This document shows, piece after piece, positions 1 to 64,000 of a stretch of 64,000 nucleotides of DNA. The notes under the pieces were generated by a model, which was given only the letters and a program-made list of their open reading frames with translations, searched no databases and had not been told where the DNA came from. The stretch lies in NCBI GenBank assembly GCA_958295525.1, contig OY282355.1, forward strand, positions 1,979,931 to 2,043,930. The letters run 5' to 3'. A program made the translations under genes and the position numbers. Source of the DNA: an uncultured Dehalococcoidia bacterium (GTDB taxonomy: Bacteria > Chloroflexota > Dehalococcoidia > Lucifugimonadales > Australimonadaceae). The stretch's first letter is position 1. Every line of letters starts with the position of its first letter.

Positions 1-5
1 CCAAG

Positions 6-144
6 CGCGGCAAGAGACGCTATTGTCCAACCTGCGCCCTCATTATGCAATAGGATGCGATGGGCAGTTCCGGCCAAACCGCGCCCTCCTCGCGTCAAAC
101 ACGCAAACCCCTTTCTATCAGCATTCGGCATCGCTGTCAACGCC
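6..144. repeat. 139-bp dispersed direct repeat, copy 1
   Basis: This block recurs at 8601-8739 in the same orientation and with exactly the same length, differing at only a handful of positions. Read on the minus strand it begins with a promoter-like TTGACA, 17-bp spacer and TAGAAA, and the rest would be transcribed leader. Copy 2 lies 186 bp upstream of a minus-strand gene for a giant secreted protein. By analogy copy 1 probably drives a related gene starting a little left of this window (inference). No open frame is shared between the copies. Confidence 0.85.
112..140 (-). promoter_or_regulatory. Sigma70-like promoter in repeat copy 1
   Basis: On the minus strand, -35 TTGACA (135-140) and -10 TAGAAA (112-117) are separated by 17 bp. 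Both boxes and the spacing are conserved in copy 2 although the spacer sequence has diverged, which argues for selection on the promoter. Transcription would run leftward out of the window. Confidence 0.6.
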
Positions 145-180
145 TTGCGGCGCAAGCCCTGCGGCGCTTGCCGTCGGGGG

Positions 181-812
181 GCGGGATTCCCGCCTTCGCG
201 GGAATGACGAGACCAGGGGGCGGGGGTTAGCCGACGGCGCGGGAATGACGGAGCAAGAGGGGGGATCGGCGATGCGCCGCCGCGCCCGGTCGAGGGTGGG
301 GTTCCCGCGTAGGCAGGAATGGCGGGGCGGGGCGAGGTTCCCGCCTTCGCGGGAACGACGGACAAGGGGGCGGGGGGCTCGCCTACGCGGGGATGACGGG
401 GCAAAGGGGGGCGAGGGGGCGGGGGGCGGGATTCCCGCCTTCGCGGGAACGACGGGGCAGGGGGACGGGGACGGCAGGGGGCGAGGGGGCAGGGGGGCGA
501 GGGGGCGGGGGAGACGGGGGCATGGGGAGCGGCGCTTTGGAGACGATGCGCTGCGCGCCTGCAACAGGTTCTTCGTAGGATGAGCGCCGCGCCCCAATAC
601 CGTCATTCCCGCGAAGGCGGGAATCCAGGCGTCGGGGGCGAAGGGATTCCATCAGCGCCCTATCTCGCTCCGCCGCGCGAGGGCAGGGGATCAAGCGCTC
701 TGCGCTTCCTGGATTCCCGCCTACGCGGGAACGACGGGGCAGGAGAGGCGGGATTCCCGCCTACGCGGGAATGACGGGGCAGGGGGGGGGATTCCCGCCT
801 ATGCGGGAGCGG
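181..812. repeat. Cluster of short palindromic repeats (REP-like)
   Basis: At least eight copies of a roughly 25-bp imperfect palindrome with core ATTCCCGCCT(T/A)CGCGGGAAT, usually followed by GACGG, occur near 186, 300, 338, 431, 601, 711, 751 and 790, in both orientations and separated by G-rich tracts. Overlapping open frames here are low-complexity and unconvincing, so positions 145-830 look non-coding. The class resembles dispersed palindromic repeats of other GC-rich genomes. A 23-bp stretch at 536-558 (TTTGGAGACGATGCGCT...) recurs at 63184-63206 with one mismatch. Confidence 0.85.
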
Positions 813-833
813 CGGCAGGGGGGACGAGGTTCG

Positions 834-1592
834 CTAGCCCCGCATAAAGAACGCGATGAGCGCGCCGAACTGCGCCACGACCGCAGTGATGACGGCGGCG
901 GTGAGCACGTTGAACCGACCGCTCACCTCGCCGAACCGCGCGTTCATCTCGGCGCGGATGCTCTCCCCCTGCGCCTTCGTCTCGGCGCGCTGCTCCGCGC
1001 GCAACCTCTCGATCGCCGCCGCCTGCTCCGCGTGGTTCGCCTTCATCTCGGCGCGCTGCTCCGAGAAATTGGCGGTCATCTCAGCGCGGATGCTCTCCTC
1101 TTGCGCCTTCATCGCCGCGCTCGTCTCAACGCGCAATCGCTCGGTCGCCGCCGTCTGCTCCGCGAAATTGGCGGTCATCTCAGCGCGGATGCTCTCCTCT
1201 TGCGCCTTCATCGCAGCGTTCGTCTCAACGCGCAATCGCTCGGTCGCCGCCGTCTGCTCCGCGTGGTTCGCCTTCATCTCGGCGCGGATGCTCTCCTCTT
1301 GCGCCTTCATCGCCGCGCTCTGCGCCGCGAAATTGGCGTTCGTCTCGGCGCGCTGCTCCGCGAACTTATCGTTCGTCTCGGCGCGCTGCTCCGCGAACTT
1401 ATCGTTCATCTCGGCGCGCTGCTCCGCGAAATTGGCGTTCGTCTCGGCGCGCTGCTCCGCGTGGTTCGCGTTGACCGTGCTCGTGAGTTCGCTCACACGC
1501 GCGCTCATCTGCTCGACGCCGCCCTCCAAGCGGCTCACCCGCTCCTCGAGCCGGTCGGTCGTCCGCGTCGCCTCAACTGCTGGCATTGTCAT
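834..1592 (-). CDS. Tail-anchored repetitive coiled-coil protein
   Basis: A 252-residue protein made almost entirely of Ala/Glu/Arg-rich heptads, including a roughly 32-residue unit (AAMKAQEESIRAEM...) repeated three times and shorter NxxFAEQRAE units. Residues of about 228-251 form one hydrophobic C-terminal helix ending in FFMRG, so the rod is probably held to the membrane by its tail. The ATG at 1592 has AGGAGG about 7 bp upstream. The architecture recalls small DUF1640-like coiled-coil/TM proteins, but no specific function can be assigned. Long plus-strand frames over the same bases are by-products of the repeat. The internal DNA repeats make length variation between strains likely. Confidence 0.75.
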   Translation of the reverse strand: MTMPAVEATRTTDRLEERVSRLEGGVEQMSARVSELTSTVNANHAEQRAETNANFAEQRAEMNDKFAEQRAETNDKFAEQRAETNANFAAQSAAMKAQEESIRAEMKANHAEQTAATERLRVETNAAMKAQEESIRAEMTANFAEQTAATERLRVETSAAMKAQEESIRAEMTANFSEQRAEMKANHAEQAAAIERLRAEQRAETKAQGESIRAEMNARFGEVSGRFNVLTAAVITAVVAQFGALIAFFMRG

Positions 1593-1710
1593 CGCCTGGC
1601 CTCCTGCGCCTAGTGTAGCGCAAACGCATCCTAGAAAGCGACTGCACGGACGCGCAAGGGGCGGATGTCGCGCGCGGCCCGCCCTTCGCGGGAAGGGAAC
1701 GGGCAGGGGG

Positions 1711-1914
1711 CGTCATTCCCGCGCACGCGGGAATGACGGGGCAGAGGGGGGGCGCTTGCGTGCCGACTGGATTCCCGCCTACGCGGGAATGACGGGGCAG
1801 GGGGGCGCAGCCGGCCCATGCAACGCACGCACGCAACGCACGCAGCAAATGCAACGCATGCAACGCAGCGCCCCGTCACTGGGGGCGGGATTCCCGCCTA
1901 CGCGGGAATGACGG
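1711..1914. repeat. Three more palindromic repeats and a GCAACGCA tract
   Basis: Copies occur at 1711-1738 (a perfect 13-bp inverted repeat with CA loop), 1769-1795 and 1887-1914. Between them, 1818-1870 is a degenerate GCAACGCA-type simple repeat. No gene is supported between 1593 and 2037. Confidence 0.8.
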
Positions 1915-1940
1915 AGTGGGGGCGCGTGCCTGGGCGCAAG

Positions 1941-1969
1941 AAAGCCCCCTCCGCAGGGGAGGGGGCTTT
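1941..1969 (-). terminator. Intrinsic terminator of the 958-residue secreted protein gene
   Basis: A perfect 12-bp stem (AAAGCCCCCTCC) with 5-nt loop lies about 70 bp past the minus-strand stop at 2038. The stem ends in A/T pairs and a short T-rich stretch (TTCTT) follows on the minus strand. Confidence 0.7.
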
Positions 1970-2037
1970 CCGTTGCAGTCCGGGGACGGGGCCGCCGGTT
2001 CGCCGCAATCGCGGTGAGCCGGCGCGGCGAGCCGGCG

Positions 2038-4914
2038 CTAGGGGACGAGCGTGCCGGGCGCGGTGGCCCAGACCCAGTAGCCGGCGCCGTTCGTGATGGC
2101 TTCGTCGTTCTCCGCGCCGCCTCTCCGGATGCGCGTCCAGTCGTTGCTGAGGGTGCTGTAACTGTAGGCGACGCTCCACTGCAGGTTGGAGAAGTAGTCG
2201 TCGGCGTCGCCGCCGCCGGCGGGAGGATCGCCCGCCTTGGCCTGCTCGACGTCCACGACGCCCAGCAGGTTCCAGCCCGCCGTCACGGCCGCCGTCGGCA
2301 GCACCGACGAGGTGTCCGTGTCGGTGATGAGCGTGGCGAGCGTCTCGAAGGCGCTCGTGCTAATCCAGTAGCCGTAGCCGCCAACGATCTCCGTCAGCGT
2401 GCCGCGCCACTCGCCGTCCTCCGGGAAGTAGACGGCGGTCACCCATTCGCCGTCGCGGAACGACAGCACGGTCTGCGCCTGCAGGCCGCTCATCACCGAG
2501 TCGATGCCGGCGTCGACGGGCGTGCTCGGCAGCGACACCAGGTTCCATCCGGGCGTCAGTTTCACCTGATACTTGCTCCGCCCGACCACCTCGAAGGGGT
2601 AGCTGTCCGTGACGCTGTTCCCCGCGTCGTCGACGGCGGTGATCCGCAGCGTGTGCTTCCCGACGGACAGGCCGCTGGTGGTGATGGTGTATTTGCCCGC
2701 GCTGATCAGCCGGACGCTGTCGGATACGCTTTCTCCGTCGAGCGTCGCCGACGTGATCGTAACGCCTGTGTGCGAGTCCAGTTTGATCTTCTCGCCGTCC
2801 CGCTCGAGGATGACCTCGGTCACCGGGAGTTCGTCGCCGACCAACGGCCTCGACGGATTGCCCGAAGTGGCCACCGTGACGCCGCCGACGTTGTAGCCGG
2901 CTTCCTTCGCCTCGGCGAACTCGATCGTGATGAACGGGCGGGAACTCTCCGTCTTGCTTCGTTCGTCGTCCGCGCGGTAGGGCGCGAGCGAGAAGTCCGG
3001 GTCGCTGTCAATAGAGCCGTCCACCTCGATCAAGAGCGCGCCGTCAATCAGGGATTGCAATTTCAGTTTGTCGTCAACGCTGGGTTCGTTGTTGTCGCCC
3101 AGGTCGACGCCGTCCGTAACGCCCCTGTTGCCGTCGGCGTCGTCGCCGGTGACGATCAACACCACGAGGCCGTCCTTGCCGGAGAGCCCGGAGGAGTTGG
3201 CGCGGTAGACGCGCTGCCACGTGTTGTCGGCGCCGGACTGCTCCGCGATGCTCCCGCCCGACGAAGCCTCCCTGATCCTCAGGTCGGCCAATTCTGTGGT
3301 TCCGATGTTCTTGATGGCCGCGAAGTAGATGGACGGACGGCGGCGCAACTCTTCGTCCGAGGACACGCGGACCGTGACCTCGCCGGTCTTCCGTATCACG
3401 GGGCGTCCGCTTGCGTCCGAGCCGGGGTTGATCTCAACCGTCAGGGCGGGCGGGATGGTGTCGCGCGCGTCTATCTTGCCGGGGTCGTTCGCGTTCCCCG
3501 CGAGGTCGATGACGGCGCCGCCGAGCATTTCAATTTCGGGTTTCTCGTTCGGCGCGAGGTCGTCGGCCAGTTGGAGGTATATCCGCGCCTTCGGGTTGTC
3601 TATGCACTCGCCCTGGATGTCGTCCGGGACTTTCGCCGTTTCCGTCGTCGCCGTGGTGCAGGTCGACTTGGTCGTCGCATGAATCACGCCCGTCACCGCG
3701 TGGCCTTCCACGCGGAAGTCGGTGTGGTCCACTGCGCTCAACTCGTCGTCCGCTCCGCCGGAGTCGCCGTTCCGAATCGTTACGGCGATAGCCGAACGGT
3801 CGCGGACTTCCTCTTTCTTGCTTGCGCTGTAGGAGATGCCCGTCCGCGCCTCGCCGAACTGCGGCTTCAGCGTGTCCACGGTGATCTTGTAGGGCTGCTT
3901 GCCGTCCTCGCTCGAGTCGGCGTCGGAGACCGTCTGGTTTCCAACCCGGTCGCGGGCGGTCAAGCGCCAATTCGTGGAGGCTTCGGCGGCGATGGAGAGG
4001 CTCACGTCGAGCGAGTAGGAGCGCCCGACCGCGTCGCCGACGCGGCGCCAGCGGCTCGTGCCCGCGGCCGTGTTGTCCGTCCCCACCGGCACTTCCAGTT
4101 GAATATCGGCGGCGGCGCCTGTCGACGTCGAACGCGGCTCGCTGCCCCGCTCTCCGTCGGCGTCCTCGTCGACGTTCTCGACGTCGAGGTCTCCCCGGGT
4201 CCTCACGAATTCGCCGTCATGCCGGAGGCCGGAGCCCGCGTCCGTAACGGTGAACTGGAAGCGCGCCGAGTTGGACCTGCTGTACGACTTGTGCGCCGGA
4301 GCCACGTCTGTGAACACCGGCCCCTTGCCGTCAACCACCATGTCTTGCGAACTGATCGAGCCGCTCGCCGTGATGCGAATCACGTCGCCGTCGCGCGCCG
4401 ACAACTGGGCGGCCGCCCGGGTGGCCTCGTCCGTGCACCGCGTCGCGCCGACGTTGGGCTCGCCGTAGGGGATGATCTTGATCATCGCCGGTTCCGCAGT
4501 GGCAGGGTAGGGGGCGCCGGTGAACGCTTCGTTGCCTGCGTACGCTTTGACCGACTGCCCGCTCCGGATGTTCTTCGCGGTTATCTCGACGCAGTTCTCC
4601 ACATCGGCCTCATCAGGATCTCTGTCCTTGAGGTCGGTGGCCTCCACGACGACGGAGACGCGCACCCAGTTGGCGACGTCCGGGTCGTTCGCTGCGCCCT
4701 CGTCGCCATCGTTGGAGACGTACAGAACGCCTCCGGCGTAGGCCGGAGCCGGGCCGCTCGCAGGCGTGGACGACTTCAGCACGGCAACCTGGAACTTATC
4801 GTCCCCCACTTCGCCGCGCGTGTCGTTGTTCTGCGCCAGCGCGGGCAGGATGACAAGCAGCGAGAGCGCCCCCGCCACCAGTGTCGCTATCAGCGGAACC
4901 TTCGTGAATCTCAC
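2038..4914 (-). CDS. Large secreted surface protein, paralogue A (S-layer-like)
   Basis: A 958-residue protein starting at GTG (4914) behind a GGGGGGTAGAA Shine-Dalgarno-like stretch. Residues 1-27 form a signal peptide (hydrophobic core LLVILPALAQ). The body is very acidic, rich in D/S/T and consistent with tandem beta-sandwich (Ig/cadherin-like) domains. Landmarks shared with the neighbour at 5050-8415 include ARIYLQLADDL, LGGAVIDLAGN and RVSSDEEL. The last 180 or so residues carry two GWNL modules (PGWNLVSLPS, AGWNLLGVVD) and end in GYWVWATAPGTLVP. The many Asp-rich stretches suggest calcium binding (inference). A role as an S-layer or other abundant exoprotein is likely from size, secretion and duplication but not proven. 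Confidence 0.85.
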   Translation of the reverse strand: MRFTKVPLIATLVAGALSLLVILPALAQNNDTRGEVGDDKFQVAVLKSSTPASGPAPAYAGGVLYVSNDGDEGAANDPDVANWVRVSVVVEATDLKDRDPDEADVENCVEITAKNIRSGQSVKAYAGNEAFTGAPYPATAEPAMIKIIPYGEPNVGATRCTDEATRAAAQLSARDGDVIRITASGSISSQDMVVDGKGPVFTDVAPAHKSYSRSNSARFQFTVTDAGSGLRHDGEFVRTRGDLDVENVDEDADGERGSEPRSTSTGAAADIQLEVPVGTDNTAAGTSRWRRVGDAVGRSYSLDVSLSIAAEASTNWRLTARDRVGNQTVSDADSSEDGKQPYKITVDTLKPQFGEARTGISYSASKKEEVRDRSAIAVTIRNGDSGGADDELSAVDHTDFRVEGHAVTGVIHATTKSTCTTATTETAKVPDDIQGECIDNPKARIYLQLADDLAPNEKPEIEMLGGAVIDLAGNANDPGKIDARDTIPPALTVEINPGSDASGRPVIRKTGEVTVRVSSDEELRRRPSIYFAAIKNIGTTELADLRIREASSGGSIAEQSGADNTWQRVYRANSSGLSGKDGLVVLIVTGDDADGNRGVTDGVDLGDNNEPSVDDKLKLQSLIDGALLIEVDGSIDSDPDFSLAPYRADDERSKTESSRPFITIEFAEAKEAGYNVGGVTVATSGNPSRPLVGDELPVTEVILERDGEKIKLDSHTGVTITSATLDGESVSDSVRLISAGKYTITTSGLSVGKHTLRITAVDDAGNSVTDSYPFEVVGRSKYQVKLTPGWNLVSLPSTPVDAGIDSVMSGLQAQTVLSFRDGEWVTAVYFPEDGEWRGTLTEIVGGYGYWISTSAFETLATLITDTDTSSVLPTAAVTAGWNLLGVVDVEQAKAGDPPAGGGDADDYFSNLQWSVAYSYSTLSNDWTRIRRGGAENDEAITNGAGYWVWATAPGTLVP

Positions 4915-4971
4915 TTCTACCCCCCTTGATGGAGCTGTAGCTCTATTTTGGCGCTCTCGACGAGAGCCGGT
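4911..4971 (-). promoter_or_regulatory. Conserved leader with hairpin, paralogue A
   Basis: On the minus strand a short hairpin (GCTCTCG/CGAGAGC, 4953-4967) is followed by an A/T-richer stretch, then an AAGGGGGGTAGAA ribosome-binding region and the GTG start. The same order and nearly the same sequence precede paralogue B. The shared leader may set translation level or mRNA stability for both genes. Confidence 0.55.
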
Positions 4972-4998
4972 AGCCGGCGCGTCTCTCTTGTGCGCTTT

Positions 4999-5030
4999 CC
5001 GCGCCCCCTCCGTTGCCGGAGGGGGCGCGG
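4999..5030 (-). terminator. Strong hairpin after paralogue B
   Basis: A 13-bp GC-rich inverted repeat (CCGCGCCCCCTCC and its complement) lies 20 bp beyond the stop of the gene ending at 5050. No clear T-tract follows, so it may act as a transcript-stabilising 3' end as much as a terminator. Confidence 0.55.
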
Positions 5031-5049
5031 CTCGTCAATGCTGTCCGTC

Positions 5050-8000
5050 TTACGGCACCAGCGTTCCGGGCTCTGTGCTCCAGAGCCAGTAACCGGAGCC
5101 GTTCTTGATCATTCCGTCGTTCGTCCCGTCGTCCGTGCCCGTGCTCGGTTTCGGCAAGATCTTGCCCCAGCGGTTGGACTGCGTGTCAAACGAGTAGGCC
5201 ACGCGCCAACTGACGTTGACGAAGTACTTGTCCGGGTCTTGCACGGCTTCCGTGCCGACCTTCTTCTGCTCGGGGTCGATGACGCCCACCAGGTTCCAGC
5301 CGGAGGTGATCGGCACGGTCGGCAGCACCTGGTTCGGAAGCGTCGGCGGGATCACCGTGGTGATCGTCTCGGCGGCGGTCGTCTGCACCCAGTAGCCGTA
5401 GCCGCCGACGATCTGCTCGAGCGTGCCCCGCCATTCGCCTTCGGAGCGGATGGCGCTCAGCCACTCGCCGTCCTGGTAGGACAGCACGGTGTCGGCCTGC
5501 AGAGAGCCCATCACCGCGCCCACCGCCGGGTTCGTCGGCGTCCCGGGCCAGGAGATCAGGTTCCAGCCCGGCCGGAGGCTCACTTTGTAGCCCGCGCGCT
5601 CGCGCACCTCGAAGGTGTACTTGAATTCTTTGTCGCCCGCCGAGTTCGTCGCGAGTTCGTTCCCGACGTCGTCCGTCGCGGAGACAATCACGTCGTACTT
5701 GCCGACCGGCAAGCCGGCGACGAACGCGAGAATGAACTGGCCTGCGTTCGAACTCACCACGCGGGCGTCCGCGAGGCGGTCCTCGCCGCCCACCGTCAGT
5801 TTCGTGAGCCTGATGCGCGAGTGCGAGTCCGTGTTGATCGGGTCGTCGTCGCCCGCGTCGGCCTTGTAGAACACGGGAGCAGCGTCGGTCTCGCTCGAGC
5901 GGTTGGCGACGCCGTATTCCTGCTTCTCGCCCCCGAAGGTGATCTCCAGGTACGGGGTCGCGCTCTCAGTGGCCTTCGGCGCGCCTTCGATGGGGGGCTG
6001 AATCCTGACGGTCGGGGCGGCGAGATTCGCGTCGTCAACCTCGATCAGGTAGCCGCCGTCGTGCAACTTCTGGAAGTCCAACGGCGTCTCCGGCCTCTCC
6101 GCCGTGTCGACGTCGCTATCGTGGTCGTAGACGCCGTCCTGAGGCTCGCCGGTGGGATACGAACTAGGCCGAGCGAGTTTCCAGCCGGCGCTGTTCCCCT
6201 TGTTCCCGTCCTCGTCCTCAGCGTTGACCAGCACCGCCAGCAACCGCTGGCCGGAGCCGGGAATGTTGGAGTCGTCGGCCTGGATCGTCCTCTCCCAGAC
6301 GTTGCGCTCCTTCTCGGTGGGCGTGTAGCCGTAGAGCGCTGCTACGCCCAGGGTTCCCGCGACGCCCGCGGCGCCGGACTGCTCGACTCCGTTGATCGTG
6401 GCGAGCCAGACCTTCGGGAAGCGCGCCAGGTCCTCGTCCGAGGTGACGCGAATCGTGAATTCGCCGTCCTCGTCGGTCGCCGGGCGGTTGGTCGCGTCGC
6501 CGGACGCGGTCACAGTGATGGACACGCGGGGGGCGATCTTGTCGGTGATTTGGCTGCTGCCGCTCTTCGATTGAACGACGTTCGTGTTGCCCGCGACGTC
6601 CATAAACACGCCGCCAAGCACCTGAATCGTCGGCTTCTGGTCCGCTTCCAGTTCCTCCGCCAACTGCAGGTAGATGCGCGCGCGCGGGTCAAAGCCGCAA
6701 ACGCCGTCTATGTCCTTGATGTCGTTCGCGGTCTCGTCAACGTTGGTGTCGGGGTCGTCGCTGGGGTCGCACTCGTCCGAGTTCGTCGGAACGACCGCGT
6801 CCACAACCGTGGCGCCGGAGACCGTGAAGTCCGACGCTTGAACGGACGAGCGGTCAACCCTGTCCGGGCCGCCGGCGTCCTTGTTCGAGATGGAGAGCGC
6901 GATCCAGGAGCGGTCGGCCTTCTCTTTCGGCGGGTTGCTGCTCGCGTCGAACATCACGCCCGTGCGGACTTCGCTGATCTCCGGGTCTTCGTCGTCCAGC
7001 GCGAACGTGAACGGCTGGTCGCCGTCCTTGTCGCTGTCCGCGTCCGTCGTGTAAGCGTTGCCCACGCGGTCTTTGACCGTCACCTGCCACTCGTACTTCG
7101 TGTTGAATTCCTGGCTGTTCAGAATCATGCCGAGGCGGTACGTCCGCCCGAAGGAGACCTGCGTCCAGGCGTTGTTGCCGTAGCGCGAGAACTCTTCGCT
7201 CGCGGTGTACTGCAGGCCTTGCGTCGCGTCGTCGCCGTCGACATCCACAACGGCGTCCGTCAGCCCGCCCGCGTTGTAGTAGACCTTGATGTCGTCCGTC
7301 GCGCCGTTCCCGCCCACCACGGTCAGCGGCTCGTTGTAGTTCTGGTCGTTGTCGCCGTTCGCGGGGCTGGAGTCGCCGTCTCCGCTGGACCCGTCCTCGG
7401 CATCGAAGCGCAGGCCCGCGCCGTCGTCGCTCACCGTGAAGCCGAGCGTCACGCGCGAACTGTCTTGCGTTCCTTTGTGCTCCGGCGTGGGGTTCGAGAC
7501 GGACGGCTCGTCGCCGTCGACCGTCAGCGTCAACCGGCCCTGAACGCCCTCGACGGTGATTTCGATGGTGTCGCCGTCGCGCGCGGGGATAACCGCCGCA
7601 GGCTGGTTGGTGGTGGAATTCGCAACCGACCAGGGGGGGGCTTCGTTGTCGGTTACGATCAGAGGGTCTCCGACGGGCTTGTTCACGCACGTGGAGTCCA
7701 ATTCATCCACCCGGCCGCTCTCCTCGCCTCTATCGCGGACGGCGAGGATGCCCTGGTAGACCGTTTCGACGGTGGCGCCCCGGTTCGCCGCGCGGAAGAG
7801 CACGATGTCCGCGCTTTCGCCGGAGCGTGTGTTCTTGACCGTCGCTTGCGCGCAGTCGTACATGGCGCCCGTCAACCGGCCGGTCCAGCCATCCGTGATG
7901 GCTTCGTTCACCTCGGTCGTGGCGGGGTCGTCAGCCCTATTGGTCCGTGTCGTCAGAGCCGAAGCGCCTGCGGTGTCGGGAACCGACGCGGTGATGAGGA

Positions 8001-8415
8001 TCGTGTTGTACGCGTCTTTGTCGTTGGAGACGTACAGCGTCCTGTTGAAGAGGGTGTTCCGGGGGTCGGGAACGCGGATGTAGTCGTTGCCGTCGGTCGC
8101 GTCGTCCGCGATGTCGGTCAGCCCCAGCGGATGGTTGCCGCGGCCAACGGTGCCCGCAGGCTCCGACGTCCCAGCCGCGAACGGGACAATAGCGTCGGTT
8201 GCGGACACCGCAGCCGCCGCCGCGCCCGCCGCCGCGCCGCGGGTCCGGATGTCCTCGATGTTCTGGTAGACCTGAACCTCGAAGGCGCCGGCCACGCTCA
8301 ACCGGCCGTCGGTTTCGATTCCCTGCGTGCTCTGGGCAATCGCAGGCAAAACGACGAGCAGCGAGAGCGCCCCTGCCAGCAGTGTCGCTATGAGCGGAAT
8401 CCTCGTGAATCTCAC
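5050..8415 (-). CDS. Large secreted surface protein, paralogue B (S-layer-like)
   Basis: A 1121-residue paralogue of the 2038-4914 product, also GTG-started (8415) behind a G-rich ribosome-binding site. It has a 27-residue signal peptide (LLVVLPAIAQ), an Asp-rich body and the same terminal arrangement (RPGWNLISWP, TSGWNLVGVI, ending GYWLWSTEPGTLVP). Shared landmarks are ARIYLQLAEEL, LGGVFMDVAGN and RVTSDEDL. The N-terminal third (about residues 30-330) is mostly not matched in paralogue A, so the pair has diverged at the exposed end while keeping the C-terminal, perhaps anchoring, modules. An 8-C run (7633-7640) lies in the coding strand. Confidence 0.85.
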   Translation of the reverse strand: MRFTRIPLIATLLAGALSLLVVLPAIAQSTQGIETDGRLSVAGAFEVQVYQNIEDIRTRGAAAGAAAAAVSATDAIVPFAAGTSEPAGTVGRGNHPLGLTDIADDATDGNDYIRVPDPRNTLFNRTLYVSNDKDAYNTILITASVPDTAGASALTTRTNRADDPATTEVNEAITDGWTGRLTGAMYDCAQATVKNTRSGESADIVLFRAANRGATVETVYQGILAVRDRGEESGRVDELDSTCVNKPVGDPLIVTDNEAPPWSVANSTTNQPAAVIPARDGDTIEITVEGVQGRLTLTVDGDEPSVSNPTPEHKGTQDSSRVTLGFTVSDDGAGLRFDAEDGSSGDGDSSPANGDNDQNYNEPLTVVGGNGATDDIKVYYNAGGLTDAVVDVDGDDATQGLQYTASEEFSRYGNNAWTQVSFGRTYRLGMILNSQEFNTKYEWQVTVKDRVGNAYTTDADSDKDGDQPFTFALDDEDPEISEVRTGVMFDASSNPPKEKADRSWIALSISNKDAGGPDRVDRSSVQASDFTVSGATVVDAVVPTNSDECDPSDDPDTNVDETANDIKDIDGVCGFDPRARIYLQLAEELEADQKPTIQVLGGVFMDVAGNTNVVQSKSGSSQITDKIAPRVSITVTASGDATNRPATDEDGEFTIRVTSDEDLARFPKVWLATINGVEQSGAAGVAGTLGVAALYGYTPTEKERNVWERTIQADDSNIPGSGQRLLAVLVNAEDEDGNKGNSAGWKLARPSSYPTGEPQDGVYDHDSDVDTAERPETPLDFQKLHDGGYLIEVDDANLAAPTVRIQPPIEGAPKATESATPYLEITFGGEKQEYGVANRSSETDAAPVFYKADAGDDDPINTDSHSRIRLTKLTVGGEDRLADARVVSSNAGQFILAFVAGLPVGKYDVIVSATDDVGNELATNSAGDKEFKYTFEVRERAGYKVSLRPGWNLISWPGTPTNPAVGAVMGSLQADTVLSYQDGEWLSAIRSEGEWRGTLEQIVGGYGYWVQTTAAETITTVIPPTLPNQVLPTVPITSGWNLVGVIDPEQKKVGTEAVQDPDKYFVNVSWRVAYSFDTQSNRWGKILPKPSTGTDDGTNDGMIKNGSGYWLWSTEPGTLVP

Positions 8416-8475
8416 TTCTACCCCCCTTGTGGAGCCGTAGTCTCTATGGGTTCGGCGCTCTCACCGAGAGCCGGA
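8412..8475 (-). promoter_or_regulatory. Conserved leader with hairpin, paralogue B
   Basis: This is the counterpart of the leader at 4911-4971: hairpin GCTCTC/GAGAGC (8457-8471), then AAGGGGGGGTAGAA and the GTG. The rest of 8476-8600 shows no gene. Confidence 0.55.
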
Positions 8476-8600
8476 GTCTATCTTCGCCGTCTCCGCGCCC
8501 GGCTCGCCCGGACGCTCCGTTAGCCTGTCTTGCGCCCCTTGCCGGAGGCGCGCTTGCCTGACTATATCACACCGCCGCCCGCTATGCACAGGGCGCAAGG

Positions 8601-8739
8601 CGCGGCAAGAGACGCTATTGTCCAACCTCGGCCCCTTATTATGCAATAGGATGCGATGGGCAGTTCCGGCCAAACCGCGCCTCCCTGCGTCAAACACGCA
8701 AACCCCTTTCTATCAGCGCGGCGCATCGCTGTCAACGCC
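8601..8739. repeat. 139-bp dispersed direct repeat, copy 2
   Basis: Nearly identical to 6-144 in the same orientation. It lies 186 bp upstream of the GTG of the 5050-8415 gene and contains the minus-strand promoter described separately. The two copies flank the whole two-gene surface-protein block, which fits a past duplication of a promoter-gene unit. Confidence 0.85.
8707..8735 (-). promoter_or_regulatory. Sigma70-like promoter in repeat copy 2
   Basis: Minus strand TTGACA (8730-8735), 17-bp spacer, TAGAAA (8707-8712). It would give a leader of about 285 nt before the GTG at 8415. A strong -35 and long conserved leader fit a highly expressed surface protein. Confidence 0.6.
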
Positions 8740-8851
8740 GCTCCCGCGCAAGGTTGCGCCGGTCTTGGGGCGCAGGGCGCCGATGAGGGCGGACATGGGC
8801 GGGCGGCGGCGGGGCGGGAGTCCCGCCCGCGCGAAATTGCCCCGCCCCCGC

Positions 8852-8881
8852 TTGACGCTCCGCCCCCCGAATCCTTACAAT
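8852..8881 (+). promoter_or_regulatory. pyrG promoter
   Basis: TTGACG (8852-8857), 18-bp spacer, TACAAT (8876-8881) upstream of the CTP synthase ATG at 9000, giving a GC-rich leader of about 110 nt. Confidence 0.6.
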
Positions 8882-8977
8882 CCCCGTCCGTGCGACGCAT
8901 CACCCCGCGCTCAAGACTCCTCCTCGGACGCCTCCGGCGCGCCGTCCCATCCTTCTCCCCCGTTTCTCCCATCGCAT

Positions 8978-8995
8978 CCGCTCCGGGCGGAGCGG
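8978..8995 (+). promoter_or_regulatory. Start-proximal hairpin upstream of pyrG
   Basis: A perfect 7-bp stem (CCGCTCC/GGAGCGG) with GGGC loop ends 4 nt before the pyrG start. Its 3' arm holds the only GGAG that could serve as ribosome-binding site, so folding would hide it. This suggests translational control or structured initiation. Confidence 0.4.
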
Positions 8996-8999
8996 CCCG

Positions 9000-10634
9000 A
9001 TGACCACCCGCTACATATTCGTCACCGGCGGCGTCGTCAGTTCCGTCGGCAAGGGCATCTGCGCCGCCGCCATCGGGCGCATCCTCAAGAGCCGCGGCCT
9101 CTCCGTCGCCGTCCAGAAACTCGACCCCTACCTCAACGTCGACCCCGGCACGATGTCGCCCTACCAGCACGGCGAGGTCTTCGTGACGCGCGACGGCTGC
9201 GAAACCGACCTCGACCTCGGCCACTACGAGCGCTTCATAGACATCGAACTCACCCGCAACTCCAACATCACCGCCGGGCAGGTCTACACGCAACTCATCG
9301 GCGAGGAGCGTCGCGGCCTCCACCTCGGCGGCACCATCCAAACCGTTCCCCACGTGACCAACGTCATTAAGGACTTTATGCGCCGCGCCGCCGCTCCGCC
9401 GGCGCCCGACGTCGTGCTCGTCGAGGTCGGCGGCACCGTCGGCGACATCGAAGGCCAGCCCTTCCTCGAGGCGATCCGGCAGATGCGCGCCGAGGTCGGC
9501 CACCGCAACTCCTTCTACATTCACGTAACCCTCCTTCCCCACATCGGCGCGACCGGCGAACTCAAGACGAAGCCCACCCAGCACTCCGTCAAGGAACTCC
9601 GCGCCATCGGCATCCAGCCCGACGCCATCGTCTGCCGCTCCGACCACCCCATCCCCCCCTCCATTAAGGAAAAGGTGTCGCTCTTCTGCGACGTGCAGCC
9701 CGACGCCGTCATTCCGATGGAAACGCTCGCCAACATCTACGAGGCGCCCCTCGCCCTCGACGCGGAAGGCGTCGGCGACCTCCTCGTCCGCGAACTCGGC
9801 ATCGCAACCCCCGCAGGCGACCTCGACGGCTGGCGCGCGATGACGGAGCGCGCCGCGAACCCGGGCGGCGGGCTTCCCATCGCCGTCGTCGGCAAATACG
9901 CCGACCTCCCCGACGCGTATCTCTCCGTCCGCGAGGCGCTCCGCCACGCCGCGCTCGACGCCGGACGCAGCGTCGACGTCCAATGGGTGCGCTCCGAGGA
10001 CGTCGAGCGCGACGGCCCCCACGCATGGCTCGAGCGAGCGCTCGGCGTCGTCGTGCCGGGCGGCTTCGGCGCCAGAGGCGTCGAGGGAATGATTCAGGCC
10101 GCGCGCTACGCCCGCGAGCGCGAACTCCCCTACCTCGGCCTCTGCCTCGGCATGCAAGTGATGGTCATCGAGCGCGCCCGCAACGTCCTCGGGCTCGCCG
10201 GCGCCGACTCCACCGAATTCTCCCCCGACTCGCCCCATCCGGTCATAGACCTGATGCCCGGCCAGCGCAACGTCAACGAAATGGGCGGCACGATGCGGCT
10301 CGGCAACTACCCTTGCGTTCTGACGCCGCGCTCCAAAGCCGCCGCCGCCTATCAGTCCGACCGAGTGGACGAGCGCCACCGCCACCGCTTCGAATTCAAC
10401 AACGCCTACCGCGAGCCCCTCCAAACCGCCGGGCTCCTCGCGTCCGGCCTCTCGCCCGGCGGCGACCTCGTCGAGATCGTCGAAGACCCGGAGCATCCCT
10501 TTATGATCGGCGTTCAGTTTCACCCGGAGTTCCGCTCGCGCCCCGAGCAGCCGCACCCCCTCTTCCGCGCCTTCGCGCAAGCCGCCTCCCGCGTCCTCCG
10601 CGAGGGCGCCCAGCACGAACTTCCTGTCCGGTGA
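9000..10634 (+). CDS. pyrG: CTP synthase
   Basis: A 544-residue enzyme that aminates UTP to CTP using ATP and glutamine. The N-terminal synthetase domain (about 1-265) opens with IFVTGGVVSSVGKG, the P-loop-like signature, followed by KLDPYLNVDPGTMSP and HLGGTIQTVPHVT. The C-terminal class I glutamine amidotransferase domain has the nucleophile Cys in LGLCLGMQ and the His/Glu pair in GVQFHPEF. Length is normal for the family. It appears monocistronic, with its own promoter. A long antisense frame over this gene is a codon-bias artefact. Confidence 0.97.
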   Translation: MTTRYIFVTGGVVSSVGKGICAAAIGRILKSRGLSVAVQKLDPYLNVDPGTMSPYQHGEVFVTRDGCETDLDLGHYERFIDIELTRNSNITAGQVYTQLIGEERRGLHLGGTIQTVPHVTNVIKDFMRRAAAPPAPDVVLVEVGGTVGDIEGQPFLEAIRQMRAEVGHRNSFYIHVTLLPHIGATGELKTKPTQHSVKELRAIGIQPDAIVCRSDHPIPPSIKEKVSLFCDVQPDAVIPMETLANIYEAPLALDAEGVGDLLVRELGIATPAGDLDGWRAMTERAANPGGGLPIAVVGKYADLPDAYLSVREALRHAALDAGRSVDVQWVRSEDVERDGPHAWLERALGVVVPGGFGARGVEGMIQAARYARERELPYLGLCLGMQVMVIERARNVLGLAGADSTEFSPDSPHPVIDLMPGQRNVNEMGGTMRLGNYPCVLTPRSKAAAAYQSDRVDERHRHRFEFNNAYREPLQTAGLLASGLSPGGDLVEIVEDPEHPFMIGVQFHPEFRSRPEQPHPLFRAFAQAASRVLREGAQHELPVR

Positions 10635-10748
10635 TTCCCAGCGCGCCGGCGCCTTCGATCAACGAGACCGGCGCATAAGCGGAATCAGACGCGCCGGGAG
10701 AAGCGAGCCGCGAGCCGCCGGTTTGATTATGCGAATAGATTTATGCGG

Positions 10749-10772
10749 TATAATCGCGGAGGAGGCTGGAGG
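10749..10772 (+). promoter_or_regulatory. -10 box and ribosome-binding site of the SLOG gene
   Basis: TATAAT (10749-10754) and GGAGG (10768-10772) precede the ATG at 10775. The implied 5' leader is only about 14 nt. No good -35 is evident at 17 bp. Confidence 0.5.
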
Positions 10773-10774
10773 AT

Positions 10775-11176
10775 ATGGGCAAGCGCATCGGCATCGTCGG
10801 CACCCGCTTCTCCGAGTTGCACAGCCCCGCGTGGCGAGCGCAACTCGGCGACCTGATCGCGTCGCTTCCGAGCGACGCGGAGATCATCGTGAACGGCGCC
10901 CCAGGCGTCGACGAGGAGGCCGTGCGCCTCGCGGAGGCGCGCGGGCTTGCGGCGCGCGTGCTCTTCCCCGACGAGTACTACGAGGGCGACTACAGCAGCG
11001 ACCCCAGCCTGCTGCTGCATCGCAACGAGGCCGTCGTGGACTGCTCCGACGAGGTCTACGCCGTATGGGACGGCGTCAGCCACGGCACGCGGCACGCGAT
11101 CACGCTCGCCAAGCACAAGGGCGTCCCCATCCACGTCATCAACGTTATGCAAGAGGACTGGCAGCGGTTCAGTTAG
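10775..11176 (+). CDS. SLOG/DUF2493 (YspA-like) nucleotide-binding protein
   Basis: A 133-residue single-domain Rossmann-like protein. It opens with IGIVGTRFSE, then VNGAPGVDEEAVRLA (the GGAxGxD-type loop), HRNEAVVD and WDGVSHGTRHAI, in the order seen in the DprA-related SLOG/DUF2493 family. Members are thought to bind nucleotides or nucleotide-derived signals; the ligand here is unknown. It lies alone, between pyrG and convergent alkA, with its own -10 box. Confidence 0.7.
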   Translation: MGKRIGIVGTRFSELHSPAWRAQLGDLIASLPSDAEIIVNGAPGVDEEAVRLAEARGLAARVLFPDEYYEGDYSSDPSLLLHRNEAVVDCSDEVYAVWDGVSHGTRHAITLAKHKGVPIHVINVMQEDWQRFS

Positions 11177-11206
11177 GGGCGGCGCTTGGGAGGCAGGCTA
11201 GCCCCC

Positions 11207-11340
11207 TGCCGTCATTCCCCCCCTGCCATCATTCCTCCCCTGCCCGTCATTCCCGTCTCTGTCCCGTCATTCCCGCGAACTCGCCTGTTTCGTCATTCCC
11301 GTCTCTGTCCCGTCATTCCCGCGCAGGCGGGAATCTCGCC
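11207..11340. repeat. Palindromic/direct repeat cluster
   Basis: Several CGTCATTCCCG half-sites in a row, including a roughly 33-bp unit (CGTCATTCCCGTCTCTGTCC...) present twice, end in a full palindrome CATTCCCGCGCAGGCGGGAAT. It occupies the gap between two convergent genes. Confidence 0.8.
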
Positions 11341-11391
11341 TTGATTCGTCCATTCCGCCTACGCGCTCCGCCGAGGTGCGCGAGCGCATCC

Positions 11392-12333
11392 CTAAAACGC
11401 GGGGCCGCCCGTTTTCGCGCGCTCGCGGTCGGCGCGCTCTTGCCGCAGGCGGGAGAAGAGGTAAGTGACGGCCAGCCCGCGGTGCGGCTTCCAGCGCTCC
11501 TCGGCGAAACGCTCCAGTTCCGCTTCCGTTAGCCGCCGCCCGCCAAAATAACGCTCGCCCACGACGCGCTGCAGCGCGAGGTCGCCTGCGGGCAGCGCGT
11601 CGGGACGGCCCAGCGCGCGCATCAGCGTCCACTGCGCCGTCCAGCGCCCGACGCCTCGAATGGCGCTCAGGCGCTCCGTTATCTCTTCGTCGCTCAGCGG
11701 CGCGAGCGCGTCGTAGTCGAGCGCTCCCGTCAGCGCCTCCTCCGCGATTCCGATCACGTACTCGGCCTTGCGCGCGCTGAGTTTCAGGCCGCGCAGCGCG
11801 TCCTCGCCCGCCGCGATCAGCGTTTCGGGGCGCGGGAAGGCGTGCAGCGCGTGGCCGTCGGGTCGGACCTCCGCGCCGTACTGCGTGACGATTCCGTCGC
11901 GGATGACGCGGGCGACCGCGCCCGAGACCTGCTGCCCGACCACCGCGTGAACGAGCGCCTCCCAGACCGTCTCCGTTCGCGCGTGCCGCAGTCCGCGCAG
12001 CGACCCCACGGCGTCCGACAGCGCGGGGTCGCCCGCGAGCATTGCGTAGAAGCCGTCCAGCGGCACGTCGAAGCCGAGCATCCACGCGACGCGCTCCGCC
12101 GCCGCGTCCAGCATTGCGGGCGAGCCGCCGTTCGGCAGCGAGACCTCTAGGCCGCCGGGGACGAGACGCGCGGCGACGGGGACGGGCTCGCCGTCCAGCC
12201 AAAGCGCGCGGTAGTACGTTCCGTCAACGACGAGGTCGGAGCCCGCCTTGCCTCTGTAGTTGGTTTGGTGCGCGGCGGTGAGCGCGAAGTCGAACGGCTC
12301 CGGCGCGGGGATGATTTTGGCGGGCGCGGGCAT
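11392..12333 (-). CDS. alkA: DNA-3-methyladenine glycosylase II (AlkA-type)
   Basis: A 313-residue HhH-GPD base-excision glycosylase that removes alkylated purines. The helix-hairpin-helix is at LSAIRGVGRWTAQW, followed by ALPAGDLALQR, whose Asp is the expected catalytic residue. An AlkA-like N-terminal domain precedes it. I chose ATG 12333 (MPAPAKII) because the open frame upstream is a duplicated fragment of the neighbouring Fpg gene. It lies just downstream of, and on the same strand as, fpg, making a DNA-repair pair. Confidence 0.88.
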   Translation of the reverse strand: MPAPAKIIPAPEPFDFALTAAHQTNYRGKAGSDLVVDGTYYRALWLDGEPVPVAARLVPGGLEVSLPNGGSPAMLDAAAERVAWMLGFDVPLDGFYAMLAGDPALSDAVGSLRGLRHARTETVWEALVHAVVGQQVSGAVARVIRDGIVTQYGAEVRPDGHALHAFPRPETLIAAGEDALRGLKLSARKAEYVIGIAEEALTGALDYDALAPLSDEEITERLSAIRGVGRWTAQWTLMRALGRPDALPAGDLALQRVVGERYFGGRRLTEAELERFAEERWKPHRGLAVTYLFSRLRQERADRERAKTGGPAF

Positions 12334-12438
12334 CGTCAGTTCTTCACGAGTCCGCCCGGCTGGCGGGCTTGGCGCCAACCGGCGCGCTTTTGGGTTGACC
12401 GGCTCATCGTCAGTTCTTCACGAGTCCGCCCGGCTGGC
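12331..12438. repeat. Tandem duplication of the fpg 3' end
   Basis: 34 bp are repeated exactly at 12331-12364 and 12405-12438 (offset 74), with degraded similarity continuing about 30 bp further. The downstream copy is the genuine Fpg C-terminus (zinc-finger tail and stop); the other is a decayed copy lying between the Fpg stop and the AlkA start. Confidence 0.85.
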
Positions 12439-13234
12439 ATGCTCTGCACCAACTGGTGATCTTTTGGTTCGGGCCGATTTCGGAAATGGGGGCGCCGCAT
12501 CGGGGGCACGGCTCGCCGCCCTTGCGGTGCACTTTCAGAAAATCGCGCACTTTCACGTGAATGTTGGGAGGCATTCGCTCGCGCACGACGGCGGTCGCCT
12601 CGTTCAGCGTTTTCGGAATGGCGTCGAAGAGGCGGCGCAACTCCTCATCGGAGAGCGACTTTCGCTTGCGGAACGGCGAGACGCGCGCCTCCCACAGGAT
12701 CTCGTCGACGTAGGCGTTGCCGATTCCCGCGGCGACTTTGCCCCGCGCGACGATTCCCTTGATCTCTCCGCTGTACGGGCGCAGCCGCTCCGCGAAATCC
12801 TCGAACGCCGCGTCCGGGTCGAGCGCGTCCGGCCCCTGCTCGCGCAAGCGGCGCAACTCGTCCAACTGATCCGCCCGGACGTAGTTGATGCGCCCCATCG
12901 AGCGGTCGTCCAGATAGCGGAGGTCGAAATCCTCGCCGCCGAGCAGAAAGTAGAGGCGTTTGGAGCGCTTGGCGTCCGGCTCCGTGTACTGGAGGCGTCC
13001 GGTGAGCATCAAGTTCGCGGCGAGCAAGCGGTCGTCCCCCAGAGGGAAGAGCAGGTCTTTGCCCTTCCGCAGGATGCGTCCGAACTTCCGGCCGACGACG
13101 TCGGCGAGGAAATCGTCCGCCGCGAGCGAGCGGACGATCCATGGCTTGGGGCCCTCGGCGCGCGTGATCTCCCGGCCGGCGATGCGGTCGTTGAGGAACT
13201 CGCGTATGACTTCGAGGTCGGGTATCTCCGGCAC
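12410..13234 (-). CDS. mutM: Formamidopyrimidine-DNA glycosylase (Fpg/Nei family)
   Basis: A 274-residue bifunctional glycosylase/AP lyase for oxidised purines. GTG 13234 is the start because the mature protein must begin Pro-Glu (MPEIPDLEV); cleavage of Met exposes the Pro nucleophile, and GGGAG precedes it. The expected Lys (RKGKDLLF) and the C-terminal zinc finger CPRC...CRAC are present. Position 5 of the usual PELPE is Asp instead of Glu, which occurs in divergent Fpg/Nei members, so substrate range may differ. It is followed by alkA on the same strand. Confidence 0.9.
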   Translation of the reverse strand: MPEIPDLEVIREFLNDRIAGREITRAEGPKPWIVRSLAADDFLADVVGRKFGRILRKGKDLLFPLGDDRLLAANLMLTGRLQYTEPDAKRSKRLYFLLGGEDFDLRYLDDRSMGRINYVRADQLDELRRLREQGPDALDPDAAFEDFAERLRPYSGEIKGIVARGKVAAGIGNAYVDEILWEARVSPFRKRKSLSDEELRRLFDAIPKTLNEATAVVRERMPPNIHVKVRDFLKVHRKGGEPCPRCGAPISEIGPNQKITSWCRACQPGGLVKN

Positions 13235-13344
13235 GAACGCTCCCGGCGGCGCAAGCCCGGCGGCTGCGCCCTGCGAGTATAACGCCGCGAGCGGAGGGAG
13301 TGGACGGCGGAGGCGCGGAAGGCTTACGATTGACGCCGCCGCCG

Positions 13345-14190
13345 ATGAACGCCCCCAACCCGGAACGCCCAACGCTGATGCCCGTCGCCGACCTGCTCGG
13401 CGCGGCGACGCTGCTGTGCCTGCGCCACGCGCAGCCGCTGATTGTGACGGCGACCGCCGGCGCGCTCGTCGGCGTCGGCTTCGGCGCGCTGGCTACGCCG
13501 CAAACGCTCCCCGGCGTGGTGGTTTGGAGCATATTCATCAACGCGCTGGTCGCCGGACTGCAAGCCCCGGTGTGGATGTTCGTCTCGTTCGCGCAGGACG
13601 GGCCGATCGTGGAGCATGAGTCGCTCTTGGCGTATTCGGTGGGCGTTCAGGTCGGCCTGCAACGGCTGGCGCTCCCGTACTTCCTGCTCGGGCTGATCGT
13701 CGGGTCATGGGTCGCCTGGCCGGCCATCGCCACTGAGCTTGTCCGTCCGGCCATCGCCGCTGAGTTCGTCCCGCTCGTTGCGCTCGTATGGTTGCCGCCG
13801 CTGGCTTACGTGCTCATTCGCTTTTCGCTCGCGGGGCCGTCGATTGCGCGGGGGACGAGCAGCCCGTTCCGGGCGCTGGCGCACAGTTGGGAGTTGGTTC
13901 GGGGCCGCTGGTGGCGGACGCTCGGCGCGCAACTGCCCGTTTTCGCGCTCAGCGGGCTGCTTCTCATCGGCGCGGGCGCGCTGGAGACGGCGACGGGGTC
14001 GCGGGCGTTGGGGGCGCTGGCGACCGGGCTCGCGCTCGGCGTGAGCGCGCCGCTCATCGCCGCCGTCTCGATAGCGCTGTTCCTCGACTACTTCAATGCG
14101 AATTACCCCCCGCTGCGGCCGCCCGCTCATGAGCCGCCAACGACGGAGCCGACGACGGAAGACGACGCAGAGGCAGGAGAGGCTTCGTAG
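13345..14190 (+). CDS. Multi-pass membrane protein of unknown function
   Basis: A 281-residue protein from ATG 13345 (MNAPNPERPT) with about five or six hydrophobic segments and a short acidic, Thr/Pro-rich C-terminal tail (PPTTEPTTEDD). The pattern of a cytosolic tail and repeated loops resembles glycerophosphodiester phosphodiesterase-type membrane domains or DUF-class integral proteins, but no catalytic motif is visible. A short near-repeat (AWPAIATELV/VRPAIAAEFV) occurs mid-protein. It is divergent from fpg, so both promoters must lie in 13235-13344. Confidence 0.65.
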   Translation: MNAPNPERPTLMPVADLLGAATLLCLRHAQPLIVTATAGALVGVGFGALATPQTLPGVVVWSIFINALVAGLQAPVWMFVSFAQDGPIVEHESLLAYSVGVQVGLQRLALPYFLLGLIVGSWVAWPAIATELVRPAIAAEFVPLVALVWLPPLAYVLIRFSLAGPSIARGTSSPFRALAHSWELVRGRWWRTLGAQLPVFALSGLLLIGAGALETATGSRALGALATGLALGVSAPLIAAVSIALFLDYFNANYPPLRPPAHEPPTTEPTTEDDAEAGEAS

Positions 14191-14296
14191 ACGGGCAGGG
14201 CGGGGGCCTTAGCCTGCGACGACGCCCGCCACTTCCGTCGCGGCGTTGCGCGAGGCGGCGGAATGCTCTACATTGCGCCTACTGAGTGACGTGAGC

Positions 14297-15274
14297 ATGA
14301 CAAACGCCTCGACCATACGGCGAGATGAGTCCGCCCCGGCGTCCGCCCTTACGCCGGACGGTTGGCGGCTTCCGCCCACGGCTTCCCTGAAGTGCGCCGA
14401 CCTGTTCTGCGGCATCGGCGGATTCCATCAGGCGGCGCGCAACTTGGGGCACGAGGTGGTGTTCGCCTGCGACATAGATGAGGAAGTCCGCCGCGCCTAC
14501 CACGCCAACTACGGGATCGAGCCCGTCGGCGACATCGCGTCGGTCGCGCCGGAGGACGTTCCGGAGCACGACTTGCTGTTCGCGGGCTTCCCGTGCCAGC
14601 CTTTCTCCATCATCGGCCAGCGGCAGGGGCTCGCCGACCCGCGGGGGACGCTCTTTTTCGAGGCGCTGCGCCTCATCAAGGCTAAGCGGCCACGGGGCGT
14701 CGTCTTGGAGAACGTCAAGCAACTTACGACGGCGCAGGGCGGCAAAGTCATCGCTACTATCGTCTCCAGCCTGCGGGAGGCGGGATATTCCGTAGACCAC
14801 CGCGTGCTGAACGCGCTGGACTTCGGCCTGCCGCAGAAGCGCGAGCGAACGATCATCGCCGCGTCGCTCCGCCCCTTCGAGCGCTTCCCGTGGCCCGACC
14901 AAACGGTTCCCATGACGCCGCTCGCCGAACTGCTGGAGGCGAACCCTGACCCGAAACATTACGCGTCGGAGTACATTCGGCGCTCCAAGAATCACCGGCA
15001 GACGCTGCCTTCTCCGGCGATGTGGCACGAGAACAAGGGCGGCAACATATCCAGCCATGAGTGGTCGTGCGCGCTGCGCGCGGGGGCGTCGTACAACTAT
15101 CTGCTGGTGGACGGGAAGCGGCGTCCCACGCCTCGGGAGATGCTGCGTCTGCAAGGGTTCCCCGACTCGTTCGACATCGTCTGCAACGACGGACAAACGC
15201 GGAAGCAGACGGGCAACGCCGTCCCCGTCCCGCTCGCGCAATCCGTGATGGAGCGGCTGGCGAGCGTCCTGTGA
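14297..15274 (+). CDS. DNA (cytosine-5) methyltransferase, Dcm-like
   Basis: A 325-residue C5-methyltransferase carrying all landmark motifs in order: I (DLFCGIGGF), IV with the catalytic Cys (GFPCQPFS), VI (LENV), VIII (QKRERT) and X (GNAVPVPLA). The target-recognition region is short. Start chosen at ATG 14297. The vsr gene follows 56 bp downstream, as in classic dcm-vsr pairs, where Vsr repairs T:G mismatches from deaminated 5-methylcytosine. No cognate endonuclease is adjacent, so this is an orphan or a relic of an R-M system. Confidence 0.93.
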   Translation: MTNASTIRRDESAPASALTPDGWRLPPTASLKCADLFCGIGGFHQAARNLGHEVVFACDIDEEVRRAYHANYGIEPVGDIASVAPEDVPEHDLLFAGFPCQPFSIIGQRQGLADPRGTLFFEALRLIKAKRPRGVVLENVKQLTTAQGGKVIATIVSSLREAGYSVDHRVLNALDFGLPQKRERTIIAASLRPFERFPWPDQTVPMTPLAELLEANPDPKHYASEYIRRSKNHRQTLPSPAMWHENKGGNISSHEWSCALRAGASYNYLLVDGKRRPTPREMLRLQGFPDSFDIVCNDGQTRKQTGNAVPVPLAQSVMERLASVL

Positions 15275-15330
15275 CTCTCGCGGCGTAGCGAGCGGCCGAT
15301 TCCTATCCGCCGCTGGACGGGCAGGCGCGT

Positions 15331-15750
15331 ATGGCTCCCGACACCGTCTCCCCGGAGGAGCGCAGCCGCATAATGCGGCAGGTGCGCTCGCGGGACACGA
15401 AGCCTGAGTTGCGCGTGCGGCGCGCCCTCCACGCCGCAGGGCTCCGCTTCCGCCTGCACGACAAACGTCTGCCGGGCAGTCCCGACCTCACGCTGCGGAA
15501 GCACAAGACGGTCGTTTTCGTTCACGGATGCCTGTGGCACTGGCACGGCTGCCCGCGCTCGCGGATGCCGTCGTCCAACGCGGACTATTGGCGCAAGAAG
15601 ATCGCGCGCAACGTGGAGCGCGACGGGGAGCGCTCCGCCGCGCTGGAGCGCCTCGGCTGGCGCGTGGAGGTCGTCTGGGAGTGCGAACTCGCCCCGGCGA
15701 CGGAGCGTCTGATCGCGCGGCTCACGGGCAGGGACGCCGAGCAGGAGTAG
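15331..15750 (+). CDS. vsr: Very short patch repair endonuclease
   Basis: A 139-residue Vsr protein, which nicks DNA 5' of T in T:G mismatches. It shows the family signature RSRDTKPELRVRRAL, the catalytic Asp of GSPDLTL, and FVHGCLWHWHGCPRS, whose Cys and His residues form the structural zinc site. It ends normally. It is paired with the methyltransferase just upstream, a match of function and order. Confidence 0.93.
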   Translation: MAPDTVSPEERSRIMRQVRSRDTKPELRVRRALHAAGLRFRLHDKRLPGSPDLTLRKHKTVVFVHGCLWHWHGCPRSRMPSSNADYWRKKIARNVERDGERSAALERLGWRVEVVWECELAPATERLIARLTGRDAEQE

Positions 15751-15798
15751 GCGCGGACAGAGAGGCCGCGCTGACGCGCGCCTGCGCGAGGCGACCGG

Positions 15799-17547
15799 TC
15801 AGCTGCTGGGCGTGGGAGTTGGAGTCGACGTAGGGGTTGGAGTTGGCGTCCGCGTGGGAGTCGGCGTAGGCGCGGGAGTTGGCGCGGGGCCTCGATACGA
15901 GAAGCGGACGTACCACTCGCTGAAGGCGGCGGCGGTGACGCTCACGGTTTGCCTGCCCGGGTCCAGGTCGGCGCCGTCCTCGCCGCTGACGAGCACGCGG
16001 ACGGAGTGGTCGAGGTTGGCCGCTGCGGTTCGCGTGAATTCCCAGGGAGCAGGCCCGCCGCTGTCTATCGAAAGCGCGAAACTTGCGGGCGGATGGGCGG
16101 GGTCGGAGAGGTCGCGGTTCGCGCGCACGATGATCCGCGCGTCCCAGTAGCCGGAGCGCAGGCGAACCTGCCCTTCGCCGGAGCCTTGTCCTTCGACGCC
16201 CGCTGCGGCGGGCGTGGGCGTGGGGAGCGGGGCGGAGAACGGAGGCCATATCTGGTCTTGGCGGTTGTCGCCCCAGCAGACGGCGGTGTTGTCCAGCCGC
16301 AGGGCGCAGGTGTGGCGAATGGCGCTGCTGATGAAGGAGAGCAGTTCGTCGCGGGGCGCCGCCGCCTCTCCGTAGCGTCTTTCGCCGCCCCAGCAGGCGG
16401 GCGCGCCGTCGCGCCGGATGGCGCAGGTGTGGAGGTCGCCCGCCGAGATCGAGGAGAAGAGGTCGCCCTGCGGCGGCTTCGTCTGTTCGTAGTTGCCGCG
16501 CCCCCAGCAGACCGCCGAGCCGTCCGCGCGCAGGCCGCACGCATGCAGCGCGCCCGCGCTGATCGAGACGAGCCGCGCATCAGCGGGAGGCGACGCCCTT
16601 CGGTAGCCGTCGTCGCCCCAGCAGACGGGCGCGCCGTCCTGTTGCAAACCGCAGGAGAAACGGTAACCCGACGTCAGCGACGTCAGCGCAACGTTCCGGG
16701 GCGGGCTGGACTGCCCTGAATCGTCGTTTCCCCAGCAGACGGGCGAGCCGTCGGGCAGGAGCGCGCAGGTGTGGTCGTAGCCGCTGCTTATCGCGGTGAA
16801 GCCGACCCACTTCGGAGGCGTCGCCTGCCCTTCCGAATCGTCGCCCCAGCAGACCGGGGAGCCGTCCTCCTGCAAGCCGCACACGTGGCCGCGTCCGCTG
16901 CTCATCGCCGTGAGCCGGATGTTGGGCGGCGGAGCGGCCTGTCCGTCCTCTCCGCGTCCCCAACAGAGCACGACGCCGCTGGGCCGCAGCCCGCACGAAT
17001 GGGTGTCCCCGCCGTCAATGTACGTGAAGTAATCGTAGGGCGCGGGCGTCGGCGTGCCCGCCGGGGTGGGCGTAGGCGTTGCGGTGGGCGTCGGAGTAGG
17101 AGTGAAGGTTGGCGTTGGCGTAAGCGTAGGAGTAGGCGTGAGCGCCGGCGTTGCGGTGGCGGTCGGCTCCGGCGTAGGGGTGGCCGTGGGGAGTAGCGTA
17201 GGGGTGGCCGTGGGGAGTAGCGTAGGGGTGGCCGTGGGGAGTAGCGTCGGCGTGGGCGTGGGAACCGGCGTGGGAGTAGCCGCAGGAACCGGCGTTGGCG
17301 TCGGCGTAGGGGGCGAAGTTGGCGTGGGCGTGGGCGTCGGGACGGGCGACGCCGTTGGAGTCGAGGTCGGAGTTGGCGCGGGCGTAGGGCTGGGCGTGGG
17401 CGACGCCGTAGGAGTAGGCGTCGGCGCAAGGGGAGGAGACGCCGTAGGCGTCGGGGCCGCGCCGTCGCAGGCGGCGGCGATCAGCAGAACGGCGAGAAGA
17501 GTCAGGCCGCCCAGCGCGAGGTTTCCTATGCAAGAGCGAAAGCGCAT
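15799..17547 (-). CDS. RCC1-repeat surface lipoprotein with Pro/Thr-rich stalk
   Basis: A 582-residue protein from ATG 17547. A lipoprotein signal (LLIAAAC) is followed by a stalk of about 150 residues built from (PT)n repeats, then seven RCC1-type repeats. Each repeat has a Cys near the start ([27 protein letters not shown] and so on) and another in xVCWG, so fourteen regularly spaced cysteines probably make one disulfide per blade. Seven blades suggest a closed beta-propeller. A beta-sandwich-like domain and a second PT-rich tail complete it. It is likely an adhesin or sugar/protein-binding surface protein; the ligand is unknown. The open frame continues upstream over argF and der but that part is not coding. 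Confidence 0.85.
17175..17246. repeat. 24-bp tandem repeat inside the lipoprotein stalk
   Basis: Three perfect copies of a 24-bp unit (TAGGGGTGGCCGTGGGGAGT plus AGCG) encode LLPTATPT repeats. Slippage here would change stalk length in frame. Confidence 0.9.
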
Positions 17548-17682
17548 ATTCGCTGCTCTATCGTAGCGAACCGCGCGCCGCAAGGGTTCCGGTTTCGCGT
17601 GCGCGCTATGGCCGCATTGCTCCGGCGAAGGGGCGCGCGAGGCAGCCCGAATCGCCCCGCGCGAATCGGGTATCCTATGCGT

Positions 17683-17880
17683 ATGATGACGACAATAGTC
17701 CCGGAAACCGAGCGCGAGCGCCGCTACTACCGCTGGTACGACCTTTCGATGCTCCACCACGAGGCCGCGCGGCGGGGCGTCGCGCCCTCCGAGGTCGAGG
17801 CCACCAAATCGCTCGCCGCCGAAGCGTGGGACGCCTACGTCGAGACGATTTCCGATCTCAACGGGCCCAGGCGGGAGTAG
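17683..17880 (+). CDS. Small conserved-context protein upstream of argF
   Basis: A charged 65-residue protein ([20 protein letters not shown]...) ending 3 bp before argF. A -10-like TATCCT at 17671-17676 places the transcript start at or next to ATG 17683, so the mRNA may be leaderless; ATG 17677 and 17686 are alternatives. It contains no recognised domain. The tight link suggests translation coupled to argF. Confidence 0.55.
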
Positions 17881-17883
17881 CGC

Positions 17884-18798
17884 GTGGCGACGGACTTCCT
17901 CTCTATGGCCGACGTCACGCATGAGGAACTGGCGTGGCTGCTGGATACGGGCCGCGCCTACGCCGCGCGGCGCACCGGCGGGCCGCAGCCTCTGCGCGGG
18001 CGCATCGTGGCGATGCTCTTCGAGAAACCGTCGCTCCGAACGAAAGTCTCGTTCGACGTGGCCGTCTACGAGATGGGCGGGCACGCCGTCTACCTCGGCG
18101 GCGAGGAAGTGGGGCTCGATAAGCGCGAGCCCGTGGAGGACGCCGCCCGCGTTCTGGATCGCTGGGCGTCCGTGATCGTGGCGCGCGTGATGGCGCACTC
18201 GACGCTGGAGCGGCTTGCGGCGGCGGCTTCCGCGCCGGTGATCAACGCGCTCTCCGACGTGGAGCATCCATGCCAGGCCGCCGCCGACCTGCTGACCATC
18301 CGGCAGCGGAAGGGGCGCGTCGAAGGGCTGAAGATCGCCTATATCGGCGACGCGAACAACTGCGCGCGCAGCCTCGGGCTGGGAGCGCTCGCGCTTGGAG
18401 CCGACTTCGCCGCCGCGTCGCCGGAGGGCTACGCCTTCTCCGGCGCGGACGCCGCCCGGCTCCGCGACGCCGCGAACGGCGGGTCGCTCACGCTCACGGA
18501 CGACCCCGACGAGGCGATTGACGCCGCCGACGTGATCTACACCGACGTCTGGACGAGCATGGGGCAAGAGGCGGAGGCCGCCGAGCGCAGGGAAGCCTTC
18601 GAGGGCTTTCAGGTCAACGAGAATCTCGTCGCGCTCGCCAACCCCGGCGCGCTCGTGATGCATCCGATGCCCGTTCACTACGGCGAGGAGATGCCCCCCG
18701 GCATGCTGGAGCATCCGCAGTCCGCCGCGTTCGATCAGGCCGAGAACCGCCTGCACGCGCAGAAAGCAGTCCTGCGCCTGCTCGTCGCCGGCGAATAG
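17884..18798 (+). CDS. argF: Ornithine carbamoyltransferase-family protein
   Basis: A 304-residue transcarbamylase from GTG 17884. The carbamoyl-phosphate loop reads [12 protein letters not shown] (canonical STRTR), followed by [13 protein letters not shown] and DVWTSMGQE, typical of ornithine carbamoyltransferases (arginine biosynthesis). The ornithine-side loop, normally HCLPAHRG, reads [11 protein letters not shown], so the conserved Cys is replaced by Pro. This raises the possibility of a different amine substrate, although overall similarity favours ArgF. It is second in a very tight operon (gaps of 3, 4 and 2 bp) with der and plsY. Confidence 0.82.
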
Positions 18799-18802
18799 CC
18801 CG

Positions 18803-20254
18803 ATGACGGACGCTCCGGCGCAACTTGAGGGCGCGCCGCCCGCCGCTGCGGCTCTCGTCGCCATCGTCGGGCGGCCCAACGTCGGCAAGTCGAGCCTGTT
18901 CAACGCGCTCTTGGGCAGACGCTCCGCCATCGTCGCGGAGGAATCGGGCACGACGCGCGACCGCGTCATCGCGCCCGCCGAATTCGAGGGGCGGCGCTTC
19001 CTGCTCGCTGACACCGGCGGCCTCGTTCCGCAGCCCGAGTCGGACGTTCAGGCGCACATTGGGGCGCAAGCCGACGCCGCCATCGAAAGCGCCGACGCCG
19101 TCATCCTCGTGACCGACGCGCGCTCCGGCCCCGCCTACGCCGACGAGCACGTCGCGCAGCGGCTGCGCCAGGCCGGCAAGCCCGTCGTCGTCGCCGTCAA
19201 CAAGGCGGACAACCCCGCGCAGGAACTCTCGGCGTTCGAAGCGGCGTCGCTGGGGCTCGGCGATCCCGTTCCCGTGAGCGCGCTCCACCGGCGCGGGCTT
19301 GGGGAACTGATGGACGCGCTCATCGCGCGCGCCCCGATGGACGGCGCCCCCGGCGACCTCCCGCCCGACGCTCCGCGCATCGCCATCGTCGGGCGGCCCA
19401 ACGTGGGGAAGTCCGCGCTCGCCAACGCCGTGCTGGGGCAAGAGCGCTCGGTCGTGAGCGCGGCGGCGGGCACGACGCGCGACGCGCTCGACACGCCGTT
19501 CGAGTTCGAGGGCGCGCCCGCCGTGCTCATAGACACGGCGGGCATCCGGCGGCGCGGCGCGGTGCAGCCCGGCGTCGAGAAGTTCAGCGTTATGCGCGCC
19601 GCCTCCGCGATTCACAGATGCGACGTCGCGCTCGTCGTGCTCGACGCGCAGCAGCCCGCCACCGACCAGGATCTGCACATCGCGGGGCAGGCGGCGGACG
19701 CTTTCAAGTCCGTGCTCATCGTCGTCAACAAGTGGGACCTCATCGAAAAAGACGACCCGCGGCGGGAGGAGCGGCGATTCGTCTACGGGGCGCGCGCGCG
19801 GATGCGGTTCCTTCCGGGCGTTCCGGTCGCCTTCGTCTCCGCGCTCGACGGGAGCGGAGTTCCGGCGATGCTCCGCGCCGCGTTCGCGCTGCACGAGAAA
19901 CGGATGGAGTGGGTGGACGGCGCGAGGCTCTCCCGCGTGGTGATGGACGCCGTGTCCCGCCACCTCCCGCCGTCCGGGTCGGTGAAAGGCAGCCTCAAAC
20001 TCCACCGGGTGAAGCAAGACGGCGTCCGTCCGCCGTCGTTCACGTTCTTCGTGAACAACACGGGGCGCGTCCATTTCTCCTACGAGCGCTATATGGCGAA
20101 CACGATCCGCGAGGAGTTCGGATTTGACGGCGCGCCGCTGAAGATCGAGTTCCGGGGCAAGGGAGGCGTCCACGTCATCGGCGACAACCGCTCGAAGGCG
20201 GCGGCGCGGGCGCGGCGCAAGGGCGCGCGGGCCCGGCCGGGGGAGCGGCGGTAG
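18803..20254 (+). CDS. der: Ribosome-assembly GTPase Der (EngA)
   Basis: A 483-residue protein with two tandem GTPase domains, unique to Der. The first has [20 protein letters not shown] and NKAD; the second has [21 protein letters not shown] and NKWD. A C-terminal KH-like domain ends in a basic tail. It acts in 50S subunit maturation. It starts 4 bp after argF and ends 2 bp before plsY. Confidence 0.96.
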
Positions 20255-20256
20255 CC

Positions 20257-20859
20257 GTGGAGTGGGCGCTCGTCCCCGCCGCCTACCTGCTGGGCAGCGT
20301 GCAGCCCGGCCTTCTCGTCGTGCGGCTGACGCTGGGCCGTGACGTGCGCGACCTGGGGAGCGGCAAGACGGGCATGACGAACGTGCTGCGCGCCGCCGGC
20401 AAGCGGGCCGCGGCCGTCGTCCTCATTATGGACGTCGCGAAGGGCGCGCTGCCTCCGTTGCTTGCGGGAGCGCTGTCCGGCGACCCGCAGCTGGAGGCCG
20501 CCGCCGCCGCCGCCGCGCTGACCGGCCACGTCTTTCCCGTGTTCGCAGGGTTCCGGGGCGGGCGGGGCGTCGCGCCGGGCGTCGGAGCGGCGGCGGCGCT
20601 GCTGCCCTGGTCGAGCGTCGCGGGGATAGCCGCGTTCGCGCCCGCCGTGCTGCTCACGCGCTACGTTTCGCTCGGTTCCGTGCTTGGCGTCGCGGCGGCG
20701 ATGGGGGCGTTCACGGTCGCTGCGGCCGCGTTCGGCCAGCCGCTCCCGCACCTCTGGTTCGCGCTCGTCTGCGGCCCGCTCATCATTGCGATGCACCGCG
20801 ACAACATCGGGCGGCTGCTGCGCGGGGAGGAGCGGCGCCTCGGCGACCGCGAAGCCTAG
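20257..20859 (+). CDS. plsY: Glycerol-3-phosphate acyltransferase PlsY
   Basis: A 200-residue membrane enzyme from GTG 20257 that transfers acyl groups from acyl-phosphate to glycerol-3-phosphate, the first step of phospholipid synthesis. The three PlsY motifs are present: LGSGKTGMTNVLR, GHVFPVFAGFRGGRGVA and HRDNIGRLLRGEE. About five hydrophobic helices. It closes the argF-der-plsY operon. Its TAG stop shares the bases CTAG with the stop of the convergent gene at 20856. Presence of PlsY implies ester-linked bacterial lipids. Confidence 0.94.
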   Translation: MEWALVPAAYLLGSVQPGLLVVRLTLGRDVRDLGSGKTGMTNVLRAAGKRAAAVVLIMDVAKGALPPLLAGALSGDPQLEAAAAAAALTGHVFPVFAGFRGGRGVAPGVGAAAALLPWSSVAGIAAFAPAVLLTRYVSLGSVLGVAAAMGAFTVAAAAFGQPLPHLWFALVCGPLIIAMHRDNIGRLLRGEERRLGDREA

Positions 20860-21290
20860 CCCTTCCGCGCCCGGTTGGCCGCGCTCCACATTCGCGCGCT
20901 CATCGCTCCGGCGAGGGCGATGAAGAGCGGGTTGATATACGCCCACAGCGAACTGTAGCCCAGTTCCTCGCCGTTCACGATGAGTTGGGAGTGGTCACCG
21001 AGTTTGGCCGACCACTGAAAGGCGAACGCGATGAGCAGCGCGCAGGCGGCGTAGAACGGAACGTTCGCGTCGAGGAAGCGGCGGACGCCGCCCTCGCCTT
21101 CCGCGTAGCCCGCCGCGTCGGCGCGGCTCTTGCCGTGATAGGCGGCCCCGAGCGCGATGACGACGGTGGCGGCCATCAGCCAGTCGACCGTCCCCCAATC
21201 GGGCTGCGGGATTGCGAAGATGAACTTGACGGCCACGAGCAAGGCCGTGAGCATCATGTAGACGGCGAGCAGTCGCATGAGGATAGCCAT
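20856..21290 (-). CDS. Small four-helix membrane protein, copy 2
   Basis: A 144-residue protein from ATG 21290 (GAGGAG ribosome-binding site) starting MAILMRLLAVYMMLTALLVAV. Four hydrophobic segments. It is a paralogue of the gene immediately upstream (21301-21711), with the same N-terminal MRLLxVYxMLT and a conserved Ala-Arg-Met-Trp near the end. No known family or catalytic residues recognised. Confidence 0.7.
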   Translation of the reverse strand: MAILMRLLAVYMMLTALLVAVKFIFAIPQPDWGTVDWLMAATVVIALGAAYHGKSRADAAGYAEGEGGVRRFLDANVPFYAACALLIAFAFQWSAKLGDHSQLIVNGEELGYSSLWAYINPLFIALAGAMSARMWSAANRARKG

Positions 21291-21300
21291 CGCGCTCCTC

Positions 21301-21711
21301 CTATGATCCGGCGGAGACGCGCCACATCCGCGCGCCCGCGCCAACCAGCGCGAGCGGAATGGCGACGTCCAGGAAGTTCCAAATCAGCCAATCCATATCG
21401 GGGCTGCTCCGCAGCGAATTCGACCAGTTCCAGTAGAAGAGCAGCCCGATGACCAACGTAGCGTAGAAGAGAACGTTGACGGCCAGATACTCGCGGAGGC
21501 CGGCGCCGTCTCCGGCGAAGCGCCGCTTGGCGGCGAACAACGCCGCGAGCGCGATGAAGATGGCGGCGCCCATCAGCCAATTGAGGACTTCCCAAACCGG
21601 ATACGGCTCGGCTCCGCCCGGGTGGTACCAGGGGACGGCGACGAAGTGAACCGCGACGGCGACGCCCGTGAGCATCACGTAGACGGAGAGCAGACGCATT
21701 ACGACAGGCAT
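21301..21711 (-). CDS. Small four-helix membrane protein, copy 1
   Basis: A 136-residue protein beginning MPVVMRLLSVYVMLTGVAVAV, four hydrophobic segments, ending GARMWRVSAGS. It is a tandem paralogue of 20856-21290, 10 bp apart and surely co-transcribed. Both may pair in the membrane. Function unknown. Confidence 0.7.
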   Translation of the reverse strand: MPVVMRLLSVYVMLTGVAVAVHFVAVPWYHPGGAEPYPVWEVLNWLMGAAIFIALAALFAAKRRFAGDGAGLREYLAVNVLFYATLVIGLLFYWNWSNSLRSSPDMDWLIWNFLDVAIPLALVGAGARMWRVSAGS

Positions 21712-22160
21712 TCGCGCGGCCTCCTCATCTGGTCATTTGGCGCAACGGCGCCGCAGCGTCAGGCGCGGCGAATATGCTACGCCCCCGAAACGCCCGCGCA
21801 AACCGCTTTCGCCCGCCTGTTCGGGCCGTTCTCCGCCCGCACGCGGCGCCGTGTGGTCAGTGATTGGCGGGAGGAACAGCGCGCCCGCAGCCGTTCCCGC
21901 GCTGCGGATGGCTCGCGGGCGCTCTCGATCAGCCCCTTTGCGCTCTATCTTGTGGCGGACGGAACCAATTTGCCTACCTATCGTCGAAAACCCCGAATTA
22001 CCCCTTGACATTTCGCGCGCGCTCTTAAAGAATGCATTCGCCGCTAGCGAAAGGGCTTTATATGGCGGCAAGCGCGCCTTAACATCGCCTATATTGTTGT
22101 CTCCGGCATCGGAGGCCGCGCCTAATCGCGGCCTTGCGGAACGGAGCGGCGGAACGAACC
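21712..22160. other. Intergenic region between divergent genes
   Basis: 449 bp without a convincing gene. The right part (about 22000-22110) is richer in A/T than its surroundings and contains TTGACA at 22005-22010, followed 17 bp later by AAGAAT, a weak promoter toward nrdR. A clear NrdR box could not be confirmed. Confidence 0.5.
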
Positions 22161-22733
22161 ATGCAATGCCCCAATTGCGGCGACTCCAACACGCACGTTG
22201 CCGACTCGCGGAACTCTGGCCAAGAGGTTCGGCGGCGGCGGGAGTGCGCTCACTGCGGAGCGCGCTTCACGACCTACGAGCGCGCGCAGCGCGCCAGCCT
22301 GCAAGTCATCAAGCGGGACGGGCGGCGCGACGATTTCGACCATGAGAAACTGCTCCGCAGCCTCAGGCTAGCCTGCGCCAAGCGTCCTATTCCCTCTGGC
22401 GCGCTCGAAAAACTCGCCGGCGAGATCGAGAGCGACCTCCACGAACTGGGGCGCGCCGACATTCCGACCTCCGCCATTGGCGACACCGCGCTCGCCCGGA
22501 TCCGCGAACTCGACCCGGTGGCTTACGTGCGCTACGCCAGCGTCTACCGCGACTTCGACACTCTCGAGGGTTTCATCGAGGAGGTGCGCGGCTTCCAAGT
22601 CGAGCCGCCGCCGCCCGACCCCTCCGGCCAATTGGAACTGATTCCCAACGCCTACGCGGTTCCGGCCAAGCGGCCCGGCCGCAGAGGGCGCAGGCCGCGC
22701 ATCACGCAGCCCGCCGTCGCCGCGTCGTCCTGA
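22161..22733 (+). CDS. nrdR: Transcriptional repressor NrdR
   Basis: A 190-residue protein from ATG 22161. The N-terminal zinc ribbon (MQCPNCGDSNTHVADSR...CAHCGARFTTYE) binds DNA, and the following ATP-cone domain (VIKRDGRRDDFDHEKL) senses ATP/dATP to repress ribonucleotide reductase genes. The tail after about residue 150 (Pro-rich, then basic GRRGRRPR) is longer than in typical NrdR. It appears monocistronic, with a terminator about 140 bp downstream. Confidence 0.95.
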   Translation: MQCPNCGDSNTHVADSRNSGQEVRRRRECAHCGARFTTYERAQRASLQVIKRDGRRDDFDHEKLLRSLRLACAKRPIPSGALEKLAGEIESDLHELGRADIPTSAIGDTALARIRELDPVAYVRYASVYRDFDTLEGFIEEVRGFQVEPPPPDPSGQLELIPNAYAVPAKRPGRRGRRPRITQPAVAASS

Positions 22734-22875
22734 CTCCGCGCTCTGCATCCCTCTTGCCCTTTCTCGCCGGAGACGGCGCCCCAATGCATGACCCTCGGAA
22801 GGCGCGGTTCGCGCCGCGCTTCCGGCGTCTCCCTCCTCCGCGGCCCCTCTCGACGCGCCACGGGAGCGGGCCAAC

Positions 22876-22907
22876 CGGGCCCCGATGGAGTTTCTCCTCG
22901 GGGCCCG
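22876..22907 (+). terminator. Terminator after nrdR
   Basis: Perfect 8-bp stem CGGGCCCC/GGGGCCCG extended by GGAG/CTCC near a TTT loop, followed by CCTTCGTT. Just beyond, 22924-22929 is TATACT, a possible -10 toward pdxA, and 22936-22955 is a CCT microsatellite. The rest of 22734-23102 shows no gene. Confidence 0.65.
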
Positions 22908-23102
22908 CCTTCGTTAAACGCGCTATACTGCCTATGCCTCCTCCTCCTCCTCCTCTCCATCCGGCGGCGGGAGAGCGGGGTTCCCGCCTGCGCGGTGAGG
23001 TCGCGAGGTTTCGCGGTCAGGACAGGGAAGCGGCCCGACAAGGATGCGGCGCAACGATGGAGGCGGGAATGACGGCGAGGCGGCGCAGGAGGAAGGCGCG
23101 CT

Positions 23103-24110
23103 ATGGATAGACGCCCGCGCATCGGCGTCACGCTGGGCGACCCTGCAGGAGTCGGCCCGGAGGTCGTGGCGAAAGCGCTCGCGCACGAGGGTCTGCGGGC
23201 GGACGCCGCGCCGCTCGTGATCGGCTCGCCCGCGGTTCTCGACCGCGCCTTCCGGCTCATCGGCAGCCCGCTGCGCGCCCGAAGCGCCGACGGCCCCGGC
23301 GACGAGACCGATGAGCCCGGGCGGATCAACGTCCTCTCTCCCCACAACGACGCGGGACTCGATGCGCTGCCCTACGGCGAAACGTCGCCTTTGGCGGGCG
23401 CGGCGGCGGTGGAGTGGGCGGCGACCGCCGCGCGGCTCGCCATCGCCGGAGACGTGGACGCGATTGCGACCGCGCCGATCAGCAAGGAAGCCGCGCGCCT
23501 GGCCGGCCACGCCGATTTCGGGCATCAGGAGATCTACCAGCGCATCGCGGAGGTTCCCCGCGTGCTCACGATGCTAGTCGCCAACCGCCTCAACGTCGTC
23601 CACTTGACGACCCACCAGCCTCTTCGCGCGGCGGCGGAATTCGCAACGCGCGAGCGCGTGCTGGAGGCGCTGCGCCTCACGCGCGGGTTTTTCGCGGCGC
23701 ATGGCGTTCCGCATCCGCGCATCGGGGTCGCGGCGCTGAATCCGCACGGAGGCGAGGCGGGGCTCATCGGCACGGAGGAGATGACGGACATACGCCCCGC
23801 CGTCGAGGACGCCAACGCGGAGGGCATTGCGGCGGTCGGCCCCGTTCCTTCTGATTCGCTCTTCGCGCAAGCGGTGGAGGGCGGCTACGACGCCGTTCTC
23901 GCTATGTACCACGATCAGGGGCACATTCCCGTGAAGGTTCACGATTGGGCGTCCAGCATCACGCTCAACATCGGGCTGCCGTTCCTGCGGACGTCGGTCG
24001 ACCACGGCACGGCGTTCGACATCGCGGGCAAAGGTGTCGCCGACGCGACGGGAATGATCGCCGCCATCCGCTACGCCGCGCGCGTCGCCGCCACTGGGCG
24101 CCTGCCTTAG
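23103..24110 (+). CDS. pdxA: 4-hydroxythreonine-4-phosphate dehydrogenase
   Basis: A 335-residue enzyme of pyridoxal-phosphate (vitamin B6) synthesis, or a PdxA2-type relative. It shows GVTLGDPAGVGPEV at the N-terminus, TAPISKEA, the metal-binding HDQGHIPVK and RTSVDHGTAFDIAG near the end. Length is normal. No other vitamin B6 gene is nearby, so the PdxA2-like alternative (4-carbon acid metabolism) remains possible. The next gene starts 206 bp away. Confidence 0.9.
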   Translation: MDRRPRIGVTLGDPAGVGPEVVAKALAHEGLRADAAPLVIGSPAVLDRAFRLIGSPLRARSADGPGDETDEPGRINVLSPHNDAGLDALPYGETSPLAGAAAVEWAATAARLAIAGDVDAIATAPISKEAARLAGHADFGHQEIYQRIAEVPRVLTMLVANRLNVVHLTTHQPLRAAAEFATRERVLEALRLTRGFFAAHGVPHPRIGVAALNPHGGEAGLIGTEEMTDIRPAVEDANAEGIAAVGPVPSDSLFAQAVEGGYDAVLAMYHDQGHIPVKVHDWASSITLNIGLPFLRTSVDHGTAFDIAGKGVADATGMIAAIRYAARVAATGRLP

Positions 24111-24316
24111 CCTGCACAGCCTCTCATCGGACGGGGCGCGCTTGCTCCGGGAGGTTCCCCGCCACCGCGCTGCCCGGACTGCGTCGGCTAAGCCGCGCTC
24201 AACGCTCCCGCGCAGCATCGCCTCTCTCGTCTCCCTCGCGCCGCCGCCGCGCATTGCCCGCGCGGGATATAATGGGGCGCGGCCGCCGGATGCGGCTGCC
24301 GGAGGAGGTCCCGAAA

Positions 24317-24751
24317 ATGCTCACTTTGCTGTTTCGCCCCCTGCTGTGGCTGCTGAAACTGCCGCTGGCGCTGGGCAAAGCGTCGAAGCCCGCCGTCGGC
24401 CGCGTGCTCAAGCGGGAGGGCTTCACCTACGGAGAGTCCTACAAAGAGGACGGCAAGACGATCATTCCGCTGGGCTATCACCCGCAGGGCGGCGAGTTCG
24501 AACTCATCGCCAACCTGGAGTTGACCCCGGAGTACGCCTGCCTGCGCCCGTTGGACGGCTGGACGCAGAGCGCGATCGCCATCCTCAGCGCGCTCGCCCC
24601 CGAGGGCGTCGCGCGGCGGATCCCGGGCAAGGAGCGCGAGGAGAGTCCCTCCATAGCGCAGCCCGCCCAAGAGCCGGAGCGAGCCGGCGAGGGAGCGGAG
24701 CAGCCCTCCGGCGAGGCCGCGCGGCCCCGCGAAGATTCGGCGGAATCTTAG
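24317..24751 (+). CDS. Short hypothetical protein with hydrophobic N-terminus
   Basis: A 144-residue protein from ATG 24317 with a GGAGGAGG ribosome-binding site 8 bp upstream and TATAAT at 24268-24273. N-terminal amphipathic/hydrophobic stretch (MLTLLFRPLLWLLKLPLAL), a compact middle (EGFTYGESYKEDGKTIIPLG) and an acidic disordered tail rich in Glu, Pro and Ser. No known family recognised; membrane-associated. Confidence 0.65.
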   Translation: MLTLLFRPLLWLLKLPLALGKASKPAVGRVLKREGFTYGESYKEDGKTIIPLGYHPQGGEFELIANLELTPEYACLRPLDGWTQSAIAILSALAPEGVARRIPGKEREESPSIAQPAQEPERAGEGAEQPSGEAARPREDSAES

Positions 24752-25231
24752 CAAACGGGCGAGTTTGCGCGGAATACGGCGCCGAACGCGCTTTCAGAGA
24801 CGAAATCGGGAGGCGCAGGCGTTCGTTTCAGCGCCGGCGGCTTCCTCGTCGTTCGCTTGGCGTCCGAACCGGCGCGCCGCCCATCGTTGCCTAGCGCAGC
24901 GCGCCGCCCCCGCGCTTCGCTCACGCTTCGCTCTTTCGCGCCGGACGAATTCCGCAATCCGGCGAATTGCGCCGATTCTCCGTCGGTATCCGCGTATTGA
25001 CGGCGTCCGCGCAAAGGGCTAGGGTAAGCGTGTTCTGTGGCAAGAGGGCGCTCGCATCCTATCGGCGCAACCCCGCGAGTTCATAATCGGTTGCCCTCAC
25101 GAAAGACCCCACGCGGCGCATAGTCCCGCGCATCTTCCCTGCCCTCGCTCCATCCCTCGCTGAGCCCGCGCAATGCGTTAGCAGGCTTTCCTGCGCCGCG
25201 CGGGGGCAGGCGGAGCGACGGAGGATTTGCG
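24752..25231. other. Intergenic region with promoter for the betaine transporter
   Basis: 480 bp with no convincing gene. A promoter-like TTGACG (24997-25002), 17-bp spacer, TAGGGT (25020-25025) points toward the transporter operon and would leave a leader of about 200 nt, which does not match a riboswitch I recognise. Confidence 0.45.
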
Positions 25232-26515
25232 ATGACAACGGATTTGGCGTCAACGGAGACGGCGGAGGCGGATCAGAGCGCGCGCGCGAAGGTGAGCGTC
25301 CGGGGACTCTGGAAAGTCTTCGGCTCCAACGTGCCCGCCGAACTCACCCCCGAACTGGTGGAGGAGAGCAAGTCCGACCTCCGCGAGCGGTTCGGCCTCG
25401 TGGTTGGCCTGCGCGACGTCAGTTTCGACGTCCAGGCCAGCGAGACGTTCGTCGTGATGGGCCTCTCCGGCAGCGGCAAGTCCACCCTCGTGCGGACGCT
25501 CCTCCGCCTCATCGAGCCCACCTTCGGCTCCATCGAGGTGGACGGCGAGGACATCGTCCGGCTCGACGATGCGCAGTTGACCCACTACCGCCAGAACAAG
25601 ACGGCGATGGTCTTTCAGCACTTCGGGCTGCTTCCCCACCGGAACGTGCTGGAGAACGCCGCTTGGGGGCTGGAGGTCAAAGGCGTCGACAAGGAGGAGC
25701 GGCTGGAGCGCGCGCGCGCGGCGTTGGAAGTCGTGGGGCTGAAGGGCTGGGAGCAGAGCCGCCCCAACACCCTCAGCGGCGGCATGCAGCAGCGCGTCGG
25801 GCTCGCCCGCGCGATGGCCGTCGAGCCCGAGGTGCTCCTCATGGACGAGCCCTTCAGCGGCCTCGACCCCCTCATCCGCCGCGATATGCAGAACGAACTC
25901 ATCCGCCTGCAGCAGCAGGAGCGCCGCACCATCATCTTCATCACCCACGACCTCAACGAGGCGCTCAAACTCGGCGACCACATCATCATTATGCGCGACG
26001 GCGCCGTCGTCCAGTACGGCACGAGCGAAGATATCCTCAGCCACCCCGCCGACCCCTACGTCGAGGAGTTCGTCCGCGACGTCCGCAAATCCTCCGTCGT
26101 GACGCTCCGCACCCTAATGCAGCCCCTCGCCGCCAACCTGAGCGACGATATGACCCCGAAGAGGGCGATGGACGCCCTCAGCGCGCAGGGGGAAGTCGCG
26201 GGATTCGTGACCGACCGCCTCAAAATGTACGTCGGCGCAGTCAGTTTCTCCTCCCTCGCCGAGGCGAATCAGCGCGGCGACGCCAACATCAAGAAAGCGT
26301 TCGTGGACGACGTCCCCGCGCTTTCCGAGGATATGTCCGTCTCCGCCGCGCTCCCTATGACGCGCCGCTTCACCGGCGCGCTCCCCCTGGTTGACGGCGC
26401 GGGCGGCCTCGCGGGGCAACTCCGGCCCGCCGCCGTCGTCGAAATGATGGAGCGCGAGAGCGCGGAAGAGGCCGAGGAGACCGAAAGCACCATGACCGTA
26501 GGCGCGGACGCTTAG
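25232..26515 (+). CDS. proV: Glycine betaine/proline ABC transporter, ATP-binding subunit
   Basis: A 427-residue ATPase of the ProV/OpuAA type. Walker A GLSGSGKST (residues 77-85), signature LSGGMQQRVGLARA, Walker B VLLMDEPFSGLDP and the His-switch FITHDLNEAL. A family-specific N-terminal segment (LWKVFGSN...) and C-terminal regulatory tail (about 285-410, CBS-like but degenerate) fit osmotically regulated importers. First gene of proV-proW-proX, with 15 bp to proW. It powers uptake of betaine-type compatible solutes. Confidence 0.94.
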   Translation: MTTDLASTETAEADQSARAKVSVRGLWKVFGSNVPAELTPELVEESKSDLRERFGLVVGLRDVSFDVQASETFVVMGLSGSGKSTLVRTLLRLIEPTFGSIEVDGEDIVRLDDAQLTHYRQNKTAMVFQHFGLLPHRNVLENAAWGLEVKGVDKEERLERARAALEVVGLKGWEQSRPNTLSGGMQQRVGLARAMAVEPEVLLMDEPFSGLDPLIRRDMQNELIRLQQQERRTIIFITHDLNEALKLGDHIIIMRDGAVVQYGTSEDILSHPADPYVEEFVRDVRKSSVVTLRTLMQPLAANLSDDMTPKRAMDALSAQGEVAGFVTDRLKMYVGAVSFSSLAEANQRGDANIKKAFVDDVPALSEDMSVSAALPMTRRFTGALPLVDGAGGLAGQLRPAAVVEMMERESAEEAEETESTMTVGADA

Positions 26516-26530
26516 GACAGGAGGCGCGAT

Positions 26531-27538
26531 ATGGCGACGCAAGCCCCAACCGGCGAAACCGAAACCGCGAGCATCGGGGAGCGCTTCAAGGCGCTGCCCG
26601 ACCGCGTCGTCTACTTGGGCGGCCTTGCCGTCTTCCTGCTCGTGTCGCTCGTCATCGTGTGGATTTGGGGCAGCGACATCGGATTCGGGGTGGACTTCCA
26701 GCGCAGCCTCGCCGACGGCGTGGACGAGGCGATCTTCTGGACGACGCGCAACCTCGACTTCATCTTCGACAACATCTCGACGGGCGTTCTCTGGTTCCTG
26801 CTTCGGGTGGAGTCCGCGTTCAAATGGGTTCCGTGGCCGGTGATGATCGTCGGCGTCACGCTGCTCGGGCTGCGCCTCGCAGGCCAGCGGATGGCCATAT
26901 TCTCGGCGGTCACGCTGCTGGGCGTCGGCCTGATCGGGCTGTGGGGAAGCGCGATGGAGACGCTGGCGCTCATCGTCGTCGCAGTGACCATCTCCATCGG
27001 CATCGCGGTTCCGGTCGGCATCGTCATCGCGCGCAACGACACGCTCGACGCGCTCCTGCGCCCGATCTTGGACGCGATGCAGACAATGCCGAGTTTCGTC
27101 TACCTCGTCCCCGCCGTAATGTTCTTCGGCATCGGCAACGTTCCGGCGGTGTTCGCCACCGTGATCTACGCCGTGCCGCCCGCCATACGGCTCACGAGCC
27201 TCGGCATCCGGCAAGTGTCGCCCAACATCGTGGAGGCCGCGCGCTCATTCGGAACGACGCCCCGCCAACTCCTTTGGAAAGTGCAAATTCCCATGGCGGT
27301 GCCCACCATTATGGCGGGCATCAACCAAACCACGATGATGGCGCTCGCGATGGTCGTCATCGCCTCCCTCGTCGGAGCGGGCGGACTCGGCGAGGACGTG
27401 AACCGCGCTCTGGGCAGGCTGGAGCCGGGCAAAGCGCTCTTCGGCGGCATCGGCATCGTCGTGCTCGCCATCATCATAGACCGCCTCACGCAATCGGCTG
27501 CGAAGGAGCGCCAGCAAGCGCTCACCGGCGGCCACTAA
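26531..27538 (+). CDS. proW: Glycine betaine/proline ABC transporter, permease
   Basis: A 335-residue inner-membrane subunit. After a variable N-terminal region come at least six hydrophobic helices. The cytoplasmic coupling EAA-like loop reads EAARSFGTTPRQLLWKVQIP, a hallmark of ABC permeases of this family. AGGAGG-type ribosome-binding site just before ATG. Partner of the ATPase 15 bp upstream. Confidence 0.94.
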   Translation: MATQAPTGETETASIGERFKALPDRVVYLGGLAVFLLVSLVIVWIWGSDIGFGVDFQRSLADGVDEAIFWTTRNLDFIFDNISTGVLWFLLRVESAFKWVPWPVMIVGVTLLGLRLAGQRMAIFSAVTLLGVGLIGLWGSAMETLALIVVAVTISIGIAVPVGIVIARNDTLDALLRPILDAMQTMPSFVYLVPAVMFFGIGNVPAVFATVIYAVPPAIRLTSLGIRQVSPNIVEAARSFGTTPRQLLWKVQIPMAVPTIMAGINQTTMMALAMVVIASLVGAGGLGEDVNRALGRLEPGKALFGGIGIVVLAIIIDRLTQSAAKERQQALTGGH

Positions 27539-27614
27539 CCCCATAGGTCATGCAGGGGCCGCCCGGCAAACCATTCATCCGGCGGCCTCCGATACAACAT
27601 CCAGGAGGTACTGC

Positions 27615-28763
27615 ATGAAGAGGACCATAGTGAAGATTGGGATACTGACAGGGCTTATCGCGGCGCTCACGATGGCGCTGGCCGCCTGCGGCGCGGACCC
27701 GACCGCGACCCCGCGCCCGACGGCCACGTCCGCGCCCGCCCCCGCAGCCACGCCAACGGCGATGGCGCCGGCCACAACCGCGCCAGCGGCGACGCCAACC
27801 GCGATGATGGAGGACAGGCCAACCCTCATCTTCGCCGGCCTGAACTGGACGTCCGCCGCCGTGCAGAACGAACTCGCCCGCGCGATTCTCGAAAACGGCT
27901 ACGGCTACGAGACGGACGCGGTGGAGGGCGGCACGATCCCGCTGATGCAGGCGCTCACCAGAGGCGAAGTCAACGTCAATATGGAGGTTTGGCTTCCGAA
28001 CCAGAGCGCCGCCTGGGACACGGCGGTCGCCGCCGGAACGGTGGAATCGCTCGGCGACAGCCTTTCCGGCAAGGCGTGGCAGAGCGCGTTCATCATTCCG
28101 AAGTACACCGCCGACGCCAACCCCGGCTTGCAGTCCGTCGAAGACCTGAAGGAAGAGCAGTACTGGTCGCTCTTCAAGCGCCCCACCAGCGGCGGCCTAG
28201 CCGGTCTCGTCACTTGCATCCCCGGTTGGGAGTGCGAAGTGCGAAACGAGCAGCAGGTCTACGGCTACGGCTTGGGCGACGTGGTGCAACTGATCAACCC
28301 CGGCTCCTTCGAGGCCCTCAACGCCGAGATTCAGAGCGCGTTCGAGAACGAGGAAAACCTGCTCTTCTACTACTGGGCGCCGACCGCCTTGATGACCAAA
28401 CTGGAAACGCAATACGGCGGCATCTTCCGTCTGGAGGAGCCCGCCTCCACTCAAGAGTGCGAAGACGCCCTCCAAGCCAACCGCGACGCGGGCAACACCC
28501 AGGACGTGACGTCGGCGTGCGAGTACGCCGACGCCGACGTGCTCGTCGCCGTGAACACCGACCTAATGGGCAGCGCTCCTGACGCCGTCGCCTTCCTGGA
28601 ACAGTATTCGCTCAGCGACGAAGGAATCGGCGAAATGCTCGTCCGCGTCTCCGACTCCGGCGAGGAGCCGGCTGACGCCGTTGCCTGGTGGCTCCAGAAC
28701 AGCGACGAGTGGAAGGCATGGGTTCCCGCCGATGTCGCGGACAAGGTGCTCGCAGGGCTCTAA
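27615..28763 (+). CDS. proX: Glycine betaine-binding lipoprotein, copy 1
   Basis: A 382-residue substrate-binding protein. A lipobox (ALAACG) anchors it, followed by an Ala/Thr/Pro linker of about 45 residues. The binding domain (TLIFAGLNWTSAAVQN...) has EVWLPNQSAAW, PKYTADANPGLQS and FYYWAPTALMTKL, typical of OpuAC/ProX family folds that hold quaternary amines between Trp side chains. Good ribosome-binding site (CAGGAGG). A strong terminator follows. A close paralogue lies at 30014-31060. Confidence 0.93.
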   Translation: MKRTIVKIGILTGLIAALTMALAACGADPTATPRPTATSAPAPAATPTAMAPATTAPAATPTAMMEDRPTLIFAGLNWTSAAVQNELARAILENGYGYETDAVEGGTIPLMQALTRGEVNVNMEVWLPNQSAAWDTAVAAGTVESLGDSLSGKAWQSAFIIPKYTADANPGLQSVEDLKEEQYWSLFKRPTSGGLAGLVTCIPGWECEVRNEQQVYGYGLGDVVQLINPGSFEALNAEIQSAFENEENLLFYYWAPTALMTKLETQYGGIFRLEEPASTQECEDALQANRDAGNTQDVTSACEYADADVLVAVNTDLMGSAPDAVAFLEQYSLSDEGIGEMLVRVSDSGEEPADAVAWWLQNSDEWKAWVPADVADKVLAGL

Positions 28764-28795
28764 CCATCGCGCCGAAGGAACACAGGCCCGAACGA

Positions 28796-28834
28796 ACAGG
28801 GGGCGCGCCGCGCGGCGCGCCCCCTGTGTTTGTC
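28796..28834 (+). terminator. Terminator after proVWX
   Basis: A perfect 15-bp arm ACAGGGGGCGCGCCG with its complement, followed by GTTTGTC. It ends the three-gene transporter operon, so the downstream genes need their own promoter (TATGCT at 28874-28879 is a candidate -10). Confidence 0.8.
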
Positions 28835-28926
28835 GCCCTGCCCGCAGTTGCTTGACGCGCTCGCGCGCCTACGGGTATGCTGAGCGATTGACGGGCAGAG
28901 GAACCGGGAGTCCGTTGGAGACCACA

Positions 28927-29385
28927 ATGGCGAATGCGACGACAGCGGAGCCGACGATAACGCTCCCCCCTCCAATCACTTCCCACGACGAACATTCCGA
29001 AGCGTTGCTGGCGCATGCCCAAGAGATGATAGACAAGGGCGACCGCTTGCAAGCCTCCGAAAAGATCTGGGGCGCCGTCGCCCACAAGTTGAAGGAAATC
29101 GCAAGGAAGCGCGGCTGGTCGTGGCGGAAGCACGGCGCGTACAACGCGCTCGTAGGGTATTTGCGCCACGAAACCAACAACCCTGAACTCGGCACGCTGT
29201 TCCGAAGCGCCGACTCCTTCCACGCCAACTTCTACGACGACCAGTACGAGCAATGGCAGTTGGAGGACGGGCTCGCCGACGCCAAGAAACTCATCGCGTT
29301 GTTGGAAGATGCGGACAACGCGGTTCCCCAAGACGCGCCTCTCCCGCGCGGCTTGCGGCGGCTTACGCCTGAGAGCGGCGGCTAG
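28927..29385 (+). CDS. PaREP1/HEPN-like protein, copy 1
   Basis: A 152-residue all-helical protein matching the PaREP1 family: LLAHAQEMIDKGDRLQASEKIWGAVAH. This family is best known from Archaea and related to HEPN helical bundles, often linked to RNA cleavage or toxin-antitoxin pairs, though catalytic RxxxxH is not clear here. It is a tandem paralogue of the next gene; about 100 bp of the two are nearly identical in DNA (28986-29087 and 29455-29552), so the duplication is recent or under conversion. Confidence 0.75.
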   Translation: MANATTAEPTITLPPPITSHDEHSEALLAHAQEMIDKGDRLQASEKIWGAVAHKLKEIARKRGWSWRKHGAYNALVGYLRHETNNPELGTLFRSADSFHANFYDDQYEQWQLEDGLADAKKLIALLEDADNAVPQDAPLPRGLRRLTPESGG

Positions 29386-29415
29386 CGGTCGCGCGGCGGC
29401 TAGCAGGAGCCTTCA

Positions 29416-29886
29416 GTGGAAACGATAGCCCTCGCCCCTCCCAGAACTTCCCGCGACGAACATTCCGAAGCGTTGCTGGCGCACGCTCAAGAGATGATCG
29501 ATGCTGGCGACCGCTTGCAAGCCTCCGAAAAGATCTGGGGCGCCGTCGCCCACGCCGTGAAGGTCGTCGCAGGGGAGCGTGGTTGGCCTTACAGCCACCA
29601 CGCGGACGGGGGCGTCATCGTTGACTACATCGCCGAACGCATAGGCGACGCGGAGATGGCGCCGCTCTTCGATTCCATAGAGAACCTGCATAGGAACTTC
29701 TACGAGGATACCTACTCCTTGCCGCGAATCCGCCAGCGGTTGGATCGCGCGAAACGCCTCATCGCCCTCCTGCGCGAGGCCCACGGCGCAATGCCGCCCG
29801 ACACGCCAATGCCCGGCGACCGCGAATACCGCAGGCGCGCGGAGCGGCAAGCGCGCCGCGAAACTAGGGCGGATTCCGGGGCGTAA
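29416..29886 (+). CDS. PaREP1/HEPN-like protein, copy 2
   Basis: A 156-residue paralogue from GTG 29416, 30 bp after copy 1. The N-terminal 60 or so residues are almost unchanged, while the C-terminal half has diverged and ends in an Arg-rich tail (RRRAERQARRETR) absent from copy 1, which may bind nucleic acid. Sited between two copies of the betaine-binding protein gene; whether this has regulatory meaning is unknown. Confidence 0.75.
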   Translation: METIALAPPRTSRDEHSEALLAHAQEMIDAGDRLQASEKIWGAVAHAVKVVAGERGWPYSHHADGGVIVDYIAERIGDAEMAPLFDSIENLHRNFYEDTYSLPRIRQRLDRAKRLIALLREAHGAMPPDTPMPGDREYRRRAERQARRETRADSGA

Positions 29887-30013
29887 CCCCAAAGGTTAGG
29901 CCGCGCCGGCGCTCGCGGGGCGCTAGGCCAACGGAAGTTTTGCTCCAGCGCCTGTTGTCTTGCGCGCCGCCGCTCCGTTAGTATTGACGCAACCGGCTGG
30001 AGGAGGCGCAGCG

Positions 30014-31060
30014 ATGAAGAGGATGACGCTGAAGAAGGCGGGAGCGCTGATTGGCCTGGTCGCCGCGATGGCGGCGGCGCTCACGGCGTGCTCCGGTTCC
30101 GGATCCGCCGACAAGCCCACGCTCGTGTTCGCCGACTTGAACTGGAGCACTGCGCTCCTGCAGAACGCGATCGCCCGCCATATTCTCGAAGCAGGCTACG
30201 GCTACGAAACCGACGCGGTCGAAGGCTCCACGATACCGCTGATGCAGGCGCTCATCAGAGGCGACGTCAACGTCAGCCTGGAGATATGGCTGCCGAATCA
30301 GCAGGCGGCGTGGGATACGGCGGTGGCGGAGGGAACGGTTGAGGGACTCGGCAACAGCCTGGCCGACTCGGTCTGGCAGAGCGCGTTCATCATTCCGAAG
30401 TACACGGCGGACGCCAACCCCGGCCTCCGGTCCATCGAAGACCTCAAGCAGGAGCAGTACTGGTCGCTCTTCAAACGCCCCACGAGCGGCGGCAAAGCCG
30501 GCCTCGTCACCTGCATCCCCGGATGGTCGTGCGAAGTGCGGAACGAGCAGCAACTCTACGGCTACGGCCTGCAAGACATCATCGAACTCGTGAACCCGGG
30601 CTCGTTCGAGAGCCTGAACTCCGAGATTATCAGCGCGTTCGAGAACAGGGAGGACATCCTCTTCTACTACTGGGGGCCGACCGAACTCGCGGCGAGGCTG
30701 GAGTCGAACTACGACGGCTTCGTCCGCCTCGATGAGCCCGCCTCCACTCCTGAGTGCGAGCGGCATCTGCGGGAAAACCGGGATTCGGGCAGGCCCGAGG
30801 ACGTCACAATGGCGTGCGAATACGCCAACGACCGCACGGTCATCGCCGTCCGCACTGAGCTCCGCGAGTCGGCCCCCGACGCTGTGGCGTTCTTGGAGAA
30901 GTGGTCGCTCAGCGGCGAGGCGATCAACGCCTTGCTCGTCCGCCTCGACGAAACGGGCGACGACTACGCGGACGTCGCCGCTTGGTGGCTCCGCAACAAC
31001 GACGAATGGAAGACGTGGGTGGACGCGGCCACCGCCGACGCAGCGCTCGCGGCGCTCTAG
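30014..31060 (+). CDS. Glycine betaine-binding lipoprotein, copy 2
   Basis: A 348-residue paralogue of proX from ATG 30014 behind GGAGGAGG. Lipobox LTACS, then directly the binding domain (TLVFADLNWSTALLQN...), without the long linker of copy 1. Ligand-cleft landmarks are kept (EIWLPNQQAAW, PKYTADANPGLRS, FYYWGPTELAARL), and four Cys match those of copy 1. No permease or ATPase accompanies it, so it probably feeds the ProVW transporter with another affinity or ligand. Confidence 0.9.
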   Translation: MKRMTLKKAGALIGLVAAMAAALTACSGSGSADKPTLVFADLNWSTALLQNAIARHILEAGYGYETDAVEGSTIPLMQALIRGDVNVSLEIWLPNQQAAWDTAVAEGTVEGLGNSLADSVWQSAFIIPKYTADANPGLRSIEDLKQEQYWSLFKRPTSGGKAGLVTCIPGWSCEVRNEQQLYGYGLQDIIELVNPGSFESLNSEIISAFENREDILFYYWGPTELAARLESNYDGFVRLDEPASTPECERHLRENRDSGRPEDVTMACEYANDRTVIAVRTELRESAPDAVAFLEKWSLSGEAINALLVRLDETGDDYADVAAWWLRNNDEWKTWVDAATADAALAAL

Positions 31061-31184
31061 CCTCGCCCGGGGACATAGACCGAGCCGAAGGGGGCAGGCG
31101 AGATTCCCGCCTACGCGGTCAGGCGGCAAGTTACGCGCAAGTCTCCAAAAGGGGATGCCCGCGCGTAGGGCGGCGGGCGCGGAA

Positions 31185-31211
31185 AGCCCCCGAAGCGTTG
31201 CTTCGGGGGCT
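31185..31211. terminator. Bidirectional terminator between proX2 and ftsZ
   Basis: 12-bp perfect stem AGCCCCCGAAGC/GCTTCGGGGGCT with GTT loop, between two convergent genes. T-tracts are weak on both sides. A palindromic-repeat fragment (ATTCCCGCCTACGCGG) lies at 31096-31111. Confidence 0.65.
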
Positions 31212-31320
31212 CGTTCGCTCGCTTGCGGAGGGCGCCTGGGGGTGCGCCGCCCCGCGCTCCGCCGCGCCGGTTAGGGGGATGGCGCGCGCGGAGTTGCGGA
31301 CTGAGTTGCGGGGCTTTGGC

Positions 31321-32412
31321 CTACACGCCAACCCCTTGGCGGGAGGCGCGGAGGAACGGCGGAAGGTCGAAGTCGGCTTCGTCGCTGATCGCCCGCCGCA
31401 GGAACTCCGCGATGCTGTCGTCGTTGAGGCTCATCCGCTCGATGCTCGGGAGCCCCGTGGCGATGATCGTGACGCAGATTTCGTTCTCCATCTTCGGGTC
31501 GGTGACCATTCCGAAGATGATGTTGGCGTCCGGGTCGACGGACTCCGCGATCACGCCTGCGGCCTTCTGCACTTCCTTCAGCGTCATATTGACGCCGCCG
31601 GTGATGTTGAGGAGCACGCCGCGCGCGCCTTCTATGTTCACGTCGAGCATCGGGCTGTTGATGGCGCTCTTCGCCGCTTCCACCGCCCGGTCCACGCCGT
31701 GCGCCGACCCGATGGACATCCACGCGGGGCCCGCGCCGGTCATAATCGTCTTGATGTCGGCGAAGTCCAGGTTGATCTCCCCAGGCACGGTCACGAGTTC
31801 GGCGATGGACTTGACACCCAGCCGGAGCACGTCGTCGGCCAGTCTGAAGGCGTCCTCGGCGGAGAGGTTGTCGTCGCACATTGCGCCCAGCCGGTCGTTC
31901 GGAACGACGATGAGCGTGTCCACGGTCTCCCTGAGGCGCGCGAGGCCATCGTCGGCGTTCTTGCCGCGCCGCCTGCCCTCGAAACCGAAGGGCTTGGTGA
32001 CGACGGCGATGGTGAGGGCGCCGGTCTCGCGGGCGACCTCCGCCACGACGGGCGCCGCGCCGGTGCCGGTGCCTCCGCCCATTCCGCCGGCGATGAACAG
32101 CATATCCGCGCCGCGGACGGACTCGTAGATCTCCTCGCGGGACTCTTCCGCCGCGGCGCGGCCCACCTCGGGGTCGCCGCCCACGCCCAAGCCCCGCGTC
32201 AGCGTGTCGCCGATGCGAATCTTCACCGGGACGTCCAGCCGCACGAGGTGCTGCGCGTCCGTGTTGACGGCCAAGTACTCCACGTGCGGCACGCGCTCGC
32301 GGTACATCCGGTTGACGGCGTTCGATCCCCCGCCGCCGACCCCGATAACCTTGACGCGCGCGATGCCGTCCACCTCGGGCTTGTGCTCGTTGCCGAAAAG
32401 TTCCATGGTCAT
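31321..32412 (-). CDS. ftsZ: Cell-division GTPase FtsZ
   Basis: A 363-residue tubulin-like protein that forms the Z-ring. GTP-binding signature GGMGGGTGTGAAP, N-terminal VIGVGGGGSNAVNRM and the T7 loop NLDFADIKTIM are intact. The C-terminus ends shortly after DLPPFLRASRQG, with practically no disordered linker, which is short compared with the usual 380-400 residues. Last gene of rsmH-ftsA-ftsZ, 110 bp after ftsA. Confidence 0.97.
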   Translation of the reverse strand: MTMELFGNEHKPEVDGIARVKVIGVGGGGSNAVNRMYRERVPHVEYLAVNTDAQHLVRLDVPVKIRIGDTLTRGLGVGGDPEVGRAAAEESREEIYESVRGADMLFIAGGMGGGTGTGAAPVVAEVARETGALTIAVVTKPFGFEGRRRGKNADDGLARLRETVDTLIVVPNDRLGAMCDDNLSAEDAFRLADDVLRLGVKSIAELVTVPGEINLDFADIKTIMTGAGPAWMSIGSAHGVDRAVEAAKSAINSPMLDVNIEGARGVLLNITGGVNMTLKEVQKAAGVIAESVDPDANIIFGMVTDPKMENEICVTIIATGLPSIERMSLNDDSIAEFLRRAISDEADFDLPPFLRASRQGVGV

Positions 32413-32522
32413 TACCTCTTACCCCTCGTTTTTGGAGCTTTGTGTTCCGTTGCTGCGGGCCGGTTCGATTTGCGGTGCGTTCGCTCCCCTGCTGGGCGGG
32501 GGAGGAGCGCGGCGCGGCTGGT

Positions 32523-33785
32523 TCATACGCCCGCTCCTGCGGGCTGGCGTCCCATCAGCCGGGAGAACCAGCCGCCGGACCGGGGCGCGGCGGCCGCGGG
32601 ATGCGCGCTCCGTTCCCCCGCCGCGGCGTTTTGGCGGATGGCCCAGAGAAGCAGGCCGACCGACGTCGAGTAGGTCGCGTTGGCGAGTTCCTCCGGCAAT
32701 CCCCATACGCTGGAGGGGACGCCGATACGCACTTGGCACTTCCCGTAGTCGGCGACGATCTCGGCGAGGCCGGGCAGCGTCGCGCTGCCTCCCGTGAGCA
32801 CGATCCCGCCCGACGGGATTCGGATAAGCCCGTTGGAGGCGAGCCGCTGCATCATCAGGCGCACGAGTTCGACGGCCCGGTCGTGCAGGAGGCGGTTGAG
32901 CGTCTTGCGGTGAACGGGGCGCGCCTGGGCGCCGGCCCCGGACTGCGCGTCGACCGTCTCTTTCGCGTCAACCCTCTCGAAGCGGGTGGAGCCGTAGAGC
33001 AACTTGACGCGCTCGGCGGCGTTGGGCGGAATCCCGAGCCCCGCGGCGACGTCGTTCGTGAAGTGCTGCCCCGCGACGGGAATGCTGGCCGTGTGCCAGA
33101 CCGACCCCTCGCGGTACGCGGCGATGTCGCACGACCCTCCGCCGATGTCCGCCAGGATGACTCCCATCAACCGCTCCTCGGACGTGAGCACGGCCTCCGA
33201 ACTTGCGAGGTGCTCCAGCGCGAGGCTGTGGACGGAGACCCCTGCGGATCGGATCGTGGAGAGCAGCGTGTCCACCGAAACGACGTCGCCCATCACAATG
33301 TGGGAGCCGTGCCCAATGCTCTTCCCGAACATTCCGGAGGAATCGGCGTCGCCCGAGCCGTTCGCGTTGTACGAGCGGGGGACGGCCTGCACGACGCGCA
33401 TCCCGACCGCGTCGGAGAGGCGCCCGGCGGAGCCCAGCGCGTTGCCCGACGCCTCGTTGAAGCGGCCGTTGGCGGGCAGAACGCTCATGGGAACGTTGAC
33501 GGGGTCGTCGCTGTTGCGGGACTTGAGGTGGCTGCCTGTCACGCCCGCGACGACGGGCGGAACCTTGCGCCCCAGCGAGCGCTCCGCCTGCTGAACGGAG
33601 GACGCGATGGACTCGCGCACCGCCTCGGGGCTGACGACCATCCCTTTCCGCATGCCGACGGAGGGGGCGTAGCCGGTGGCCACGATGTCTATCGAGCCGC
33701 TTGGGTTCGCCTTCCCGACAAGGGTCACGACTTTGGTGGTGCCGACGTCCAGGGATGCGTAGAGTTGCTCGCGTGCGTTTGCCAT
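32523..33785 (-). CDS. ftsA: Cell-division protein FtsA
   Basis: A 420-residue actin-like protein that ties FtsZ to the membrane. Phosphate-1 loop SLDVGTTKVVTLVG, a 1C-type domain, ADIGGGSCDIAAY, and VLTGGSATLPGL at the adenosine site. The C-terminal amphipathic helix (GGWFSRLMGRQ) after an Ala/Pro linker is the membrane anchor. Gap to rsmH upstream is 18 bp. FtsA presence without ftsQ/W/I or mur genes alongside is notable. Confidence 0.95.
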   Translation of the reverse strand: MANAREQLYASLDVGTTKVVTLVGKANPSGSIDIVATGYAPSVGMRKGMVVSPEAVRESIASSVQQAERSLGRKVPPVVAGVTGSHLKSRNSDDPVNVPMSVLPANGRFNEASGNALGSAGRLSDAVGMRVVQAVPRSYNANGSGDADSSGMFGKSIGHGSHIVMGDVVSVDTLLSTIRSAGVSVHSLALEHLASSEAVLTSEERLMGVILADIGGGSCDIAAYREGSVWHTASIPVAGQHFTNDVAAGLGIPPNAAERVKLLYGSTRFERVDAKETVDAQSGAGAQARPVHRKTLNRLLHDRAVELVRLMMQRLASNGLIRIPSGGIVLTGGSATLPGLAEIVADYGKCQVRIGVPSSVWGLPEELANATYSTSVGLLLWAIRQNAAAGERSAHPAAAAPRSGGWFSRLMGRQPAGAGV

Positions 33786-33803
33786 ATCGCTCTTCCTCCG
33801 CGC

Positions 33804-34676
33804 TCAGACGCGCTCGGCGACGCGCATCCGCGCGCTCCGGCTGCGCCTGTTGCGGGCGGTTTCGTCGCTGTCCGGCTTGAGGACGCGCTTGTTCACAGGA
33901 CGAACGTCCCCGTCGTTGATGAAACGTTTGATCTCTCGGTCTTCGAGGGAGTGGTAGGCGATCGTCACCAGCCGCCCGCCTGCGGCGAGCGCCGACGCGG
34001 CGCGCGCGAGGCCCCGCCGCAAGGCGCCGATCTCGTCGTTGACGGCGATGCGGAGCGCTTGGAATGTCCGCGTCGCGGGATGCGTCCGGCCTCGCCGGTA
34101 GCCCGACGCGCGAGCGACGACTTCCGCGAGGCGCTCCGCGCCGGCGATGGGGCGCTCCGCAGCGATTGCGCGGGCGATGCGCCGCGAGCGCGGCTCTTCG
34201 CCGAACGCATAGATCAGGTCGGCCAGTTCGCGCTCGGGCAGGCCGTTGACCAGGTCGGCGGCGGAGGCGCCTTCCGGCGTGAAGCGCATATCCAGCGGCG
34301 CGGCGCGGCGGAAACTGAACCCGCGCTCCTCGGCGTCCAACTGGCGCGAGGAGACGCCCAAGTCGAAGAGCACGCCGTCGGCGGGGACGAAGCCGCGCGC
34401 CCGCGCGTAGGCGTCCATCTCCCCGAAGTTGCCGTTGACGACGACGGCCCGCTTGCCGAACGGGCGGAGGCGGGCGGACGCCGGGCCGATGGCCTCGGGG
34501 TCGGCGTCGAGCCCGAGCACGCGCCCGGTGGGAGCGGACGCCTCAAGGATGGCGACGGCGTGGCCGGCGTCCCCGAGCGTGCAGTCGACGTATGCTCCGC
34601 CGGGGCGCGCGGCGAGCCCGGCGACGACCTGGGCGGTCATCACCGGCTCGTGGAGTATGGCGCTGTTCGGCTGCAT
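33804..34676 (-). CDS. rsmH: 16S rRNA (cytosine-1402-N4)-methyltransferase
   Basis: A 290-residue SAM-dependent methyltransferase (MraW). Start at ATG 34676 (MQPNSAILHEPVM), which has GGGAGG upstream; the in-frame ATG at 34727 overlaps the promoter. Motifs VDCTLGDAGHA (SAM loop), LFDLGVSSRQLD, ATRTFQALRI and AYHSLEDREIK are all characteristic. First gene of the short division operon. Confidence 0.95.
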   Translation of the reverse strand: MQPNSAILHEPVMTAQVVAGLAARPGGAYVDCTLGDAGHAVAILEASAPTGRVLGLDADPEAIGPASARLRPFGKRAVVVNGNFGEMDAYARARGFVPADGVLFDLGVSSRQLDAEERGFSFRRAAPLDMRFTPEGASAADLVNGLPERELADLIYAFGEEPRSRRIARAIAAERPIAGAERLAEVVARASGYRRGRTHPATRTFQALRIAVNDEIGALRRGLARAASALAAGGRLVTIAYHSLEDREIKRFINDGDVRPVNKRVLKPDSDETARNRRSRSARMRVAERV

Positions 34677-34723
34677 CCGGCCTCCCGGTTGGACTGGCTT
34701 CCCGGCGGGAAGGGCAAGAGCAA

Positions 34724-34752
34724 ACATTAGCCTTTGTATGAGACGGAATCAA
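34724..34752 (-). promoter_or_regulatory. Promoter of rsmH-ftsA-ftsZ
   Basis: Minus strand TTGATT (34747-34752), 17-bp spacer, TAATGT (34724-34729), about 48 bp upstream of the chosen rsmH start. No MraZ gene and no repeated MraZ-box (GTGGG) is evident. Confidence 0.65.
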
Positions 34753-35057
34753 TGCGTTTTCCTAACATTCAATCGGATTTCCGGCGGCGCGCGGACGCCG
34801 TCGGCAAGGCGTTGGCCGCCTCGAAGGGGCGCCCTAACCCCAACAAAGCCGCTTGTCCGCCAGCCTCATCGCAATATCTAGTGTTTATCTCAAACTTGTT
34901 CAAGAAATGAGTGTAAGCGCCGCGAAACCGGGGGCAACCGGCGAATCGCTCGATCCAGCGGGGCGGAACAGGCCGGCGACGGAGGCGCCGTCGGCCTGAT
35001 CAGCGCGCTGCGCCTAATCCGCATCCCCCGCCCGCGCAAAGCGGTATACTAGGGGCT
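34753..35057. other. Intergenic region, divergent genes
   Basis: About 305 bp between the division operon and the next plus-strand gene. No gene seen. TATACT at 35045-35050 is a -10 box only 7 bp from the ATG at 35058, implying a leaderless transcript. Confidence 0.5.
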
Positions 35058-35765
35058 ATGGACGAGCAAGACGCGCGCTTTATTCAAGCGATGGAGAGCA
35101 CGCGGGTGGTGCGGCAGCCCCGCCAGGGGCTGGCGACGTTCGGATCGACCTCCGTCCGCTACTACCTCGTCACGGAGCCGTCGTACCGGAGCCTCGACGT
35201 CCCGACGGACGGGCGCGAGGAGTCCGTCGTGCGGGAGGGCGTCGTGCGCGCCGAGCGCCCGCAAGTCGTGACGCCGTTTTACCTGCTCCGCAACGAGGGC
35301 TTCGGCGACAACGCGGAGCGCTATCTGCATCTGCAGCGGCTCGCGCAAGAGGTCGGGCAAGACCACCCGGGGCTGATGTACCGCTACAAGAACGAGGGCG
35401 GCGAGACGTCCGTAGTGTCCGGCGGCGTGGACGAGGTTACGCGCAAGATCATCGAGCGTCTGGACAAAGAAGACAAAGCGCTGGAGGCCGTGATCACCGG
35501 CTCCGACGATCTGTGGGACCTGTCGCTGATGAAGTTCATCTACGAGTTCACGAGCCGCTCGGTGCGGACGAACGCCACGGAGATGCAAGCGAACGGACTG
35601 CTGCGAACGGACGGGGGCGTTCCGATGGACGCCCGCGTGCGAATCGAGCGGATGCTGGAAGAAGCCAGGAACGGCCAGCGCGACCCCCGCGAGGCGCACC
35701 GGGAGATAGAGCGCTGGGACCTGTTCCACGAATACCAAGACCGCTTCTTCAACCTCTTCCGCTGA
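35058..35765 (+). CDS. Hypothetical protein, probable Chloroflexota-type family
   Basis: A 235-residue soluble, highly charged protein (FIQAMESTRVVRQPRQGLATFG...), with no signal or membrane segment and no motif I recognise. The clean reading frame, good codon use and TGATG overlap with the next gene support it as real. Probably translated from a leaderless mRNA, since the -10 lies 7 bp from the ATG. Confidence 0.75.
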   Translation: MDEQDARFIQAMESTRVVRQPRQGLATFGSTSVRYYLVTEPSYRSLDVPTDGREESVVREGVVRAERPQVVTPFYLLRNEGFGDNAERYLHLQRLAQEVGQDHPGLMYRYKNEGGETSVVSGGVDEVTRKIIERLDKEDKALEAVITGSDDLWDLSLMKFIYEFTSRSVRTNATEMQANGLLRTDGGVPMDARVRIERMLEEARNGQRDPREAHREIERWDLFHEYQDRFFNLFR

Positions 35766-36367
35766 TGGCGAGGCCCGTGTTTTCCCGCCTCCGCCGCGCA
35801 GCCCGAGTGCGCTCCTCTCCCTCCACGGGCCGCCGCGTCCTTAACCCCAGGGTTTCCCGCCGATGGCGCCGCCGCCGCCCCTACCCTCGCGCCGCCGTAT
35901 TCCAAACCACCCTCGCCGCCGCCGCATTGATGCTCACGTTCTGGGCCGTCGAACTGCTTCCGGTCATCGACCTCGCGCGCGCCGCGCTGATCGGATCGCT
36001 CGCCTCGACCGCGTTCGTGCTCTTCCTCTATCCCCACTCCAGACAGGCCGACCCGCGCCACGCCATCGGCGGGCACGCAGTCGCCGTCGTGTCCGCCGCC
36101 CCGTTCGCCGTCCTCGCCGGAGGCGTCGCTCACGACGGATTCGTGGACGGAGGATCGATGCTCTTCATCATCTACGCCACGGCGGCGCTGGGCGTCGCGA
36201 TGCTGGTGATGGCGCTCACCAGCACGGAGCACCCTCCGGCGGCGGGAGCCTCCCTCGCCCTCGTCGTGCACGGCCTGCATATGGACCTAGTCGTCTTTAT
36301 CGCGGTGGCCGTCCTGCTGATGAGCGCGGCGCACCAAATGCTCATCAGCAGAATGCACAACCTCTAG
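35765..36367 (+). CDS. HPP-family membrane protein
   Basis: A 200-residue integral protein whose ATG overlaps the previous stop (TGATG). After a very basic N-terminus of about 40 residues, four hydrophobic helices carry the family signature STEHPPAAGASLAL. HPP proteins are proposed to be involved in nitrite/small-molecule transport in chloroplasts and bacteria; the substrate here is unknown. Co-translated with the hypothetical gene upstream. Confidence 0.82.
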   Translation: MARPVFSRLRRAARVRSSPSTGRRVLNPRVSRRWRRRRPYPRAAVFQTTLAAAALMLTFWAVELLPVIDLARAALIGSLASTAFVLFLYPHSRQADPRHAIGGHAVAVVSAAPFAVLAGGVAHDGFVDGGSMLFIIYATAALGVAMLVMALTSTEHPPAAGASLALVVHGLHMDLVVFIAVAVLLMSAAHQMLISRMHNL

Positions 36368-36585
36368 GCGTGAAGAAAGGTCGATTCCGCCTGTGCTCCA
36401 GAGCGATGGGGGTGACGGGATTGGAGGACAGCGCATAGTCAGCCGCTCCTCAGTGCCTAGCCGCCGGGATTCGTTGGGCGGACAGGGTGCTTGGGTGAAA
36501 ATTGCTGACGCGCCTCGCTTGCGTCATTCATCTTTCGCGTAGTATGCTGCACCCAACATGGCGCACACGCTCACGGGAGCAGTTA

Positions 36586-37491
36586 ATGCCGCTCGGACCA
36601 ATAGAAAAGAACGTAGCGTCCATTGGCCTGGAGCGCTGGCCGTTGGGTTTGGACGCTGTCCACAACATGGATGCGCTCGAAGGGCTCAGGCTTCTCCCGT
36701 CGGACATCATGGACGTAGTGGTGACCTCTCCTCCCTACTGGGGACAGCGAGGGTACGGCGGAATCGGGTCAGAGCCTGACCCGCGAGACTACGTGTTCAA
36801 CCTCACGAAAATTCTCACCGAGGCCATGCGCTGCCTCAAGCCTTCGGGCACCTTGTGGCTGAACATTGGCGATACCTACAACACTCCCATAAATTGGGGA
36901 GCATCGGATTATATCTACAGCTCACTCGGCAAGAATAGGGATGGCCTTGAACCAACCAATTCAGTTCACACAAAGAACCGCGGACGACGTAGGGCTTTCA
37001 TCGAGAGAAGCACAGGCTGGCTCCAGTACGGAAATCTGCTGGCTATACCTCATCGTATGGTTATAGCTATGTCAGATGCAGGGTTTCTGTTTCGTGGAGA
37101 AATTATATGGGAGAAGACGCGCCCATTACCAGAAGGCATTTGTCGTCGCCCTCATCGTCGGCATGAAAGCATATACATTTTTGCTAAAGACGAACGCCAT
37201 CAATTCCGTACCAAGCCTCCCGTAGGTTCAATTTGGCGACTTGTACAGACTCCTAACTACACGCCGCATTCTTCGGCATTTCCATTGGATCTCCCGATTC
37301 AATGCATTCAAGCCGTAGGGCTTAATAGCCCAGGAATTATCTGCGATCCTTTCATGGGTAGTGGCACTACAGGCGAAGCTGCACTCAAGCTAGGCCATAA
37401 ATTTATTGGGTTTGAGATAGACGAATATGCGTGTTTTATAGCTAATAATCGCATTAAAAACAAGGTTGTACCAATGGGTTACTTTGAGTAG
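36586..37491 (+). CDS. DNA N4-cytosine/N6-adenine methyltransferase (type II, beta class)
   Basis: A 301-residue modification enzyme from ATG 36586 (GGGAG upstream). The catalytic motif TSPPYWG lies near the N-terminus and the SAM-binding motif DPFMGSGTTG near the C-terminus, the circularly permuted beta order. A TSPPY motif favours N4-cytosine. GC content is clearly lower than in flanking genes. It is convergent with, and overlaps by 13 bp, a BsaWI-like endonuclease, forming a complete R-M pair. Confidence 0.92.
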   Translation: MPLGPIEKNVASIGLERWPLGLDAVHNMDALEGLRLLPSDIMDVVVTSPPYWGQRGYGGIGSEPDPRDYVFNLTKILTEAMRCLKPSGTLWLNIGDTYNTPINWGASDYIYSSLGKNRDGLEPTNSVHTKNRGRRRAFIERSTGWLQYGNLLAIPHRMVIAMSDAGFLFRGEIIWEKTRPLPEGICRRPHRRHESIYIFAKDERHQFRTKPPVGSIWRLVQTPNYTPHSSAFPLDLPIQCIQAVGLNSPGIICDPFMGSGTTGEAALKLGHKFIGFEIDEYACFIANNRIKNKVVPMGYFE

Positions 37492-38315
37492 TCAGTCCAC
37501 TTCCTTATCAAAAAACTGATGAGTTGATCAGGTTGTGGTTCACTCAATGACAGAGTGTATATCCGTTTGCCTGATGGTGTATGATAAGGACTGGGTGGTG
37601 TGCGCAGATTGTAGGAAAACAGACCATCAAACTGGCCATCAACCTCAATGTAATTTCGCTTGATTCTATCTTTCGAAACACTTGCTGACCTTCCTCCAAG
37701 TTCTCCATAATTCGTGCAGTCGCCATGAGGTGGAGGATAACTCTTTGCATCCATCGTAACGGCGATTGAAGCTAGGCCTTTGTCCATAAAGGCTCTACTC
37801 GCAGGAACATCATCCTGGATCCTCTCAGCTATGCTTGCCTTGACATGGGCAGCTCCGAACACTTGCCAGCCGTTATTGCTTTCGGCTTCAATGAATATGT
37901 CTATCTTTGTAGGCTTCGTGTCAGCCTCAATACTGGCCAAGAACCTGGTCGCCTCAGCAGCGTTGAGTATGCGGAATCGGAGCCCGTAAGCGACCATGCG
38001 CGGTTCATAGATTGAGACAAACGCACGCTCCAAGGCAAACCCTGAAACCCTTTTCCACTTGTTGTCGCTCCAGCCGTGCGCGACGAGGTGCCGATAGATC
38101 ACGTGTTGCCACAAGTCGCTGGGGTTTGCGTCTGGACACATATCCACAACATTGACCAGAGCGAGGGCGACCGCACTGGAAACTTGCTCTTCGGACTGGA
38201 TTAGGCTGTCAAGCCGAGCTCGGGCTTGTACGACTTGGCTGTCGGTTATCCCTCCGATCTCAACCCACAAGGAAGAGACATGGGGTTGTGCAGATTTGCA
38301 TTCTATGGTCGCCAT
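37479..38315 (-). CDS. Type II restriction endonuclease, BsaWI-like
   Basis: A 278-residue protein from ATG 38315 (an ATG at 38429 is possible). Family-like landmarks are KIDIFIEAE, GAAHVKASIAERIQDDVP, VTMDAKSYPPP and GELGG. The Asp of KIDIF and the Lys of HVKAS plausibly form the PD-(D/E)xK active site. By analogy the site may contain CCGG, but that is not established. Low GC and A/T-rich codons mark it as acquired. The convergent methyltransferase is its presumed partner. Confidence 0.75.
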   Translation of the reverse strand: MATIECKSAQPHVSSLWVEIGGITDSQVVQARARLDSLIQSEEQVSSAVALALVNVVDMCPDANPSDLWQHVIYRHLVAHGWSDNKWKRVSGFALERAFVSIYEPRMVAYGLRFRILNAAEATRFLASIEADTKPTKIDIFIEAESNNGWQVFGAAHVKASIAERIQDDVPASRAFMDKGLASIAVTMDAKSYPPPHGDCTNYGELGGRSASVSKDRIKRNYIEVDGQFDGLFSYNLRTPPSPYHTPSGKRIYTLSLSEPQPDQLISFLIRKWTDYSK

Positions 38316-38529
38316 TATGCTTGCGCCTTGTGTTGGTAGCCTCTGTTGCAGCCTTACCCTGATGCACTGCCCAGAAGATACCAGGTAGATATAACGCTGT
38401 CTACTCTGTTCACAAGCCGAAATAGCCATCTCTGTGAATTCGTCGTGGACAATCTGATAATGAGCCTCGTTGTTCCAACCACGGCTTTCATGGAGAGGCG
38501 CCCCTGGCGCTAGGCTCCCGCCGCCGCCC

Positions 38530-39258
38530 TTACGCCGGAGGATGAACGTCCGGCAGCCCCTTGAAGCGAAGGCGGAGGAGGCCGAGGAAACTGTCGAGCG
38601 AGGTCTTGACGATCTTCACCCGGCTGTCCGGGTCTTCTTCCCACTGCACGGGAATCTCCTTGCAGCGGAAGCCGCGCTTATGGGCGATGACGAGCAATTC
38701 CGTATCGAAGAACCAGCCGTTGTCCCGGATATGCGGGAGGAGCGCGTCCGCAGCCTCGCGGCTCATCGCCTTGAAGCCGCACTGCGCGTCGCGGAGGCGC
38801 ACGCCCGCGATGAGGCGGATGAGGCAGACGTAGGAGCGGGAAATGACCTCGCGCTTCAGGGAGCGCTCCGTGCGGGAGCCGCGGGAGAGGCGCGATCCCC
38901 AAGCGGCGTGGCGGCCGTCGTCCACGATCGCCGAGACGAGCGGCGGGAACGCCTCCAGCCCGGTCGAGAGGTCGACGTCCATATAGGAGACGACGTCGGC
39001 CTCGCTCTCGCGCCATGCGCGCTTGAGCGCCCGCCCGCGCCCGCGCTCGTCCAGGTGCATTACGCGCACCTCGTTGGGGCGCTCCTCCGCGTAACGGGAT
39101 GCGACTGCGAGCGTGGCGTCGGTGGAGCCGTTGTCCGCGACGACGATCCGCCACTCGTGGTCGAGGTTCTCCCGAAGGAAAACGCTCAGGCGATCGATGC
39201 AGGGGCCGAGGGAATGCTCCTCATTGAGCACGGGGATCACGACGTCGACGGAGGCCAC
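38530..39258 (-). CDS. Family 2 glycosyltransferase (polyprenyl-phosphate sugar type)
   Basis: A 242-residue GT2 of the DPM1/GtrB kind without membrane anchor: VVIPVLNEEHSLGPCID, VADNGSTDATL, YMDVDLSTG (metal-binding DxD) and DAQCGFKAM. Such enzymes load a sugar from a nucleotide donor onto a polyprenyl phosphate for envelope glycans. Third gene of purF-galT-like-GT2; the gap to the previous gene is 30 bp. Confidence 0.88.
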   Translation of the reverse strand: MASVDVVIPVLNEEHSLGPCIDRLSVFLRENLDHEWRIVVADNGSTDATLAVASRYAEERPNEVRVMHLDERGRGRALKRAWRESEADVVSYMDVDLSTGLEAFPPLVSAIVDDGRHAAWGSRLSRGSRTERSLKREVISRSYVCLIRLIAGVRLRDAQCGFKAMSREAADALLPHIRDNGWFFDTELLVIAHKRGFRCKEIPVQWEEDPDSRVKIVKTSLDSFLGLLRLRFKGLPDVHPPA

Positions 39259-39288
39259 TTGCTGCCGCTCCTTCCTCTGCTCGGCTTG

Positions 39289-40374
39289 CTACGGCGCGAG
39301 CGCGGCGAACACCGCGAACGGGTCCGACGCGACGACGGGCTCCGCGAAGAGTTCCATGCCGCCGATGTCGCTGGTGCGCGTTCCAAGCGCTCCCCGGTCC
39401 ACGACCCGCAGGACGCAAGGGAAGCCGCTCCAATCTTCGGGGACGGCGCTCAACGGAGGCAATTGCGCCGCCGTGTTGAACGATTGCGCCCCCAGTTTAT
39501 CACGGAACGCCGCGAGCGCATCGTAGAGGGCGTCCGCCGCTTCCTCGCCGAACGACGGCGCGAGGATGAGCGTCTCCCTCTCTTTCGTAGGCGTGATGCT
39601 CGCCAGCAGACGGACGCCTCCCCGCTCCTGCGCCAGGCCAAGCGCCTCGTGCGCTCGAAACAGGTCGTCAAAGTAGTCCGCGCCGTGCTCGGCGCGGTAG
39701 GCGGCGGCGGCCTTGCGGAGCGCCTCGACGCGGGCGTAGTGCCGTCCGCGCGCCAGTTGCGTCTGGGCGTGCCCGTGAATAATGGAGCCGCCGGCGCGCC
39801 AGAGGCAGTTCCAAAGGAAGAGGGGGTAGACGGCCTCCGGGTCGGAGCGGCGGGCGGCGGCGAACCAGCGGTTGGCGAGTTCGACGCAGCCGCGCGCGGA
39901 GGCGCGGGTGAACCGCAGCGGGTTGGGTTCGGCGAAGACGATCAGGCTATGCTGCGCGTCGTACTTGGCGACGTTCGCGGCGGTGATCCCTGCGGAGTTG
40001 GCGAGACGTCCGAACGGATCCTCCGGCGTCGCCTCCTCCGGGCGCGTCCATGGGTCGTCCGCCAGTTCGCGTTCGAGGTCGACGTCCGCCGCGAGTTCGG
40101 CGCGTATAGGGCGGCGGGCGCGCAGTTCGTTGAAAATGGCGGCTTCTCCCGTCGCCAGGTTGCTGACGCGCACGACGCGCTGCGATTCGACGGACGCGAC
40201 GCTGCCGAACACGCGCTCGACCCAGGGCGCCATCGTGGAAGGGACGCGCATCCTCCCCGTGCTTTCCGTCACAACGAAGATGCGGCGGAACCGCGCGGCG
40301 TCCGGGGGCGCGAGGCGCTCCGCCCGTTCGCGCAAGTCGAGGATGGAGGGCCCGGACGTCGAGGCGGCGGTCAA
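39289..40374 (-). CDS. GalT-like HIT-superfamily nucleotidyltransferase
   Basis: A 361-residue protein. The start is probably TTG 40374, overlapping the purF stop as TTGA, so translation is likely coupled. The catalytic HIT-type motif reads IIHGHAQTQL, similar to the HPHxQ of galactose-1-phosphate uridylyltransferases, and KYDAQHSLIVF precedes it. It may move a nucleotidyl group onto a sugar phosphate, which fits the glycosyltransferase immediately downstream. Exact substrate not determined. Confidence 0.75.
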   Translation of the reverse strand: MTAASTSGPSILDLRERAERLAPPDAARFRRIFVVTESTGRMRVPSTMAPWVERVFGSVASVESQRVVRVSNLATGEAAIFNELRARRPIRAELAADVDLERELADDPWTRPEEATPEDPFGRLANSAGITAANVAKYDAQHSLIVFAEPNPLRFTRASARGCVELANRWFAAARRSDPEAVYPLFLWNCLWRAGGSIIHGHAQTQLARGRHYARVEALRKAAAAYRAEHGADYFDDLFRAHEALGLAQERGGVRLLASITPTKERETLILAPSFGEEAADALYDALAAFRDKLGAQSFNTAAQLPPLSAVPEDWSGFPCVLRVVDRGALGTRTSDIGGMELFAEPVVASDPFAVFAALAP

Positions 40375-41930
40375 GACGTCGCGCCCGCCTCGTTGACGCC
40401 TGCGGAATTGACGCCCGCAAGCGTTCGCTCGAGCGCGAGTTTGTCCATTTGCAACTGCACGGGGATGGGATACCTGCCGGTGAAACAGGCGTCGCAGAAG
40501 CCGTCGCCCGAGGGGTCGCCGCTGACGGCCTGATGAAGCGCGCCGACGCTCAGATAGCCGAGGGAGTCCGCGCCGATGGCGTCGCATATCTCGGCGACCG
40601 TTCTGCCGGATGCGATGAACTCGCTCTTGGCGGCCATATCCACGCCGAAGAAGCAAGGGTCGGTGATGGGGGGCGCGCAGACGCGGACGTGCGCCTCCGC
40701 CGCCCCGGCCCGCCGCAGCAGCGCCACGATGCGCGGCGTCGTCGTGCCCCGGACGATGCTGTCGTCCACGACGATGACGCGCTTGCCCGCGAGCGTTTCG
40801 GGCAGCGGATTGAACTTGTTGCGGACGCCCAATTCGCGGAACCACTGATCAGGCTCGATGAACGTTCTGCCCATATAGCGGTTCTTGATGAGGCCGTAGC
40901 CGAAGGGAATCCCGGACTCCTGCGCGTAGCCGACGGCGGCGGAGTTCGCGGAGTCCGGCACGGGGATGACGACGTCCGCGTCAACCGGATGCTCGCGGGC
41001 GAGCGCCTGCCCCATCCGCGTGCGCGCCGCGTGCGTGAGCGCGCCGTCAAGAATGGAGTCGGGGCGGGCGAAGTAGATGTGCTCGAAAACGCAGTGCGCC
41101 TTCCGCGCTCCGGGAACCTGCGAGGAGATGCTCCGCATGCCGGACTCGTCTATGACGACGCTCTCGCCGGGCTCGATCTCGCGGACGAACTGCGCGCCGA
41201 CGTGATCCAGAGCGCAACTTTCGGATGCGATGACCCATCCGCCGCTCTCGAACCGCCCGATGCACAGCGGGCGCACGCCTCGCGGGTCGCGGATGCCGAG
41301 CAGCGTGTCTTTCGTGCAAACGACGAGCGAGTACGCGCCCTCCAGCGTTCGCATCAGATGAGCGGTGCGCTGCTCCCAGGAGGAGCCGGGCGCCCAGGCG
41401 AGCACGTGGGCGATGACCTCGGAGTCGGTGCCGGTGGCGCAAACCACGCCGGACTCGTCGAGGAGGCGTTGGCGCATCGCGGCGGCGTTGATGACGTTCC
41501 CGTTGTGGGCGAGCGCCAGTTCCGCGCCGGGGCCCTTGGAAACGATGGGCTGCGCGTTGAGGGCGCTGCTGGATCCGGTCGTGGAGTAGCGCGTGTGGCC
41601 GATGGCGATATGGCCCGGCAAGCGCTCCAAGTCTTCCTGACGGAACACGTTGGAGACGAGGCCCTGGTTCGTGTAGTTGCGAAGCGACCGCCCGTCGGCG
41701 GCGGCGATGCCCGCGCTCTCCTGCCCCCGATGCTGAAGGGCGAAGAGCCCGTAAAAGACGACCTGCGCGGCCTCGTCGCTGACGCCGGATGGGGCGCCGT
41801 TCGCTGCGGGCCGGCCCGTTGGGAAACCGTCCGCCGCGACCCCGTTCGCCGCAGGCCCGTCCGGCGCCGGAAGATATGCGCCAATCACCCCGCAAGCCTC
41901 GCGGGGGGCGTCGGACTCGATGCCGGACAT
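40371..41930 (-). CDS. purF: Amidophosphoribosyltransferase
   Basis: The first committed enzyme of purine synthesis, 519 residues from ATG 41930. A 12-residue propeptide precedes the catalytic Cys (REACGVIGAY), followed by the N-terminal glutaminase (ALQHRGQESAGI, GHTRYSTTG) and a PRPP-binding domain (VIVVDDSIVRGTTT). Residues of about 21-54 form an unusual Ala/Gly/Pro/Asn-rich insertion with imperfect AANG repeats, absent in typical PurF. A late CDACFTGRYP fits the Fe-S-containing type. The start could also be ATG 41972. Confidence 0.93.
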   Translation of the reverse strand: MSGIESDAPREACGVIGAYLPAPDGPAANGVAADGFPTGRPAANGAPSGVSDEAAQVVFYGLFALQHRGQESAGIAAADGRSLRNYTNQGLVSNVFRQEDLERLPGHIAIGHTRYSTTGSSSALNAQPIVSKGPGAELALAHNGNVINAAAMRQRLLDESGVVCATGTDSEVIAHVLAWAPGSSWEQRTAHLMRTLEGAYSLVVCTKDTLLGIRDPRGVRPLCIGRFESGGWVIASESCALDHVGAQFVREIEPGESVVIDESGMRSISSQVPGARKAHCVFEHIYFARPDSILDGALTHAARTRMGQALAREHPVDADVVIPVPDSANSAAVGYAQESGIPFGYGLIKNRYMGRTFIEPDQWFRELGVRNKFNPLPETLAGKRVIVVDDSIVRGTTTPRIVALLRRAGAAEAHVRVCAPPITDPCFFGVDMAAKSEFIASGRTVAEICDAIGADSLGYLSVGALHQAVSGDPSGDGFCDACFTGRYPIPVQLQMDKLALERTLAGVNSAGVNEAGATS

Positions 41931-42211
41931 GCTGCGGCGTGCTGCCAAGAGCCTCGCTCCGCTACGGGCCATCGCTTGCTGGCGTCTGTCTATCAGTGTA
42001 GCAGACCAAACGCAACCCGCGCCTCTCATTAACGTGGGTTAGGTAGGAGTTCCGTCCGCGCTCCTCCTGCGTCAACGGCCGCCCTGCCCTCCCCTGAACA
42101 GCAGACCTCCCCAGGCTCATTGCAGCCTGCGGCGCGCTCCCTGCCCGTCGCCCGTCGGTGTATCATCGGGGCGAGTCGCGGGCGGAGACCCGCGCAGCAA
42201 GGAGACGCGCT

Positions 42212-43003
42212 ATGCCAACGTTCGATCTCACCGACCGCGCGGCCATCGTAACGGGCGGCTCGCAAGGATTCGGCAAGGCGATTGCCCTCGGCCTTGCGCG
42301 GCAAGGGGCGAACGTCGTTGTCGCGGCGCGCGAGCCGGAGGACGTCACCGTCGGGCGCGAGCGCCCGCACGCGCCGGTGCATCCCGTGGTCGACGAGTTG
42401 CGCGCCATCGGCAGCCGCGCCATCGGGGTTACGGCGGACGTCCGCAACCAGGACGAGGTGGACGCGCTCGTGGCGCGAACGATGGACGAGTTCGGACGCA
42501 TAGACATCCTCGTCAACGTGGTCGGCGGGAGTTGGGGCGAGACGTTCCGCTCCGGCCCGCTGCTGGAGTTGGAGCCGCTCGATTTCATCGAGTGCTACCG
42601 CGTGAACGTGCTCACGGCGTTTATGTGCGCCAAAGCCGTCCAGCCGGTGATGAAGGCGCAGGGGAAGGGAGCCATCGTCAACATCGCGTCGCAGGCGGGC
42701 GTGAACCCCGGAATGGGGCAGGCGGCCTACGGCGCGGCGAAGGCGGGCGTCATCAATATGTCTAAATCAATGGCCTACGAGTGGGCGCCGGAGGTGCGGG
42801 TGAACGCCATCGCGCTCGGCGGCATCGAGACGCCCCACCGGCCAATGTGGCATGAGAGCGCCCGCTCCGCGACGACGAGCCGCAACGCGATGGGGCGCCT
42901 CGGCACGCCGGACGAGCACGCGGGAACCGTGCTGTGGCTCGTCTCCGACCTGGGGGGCTACATCACGGGCGCGGCGATAGAAGCGGACGGCGGGCGCCGG
43001 TAG
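42212..43003 (+). CDS. SDR-family oxidoreductase
   Basis: A 263-residue short-chain dehydrogenase from ATG 42212 (AAGGAG upstream). Rossmann motif TGGSQGFGKA, NVVGG, catalytic Ser in IASQAG, YGAAK for Tyr/Lys, and GGIETP. The insertion after VVVAAREP (about residues 44-60) is unusual. C-terminal AAIEADGGRR is typical. Substrate unknown. TATCAT at 42161-42166 may be its -10. Confidence 0.9.
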   Translation: MPTFDLTDRAAIVTGGSQGFGKAIALGLARQGANVVVAAREPEDVTVGRERPHAPVHPVVDELRAIGSRAIGVTADVRNQDEVDALVARTMDEFGRIDILVNVVGGSWGETFRSGPLLELEPLDFIECYRVNVLTAFMCAKAVQPVMKAQGKGAIVNIASQAGVNPGMGQAAYGAAKAGVINMSKSMAYEWAPEVRVNAIALGGIETPHRPMWHESARSATTSRNAMGRLGTPDEHAGTVLWLVSDLGGYITGAAIEADGGRR

Positions 43004-43016
43004 GAAAGAAAGCGCA

Positions 43017-43022
43017 TATAAT
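43017..43022 (+). promoter_or_regulatory. -10 box of the DUF433/DUF5615 pair
   Basis: TATAAT, immediately followed by AGGAGG at 43023-43028. The implied transcript start is around 43029, so the leader is very short. A -35 box is not clear. Confidence 0.5.
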
Positions 43023-43052
43023 AGGAGGCACTCCAGTCGCGCATGGCGCTTT

Positions 43053-43427
43053 TTGAGCGTGGCGGCGAAGGACAACAGCATGACGACGGCGGACATTCCC
43101 GCGCCTTACAGCCTCGCGGCTCCTCTTCGGATGGAGCGGGAGACGGGCGCGGTTCGCGTGGGCGATTCGCGGGTCACGCTCGACACGGTTGTCGGACGCT
43201 TCAAGCGCGGCGACTCTCCGGCGGCCATCGCCGAGAGTTTCGATACGCTCAGCCTGGCCGACATCTACGCCGTGATCGCCTACTACCTGCAGCGCTCCGG
43301 CGAGGTGGACGCCTACCTGCAGTCCCGGGAAGAAGAGGCGGAGCAGGGCTGGGGCGTGATCGAGGCCGACCCGAAGAACAAAGCGCTCCGCGAGCGCGTG
43401 GCTGCGCGGCGTAATGGTGCGTCGTAG
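43053..43427 (+). CDS. DUF433 antitoxin-like protein
   Basis: A protein of up to 124 residues; start uncertain among TTG 43053, GTG 43059 and ATG 43080. The DUF433 winged-helix core is visible: RVTLDTVVGRFKRGDSPAAIAE, then LSLADIYAVIAYYL. This family is typically the DNA-binding antitoxin encoded upstream of a PIN-like DUF5615 toxin, as here. It would repress its own promoter and neutralise the downstream protein. Confidence 0.82.
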   Translation: MSVAAKDNSMTTADIPAPYSLAAPLRMERETGAVRVGDSRVTLDTVVGRFKRGDSPAAIAESFDTLSLADIYAVIAYYLQRSGEVDAYLQSREEEAEQGWGVIEADPKNKALRERVAARRNGAS

Positions 43428-43800
43428 GTTCGGCGTCTTCCGCTTCGCTGCGGACGAGAATTTCAACCGTCTCGTGGTGAACGGCCTCCGGCAACGCGAC
43501 CCGCGCATCGATGTTGTTCGAGCGCAAGACGCCGGAATGTCGGGAGCGGATGACTCGGCTATCTTGAGGTGGGCGGCGGAAGACGAACGGATGCTCTTGA
43601 CCCACGACGCCGCGACAGGCAGTCCTTCCGACCTCGTTAACCTTGCATATCAACGCGTGGTGGAAGGCCATGCAATGCCCGGAGTCATCGTAATGCCCAT
43701 CGCCCTCAGCATCAGAGAAGCCATTGAGGAGATACTCCTCGTGGCGGAATGCAGCTTGCAAGGAGAATTGGAGGGAGTGGTCCTGCGGTTGCGAGCGTAA
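43414..43800 (+). CDS. DUF5615 PIN-like toxin
   Basis: A 128-residue protein overlapping the DUF433 gene by 14 bp. PIN-like signature FAADENFNRLVVNGLRQRDP (acidic DEN cluster), AQDAG, DSAILRWAAEDERMLLTHD. The conserved Asp/Glu residues fit a metal-dependent ribonuclease. With the gene upstream it forms a compact toxin-antitoxin unit. Confidence 0.82.
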   Translation: MVRRRFGVFRFAADENFNRLVVNGLRQRDPRIDVVRAQDAGMSGADDSAILRWAAEDERMLLTHDAATGSPSDLVNLAYQRVVEGHAMPGVIVMPIALSIREAIEEILLVAECSLQGELEGVVLRLRA

Positions 43801-43891
43801 TGGCGCGCCGCTCGCGCTCTAACCGCGCAACGCCCCCGCTGTATCTGATACCCTGCCGCAGCCGGAAGCCTCGCCGAAGGAGCGCCGCCCT

Positions 43892-44713
43892 ATGACCTAC
43901 GCCGACAAATTCGTGGACAACAACGGCGTCCGCATCCACTACGAAGTCGAGGACGGCCCCGCCGAGTCGCCCGTCATCGTGTTCGTGCACGGGATGGGCA
44001 TGAGTTCGAAAGACTGGCGCAACGCCGGCTACCCGGAGAAACTCTCCGGCGAGTTCAAGGTCGTCCTCATAGACTCCCGCGGCTTCGGGCAGAGCGACAA
44101 ACTCAAAGACCCCGCCGACTACGGACGCGCCGAGAAAGTGTCGGACGTCACCGCCGTGCTGGACGACCTCGGCGTCGAGAAGGCGTACTACTGGGGCTTC
44201 TCGATGGGCGCGAGCATCGGCTGGGCCGTCGGCATGCTGGCGCCCCGCCGCTTCCACGGGCTCATCCTCGGGGCGTACCCCGTGCTGTCGCCCGACGTCC
44301 CGGAGATAGACCGCGTGCGCTGGGAGGCGCGGGCCAAACTGATGCGCCTCGGGATGGACGTCTACATCGCCGCAATGGAGATGGATCAGGGGCCGCTGCC
44401 CAAAGAGCGCAAGGAGCGCCTGCTGGCCAACGACAAAGACGCCTACGCCGCCCAGCAGATCGCCAACTTGCACTGGGGCGCCCCGGACGACGACATCCGC
44501 AATATGACGCTCCCAACGCTCGTGTACACCGGCACGGAGGACGACTACCCGATGCCGCGCAACCACGAACTCACCAAGCGCTCCGCGTCGCTCGCCCCGA
44601 ACGCCGCGCTCCTCATCCTCGAAGGCCACACGCATCTCTCCGCCTTCAACGCCGCCGACGAGATGATCCCTCATGTCCGCGCCTTCATCCGGCAAATCGA
44701 GGATTCGCGGTAA
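43892..44713 (+). CDS. Alpha/beta hydrolase
   Basis: A 273-residue hydrolase from ATG 43892 (AAGGAG upstream). HGMGMSSKDW oxyanion region; DSRGFGQSDK; nucleophile elbow GFSMGASIG with Ser; acid Asp near TGTEDDYPM; catalytic His in EGHTHLSAF. No lid or signal. Substrate unknown. Confidence 0.85.
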   Translation: MTYADKFVDNNGVRIHYEVEDGPAESPVIVFVHGMGMSSKDWRNAGYPEKLSGEFKVVLIDSRGFGQSDKLKDPADYGRAEKVSDVTAVLDDLGVEKAYYWGFSMGASIGWAVGMLAPRRFHGLILGAYPVLSPDVPEIDRVRWEARAKLMRLGMDVYIAAMEMDQGPLPKERKERLLANDKDAYAAQQIANLHWGAPDDDIRNMTLPTLVYTGTEDDYPMPRNHELTKRSASLAPNAALLILEGHTHLSAFNAADEMIPHVRAFIRQIEDSR

Positions 44714-44764
44714 GACCCGCCCTGCCCCGCGTAGGCGCGAACCTCGCCCCCTGCCCGCCTCGCC

Positions 44765-44800
44765 CTCATTCCCGTCGTTCCCGCGCAGGCGGGAATCCAG
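44765..44800. repeat. Palindromic repeat copy
   Basis: Contains CATTCCCGTCGTTCCCGCGCAGGCGGGAATCCAG, the same class as in 181-812, in the gap between two convergent genes. Confidence 0.8.
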
Positions 44801-44841
44801 TGGCGCGCAAGCGCCGGACGGGGCGCGCGGCGCCCCGCGCG

Positions 44842-45837
44842 TCACGCCCCCAAATACCGCAAGGCGTTCCGCCAGCCAATGAGGTCGCGCTCCTCCGCGC
44901 TGAGGCCGAGCGCGGCGAACTCCTCCTCCGGCGAGGGCGTCTTCGGGCCCGTCCCCTGCCAGTCGGAGCCGATCATCACCTGTCCCGCGCCCACGTGGTC
45001 TATCAGATAGCGCAGCGGAGCCGTCCCAAACGTGATGTCGTCGTAATAGAGCATCGCCGCGTACTCCATCGGCGCTTTCGGCAGCAGTTTGCGAACGGGC
45101 TCGCGGGTCCGCCAGTTCTCGTCGCTGCGGGCGAGCAGTTGCATCAGAACGCCTCCGCCGTGGCTCACGCAGATCCGCAAGTCCGGCAGTTCCTCCAGCA
45201 GCCCGCTCCAGATGATGGACGCTCCCGCCAGCCCGGACTCGATGGGGAAGCCGAGCGGCGCGTCGGCCACGACCGGCGGAATGTGCGCGAGCCGGTCGGC
45301 GAACGTCGGGCGGTTCGCGTGCACGAAAACGGCCAGCCCCAGCGCGTCGGCCTCGCGGAAGAACGGCCGGAACCGATCCTCGCCCAAACTGCGCCCCTCG
45401 ATGTTGGAGCGCACCTCAACGCCGTGCAGCCCCAGTTCCTTGACGACCCGGAGTTCGGCGACGGCGAGTTCGACGTCCTGCATCGGAACGGAGCCGAGCC
45501 CGTAGAAACGCTCTGGCTCGGCGGCGACCATCTCGGCGATGGCCTCGTTCAGCCAGCGCGCCAAGTCCGCCCCGTCTTTCGGGTCGAGGTGATGCATCAG
45601 CAACTCGGGCAGCGGCGAGAGCGCCTGCTTGTCCGTGCCCTGGGCGTTCATCTCGGCGGCGCGTTTCGGCGCGTCCCAGCAGACGTCGCGCACGACGCGG
45701 TACTCCTTCCCCCCGATCATTATCGCGGAGCGCTCCTCGTCCTTCGGCGCCATCGCGGGGAAAGCGTCGCCTGATGCGCGTCCGGCGCCGGACGGGAAGG
45801 TCTTCGGGACGATATGGGTGTGCATATCTATGATCAT
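44842..45837 (-). CDS. Amidohydrolase (ACMSD-like, Amidohydro_2)
   Basis: A 331-residue metal-dependent hydrolase/decarboxylase of the Amidohydro_2 family. Metal-binding HTHIVP at the N-terminus, HANRP, SHGGGVL and the late catalytic Asp in MIGSDWQG. Such enzymes decarboxylate or hydrolyse aromatic and other acids. It lies with other small catabolic genes (VOC, DUF385, hydrolases). Confidence 0.88.
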   Translation of the reverse strand: MIIDMHTHIVPKTFPSGAGRASGDAFPAMAPKDEERSAIMIGGKEYRVVRDVCWDAPKRAAEMNAQGTDKQALSPLPELLMHHLDPKDGADLARWLNEAIAEMVAAEPERFYGLGSVPMQDVELAVAELRVVKELGLHGVEVRSNIEGRSLGEDRFRPFFREADALGLAVFVHANRPTFADRLAHIPPVVADAPLGFPIESGLAGASIIWSGLLEELPDLRICVSHGGGVLMQLLARSDENWRTREPVRKLLPKAPMEYAAMLYYDDITFGTAPLRYLIDHVGAGQVMIGSDWQGTGPKTPSPEEEFAALGLSAEERDLIGWRNALRYLGA

Positions 45838-45979
45838 CGCTCGCCGCCTCTCGCGCTCGCCCGCGCCGCGCTAGCCTATCACTGCGCGCCGGCTCGCCGC
45901 ATGCGGGCGGCGCGGGAGTGCATCCCGTCGCCGAAAGGCGTATGCTGAGAGCGACGTCGGAGAACGAAGGAGGTCAGCA

Positions 45980-46357
45980 ATGGCGCTGCAGTTGGACCAC
46001 ACGATCGTTCCGGCCTACGACAAGGTGAAGTCGGCGGAGTTCATCGCGCGGCTCTTCGGCCTGAAGTACGAAGGCCCGTGGGGGCATTTCGCCCCGGTGA
46101 AGGTGAACGACATGCTCACCCTGGACTTCGACGACACGAAGTCGCCCCGCTCCAACCACTACGCCTTCCTCGCGTCCGACGAGGAGTTCGACGCGATTCT
46201 GGGGCGCGTGAAGGACGAGGGCGTCGTCTTCGGAAGCGGGCCGGGCTCGCGAACCGACGGGCAAATCAACCACAAGCACCAGGGGCGCGGCTTCTACTTC
46301 GAGTGCGAGAACGGCCATGTGTGGGAGGTCATCACGCACACCTACGTCACCGGCTAG
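45980..46357 (+). CDS. VOC-family (glyoxalase/dioxygenase-fold) protein
   Basis: A 125-residue single VOC domain: starts LQLDHTIVPAYD, has a metal-type His at the start (DHT) and a Glu in GRGFYFECENGHVWEV at the end, plus HYAF. A strong AAGGAGGT ribosome-binding site and TATGCT at 45941-45946 precede it. Function could be lyase, isomerase or resistance protein. 11 bp to the next gene. Confidence 0.85.
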   Translation: MALQLDHTIVPAYDKVKSAEFIARLFGLKYEGPWGHFAPVKVNDMLTLDFDDTKSPRSNHYAFLASDEEFDAILGRVKDEGVVFGSGPGSRTDGQINHKHQGRGFYFECENGHVWEVITHTYVTG

Positions 46358-46368
46358 GAGGAGACAAC

Positions 46369-46731
46369 GTGGACGACGCCGCGCGCAAGGCGCTGGAAAC
46401 CGACAGGCTCGTTGACATCACGACCACCGGGCGGAAGACGGGGAAAGCCCACCGCAAGGAGGTGCGGCTGCGCCAGTTGGACGGGCAGGTCTACCTGTCC
46501 AACAACCCCGGCCCGAGGGACTGGGCGGCCAACCTGTTCGCCAACCCGGAGTTCACCTATCACCTGAAGGAGAGCGCGGCGCGCGACCTTCGCGCCCGGG
46601 CGTCCATCGTGAGCGACGTCGACGAGAAGCGCGCCATCCTCGCCCGCATCCTCGAGAAAGAGGACGCGCTCGATCAGTTGGAGGCGCGCGTCGCGGGGAG
46701 CCGCCTCTTCCGCGTCGAGATCCTGGATTAG
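46369..46731 (+). CDS. DUF385/F420-type deazaflavin-dependent reductase family protein
   Basis: A 120-residue protein from GTG 46369 (AGGAGG). ITTTGRKTGKAHRKEVRL and DWAANLFANPEFTYHL match the deazaflavin (F420)-dependent nitroreductase family. This suggests the host makes or uses coenzyme F420, in line with some Chloroflexota, but the motif alone cannot prove cofactor binding. Co-transcribed with the VOC gene. Confidence 0.82.
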   Translation: MDDAARKALETDRLVDITTTGRKTGKAHRKEVRLRQLDGQVYLSNNPGPRDWAANLFANPEFTYHLKESAARDLRARASIVSDVDEKRAILARILEKEDALDQLEARVAGSRLFRVEILD

Positions 46732-46737
46732 CGCGCT

Positions 46738-47565
46738 CTAGTCCGGCAAAAAGTCGAGCAGGGCGGCGTTCAGGTCGTCGGGCGCCTCAGTGGGGATGCC
46801 GTGCCCGCACTCGAAGACGACCATCTTGGAGCCGGGGATGCCCTGGTGGGTCATCTCGCCCATCTCGAGCGCGTTCACGGCGTCGTTGCGCCCCCAGGCG
46901 ACGAGCGTCGGCACGGGGATATGGGGGAAGCGCCGCACGGTGTTGTAGCGCGAGCGCGTCTCCATATTGTTCATATGGTTGAGCACGCGCTGGTAGGCGG
47001 CGAGGCGGTCGGGGTTCCGCGCGAGCGCGTGGTGGTAGTCCGCCATCGCCTCCAAGTCCACGTCCGCGTTCACGCGGCTCTTCAGCCCGGCGAGAATCTC
47101 CTCGCGGGACGGCGGCTTGAACTCCACCATGCTGCGGAGTTGCCGGGGCATCGCCCCGCCGCTCGCCACGAGCACGAGTTTGTTGAGCCGGTGCGGGCTC
47201 TCGTATCCGAACAGGGAGGCGAGCCATCCGCCCATCGAGTGGCCCACGAGGTTCGTCTTCTCGAAGCCGAGCGCGTCCTGGAACTCGCGGATGAAGTCCA
47301 CGAGGTAGGCGAAGGAGTACTCCTGCTGCAGCCAGCCCTCGCCCTTGCCCCAGCCGAGCGCGTCCACGGCGATGACGCGGAGTTTCGACGAGAGGGGCCC
47401 GATGTTCAGCGCCCAGTCGTGCGCCCCGCTCGTGTAGCCGACGCCGTGTACGAGGATAGTCGGGTAGCCGTCGCCCGCCTCCACGTAGCGGGTCGTCCCG
47501 TGGCTCATCTCCGCGAACTTCTCTTCGGCGTTCGCTATCGTTACCCCGCCCAAGTCAACGCTCAT
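46738..47565 (-). CDS. Alpha/beta hydrolase
   Basis: A 275-residue hydrolase from ATG 47565 (GGAGG upstream). VHGVGYTSGAHDW, nucleophile elbow GHSMGGWLA, Asp near AWGRNDAV, catalytic His in CGHGIPTE. Resembles meta-cleavage product or epoxide hydrolases. It is convergent with the DUF385 gene. Confidence 0.87.
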   Translation of the reverse strand: MSVDLGGVTIANAEEKFAEMSHGTTRYVEAGDGYPTILVHGVGYTSGAHDWALNIGPLSSKLRVIAVDALGWGKGEGWLQQEYSFAYLVDFIREFQDALGFEKTNLVGHSMGGWLASLFGYESPHRLNKLVLVASGGAMPRQLRSMVEFKPPSREEILAGLKSRVNADVDLEAMADYHHALARNPDRLAAYQRVLNHMNNMETRSRYNTVRRFPHIPVPTLVAWGRNDAVNALEMGEMTHQGIPGSKMVVFECGHGIPTEAPDDLNAALLDFLPD

Positions 47566-47688
47566 TGTTGGCCTCCGTTGATGACGCGCGTTCCGCGCGC
47601 CCGCTATCGTGCGGGCGTTGGCGCCCGATGTCAAGGGCGTCCTCGCCCGCCTGTCGCGGGCGGAGCGTCGGCGTGATAGCCTTTCGTT

Positions 47689-48255
47689 ATGCAGCCGAGA
47701 ACTCCGTTCCTCTTCTCGATGCCGCCGGCGTTCGCCGCCCTGCTGGGGGTGACGAGCAGCCTCGCGCTGTTGTTCGCCGTCGCCCTGGTCTTCACCGACC
47801 CTCCGGCGGACGGGGAGACCGCGCCCGCAGCCGACGGGACGGAGGATGCCGCCGTCCGCCAAGCGGATCCGCTGGAGCAGGCGGTGTATCTGGGGCTGCT
47901 GATCGTTCCGGTCGGCCTGATTCCGATGGTCGCGCGGCGGAAGAGGCGGAACGGAACGCGGTGGGCGGCGGCGGGAGTGGGCGCGGGGTTCGTGCAACTG
48001 CTCGCGCCGATCATTTTCATTCATCCGCTGATGCCGCTCCTCGCGCTCGTCTTCCTCCGGGCGCGTCCGCTCGCGGAGCAAGCGCCCGGCGTGGAATTGC
48101 GCCAGGCGGGGGGCGGGGGCTCGGCGCCCGCCGTGACTTCCTCGTCAGCCGGCGCGAGCGAGGACGAGGCGGGGGAGGCGCGGCCTGCCCGGAAGGGCGG
48201 CGGACTGCGGCGGAGGCGCCGCCCGCGCGGCCCGAGGCGGAGGAGCGGAAATTAG
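47689..48255 (+). CDS. Membrane protein with basic disordered tail
   Basis: A 188-residue protein: an N-terminal hydrophobic helix, a second segment (YLGLLIVPVGLIPMV), a third (AAAGVGAGFVQLLAPIIF), then a disordered Ser/Ala/Glu stretch and a strongly basic end (LRRRRRPRGPRRRSG). No known family. The C-terminal end may bind nucleic acid or negatively charged lipids. It ends 17 bp before the tRNA. Confidence 0.6.
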   Translation: MQPRTPFLFSMPPAFAALLGVTSSLALLFAVALVFTDPPADGETAPAADGTEDAAVRQADPLEQAVYLGLLIVPVGLIPMVARRKRRNGTRWAAAGVGAGFVQLLAPIIFIHPLMPLLALVFLRARPLAEQAPGVELRQAGGGGSAPAVTSSSAGASEDEAGEARPARKGGGLRRRRRPRGPRRRSGN

Positions 48256-48272
48256 GATTCGCCGGACGCGAT

Positions 48273-48356
48273 GGGGAAGTGGCGGAACGGCAGACGCGCA
48301 TGATTTAGGATCATGTGCCGCAAGGCGTGGGAGTTCAAATCTCCCCTTCCCCACCA
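48273..48356 (+). tRNA. tRNA-Leu (UAG anticodon)
   Basis: Type II tRNA with a long variable arm: 7-bp acceptor stem GGGGAAG/CTTCCCC, anticodon loop TTTAGGA (anticodon TAG, reads CUA), T arm GGGAGTTCAAATCTCCC, encoded CCA at the end. Reads leucine CUN. No neighbouring tRNAs and no integrase were seen. Confidence 0.97.
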
Positions 48357-48408
48357 AGCCGCGCTCCCGCATCCCCGTTCGCGGCGGAACGGACGCGCTG
48401 GATTACGC

Positions 48409-48414
48409 TATCCT
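48409..48414 (+). promoter_or_regulatory. -10 box of the dprE1-dprE2 operon
   Basis: TATCCT, with GGAG at 48424-48427 and ATG at 48436. Another short-leader arrangement. Confidence 0.45.
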
Positions 48415-48435
48415 ATTGCGAATGGAGACTTCCCG

Positions 48436-49764
48436 ATGACCGTTTGGCGCGACGCCGCGCTCACCGGCTGGGGCCGGGCGCTCCGCGCCTCCACCCGCGC
48501 GGCGCGGCCCGAGCGGGCGAACCAACTGATCGAGGCTCTGGACGCCGCGGGGCCTAGCCTTTGCCTCTACGGCGCGGGCCGCTCCTACGGCGACGCGGCG
48601 CTCAACTCAGGCGGGGCGACCGTCATCACCTCACGGCTCGACCGCGTGCTGGCGTTTGACGAGGAAACCGGCGAGATCGAGGTCGAGCCGGGCGCGGCCA
48701 TCGGCGGCCTGCTCAGGGATTTCGGCCCGCGCGGCTGGGCTCCGCCCGTCGCGCCGGGCACGGGATTCGTCACCGTCGCCGGAGCGATCGCCAACGACGT
48801 CCACGGCAAGAACCACCACGCCGACGGCTCTTTCGGGCAGCACGTAACGCAAATTACGCTGCGGACGGGGGGGGGGGAGACGCTCACGCTCCAACCTGAA
48901 GACGAGGCGTTCCGCGCCACGGTCGGCGGCGTCGGCCTGACCGGAGCGATTCTTTCGGCCCGCCTGCGGATGCGCCCGATTGCGGGCGATAAAGCATTCG
49001 TGCGCGAACGACGAATGCCCTCCCTCGACGCGTTCATTGAGGCGTTCACGGAATCCGACCGGCGCTACAGCGTCGGCTGGGTGGACGCCGCCGCAACGGG
49101 CGCGACGCTTGGCCGGGGCATACTCGAGGAAGGCGAATCCACCGGCGAGCCCAGCCGCGAGCGCGCCCGCCGCGCCCGGGCTATTCCTTTCGACGCGCCG
49201 CCGTTCCTGTTGTCCGCGTCGGTCGTGCGGGCGTTCAACGCCGCTTACTACGCCCGCATTCCTAAGGATGGGCGGACGCGGGTTCGGCCACTCTCCGCGT
49301 TCTTGTTTCCGCTGGACGCCCTCGCCGATTGGAACCGCCTCTACGGGAAGCGCGGATTTCATCAGTTCCAATGCGTGGTTCCGCCGGATGCGACGGAATC
49401 GCTGCGCGCGATCCTCGCTGAGGCCGCCGGCAGCGGCCTGGCGTCTCCGCTCGCGGTGCTCAAGCGGCTCGGCCCCGGCAGCGCGGGGATGCTTTCGTTC
49501 CCGATGGAGGGTTGGACGCTGACGGTTGATTTCCCCGCGGCGCAAGCGTCCGCCGATCTGATCGGGCGTCTTGGCGCAACGGCGCTCGACGCGGGGGGCC
49601 GCGTCTATCTGGCGAAAGACGCGCTGCTCCCGCCGAGCGCGGTTCCGCGTATGCATCCGGAGTTGGACGCCTTCCGCGCGGTCTGCGACCGCCTCGACCC
49701 TGAAGGGCGGATGACCTCCGATATGGCGCGGCGATTACGGATTAGGAGGGCGGCGGATGGCTGA
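48436..49764 (+). CDS. dprE1: DprE1-like FAD-dependent polyprenylphosphoryl-ribose oxidase
   Basis: A 442-residue FAD-linked oxidase. GRSYGDAALNSGG and APGTGFVTVAGAIANDVHGKNHH are the FAD-binding motifs of the decaprenylphospho-ribose 2-epimerase oxidase subunit family. In mycobacteria DprE1 oxidises the C2 of decaprenyl-phosphoribose, then DprE2 reduces it to the arabinose epimer. The dprE2-like gene overlaps by 8 bp. The frame contains an 11-G homopolymer near codon 145. Confidence 0.85.
   Translation: MTVWRDAALTGWGRALRASTRAARPERANQLIEALDAAGPSLCLYGAGRSYGDAALNSGGATVITSRLDRVLAFDEETGEIEVEPGAAIGGLLRDFGPRGWAPPVAPGTGFVTVAGAIANDVHGKNHHADGSFGQHVTQITLRTGGGETLTLQPEDEAFRATVGGVGLTGAILSARLRMRPIAGDKAFVRERRMPSLDAFIEAFTESDRRYSVGWVDAAATGATLGRGILEEGESTGEPSRERARRARAIPFDAPPFLLSASVVRAFNAAYYARIPKDGRTRVRPLSAFLFPLDALADWNRLYGKRGFHQFQCVVPPDATESLRAILAEAAGSGLASPLAVLKRLGPGSAGMLSFPMEGWTLTVDFPAAQASADLIGRLGATALDAGGRVYLAKDALLPPSAVPRMHPELDAFRAVCDRLDPEGRMTSDMARRLRIRRAADG
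48867..48877 (+). repeat. 11-G homopolymer inside dprE1-like gene
   Basis: Eleven consecutive G, encoding part of RTGGGETL. Slippage by one base would shift the frame and truncate the protein, so it is a potential on/off switch. Sequencing error is also possible, though the frame stays open through it. Confidence 0.7.
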
Positions 49765-50500
49765 GCGCGAGACGTGGATCATCCTCGGCGCGACTTCCTC
49801 CATTGCGAGGGCGTTCGCCCGGCTCGCCGCCGCCGACGGCGCCGACTTGCTGCTAGCGGGCCGCGACGAGGCCGACCTGGAGCGCGCCTGCGGCGACCTC
49901 CGCGCGCGCTACGGCGCAAAGGCGGAGGTCTTCCTGTTCGACGCGCGCGAGCCCGGGGATTCCCGCGCTTTGGCGGAAGCCGCCGCCGCGCGCCCCGGAA
50001 CGCTGAACGTCGCCGTGTTCTTAGGCTCGATGCCTGAGCAGACGGCTATTGACGTCGACCCGGACTTGGCGGCGGGCGTCATCGCGGACAACTTCAGCGG
50101 GGTCGTCTCCGCCTTGCACCGCCTGGCGCCGCTGCTGGAGGAGCGCGGCGACGGCGTGGTCGTCGGAGTGGGCTCGGTCGCAGGGGACCGCGGACGGCTA
50201 AAGCATTACGTCTACGGAGCGTCCAAGGCGGGATTCCACGCCTACTTGTCAGGGCTGCGGAACCGGCTGGCGCGGAAGGGCGCGCACGCGCTGACCGTGA
50301 AGCCCGGTTTCGTGGACACGGCGATGACGTGGGGCGAGAAGGCGAAGCCGCTGATGATTTCGCCGGAGGCCGCCGCCGCCGACATTATGCGCGCCGCCAA
50401 GCGCAGGCAAGACGTGCTCTACACGCCGTGGTTCTGGCGCTGGATTATGGGCGTGGTTCAACTCATTCCCGAGCGCGTCTTCAAGAGGCTCTCGTTCTAG
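49757..50500 (+). CDS. dprE2: DprE2-like short-chain reductase
   Basis: A 247-residue SDR. ATSSIARAFARLAA takes the place of the usual TGxxxGIG loop, a feature of DprE2-type enzymes. Catalytic YGASKAG and VKPGFVDTAMTWG. Two C-terminal hydrophobic residue clusters (FWRWIMGVVQLIP). It reduces the 2-keto intermediate produced by DprE1. Overlaps dprE1 by 8 bp, and its stop shares CTAG with the stop of the UbiA fusion gene. Confidence 0.83.
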   Translation: MAERETWIILGATSSIARAFARLAAADGADLLLAGRDEADLERACGDLRARYGAKAEVFLFDAREPGDSRALAEAAAARPGTLNVAVFLGSMPEQTAIDVDPDLAAGVIADNFSGVVSALHRLAPLLEERGDGVVVGVGSVAGDRGRLKHYVYGASKAGFHAYLSGLRNRLARKGAHALTVKPGFVDTAMTWGEKAKPLMISPEAAAADIMRAAKRRQDVLYTPWFWRWIMGVVQLIPERVFKRLSF

Positions 50501-51999
50501 AGCGCCGCCGCGCCCACGACGATGAAAACCGCAACGGCGGCCGCGTAAGTGGACGGGTCTCTGAGCGCGTAGACCACGGGGTCGTCGTGCACGCGGCCCT
50601 GCGCTCCCCTGCGAAAGATGCGCGCCAGCCAAACGGCTGCGGGCAGCGCCGTCAGCGCGAGCAGTTCCGGCCTTGCGTAGAGCGTGAGGGCGTTGGGGGA
50701 AACAAACCCGTAGGCGACGAGAACGGCGATTGCGCCAGCCGACGCAAGCAGGCCGGCCGCCGTCACCCAGCGAAGGTCGCTCGGCTTGTACCCGCGCCCC
50801 GCCACCCGCCGCGCCCCGTTCGCGTGACGGGTCAATTCGGTCTGACGCTTCACCGCAGCGAGCGCGAAGAACAGCGTGAAGCACAGCGCGACGAACGCCA
50901 CGGTGATCGGGACGGAACTCGCCACTCCTCCGCTCACGGCGCGCAGAACATAGAAGCCGCTCAGCGCGATCATATCCAGCAAGATAACCCGCTTGAGATA
51001 GCCGGAGTAGGCCAGCGACGCGGCGACGTAGCCGAGCAGAGCCAGCCCGAACACGGGATTCGCCGCCGCCGACAGCAGGGCCGACAGGATGAACAGCCCT
51101 CCGGCAAGCAGCATCGCGCTGCGTATGGACAGCCGCCCCGCCGCTATGGGGCGCCGCCGCTTGGACGGATGACGGCGGTCTGCGTCAAGGTCAAGCATAT
51201 CGTTGATCAGGTAGAGGCCGGAAGCGCAGGCGCAAAACGCCGCGAATCCAAGCGCGGAGAGCGCCCAAGCGTTGGCGGATGCGCTGTGCGCGGCGACCAC
51301 GGGGAGAAACACCAGCAGGTTCTTCACCCACTGATGCGGGCGCAGCGCGCGCAGCCAAGCGTAGCCAGACGAGCCTCCCGCCGTCAGGATTCGCGCTTCC
51401 CCGTAGCGCGCCTTCACCGCAGTCAGCATTCGAGGCGACGGGGCAACGACGGTTACTCCCGCCGCGCGGTCCCAGACGGCGAAGTCGGCTTGCGAGTCTC
51501 CTACGTAGTCGAATCCGCCGGGCCCGTATGCGGCGCAGAGCGCTTCGGCTTTCGCCTCGCCCCGCAGATTCGTTTCGCCGTCGGACGCGAACGTCCGGGT
51601 CACGCCGAACCGTTCGGCGACGGCCTCCACGACGCTCCGGTCGGACGCGGACGCGAACGCGACCTCGCGTCCCTCGGCCTGCGCCTCCCGCACCATCGCC
51701 GCGACGCCGTCGTTCAGGGGCAGCGTCTCGACGTCAATGGCGGAATCGGCGGAGACGCGCCGCTTGACGCCCGCTTTTCCCCCGCGTCCGAACAGGCCGG
51801 CTATCGCGCTCAGCGGATTGGCGGCCGCCCGCCGCCAGAACGCTTCGTAGAGCAGATCCGTTCGCAGCAGGCTGTGGTCGAGGTCGACCACGAGGGGGCG
51901 CGGCGCGTCCGTTTGACGGGAGACCGGAGACGCGGACGTCCGCGCAGCCGGAACGGCGCGCGTTTCACGAGGAGTGCCGTGGATTTCTTCGCTCATCAT
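50497..51999 (-). CDS. HAD phosphatase-UbiA phosphoribosyl polyprenyl transferase fusion
   Basis: A 500-residue two-domain protein from ATG 51999 (TATGAT at 52031-52036 as -10). Residues of about 30-215: HAD hydrolase with DLDHSLLRTD, FASASD and GDSQADFAVWD. Residues of about 230-500: eight or nine membrane helices of the UbiA superfamily, opening LRPHQWVKNLLVFLP with NDMLDLDADRRHPSKRRRP and DMIALSGFYVLR, as in decaprenyl-phosphate phosphoribosyltransferase. The fusion could both load phosphoribose on the lipid and remove its 5-phosphate. Convergent with the dprE1-dprE2 pair. Confidence 0.85.
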   Translation of the reverse strand: MMSEEIHGTPRETRAVPAARTSASPVSRQTDAPRPLVVDLDHSLLRTDLLYEAFWRRAAANPLSAIAGLFGRGGKAGVKRRVSADSAIDVETLPLNDGVAAMVREAQAEGREVAFASASDRSVVEAVAERFGVTRTFASDGETNLRGEAKAEALCAAYGPGGFDYVGDSQADFAVWDRAAGVTVVAPSPRMLTAVKARYGEARILTAGGSSGYAWLRALRPHQWVKNLLVFLPVVAAHSASANAWALSALGFAAFCACASGLYLINDMLDLDADRRHPSKRRRPIAAGRLSIRSAMLLAGGLFILSALLSAAANPVFGLALLGYVAASLAYSGYLKRVILLDMIALSGFYVLRAVSGGVASSVPITVAFVALCFTLFFALAAVKRQTELTRHANGARRVAGRGYKPSDLRWVTAAGLLASAGAIAVLVAYGFVSPNALTLYARPELLALTALPAAVWLARIFRRGAQGRVHDDPVVYALRDPSTYAAAVAVFIVVGAAAL

Positions 52000-52129
52000 A
52001 GCGTGGGGCGCCGCGCAGGGAAGCAGTTTTATCATAACATTAGGCGCGCGGCCTCTCGCTTCGCGGCGCGTTCCGCGTGGCGCCGAGTTGCGACTCCGCG
52101 ATGCATAATCATAGACGTAGGCGGCCGGG

Positions 52130-52756
52130 TTGGCGCAAGACGGCGGCATAACCGATGACGAGGTTCCCGTTCGGGACGGATACAAGCCGTTCTTCGACGT
52201 CGGCGTCATCATCGCCGCCCACGCGCTCCTCTTCCCGCTATGGGCGTTGCTCTGGATAGTGATACCGCTTGCGATCTGGGCGCGCGACCGCGGGCCGGTG
52301 TTCTACACGCAGGAGCGTTTGGGGCGCGGGGGCAAGATCTTCACGATCATCAAGTTCCGCACGATGACGTCGCATACGGCCCAGTCCGCTTCCGACGAGG
52401 GCGACCCCCGCGTGACGCTGGTCGGCAAAGCGCTCCGCCCCCTGCGTCTCGACGAGATGCCGCAGATCATCAACATTCTGCGCGGGGAGATGAGTTTGGT
52501 GGGGCCGCGTCCCGAGCGTCCCGAACGCGCCGGAGAAATCGCCCGAGAGTGCCCCGATTTCTTCCGCCGACTCAGAGTCAAGCCCGGCATCGCGGGCTTG
52601 GCGCAAGCGCGCGGCGGCTATTCGTTGGAGCCTTGCAGAAAAACCCGGTACGACAACCTGTACATCGAGCGAATGAGCCCGTGGATGGACTTGCGCCTGC
52701 TCCTCCTCTCCGTGGGAGTCGTGCTGGGCCGCCTCTTCCGCGGGAGGGTTCACTAA
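52130..52756 (+). CDS. Undecaprenyl-phosphate sugar-1-phosphate transferase
   Basis: A 208-residue bacterial sugar transferase (PF02397-like). Start probably TTG 52130. One hydrophobic segment (VGVIIAAHALLFPLWALLWI), then KFRTM, LRLDEMPQIINILRGEMSLVGPRP and RVKPGIAGLAQARG. It starts repeat-unit assembly on the lipid carrier. Divergent from the HAD-UbiA gene; overlaps the next, convergent gene by 4 bp. Confidence 0.9.
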   Translation: MAQDGGITDDEVPVRDGYKPFFDVGVIIAAHALLFPLWALLWIVIPLAIWARDRGPVFYTQERLGRGGKIFTIIKFRTMTSHTAQSASDEGDPRVTLVGKALRPLRLDEMPQIINILRGEMSLVGPRPERPERAGEIARECPDFFRRLRVKPGIAGLAQARGGYSLEPCRKTRYDNLYIERMSPWMDLRLLLLSVGVVLGRLFRGRVH

Positions 52757-54009
52757 TCTCCTGCGCCGCCTTCTTCCGCCATCTGCGCGAAGAGCGCCTC
52801 GTAGTCCGCGGCCATCCGGGCCTCGCCGAAATCCTCCGCGCGCCTGCCGGCCTCGTCCGTCGAGGGAGCGTCTCCGTCGAGCGCGGAGAGGATGGCCCGC
52901 GCAAGCGCCGGAGGGTCGCGCATAGGCGTGAGCGTCCCCCACTTGCCTCCGCCGAGCGCCTCATGCGGCCCTGATGGGCAATCCGCGCTGACGACCGGCG
53001 CGCCGCAGGCCATCGCTTCGATGAGCGCGTTGGGAAACGCCTCGCGCCACGACGAGAGCGCGAACACCGCCGCTCTCCGCATAGCGCGATAGGGGTTTTC
53101 GTCAAAATCCAGAAACGCTACGTCCCGCTCCGCCCCGTGGCGCTCGGCGATGGAGAGAAGGCGGCGTTTGTAGTCCGGCGAACTGTCGCCCATTATGACC
53201 AGCCGCGCTTCGCGCTCCCGCCGGACGAGGCCGAACGCCTCCATCAGCGTCCCGTGGTCTTTCCTCGGCTCGTCGCTTCCGACGGTCAAAATGACGGGCG
53301 GGCCGCCGTCCGTGAACCATTCGCAAGGCGGCTCCTCCTCGCTCATACGGCGGATTTCCTCGATGGGCAAGCCGTTGTAGATGGCGTGAAACCTCGCCGG
53401 GTCCACCCCCAAGCGCTCGGATGCGTCGTCGGCGACGGCCTGCGATACGGCGGCGAACGCGGTCGCCTGCGGATAGAGCGCCCGCGCACGGGTTAGTTGC
53501 TCTTCGGCGTAGGTGAGGCCGACGAGGTAGTGCAGGCCGATCACAAGCGGCGTTCGGGCGTTCGCCAGTTCCATTCCCAACAACGCGGCGACGTTGGCCA
53601 TCGGCAACGCGGACAAGAGCGCGTCGGGCCGCGCTTCGCGCAGATACGCCGCGACGCCGAGCGCGTAATACGCGCTGCCCGGCCTAATGCGAATCCCCGG
53701 ATGCCGCCGCCTCAGCGCGAACCAAGCCCGGGCGGCGGCGGCGGGATTGACGTCCAACGCCGCGACTGCGATGCCCCGCTCACGGAAGTGGCGCAGCAGG
53801 CTGCGGTCGGCTTTCCAACGGCCCGGGTAATAGAGGCGCAACCCTTGAGGAACGCCGCTGCGGTAGACGCCTTTGCATTGCGCGAGGAACAGATCCACGC
53901 GATGGCCCCGCTCGAGCAGCGCGTTCGCAAGCGTCAGCGTGACGCGCTCCGCTCCCCCGCCCCTGAGGGAGGACAACGCCAAGCCGACGCGCAATTTCTT
54001 CGCGCTCAT
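52753..54009 (-). CDS. GT4-family glycosyltransferase, second
   Basis: A 418-residue retaining glycosyltransferase. N-terminal LSSLRGGGAERVTLTLANAL, then YNGLPIEEI, TVGSDEPRKDHGTL and EAFPNALIEAMACGAPVVSA (the nucleotide-sugar E-x7-E). Adds sugars to lipid-linked oligosaccharide on the cytoplasmic face. ATGA overlap with the GT4 upstream. Confidence 0.9.
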   Translation of the reverse strand: MSAKKLRVGLALSSLRGGGAERVTLTLANALLERGHRVDLFLAQCKGVYRSGVPQGLRLYYPGRWKADRSLLRHFRERGIAVAALDVNPAAAARAWFALRRRHPGIRIRPGSAYYALGVAAYLREARPDALLSALPMANVAALLGMELANARTPLVIGLHYLVGLTYAEEQLTRARALYPQATAFAAVSQAVADDASERLGVDPARFHAIYNGLPIEEIRRMSEEEPPCEWFTDGGPPVILTVGSDEPRKDHGTLMEAFGLVRREREARLVIMGDSSPDYKRRLLSIAERHGAERDVAFLDFDENPYRAMRRAAVFALSSWREAFPNALIEAMACGAPVVSADCPSGPHEALGGGKWGTLTPMRDPPALARAILSALDGDAPSTDEAGRRAEDFGEARMAADYEALFAQMAEEGGAGD

Positions 54010-55241
54010 CGCGCTCCCGGCCCGGGCTCCGCCAATTCATCCGGCTCGCGCCGCTCACGCCCGTCGGGCGCCTTGCCCTTTCGTCTGCGGAGCGTTCGCT
54101 CGATGAGTTCCTGATAGCGCGCGTTGAATCTGTCCGCCGAGAGCGCCGCTTCCGCCCGGGCGCGGCTTTCGGCGCGCATCGCATCCCGTGTTTCGGCGGG
54201 CAAGGCGGCGAAACGCCTTATCGCGTCCGCGATGTCCGCAGGAGCGTTCGGGTCGAACAGGAACCCGTTTCGGCCATCCTCCACCAGACGGGGATTGTCG
54301 CCCACGCTGCTCGCGAGCACGGGAAGCCCGCAGGCCATCGCCTCGCAAACCACGTTCGGCGTTCCCTCGTAGACGGACGGCAGAACGAGGGCGTCGGCGG
54401 CGTGGTACAGCGAAAGGACGTCCGGCGAGGCGGGGCGCAGACGGAACCTGTCCCGCAGCCCCAGCCGCTCGACCGCTTCGTCGAATCGCTCGGCGTACTC
54501 CGTATGGCCTCGCTGTTGGGACCGCGCCCACTTGGATGCGCGGCGGTCGCCCGCCGTTACGCGGTCGCCGTGCCAGTCAACGGTCACGTCGAGCGCGGGC
54601 TCTTCCTTGCGGAGGATGTTGACGGCCTCCAGCAACCCGAAGGGGTTTTTCTGCGGCTGCAGCCTGGCGAGCGCGAGCAGGCGGAGTCGGCCGTTCCGCG
54701 CCGGAGGAGGAGACGGCAGCGGAGCGAACGCGCTCAAGTCCACGCCGTTCACAATGACGCTCGTCCGATCCGCGAGGAATGGGGCGATCTTGCTCATTCG
54801 TTCGCGCTGCGCGTGCGAGTTGGCGACGACGGCGTCCGCAAGGCGGTGGAGCGCGTAGCGCGCGCTGCGCCTCAGGCTTTTCCGTTGCGTGTCGAGGTTC
54901 AGTTCCAGCGCGATGACGGCGAACGTTCGCCGGGGCAGTCCCGCGAGTTCGGCGAGGACGTTCGCGCCCCGCAGAAACGACAGCACGACGTCGGGGCGGC
55001 TTCGCCGGATCGCGCGCCGCATCGCGTAGATCAGATGGAGCCGATTGCGCGAGCGCACGCGCTCGACGGGAACGCCGGCCTCCGCGAGTTCGCTTGCGAA
55101 AAAGTCGCCGGGCCAGTAAGTGAGAACGGTCACCTCGTAGTTCGCGGCGGCGAGGCCGGAGGCGAGGCGCGCCAAGTCCCGCTGCGCTCCGCCGGAGTTC
55201 AGTTGGTCTATGACCAGCGTAGCGCGGCGGGGCTTACGCAT
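54006..55241 (-). CDS. GT4-family glycosyltransferase, first
   Basis: A 411-residue glycosyltransferase: DQLNSGGAQRDLARLASGL, VNGVDLSAF, LARLQPQKNPFGLLEA, YEGTPNVVCEAMACGLPVLA. It overlaps the flippase gene by 8 bp and the next GT4 by 4 bp. Together they add successive sugars to the polymer unit. Confidence 0.9.
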   Translation of the reverse strand: MRKPRRATLVIDQLNSGGAQRDLARLASGLAAANYEVTVLTYWPGDFFASELAEAGVPVERVRSRNRLHLIYAMRRAIRRSRPDVVLSFLRGANVLAELAGLPRRTFAVIALELNLDTQRKSLRRSARYALHRLADAVVANSHAQRERMSKIAPFLADRTSVIVNGVDLSAFAPLPSPPPARNGRLRLLALARLQPQKNPFGLLEAVNILRKEEPALDVTVDWHGDRVTAGDRRASKWARSQQRGHTEYAERFDEAVERLGLRDRFRLRPASPDVLSLYHAADALVLPSVYEGTPNVVCEAMACGLPVLASSVGDNPRLVEDGRNGFLFDPNAPADIADAIRRFAALPAETRDAMRAESRARAEAALSADRFNARYQELIERTLRRRKGKAPDGRERREPDELAEPGPGAR

Positions 55242-56592
55242 GGGCTGCGCGCCTTCTCAGCGTTTGGCGGATGGCCGCTCTTCCCTCCGTCCAGACGTAG
55301 ACGAAGTCGCTGCGTTTGGGCAGCCAGGTCGCGGCGACGCTCGCTCCGCTCGCTCGATGAAAGAAGACGCTCATCAGCAGCGTGCGCGCAATGAAGCCGG
55401 CGCTCAGCGCCCAGGCCGCGCCCTGCAACCCCGCGACCGGATACACCGTGAACAGAACGACGGCGTTCACGCCTATTCCTGTCCAGATGATCCCCGAAAG
55501 CGCTCCGGGGCGGTTGGACCCCATCAGATACGTTGCGAGTATCGCGCTGCAGGCGTGGGCGATTCCCCCCGGCGCGAGCCAGACGAGCAAATCCGCCACG
55601 GGGAGAAACCGTTGGGTGAAGAAGAAGGGAACGAGCGGCGAGGCGGCGGCGAGAATGAGGAAAACCGCCATCGCCCCCGTCGTGGCCACGAAGACGAGGC
55701 GTATGCAAAGCGCGACCAACTCAGGCCGGCTCCGCGCGTCCTCCGTGACGCGCGGGAAGAGCACGCTGCCGACCATGCTGGCGATCACGCCGAATTGCAG
55801 CATCAGCGCGAGCGCCAAGTCGAATAGCCCGACCTCGCCCGTTGACGCAATTACGCCGAGCATCAGGACGCCGATCCGCGCCTCCGCCGCCATCGCTATC
55901 CGGGCGTAGTGGAACCGCCATCCGTAGTTGAGCGCGAGCGAGAACCCGGCGCGCGACGGCGCGCTTCCCGTCAACCCATAGCCTCTCCGCAAACGCAGAA
56001 CGCACGCGGCGGCCATAAACGCCTGCCCGACCGCAAAGGCCGCGATGGCTCCGTTGACTCCCATATCCATCGCCGCAACGAGGATGAGCAGCGCGAGCAA
56101 GTTCACGACGGCGCGCAGCATCCAAAATCCGGCGAGGGAGCCGAATCCCCTCAGACCCACCAACAGTTGCTCGACGGCGGTCGCCGCCGTAGTGATCGGC
56201 ATAAGAGCGAGCGCAAGGTAAAAGGATGCGGGGTCGGCGGCGGCGAAAAATCCGACGCCGCTGTTGATCAGCGGAATCGCCGCGGCCGCGGCGACGGCGG
56301 TTCCCGCCGCGATGATCGCCAGCGCGACGGCGACTCCGCGCGACACGCTCATCCGGCGGGTGACGACGTTGTAGGTGACGCCTTTGTCTATGCCCGGCGT
56401 GACGATGACCCCGGCGAGCACGGCGAACGTCACGCAGATGGCGTAGGAGCCGCGCCCCTCAGGCAGCAGGAAGTAGGCGAGGAGGCTCTGTATCAGCAAC
56501 CCGAACGACAGGACGCTCGCCCGGGCGGAGAACAGCATCGCCACTTCCTGCGCGCCGGAGGTTCGCCGGCTCGTTCCCGAAGCCGCGCTCAC
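55234..56592 (-). CDS. Lipid-linked oligosaccharide flippase (MATE/Wzx-like)
   Basis: A 452-residue membrane protein with about 12-14 hydrophobic segments. Start at GTG 56592, overlapping the sulfotransferase stop as GTGA. Early LLPEGRGSYAICVTFAVLAG and a mid-protein loop fit the MOP superfamily. It should flip lipid-linked glycan units across the membrane. The first 20 residues are polar, and the frame upstream overlaps the sulfotransferase. Confidence 0.83.
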   Translation of the reverse strand: MSAASGTSRRTSGAQEVAMLFSARASVLSFGLLIQSLLAYFLLPEGRGSYAICVTFAVLAGVIVTPGIDKGVTYNVVTRRMSVSRGVAVALAIIAAGTAVAAAAAIPLINSGVGFFAAADPASFYLALALMPITTAATAVEQLLVGLRGFGSLAGFWMLRAVVNLLALLILVAAMDMGVNGAIAAFAVGQAFMAAACVLRLRRGYGLTGSAPSRAGFSLALNYGWRFHYARIAMAAEARIGVLMLGVIASTGEVGLFDLALALMLQFGVIASMVGSVLFPRVTEDARSRPELVALCIRLVFVATTGAMAVFLILAAASPLVPFFFTQRFLPVADLLVWLAPGGIAHACSAILATYLMGSNRPGALSGIIWTGIGVNAVVLFTVYPVAGLQGAAWALSAGFIARTLLMSVFFHRASGASVAATWLPKRSDFVYVWTEGRAAIRQTLRRRAAHA

Positions 56593-57482
56593 CGCAGCCC
56601 CGCCGCCGGAAGCGCCGGTTCGATTCGCCCGCCATGTTCGGGGCGTCCTTTGCGGAAGAAGACTCCGTCCGCAACCGGCTCCGACGCGTTTTCCGCCAGC
56701 GCGCAACACGCTGCGAAACTCTCGTCCAAGAGGCGCGCGTTCTCCTCGCTCAACTGCGGAACGCCGCGCTCCTCCGCCGAAGACGTAAAGAACAGCCGCC
56801 GAACCGACGGCGCGTCTTTCACCCGCTGCAGGAAACGGCGAAACCCCAACCGGCGCAGCCCGACCGCAACCGACTTTCCGGCGGCGGCGAGCAGCGCGTT
56901 CCGGGCGCGGACGGATTCGTTCACAACCGCGGGCTCGGATTCGTCGAACGGCTCCGCCCCGCAGAGCGCCGCTATCTCGTTCAGCGCCGCCGTCGTGTCG
57001 CCGGTGAGCGCGGAAAAATGCAGCGTCAGCGCGTCAACGCCGGCGCCGTACAGCGCGTCGAGCGACTCCGGCGTCAGCCGGTCGCGCGCGACGGCGCGCT
57101 CCAACCGCCTCGCGCCGAAAAGCGCCGAGAACTCCCCGCGGCTCTTCCTAAACCGCATCATCGAAACGGCGCGGTCGCGGTGCGCCCTCAGCAGGATCAC
57201 GAGCAGAGTTCTGATCCCTCCGTCCGCCAGCCGCCGAACGCCCGGCCCCAGAGCCGGGTCTTGGTAGCCCAAGTTGGCCACGTCCGCCAGTATCCTCTTC
57301 CCCTCGCGGTTCGCCTGCGACAAGGCTTTCTCGAATCTCGCCGGAGAGCGGTAGTAGTACCCTTCCTTGATCTCGGGGAAAGCGAAATCCTCATGCCGCC
57401 GCAGGCGCTCATAGAGCAATTCGCTGCCCGAACGCCCCGGCCCGGCGACGAGCAGGTAATCGTATTTCAAGGGGCTGTCCAC
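56589..57482 (-). CDS. Sulfotransferase
   Basis: A 297-residue enzyme (start probably GTG 57482; TACAAT at 57538-57543 is a -10 upstream). PAPS-binding 5'-loop GPGRSGSELLYERL and 3'-phosphate region RAHRDRAVSMMRFRKSRGEF. It transfers sulfate from PAPS to a sugar, protein or lipid. It leads the glycan operon, suggesting a sulfated surface polymer. Confidence 0.85.
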   Translation of the reverse strand: MDSPLKYDYLLVAGPGRSGSELLYERLRRHEDFAFPEIKEGYYYRSPARFEKALSQANREGKRILADVANLGYQDPALGPGVRRLADGGIRTLLVILLRAHRDRAVSMMRFRKSRGEFSALFGARRLERAVARDRLTPESLDALYGAGVDALTLHFSALTGDTTAALNEIAALCGAEPFDESEPAVVNESVRARNALLAAAGKSVAVGLRRLGFRRFLQRVKDAPSVRRLFFTSSAEERGVPQLSEENARLLDESFAACCALAENASEPVADGVFFRKGRPEHGGRIEPALPAAGLR

Positions 57483-57728
57483 GATAGGGCTGACGGGCCT
57501 GCATCCTCGTCGCGCAGGGTAGAAGGAAGCGTAGGAGATTGTACCCCATCGCGTTCTCTCACGCAGCAAAAGGGGGAAGCGGCGGCGTAGGCGCAAGGTT
57601 GGGGCGCAGGGCGAGCGTGTAGGGCGGGCTATGCCGCAGGGAAGAGACTTGGCCGCCCGCCGTCAGAGAAGCGGGCGCTGGGGTATGATGGCGTTCATCC
57701 TCGACCTGCGGAGAAACGGCGTCTCTCT

Positions 57729-58988
57729 TTGCGTGAAACGAACGGCCCCAATCCCAAGCCGCGCTTCTTCTACGGGTGGGTCGTCGTCGCAGTCGCCGGG
57801 CTTGGCAGTTTCAGCGCCGCCGTCGAGACGTTTCCCGTCCTCAGCATTCTCCTCAAACCAATCACGGAGACGTTCGGCTGGACTCGGACGGAATTCACCG
57901 GCGCGCTCACTGTGGGCGGGCTGGTCGGGAGCGGCGCCGCGCTGCTCACCGGGCCCGTCGTGGACAGATTCGGGCCGCGCTGGGCGCTCACGGCGGCCTA
58001 TGTGATTATCGGCGCGTCGTTCCTGCTGCTGTCGCTCGTGTCCGAACTGTGGCAGTTCTACGCGCTGCAGGTCGCGGCGCGGGGCGTGAACACCGGCGTC
58101 CTCTCCGTCGCGTCAGCGGTCATTGTGCCGAACTGGTTCATCGTCCGGCGGGGGAAGGCGATGGGGCTCGCAGGCTTGGGATTTCCGGCGGGCGCGTCGC
58201 TGATGCCGTTGCTCATCGCAAGCGTGACGGCGTGGGCAGGGTGGCGCGAGGCGTCACTCGCGGCGGGCGCCGCCGTTCTCGCCGTCTCCGCGCTGCCGAC
58301 GGCGCTTCTTCTCCGGCGGCGCCCCGAGGATATGGGCTTGCTGCCCGACGGCGCGCGGCCGGACGGGCAAGCCGCCGCTCCCACGGGCGACCTGCGCGCG
58401 GCGGAGCCTTCCTTTACCCTGCGCCAAGCGTCGCGCCATCCCGCGCTCTATCTGCTGATCGCGGCCATCTCGCTTTGGTGGTTCGGGCGCACCGGCGTCG
58501 CGCTTCACGCCGTTCCTTATATGACCGACGTGGGCATCTCGAACGCCGCCGCAGTGGCCGCGCTCATCGTTCACTCCGCCGTGGGGGCGGCGGGAACGCT
58601 CGCCGCAGGCTTCCTGCGCGACCGCTTTCACGTGCGCTACGTGATGGCCGCCGACTTTCTGTTGAACGCGCTCGCGTTTCTGCTGCTGCTCGCCGTGGAC
58701 AGCGCGGCGCTTGCAATGGCGTGGGCCGTGTTCTACGGCCTCGCGCAGGGCGCGTCGGTGACGCTGCAGCGGCTCGCGTTCGCCGACTACTTCGGACGGC
58801 GGCATCTCGGCTCCATAGAAGGCGTCGCCCGCGCCGCAACGAACTGGACGCAGGCGGCGGGCCCGCTGGCCGCCGCGCTCGCATTCGATCTGACGGCGAG
58901 TTACACGCTGATCTTCAGCGTGTTCGTACTCACCAACCTGAGCGCCGCCGCGCTTGCCTTCGCCGCCAAGCCGCCGCAGGCGCCCTAG
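57729..58988 (+). CDS. Major facilitator superfamily transporter
   Basis: A 419-residue permease from TTG 57729 with 12 hydrophobic segments and loop motif DRFGPRWAL between helices 2 and 3. Resembles monocarboxylate/oxalate-type MFS (FFYGWVVVAVAG opening). Substrate unknown. The next gene is convergent, 24 bp beyond its stop. Confidence 0.87.
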   Translation: MRETNGPNPKPRFFYGWVVVAVAGLGSFSAAVETFPVLSILLKPITETFGWTRTEFTGALTVGGLVGSGAALLTGPVVDRFGPRWALTAAYVIIGASFLLLSLVSELWQFYALQVAARGVNTGVLSVASAVIVPNWFIVRRGKAMGLAGLGFPAGASLMPLLIASVTAWAGWREASLAAGAAVLAVSALPTALLLRRRPEDMGLLPDGARPDGQAAAPTGDLRAAEPSFTLRQASRHPALYLLIAAISLWWFGRTGVALHAVPYMTDVGISNAAAVAALIVHSAVGAAGTLAAGFLRDRFHVRYVMAADFLLNALAFLLLLAVDSAALAMAWAVFYGLAQGASVTLQRLAFADYFGRRHLGSIEGVARAATNWTQAAGPLAAALAFDLTASYTLIFSVFVLTNLSAAALAFAAKPPQAP

Positions 58989-59012
58989 CCCGCGTTCACT
59001 GCGGAGCCCCCT

Positions 59013-61463
59013 TTATTCCTCCGCTTCCGCGAGTTCGCGGGGGCCCTCGCGGGAGAACGCGAGCCCGCCCTCCGAGGCGTCCACGATGATCGTGTCGCCG
59101 TCGCGGTACTCCCCGGCGAGGATGCGCTTGGCGATGATGTTCTCGACGTAGCGCTCGACGGCGCGGCGCAACGGGCGCGCCCCGTACACCGGATCGAACC
59201 CCTCGTCCTCCAGCCAGTCTTTCGCCGCCTCCGTAACCTCGATGCTGATGGAGCGCTCCGCCAGCCGCTCGCGCACTTCGCCCAGCATCCGGTCGATGAT
59301 CTCGTGCAACTCCGGCCGCGTGAGCGGATGGAAAACGACGTACTCGTCCACGCGGTTGAGGAACTCCGGCTTGAAGCGCTTCCTGAGCGCGTCCATCACC
59401 GCCATGCGGTGGCGCTCCTCTTCCGCCGTCGCCTGCCCGGCGCGGAACCCAATGCCGCCCTTGCTGAACTCCTCCGTGCCGACGTTGCTGGTCATAATGA
59501 TGATCGTCTGGCTGAAGTCCACCGTCCGACCGTGCCCGTCCGTGAGGCGCCCGTCCTCCAGTATCTGGAGCATCACGTTGAAAACGTCCGGGTGGCCCTT
59601 CTCGATTTCGTCGAAGAGAACGACGCGGTACGGCCTGCGGCGGACGGCCTCCGTGAGTTGCCCCGCGTCGTCGTAGCCGACGTAGCCGGGCGGCGCGCCG
59701 ATCATCCGGGAGACCGCGTGGCGCTCTCCGTACTCCGACATATCCACGCGCACCATATTCTCCTCGTCGTCAAACAGGAGTTCCGCGAGAGCCCGGGCGA
59801 GTTCCGTCTTCCCGACGCCCGTCGGGCCCAGGAACATAAAGGAGCCGACGGGCCGCCGCTCGTCGCGGAGACCGGCGCGGGCGCGGCGAATGGCGTCGGA
59901 GACCGCGGCCACCGCGTCGTGCTGGCCGATGACGCGCCGGTGCAGCCGCTCCTCCAAGCGCAGCAACCGCTCGGATTCGCCCTCCATCAGACGCTGCGCG
60001 GGAATGCCCGTCCATTGCGCGATGAGCGCCGCGATGTCCCGGGCGCGGACGACGAGGTCCGCGTGGTCGCGCCCCAAGAAGGCGCCCCGACCGGCGTCGA
60101 ACTCCTCCTCTATGCGGACGCGCTCCACCTTGAGGCGGGCGGCGGCCTCGTAGTCGCCGCGCTGCGCCGCCGACTCCTCCTCTTCGAGAAGTCCGCGTAT
60201 CTCGCGCTGCTTGGCGTTCAACTCCGGCGGAAGGCTCTCGACGTCGAGCCGCAGTTTGGCCGCCGCCTCGTCGATCAGGTCAACCGCCTTGTCGGGCATC
60301 TGGCGCCCCGATATGTAGCGCGCGCTGAGCCGCGCGGCGGCCACGAGCGCCTCGTCGTCCAACGCCACGTTGTGATGCGCCTCGTAACGCGGCCTCAAGC
60401 CGCGCAGAATCTCGATCGCCTGCTCCACGGTGGGCTCCTCAAGCCATATCGTCTGGAAGCGGCGCTCGAGCGCGGAGTCCTTCTCGATATGCTTGCGGTA
60501 CTCGTCCGGAGTCGTCGCGCCGACGACTTGCAACTCGCCCCTGGAGAGCGCGGGCTTCATAATGTTCGCGGCGTCCAGCCCTCCCTCGCCCCCGCCCGCG
60601 CCGACGACGGTGTGCAACTCGTCTATGAACAGAATGACCTCGCGGTGCGCCTCCTTCATCTCGTCTATGACGGACTTGAGCCGCTCCTCGAACTCGCCCC
60701 GAAACTTGGCGCCGGCGACGAGAGCGGCCATATCCAGCGCAAGCACGCGCTTCCCGCGCAGCGACTCCGGCGCATCCTCCGAAACGATGCGCTGCGCGAG
60801 CCCCTCGACCACCGCCGTCTTGCCGACGCCGGCGCCCCCGATAATCACCGGATTGTCTTTCGTCCGCCGGGTGAGCGTTTGCATCACGCGCCGGATTTCG
60901 TCCTGCCGCCCAATGACGGGGTCGAGTTTGCCCTCGCGGGCCAGCGCGGTGAGGTCAACCGCGTAGCGCTCCAGCGCCTGATAGCGGCTCTCGGCGCGCT
61001 GATCGGTGACGCGATGCCCTCCGCGCATCCGCATCAGCGCCTGATACACGCGCTCCTTGTTCACGCCGTGCTCGCCCAAAATGCGGACGGATTCCCCCTG
61101 CCCCTCGGAGAGGATGCCGAGCAGCAGGTGCTCCGCCGCCACATACTGGTCGGACATCCGCTCGGCCTCGCCCTTCGCGGCCTGCATCAGCGCGGCGATG
61201 CGGGGCGTGGCGAAAATCTGGTTGGACTCGTAGGCGAGTTGCGGCGTCTTCCGCAGCGCGAGTTCCACCTCCCCCCGCGTCCGCTCGACATTGACCCTCA
61301 TCTCCGTGAGCAGGCGCGCCGGAACGGACTCCGCGCGCTCGAGAAGAGCGAGCAGCACGTGCTCGGCGTCCCATTGCGAGTGGCGGAAGCGGCGGACGAT
61401 CTCCTGGCTCGCCGCGACGACGGCCAGAGCCTGCTCGGTGAACTCTTCCTGCTTGAAAACCAT
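59013..61463 (-). CDS. clpC: Clp ATPase (ClpC/ClpB-type Hsp100)
   Basis: An 816-residue AAA+ unfoldase. Clp N domain (about 1-145) with two repeats, first ATPase with [15 protein letters not shown] and [10 protein letters not shown], second with [15 protein letters not shown] and [11 protein letters not shown]. The middle region ([15 protein letters not shown]...) is short, about 50 residues, as in ClpC rather than ClpB with its long coiled coil. Last gene of dnaJ-hspR-clpC. In actinobacteria the HspR regulon includes clpB, so the control fits; whether it partners ClpP or disaggregates alone is open. Confidence 0.9.
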
Positions 61464-61476
61464 AGCGGCGCTCCGA

Positions 61477-61860
61477 TCAGCGTCCGGCGCGCGGCGCGCC
61501 GGCCGCGAGCAGACGCTCTTGCAATTTGCGGACTTCCTGCTCCAGTTCGGCGATGCGGGCCTGCATCCTAATGAACGCCGCGACCCCGGCGAGATTGACG
61601 CCGAGGTCGTCCATCAGCGACTTGATCCGCCGCGCGCGCTCGACGTCGGCGGCGGAGAAGAGGCGGACGTTGCCCCTCGAGCGGGCCGGCTCCAGCAGGC
61701 CGAGCCGCTCGTAGGAACGGAGCGTCTGCGCGTGAACGCCCACCATCCGCGACGCGACGCTGATGACGTAGCAGGGCTCGTCCGCGTCCGCCGCGTCGTC
61801 CGTGATGCGCGGCCCCAGCGCCGCCCTCATAACGATCCTGCGCTCCGCCATCGCGCTCAT
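61477..61860 (-). CDS. hspR: Heat-shock repressor HspR (MerR family)
   Basis: A 127-residue MerR-type regulator starting as ATGA over the dnaJ stop. [31 protein letters not shown] is the helix-turn-helix and wing of HspR, followed by [18 protein letters not shown] and a short coiled coil. HspR binds HAIR sites and represses heat-shock genes, with DnaK as corepressor in actinobacteria. A HAIR-like site lies upstream of the operon. Confidence 0.92.
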
Positions 61861-62825
61861 CCTCCTCCCGCGCCGCGCTCCGCCTCGCGCTCCGTCTCGC
61901 GCAGCCGCTCGAAAAGGGCGCGCTGCCCGTCCGTCAATTCGGTCGGCAAAACCGCCGTCACCGTGACGAGAAGATCCCCGTAACCGCCCCCGCGCTTGGG
62001 CATCCCCTTGCCGCGCAGGCGAATGACGCGCCCGTTCTGCGTTCCCGGCGGAATCCGCACCGCGACGCTCTTGCCCCCCAGCGTGGGAACCGCGGCCTCG
62101 CCCCCAAGCACTGCGTCCAGCATCGGAACGCGGGCCGCGCGGCGCAGGTCGTCGCCCGCGCGCTCGAATCCCGCGTGAGGCGCCACGGTAACGAGAAGAG
62201 AAAAGCCCCCGCCTTCCGCGTCGACGCGAATGCGCTCGCCGCTCCTCACGCCCGGGGGAATGCGAACCTCCAAACGCTTGCCGCCGGAGACCTGCGCGAC
62301 GCGGGACGTTCCGGCGTGCGCCTCCTCCAGCGTGATCGTGACCGGCGCGTCCGGCGCCGACTGACGCCTGCGCCCCTGCTCCTTGCCGCGCATCCCGCTC
62401 CAAAAGTCTTCGAACGCCCCGCCGAATTCGCCCGCGCCGAACTCGACCTGCGGGCCGCCTCCGCCCCCTTGCGCGCCGCGGAAGAACGTGAACGGCGGCG
62501 CTCCGCCCCCTTGCGCGTTCGGGCCGCCTCCGCCCCTCTGCGCGCTGCGGAAGAACGAAAACGGCGGCGCGCCGGAGCCTTGCCCGCCCTGGAACTCCCC
62601 CGCATGCCGCCAGTCCGCCCCGAAGCGGTCGTACTTCTTGCGGGAGTCCGGGTCGGAGAGCGTCCGGTGCGCCTCGTTGATCTCCTTGAAGCGCGCCTCC
62701 GCGTCCTCGTCGCCCGGATTGACGTCGGGGTGATGCTTGCGCGCGAGGCGGCGGTACGCGGAGCGAATCTCTTTCTCCGTCGCTCCCCGCGCCACTCCCA
62801 GCGTCTCGTAGTAGTCTTTCGCCAT
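61857..62825 (-). CDS. dnaJ: DnaJ-type co-chaperone (CbpA-like, no zinc finger)
   Basis: A 322-residue Hsp40. J domain (1-70) with HPD in KHHPDVNPGD; G/F region containing a duplicated GAPPFxFFRxAQ unit; two C-terminal substrate domains (PVTITLEEAHAGT...). The CxxCxGxG zinc fingers are absent, so it is of the type II/CbpA class. First gene of the operon under HAIR control; no dnaK adjacent in this window. Confidence 0.93.
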   Translation of the reverse strand: MAKDYYETLGVARGATEKEIRSAYRRLARKHHPDVNPGDEDAEARFKEINEAHRTLSDPDSRKKYDRFGADWRHAGEFQGGQGSGAPPFSFFRSAQRGGGGPNAQGGGAPPFTFFRGAQGGGGGPQVEFGAGEFGGAFEDFWSGMRGKEQGRRRQSAPDAPVTITLEEAHAGTSRVAQVSGGKRLEVRIPPGVRSGERIRVDAEGGGFSLLVTVAPHAGFERAGDDLRRAARVPMLDAVLGGEAAVPTLGGKSVAVRIPPGTQNGRVIRLRGKGMPKRGGGYGDLLVTVTAVLPTELTDGQRALFERLRETEREAERGAGGG

Positions 62826-62861
62826 CGCAGCCCGCCTCTGATGCGGCCCTTTCCTGCCGTC

Positions 62862-62893
62862 AGTATAGCAAACTTGAGCGGCGCATTGTCAAG
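62862..62893 (-). promoter_or_regulatory. HAIR operator and promoter of dnaJ-hspR-clpC
   Basis: CTTGAGC-N7-TGTCAAG at 62873-62893 matches the HspR-associated inverted repeat CTTGAGT-N7-ACTCAAG at 11 of 14 positions, with exact 7-bp spacing. Its right half overlaps the minus-strand -35 box TTGACA (62887-62892); TATACT (62862-62867) is the -10, 19 bp away. HspR binding would block the polymerase. Confidence 0.75.
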
Positions 62894-63004
62894 TTTTAAT
62901 GAACTGAGGCAGTTCGTCACGCGCCGCGAGATAAGAGGACATCTGCGAGGAGGCAGGGCAGGGCGGCGCCCCAATTCCGCCATCCCGCCCTCAATTCCGT
63001 CATT

Positions 63005-63175
63005 CCTGTAGATGTTAGGTAATTCGTTGACAGATCTTGCAGGGCTTGGAGGGGCGCCACTTTGGGGTGTAGTTGCGCTCGATGGTCCGGTCGTTGCGGT
63101 TGTCGCGCATGGTCGTCTCCAGATTGGCCTGTTCGCCGGGCCAATTCTGTCAACGAATTACCTAACATCTACAGG
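63005..63175. mobile_element. 171-bp MITE-like element with 30-bp perfect inverted repeats
   Basis: 63005-63034 (CCTGTAGATGTTAGGTAATT...) is exactly the reverse complement of 63146-63175. The core starts TGT and ends ACA, as many IS ends do. No transposase is encoded; a short minus-strand frame (MRDNRNDRTIERNYTPKW...) runs into the left arm. No clear target-site duplication is visible. Likely a non-autonomous transposon or IS remnant. Nothing else was seen in 62894-63278. Confidence 0.8.
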
Positions 63176-63278
63176 TGGGGTGGTTTGGAGACGATGCGCT
63201 ACGCGCATCGTCCAGCGCTTGCGCGCCCCGTCGTTCCCGATCGCCCCAACCGCGCAGGCGGAGCCTGAGTATGGCGCC

Positions 63279-64000
63279 CTACTTCCCAAACTCCGGCATA
63301 ACGTGCTCCGCGAAGAGCGACAGTTGCCGCTTGAACTGCTCGGCGGGCATCCCTTCCGGCCAGCGGAACATCACCTGCTCAAGGCCGGGGAATTCCGCCT
63401 CGTAGGCTTTCAACTCGCGGATGACGAGTTCCGGCGGGCCGCACAGCCACGCGCGCTGCGCGACCCCGTCCTCGATCGTCGGAACCTTCGCGGGCGCGCC
63501 CGGCGTCCCCCACGGGCGGCCATCCTCGTCCGTGTAGCGCACGAACCCGAACGGCGCGAACCACTTGTACGCCTCGTCGTGATAAGGGCGGACGGCCTCC
63601 ATCGCCTCCTCTTGCGTCGGCGCGATGGACATCGCGACGCCGAGGCACAAGTCCTCGCCCAGTTCCAGGTTCCGCCCCGCCTTCGCCGCCTCTTCCCGGT
63701 AGGCGCGGAAAATCTCGCGGGCGAGTTTGTCGCCGTTCTGCGTGATCATTCCCTTGATGCCGTTGCGCGCCATATACGGGATAGACCTGCCGCTGGCGAT
63801 CGCCTGCCAAATCTCCACCGGCTGATGAACGGGGCGCGGCACGAGCGTGACCTCCTCCGGCTCGTAGCCTCGAAACGCCGCGGGCGCCGGAATCGTGTAA
63901 TGCTTCCCGCGATGGCTGAACGAGTCCTGATGGAACGCCTTCATTATGACCTCCATCTGCTCCTCGAACAGTTCGCGGTTCGCGTCCTGATCCAGCAGCG
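63279..64000 (-). CDS. LLM-class flavin-dependent oxidoreductase (partial, cut by window edge)
   Basis: The last 240 or so residues of a luciferase-like monooxygenase; the frame continues without a stop through 64000. HRGKHYTIPAP, PRPVHQPVEIWQAI and ITQNGDKLAREIFRAYREEA are typical of this family, which uses FMN or F420 to oxidise organic compounds. The start lies beyond the window. Confidence 0.88.
   Translation of the reverse strand, partial: LLDQDANRELFEEQMEVIMKAFHQDSFSHRGKHYTIPAPAAFRGYEPEEVTLVPRPVHQPVEIWQAIASGRSIPYMARNGIKGMITQNGDKLAREIFRAYREEAAKAGRNLELGEDLCLGVAMSIAPTQEEAMEAVRPYHDEAYKWFAPFGFVRYTDEDGRPWGTPGAPAKVPTIEDGVAQRAWLCGPPELVIRELKAYEAEFPGLEQVMFRWPEGMPAEQFKRQLSLFAEHVMPEFGK

Follow-up and report, generated by a model that had tools for sequence, protein, structure and literature searches.

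A HAD-UbiA fusion gene convergent with DprE1- and DprE2-type genes in a probable Chloroflexota genome: a predicted route to polyprenyl-phospho-D-arabinofuranose, probably acquired by horizontal transfer

Lipid-carried D-arabinofuranose is a sugar donor whose best-known role is in the cell wall of the tuberculosis bacterium. The mycobacterial proteins Rv3806c, Rv3807c, DprE1 (Rv3790) and DprE2 (Rv3791) act in the same order of reactions that is predicted for the locus described here, and they include the closest solved relatives of all three of its proteins. However, the mycobacterial phosphatase is a separate and unrelated protein, while the phosphatase of this locus is fused to its transferase. 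The fused architecture is found in ORF15 of Citrobacter youngae O1 (PRP-PPPRS, of the three-component pentofuranose systems), which has the same N-terminal HAD domain, UbiA-type transferase and catalytic motifs (PMC11127046), a likeness judged from architecture and motifs. ORF15 made farnesyl-phospho-ribose from PRPP in vitro, and a mutant in its HAD nucleophile accumulated the 5-phosphate product (PMC11127046). The same work assigned DprE1 and DprE2 homologues to the arabinose versions of these systems, in which they mark Araf-containing glycans. Outside the Actinobacteria, the D-Araf cluster for type IV pilin of Pseudomonas paraeruginosa PA7 has a polyprenyl-linked D-Araf donor route (PMC12369383), as is predicted here; the P. 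aeruginosa phosphatase is reported to be separate (PMC11127046), in contrast to the fused one of this locus.

The window, meaning the whole 64,000-nucleotide stretch of DNA that was analysed, carries a DprE1-type FAD oxidase gene (48436-49764, forward strand), a DprE2-type SDR reductase gene (49757-50500, forward strand) that overlaps it by 8 bases, and a HAD-UbiA fusion gene of the PRP-PPPRS type (50497 to approximately 51999, reverse strand). Unlike the Citrobacter system, the window has its DprE1 and DprE2 genes convergent to the fusion, and the CTAG at 50497-50500 supplies the stops of both the DprE2-like gene and the fusion. These three reading frames, their overlap and the shared CTAG are as the sequence-only reading had described them; the span it considered, ending at 52756, also includes a further gene for a PglC/WbaP-type sugar-phosphate transferase. 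The longest frame of the fusion is 50497-52212 on the reverse strand, and because no conserved part of its relatives aligns with residues 1-71, the start is probably an internal methionine at 51996/51999 or 52035. A search for sigma-70 promoters found none. The trio is not a chance association, because about 50 of the best 80 named loci, out of at least 548 relatives of the fusion, carry all three genes too.

Within the fusion, a HAD phosphatase domain (51382-51894, reverse strand; PF12710, 30.1 bits against a cut-off of 27) and a UbiA-fold membrane phosphoribosyltransferase domain (50500-51366, reverse strand; PF01040, 77.7 bits against a cut-off of 34.2) lie in a single frame with no stop between them. 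An AlphaFold model built with a 35-row alignment (pLDDT 91.7) contains both folds, and the earlier claim that one gene joins the two domains is thus borne out. The protein matches the NCBIfam model NF006088 (PRK08238) over its full length (profile positions 6-479 of 482) with 462.5 bits, where the cut-off is 351, and the next-best profiles are those of decaprenyl-phosphate phosphoribosyltransferases. By sequence, the UbiA half is closest among solved structures to Rv3806c (8j8j, E 8e-26), which is also the top Foldseek match of the model against the PDB (E 1.8e-11, TMt 0.85); the runner-up UbiA structure is archaeal (E 3.6e-5, TMt 0.70). Phosphoserine-phosphatase-like folds are also among the Foldseek matches and may be read as the HAD half. 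By sequence, the HAD half alone gave chance matches only against the PDB, although the fold search did place it.

The active sites are consistent with this identity. The phosphoribose site of Rv3806c is unlike that of other UbiA enzymes (PMC10994848), and of the 12 PRPP-contact residues listed in that study, ten are identical in the fusion (R22, K28, Y70, N73, D77, K87, R90, Y138, K143 and Y157) and two are changed (Q135 to S and K208 to V). The two other UbiA proteins of the genome are without K28 and Y70. In the 35-row homologue alignment, invariant residues include N265, D266, D269, D273, R384 and E387 of the UbiA half, with its NDxxDxxxD and KRxxE motifs and PRPP site, and D38, D40, K149 and D171 of the HAD half, in which a DLDHS nucleophile loop is followed by an invariant lysine and aspartate. 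Assignment of the UbiA half as an Rv3806c-type phosphoribosyltransferase, predicted to transfer ribose-5-phosphate to polyprenyl phosphate, is therefore well supported. Together, the NF006088 match, the PRPP contacts and the HAD residues support the proposal that a single polypeptide may act as both polyprenyl-phosphate 5-phosphoribosyltransferase and phosphoribose phosphatase.

The sequence-only reading had expected such a fusion to be unusual. This expectation is rejected: NF006088 is a curated family, a scan of named genomes yielded at least 548 confirmed fusion relatives, and an enzyme of the same architecture was characterised in 2024 (PMC11127046). The best 80 of these relatives are mostly from Proteobacteria, and their flanks hold a DprE1 homologue in 53 cases and a DprE2 homologue in 50, counts that refer to the flank at hand, many of the contigs being short. 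In plasmid records the genes follow the operon order fusion-GtrA-DprE1-DprE2, at times with one extra gene inserted. A record of the actinobacterium Nocardioides marinus (L117) contains a Rhodobacterales-like fusion operon, which reflects either recent transfer or contamination.

The two forward-strand genes encode proteins that are named here DprE1-type and DprE2-type because both score below the NCBIfam equivalog cut-offs (396.6 bits against 500 for NF053785 and 155.9 against 250 for NF053786, respectively); the DprE2-like protein also falls below the cut-off of PRK07102 (259.6 bits against 267). Their closest solved relatives are nevertheless the mycobacterial enzymes. The top PDB matches of the DprE1-like protein are mycobacterial DprE1 (E 2e-75), and the HGKNHH and AKD motifs of the FAD and active sites are kept. 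The DprE2-like protein matches mycobacterial DprE2 best (21gq_C, E 2.1e-22), with an E-value some seven orders of magnitude below that of the next SDR (E 5.8e-15). Where mycobacterial DprE1 has Cys387, the residue targeted by benzothiazinones, the window protein has a threonine, which predicts insensitivity to the covalent members of that class and makes this DprE1 a natural comparison for the drug target.

The favoured reading, to which a probability of roughly 85% is given, is that the trio makes polyprenyl-phospho-D-arabinofuranose, which would then be flipped and used by a GT-C transferase, and that the genes reached this genome horizontally from a Rhodobacterales-type source. Under this scheme the UbiA half would first load phosphoribose onto the lipid and the HAD half would remove the 5-phosphate within the same polypeptide. 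The DprE1-type enzyme would oxidise C2 of polyprenyl-phospho-ribose to a 2-keto intermediate, and the DprE2-type enzyme would reduce C2 to give polyprenyl-phospho-arabinofuranose. Family membership and active-site residues point to these four chemical steps. The lipid-linked arabinose would finally be flipped and moved by a membrane GT-C transferase onto a surface glycan or protein, two steps proposed without a gene assigned to them. Counted against the scheme are the sub-threshold DprE1 and DprE2 scores, the lack of any GtrA match in the entire genome, and the lack of a PMT_2-type GT-C match in the window, with 24 such matches elsewhere in the genome. Thus, the earlier description of the pathway as self-contained holds for synthesis of the donor but is overstated for its export and transfer. 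The chemistry itself is already known, and the trio is real and probably functional.

Among the best 80 of at least 548 loci, 13 (L054, L060, L061, L069, L073, L074, L083, L091, L092, L099, L103, L107 and L110) have the convergent layout of the window, in which DprE2 and DprE1 face the fusion with no GtrA between, and each of the 13 records is either Rhodobacterales or an unplaced alphaproteobacterium. Within the same 80 loci, this convergent set holds the proteins closest to the window's DprE1 (47-55% identity) and DprE2 (53-61%), and the window is sister to the set in three gene trees, with SH-aLRT values of 99 (DprE1), 99 (DprE2) and 96 (fusion) from quick searches without bootstrap. The class's own DprE1 and DprE2 form a clade separate from the window and the convergent set. 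In all ten convergent loci with enough flank (those listed except L073, L091 and L103), a PF03706 gene lies upstream of DprE1 and the Tad-pilus genes cpaB, cpaC, cpaE and cpaF, names assigned from the sequences, adjoin the trio; the window has neither. No Tad genes were found at operon-layout loci among the best 80 of at least 548. Two layouts of the pathway can thus be told apart, and the link of the convergent one with Tad pili is testable, although this synteny could be explained by common ancestry of the ten taxa without a functional link. In two further loci (L049 and L097) the fusion still lies beside the Tad genes, and no DprE gene was found in their flanks.

Comparison with four congeners suggests how the trio came to its present position. 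The left flank is syntenic in all four up to a tRNA-Leu gene (anticodon TAG; 48273-48356, forward strand; ARAGORN), a likely island edge, and the right flank is syntenic from clpC-dnaJ (59013 onward). The intervening 48.4-59 kb has no counterpart beside either flank in these congeners, which suggests transfer. Among 301 genomes of the phylum, phylum and class being taken here as grouped in the genome collection, the present one alone passes the NF006088 cut-off, no other full-length fusion match was found in 393 genomes of the class, and no full DprE1 was found in the sampled congeners. The trio was therefore probably acquired from an alphaproteobacterium-like, Rhodobacterales-type source, beside the tRNA-Leu gene and with its convergent order kept, although the direction of transfer is inferred and not proved. 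No meaningful attachment-site repeats of the tRNA-Leu were detected in the window and three flanking 20-kb loci, and the base composition of the locus is uniform with its surroundings; the transfer, if real, is therefore old. A clean empty site was not found, the two flanks being unjoined in the congeners examined, and the exact island boundaries are putative only. With this apparent cross-phylum transfer, the known route to lipid-linked pentofuranoses reaches a host that is probably a member of the Chloroflexota; what is new here is the convergent layout common to the 13 Rhodobacterales-type loci, the Tad flank of those loci and the stretch that the congeners lack. Class genomes of family code f96 (L134-L143) contain native DprE1-DprE2 pairs, several of them beside an unfused DPPR-synthase-like UbiA gene.

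The same stretch contains genes that look like a short-glycan cluster. By Pfam, these are the PglC/WbaP-type polyprenyl-phosphate sugar-1-phosphate transferase (PF02397; 52130-52756, forward strand), which probably starts a separate glycan, and two GT4 glycosyltransferases (52753-54009 and 54006-55241, both on the reverse strand). They are followed on the reverse strand by a MOP/Wzx-type flippase, a candidate exporter only (55234-56709, start probably near 56538; PF01943, 36 bits against a cut-off of 28.2), and by a weak sulfotransferase-like protein (56589-57596; PF13469, 15.1 bits, below the cut-off of 27) with a P-loop GPGRSGS read from the sequence. It is possible, although somewhat doubtful, that the same donor serves this adjacent cluster, its arabinose being added to the short oligosaccharide of the PF02397 and GT4 enzymes and its lipid-linked form being flipped by the MOP protein, a role like that proposed for ORF14 of Citrobacter. 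Trio and cluster are adjacent within the stretch absent from congeners, and a flippase of the MATE family, in the same superfamily as MOP, was proposed in PMC11127046. However, the cluster lacks a PMT_2 GT-C, homologues of these neighbours are absent from the flanks of the convergent loci, and the MOP gene is equally likely to be a Wzx for the oligosaccharide. Less probable again is a reading in which the convergent loci without GtrA form an Araf system of their own, one that originally decorated Rhodobacterales Tad/Flp pili and, on crossing to a distant phylum, was coupled to a different surface glycan and flippase.

The remaining explanations carry lower odds. The locus might be ancestral in the lineage and lost by the congeners and most of the class, for which its uniform composition and the long branches of the window proteins in the DprE1 and DprE2 trees could be cited; all the sisters belong to one alphaproteobacterial group, and trees alone do not prove direction. 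This history is improbable given that the class has its own distinct set of DprE1, DprE2 and unfused transferase, descent from which is disfavoured by the three gene trees, and that every sampled congener lacks the locus. Still more improbable is an end product of polyprenyl-phospho-ribose only, with DprE1 and DprE2 uncoupled or acting on another substrate. Some fusion relatives do lack DprE genes in the flank at hand, and the equivalog scores are low, but the three genes are tightly linked, keep a common order and give concordant trees, all of which argues otherwise, as does the role of DprE1/E2 homologues as a mark of Araf-containing glycans (PMC11127046). Least credible by far is a reading in which the UbiA half is a prenyltransferase of the quinone, heme or another type and the phosphatase fused to it is an unrelated one. 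The common UbiA superfamily fold is all that speaks for it, whereas the UbiA half of the window protein is closest to phosphoribosyltransferases and conserves the PRPP 5-phosphate site; a quinone or heme prenyltransferase is rejected by the NF006088 match, the PRPP-site residues and the fold search. Nor is the oxidase nearer to unrelated sugar oxidases than to DprE1.

Three PF03706 matches occur in the genome, all outside the window. One of these genes lies about 2 kb from a PMT_2 GT-C gene (G000:C1:2215535-2218696) and marks a candidate flippase/transferase site.
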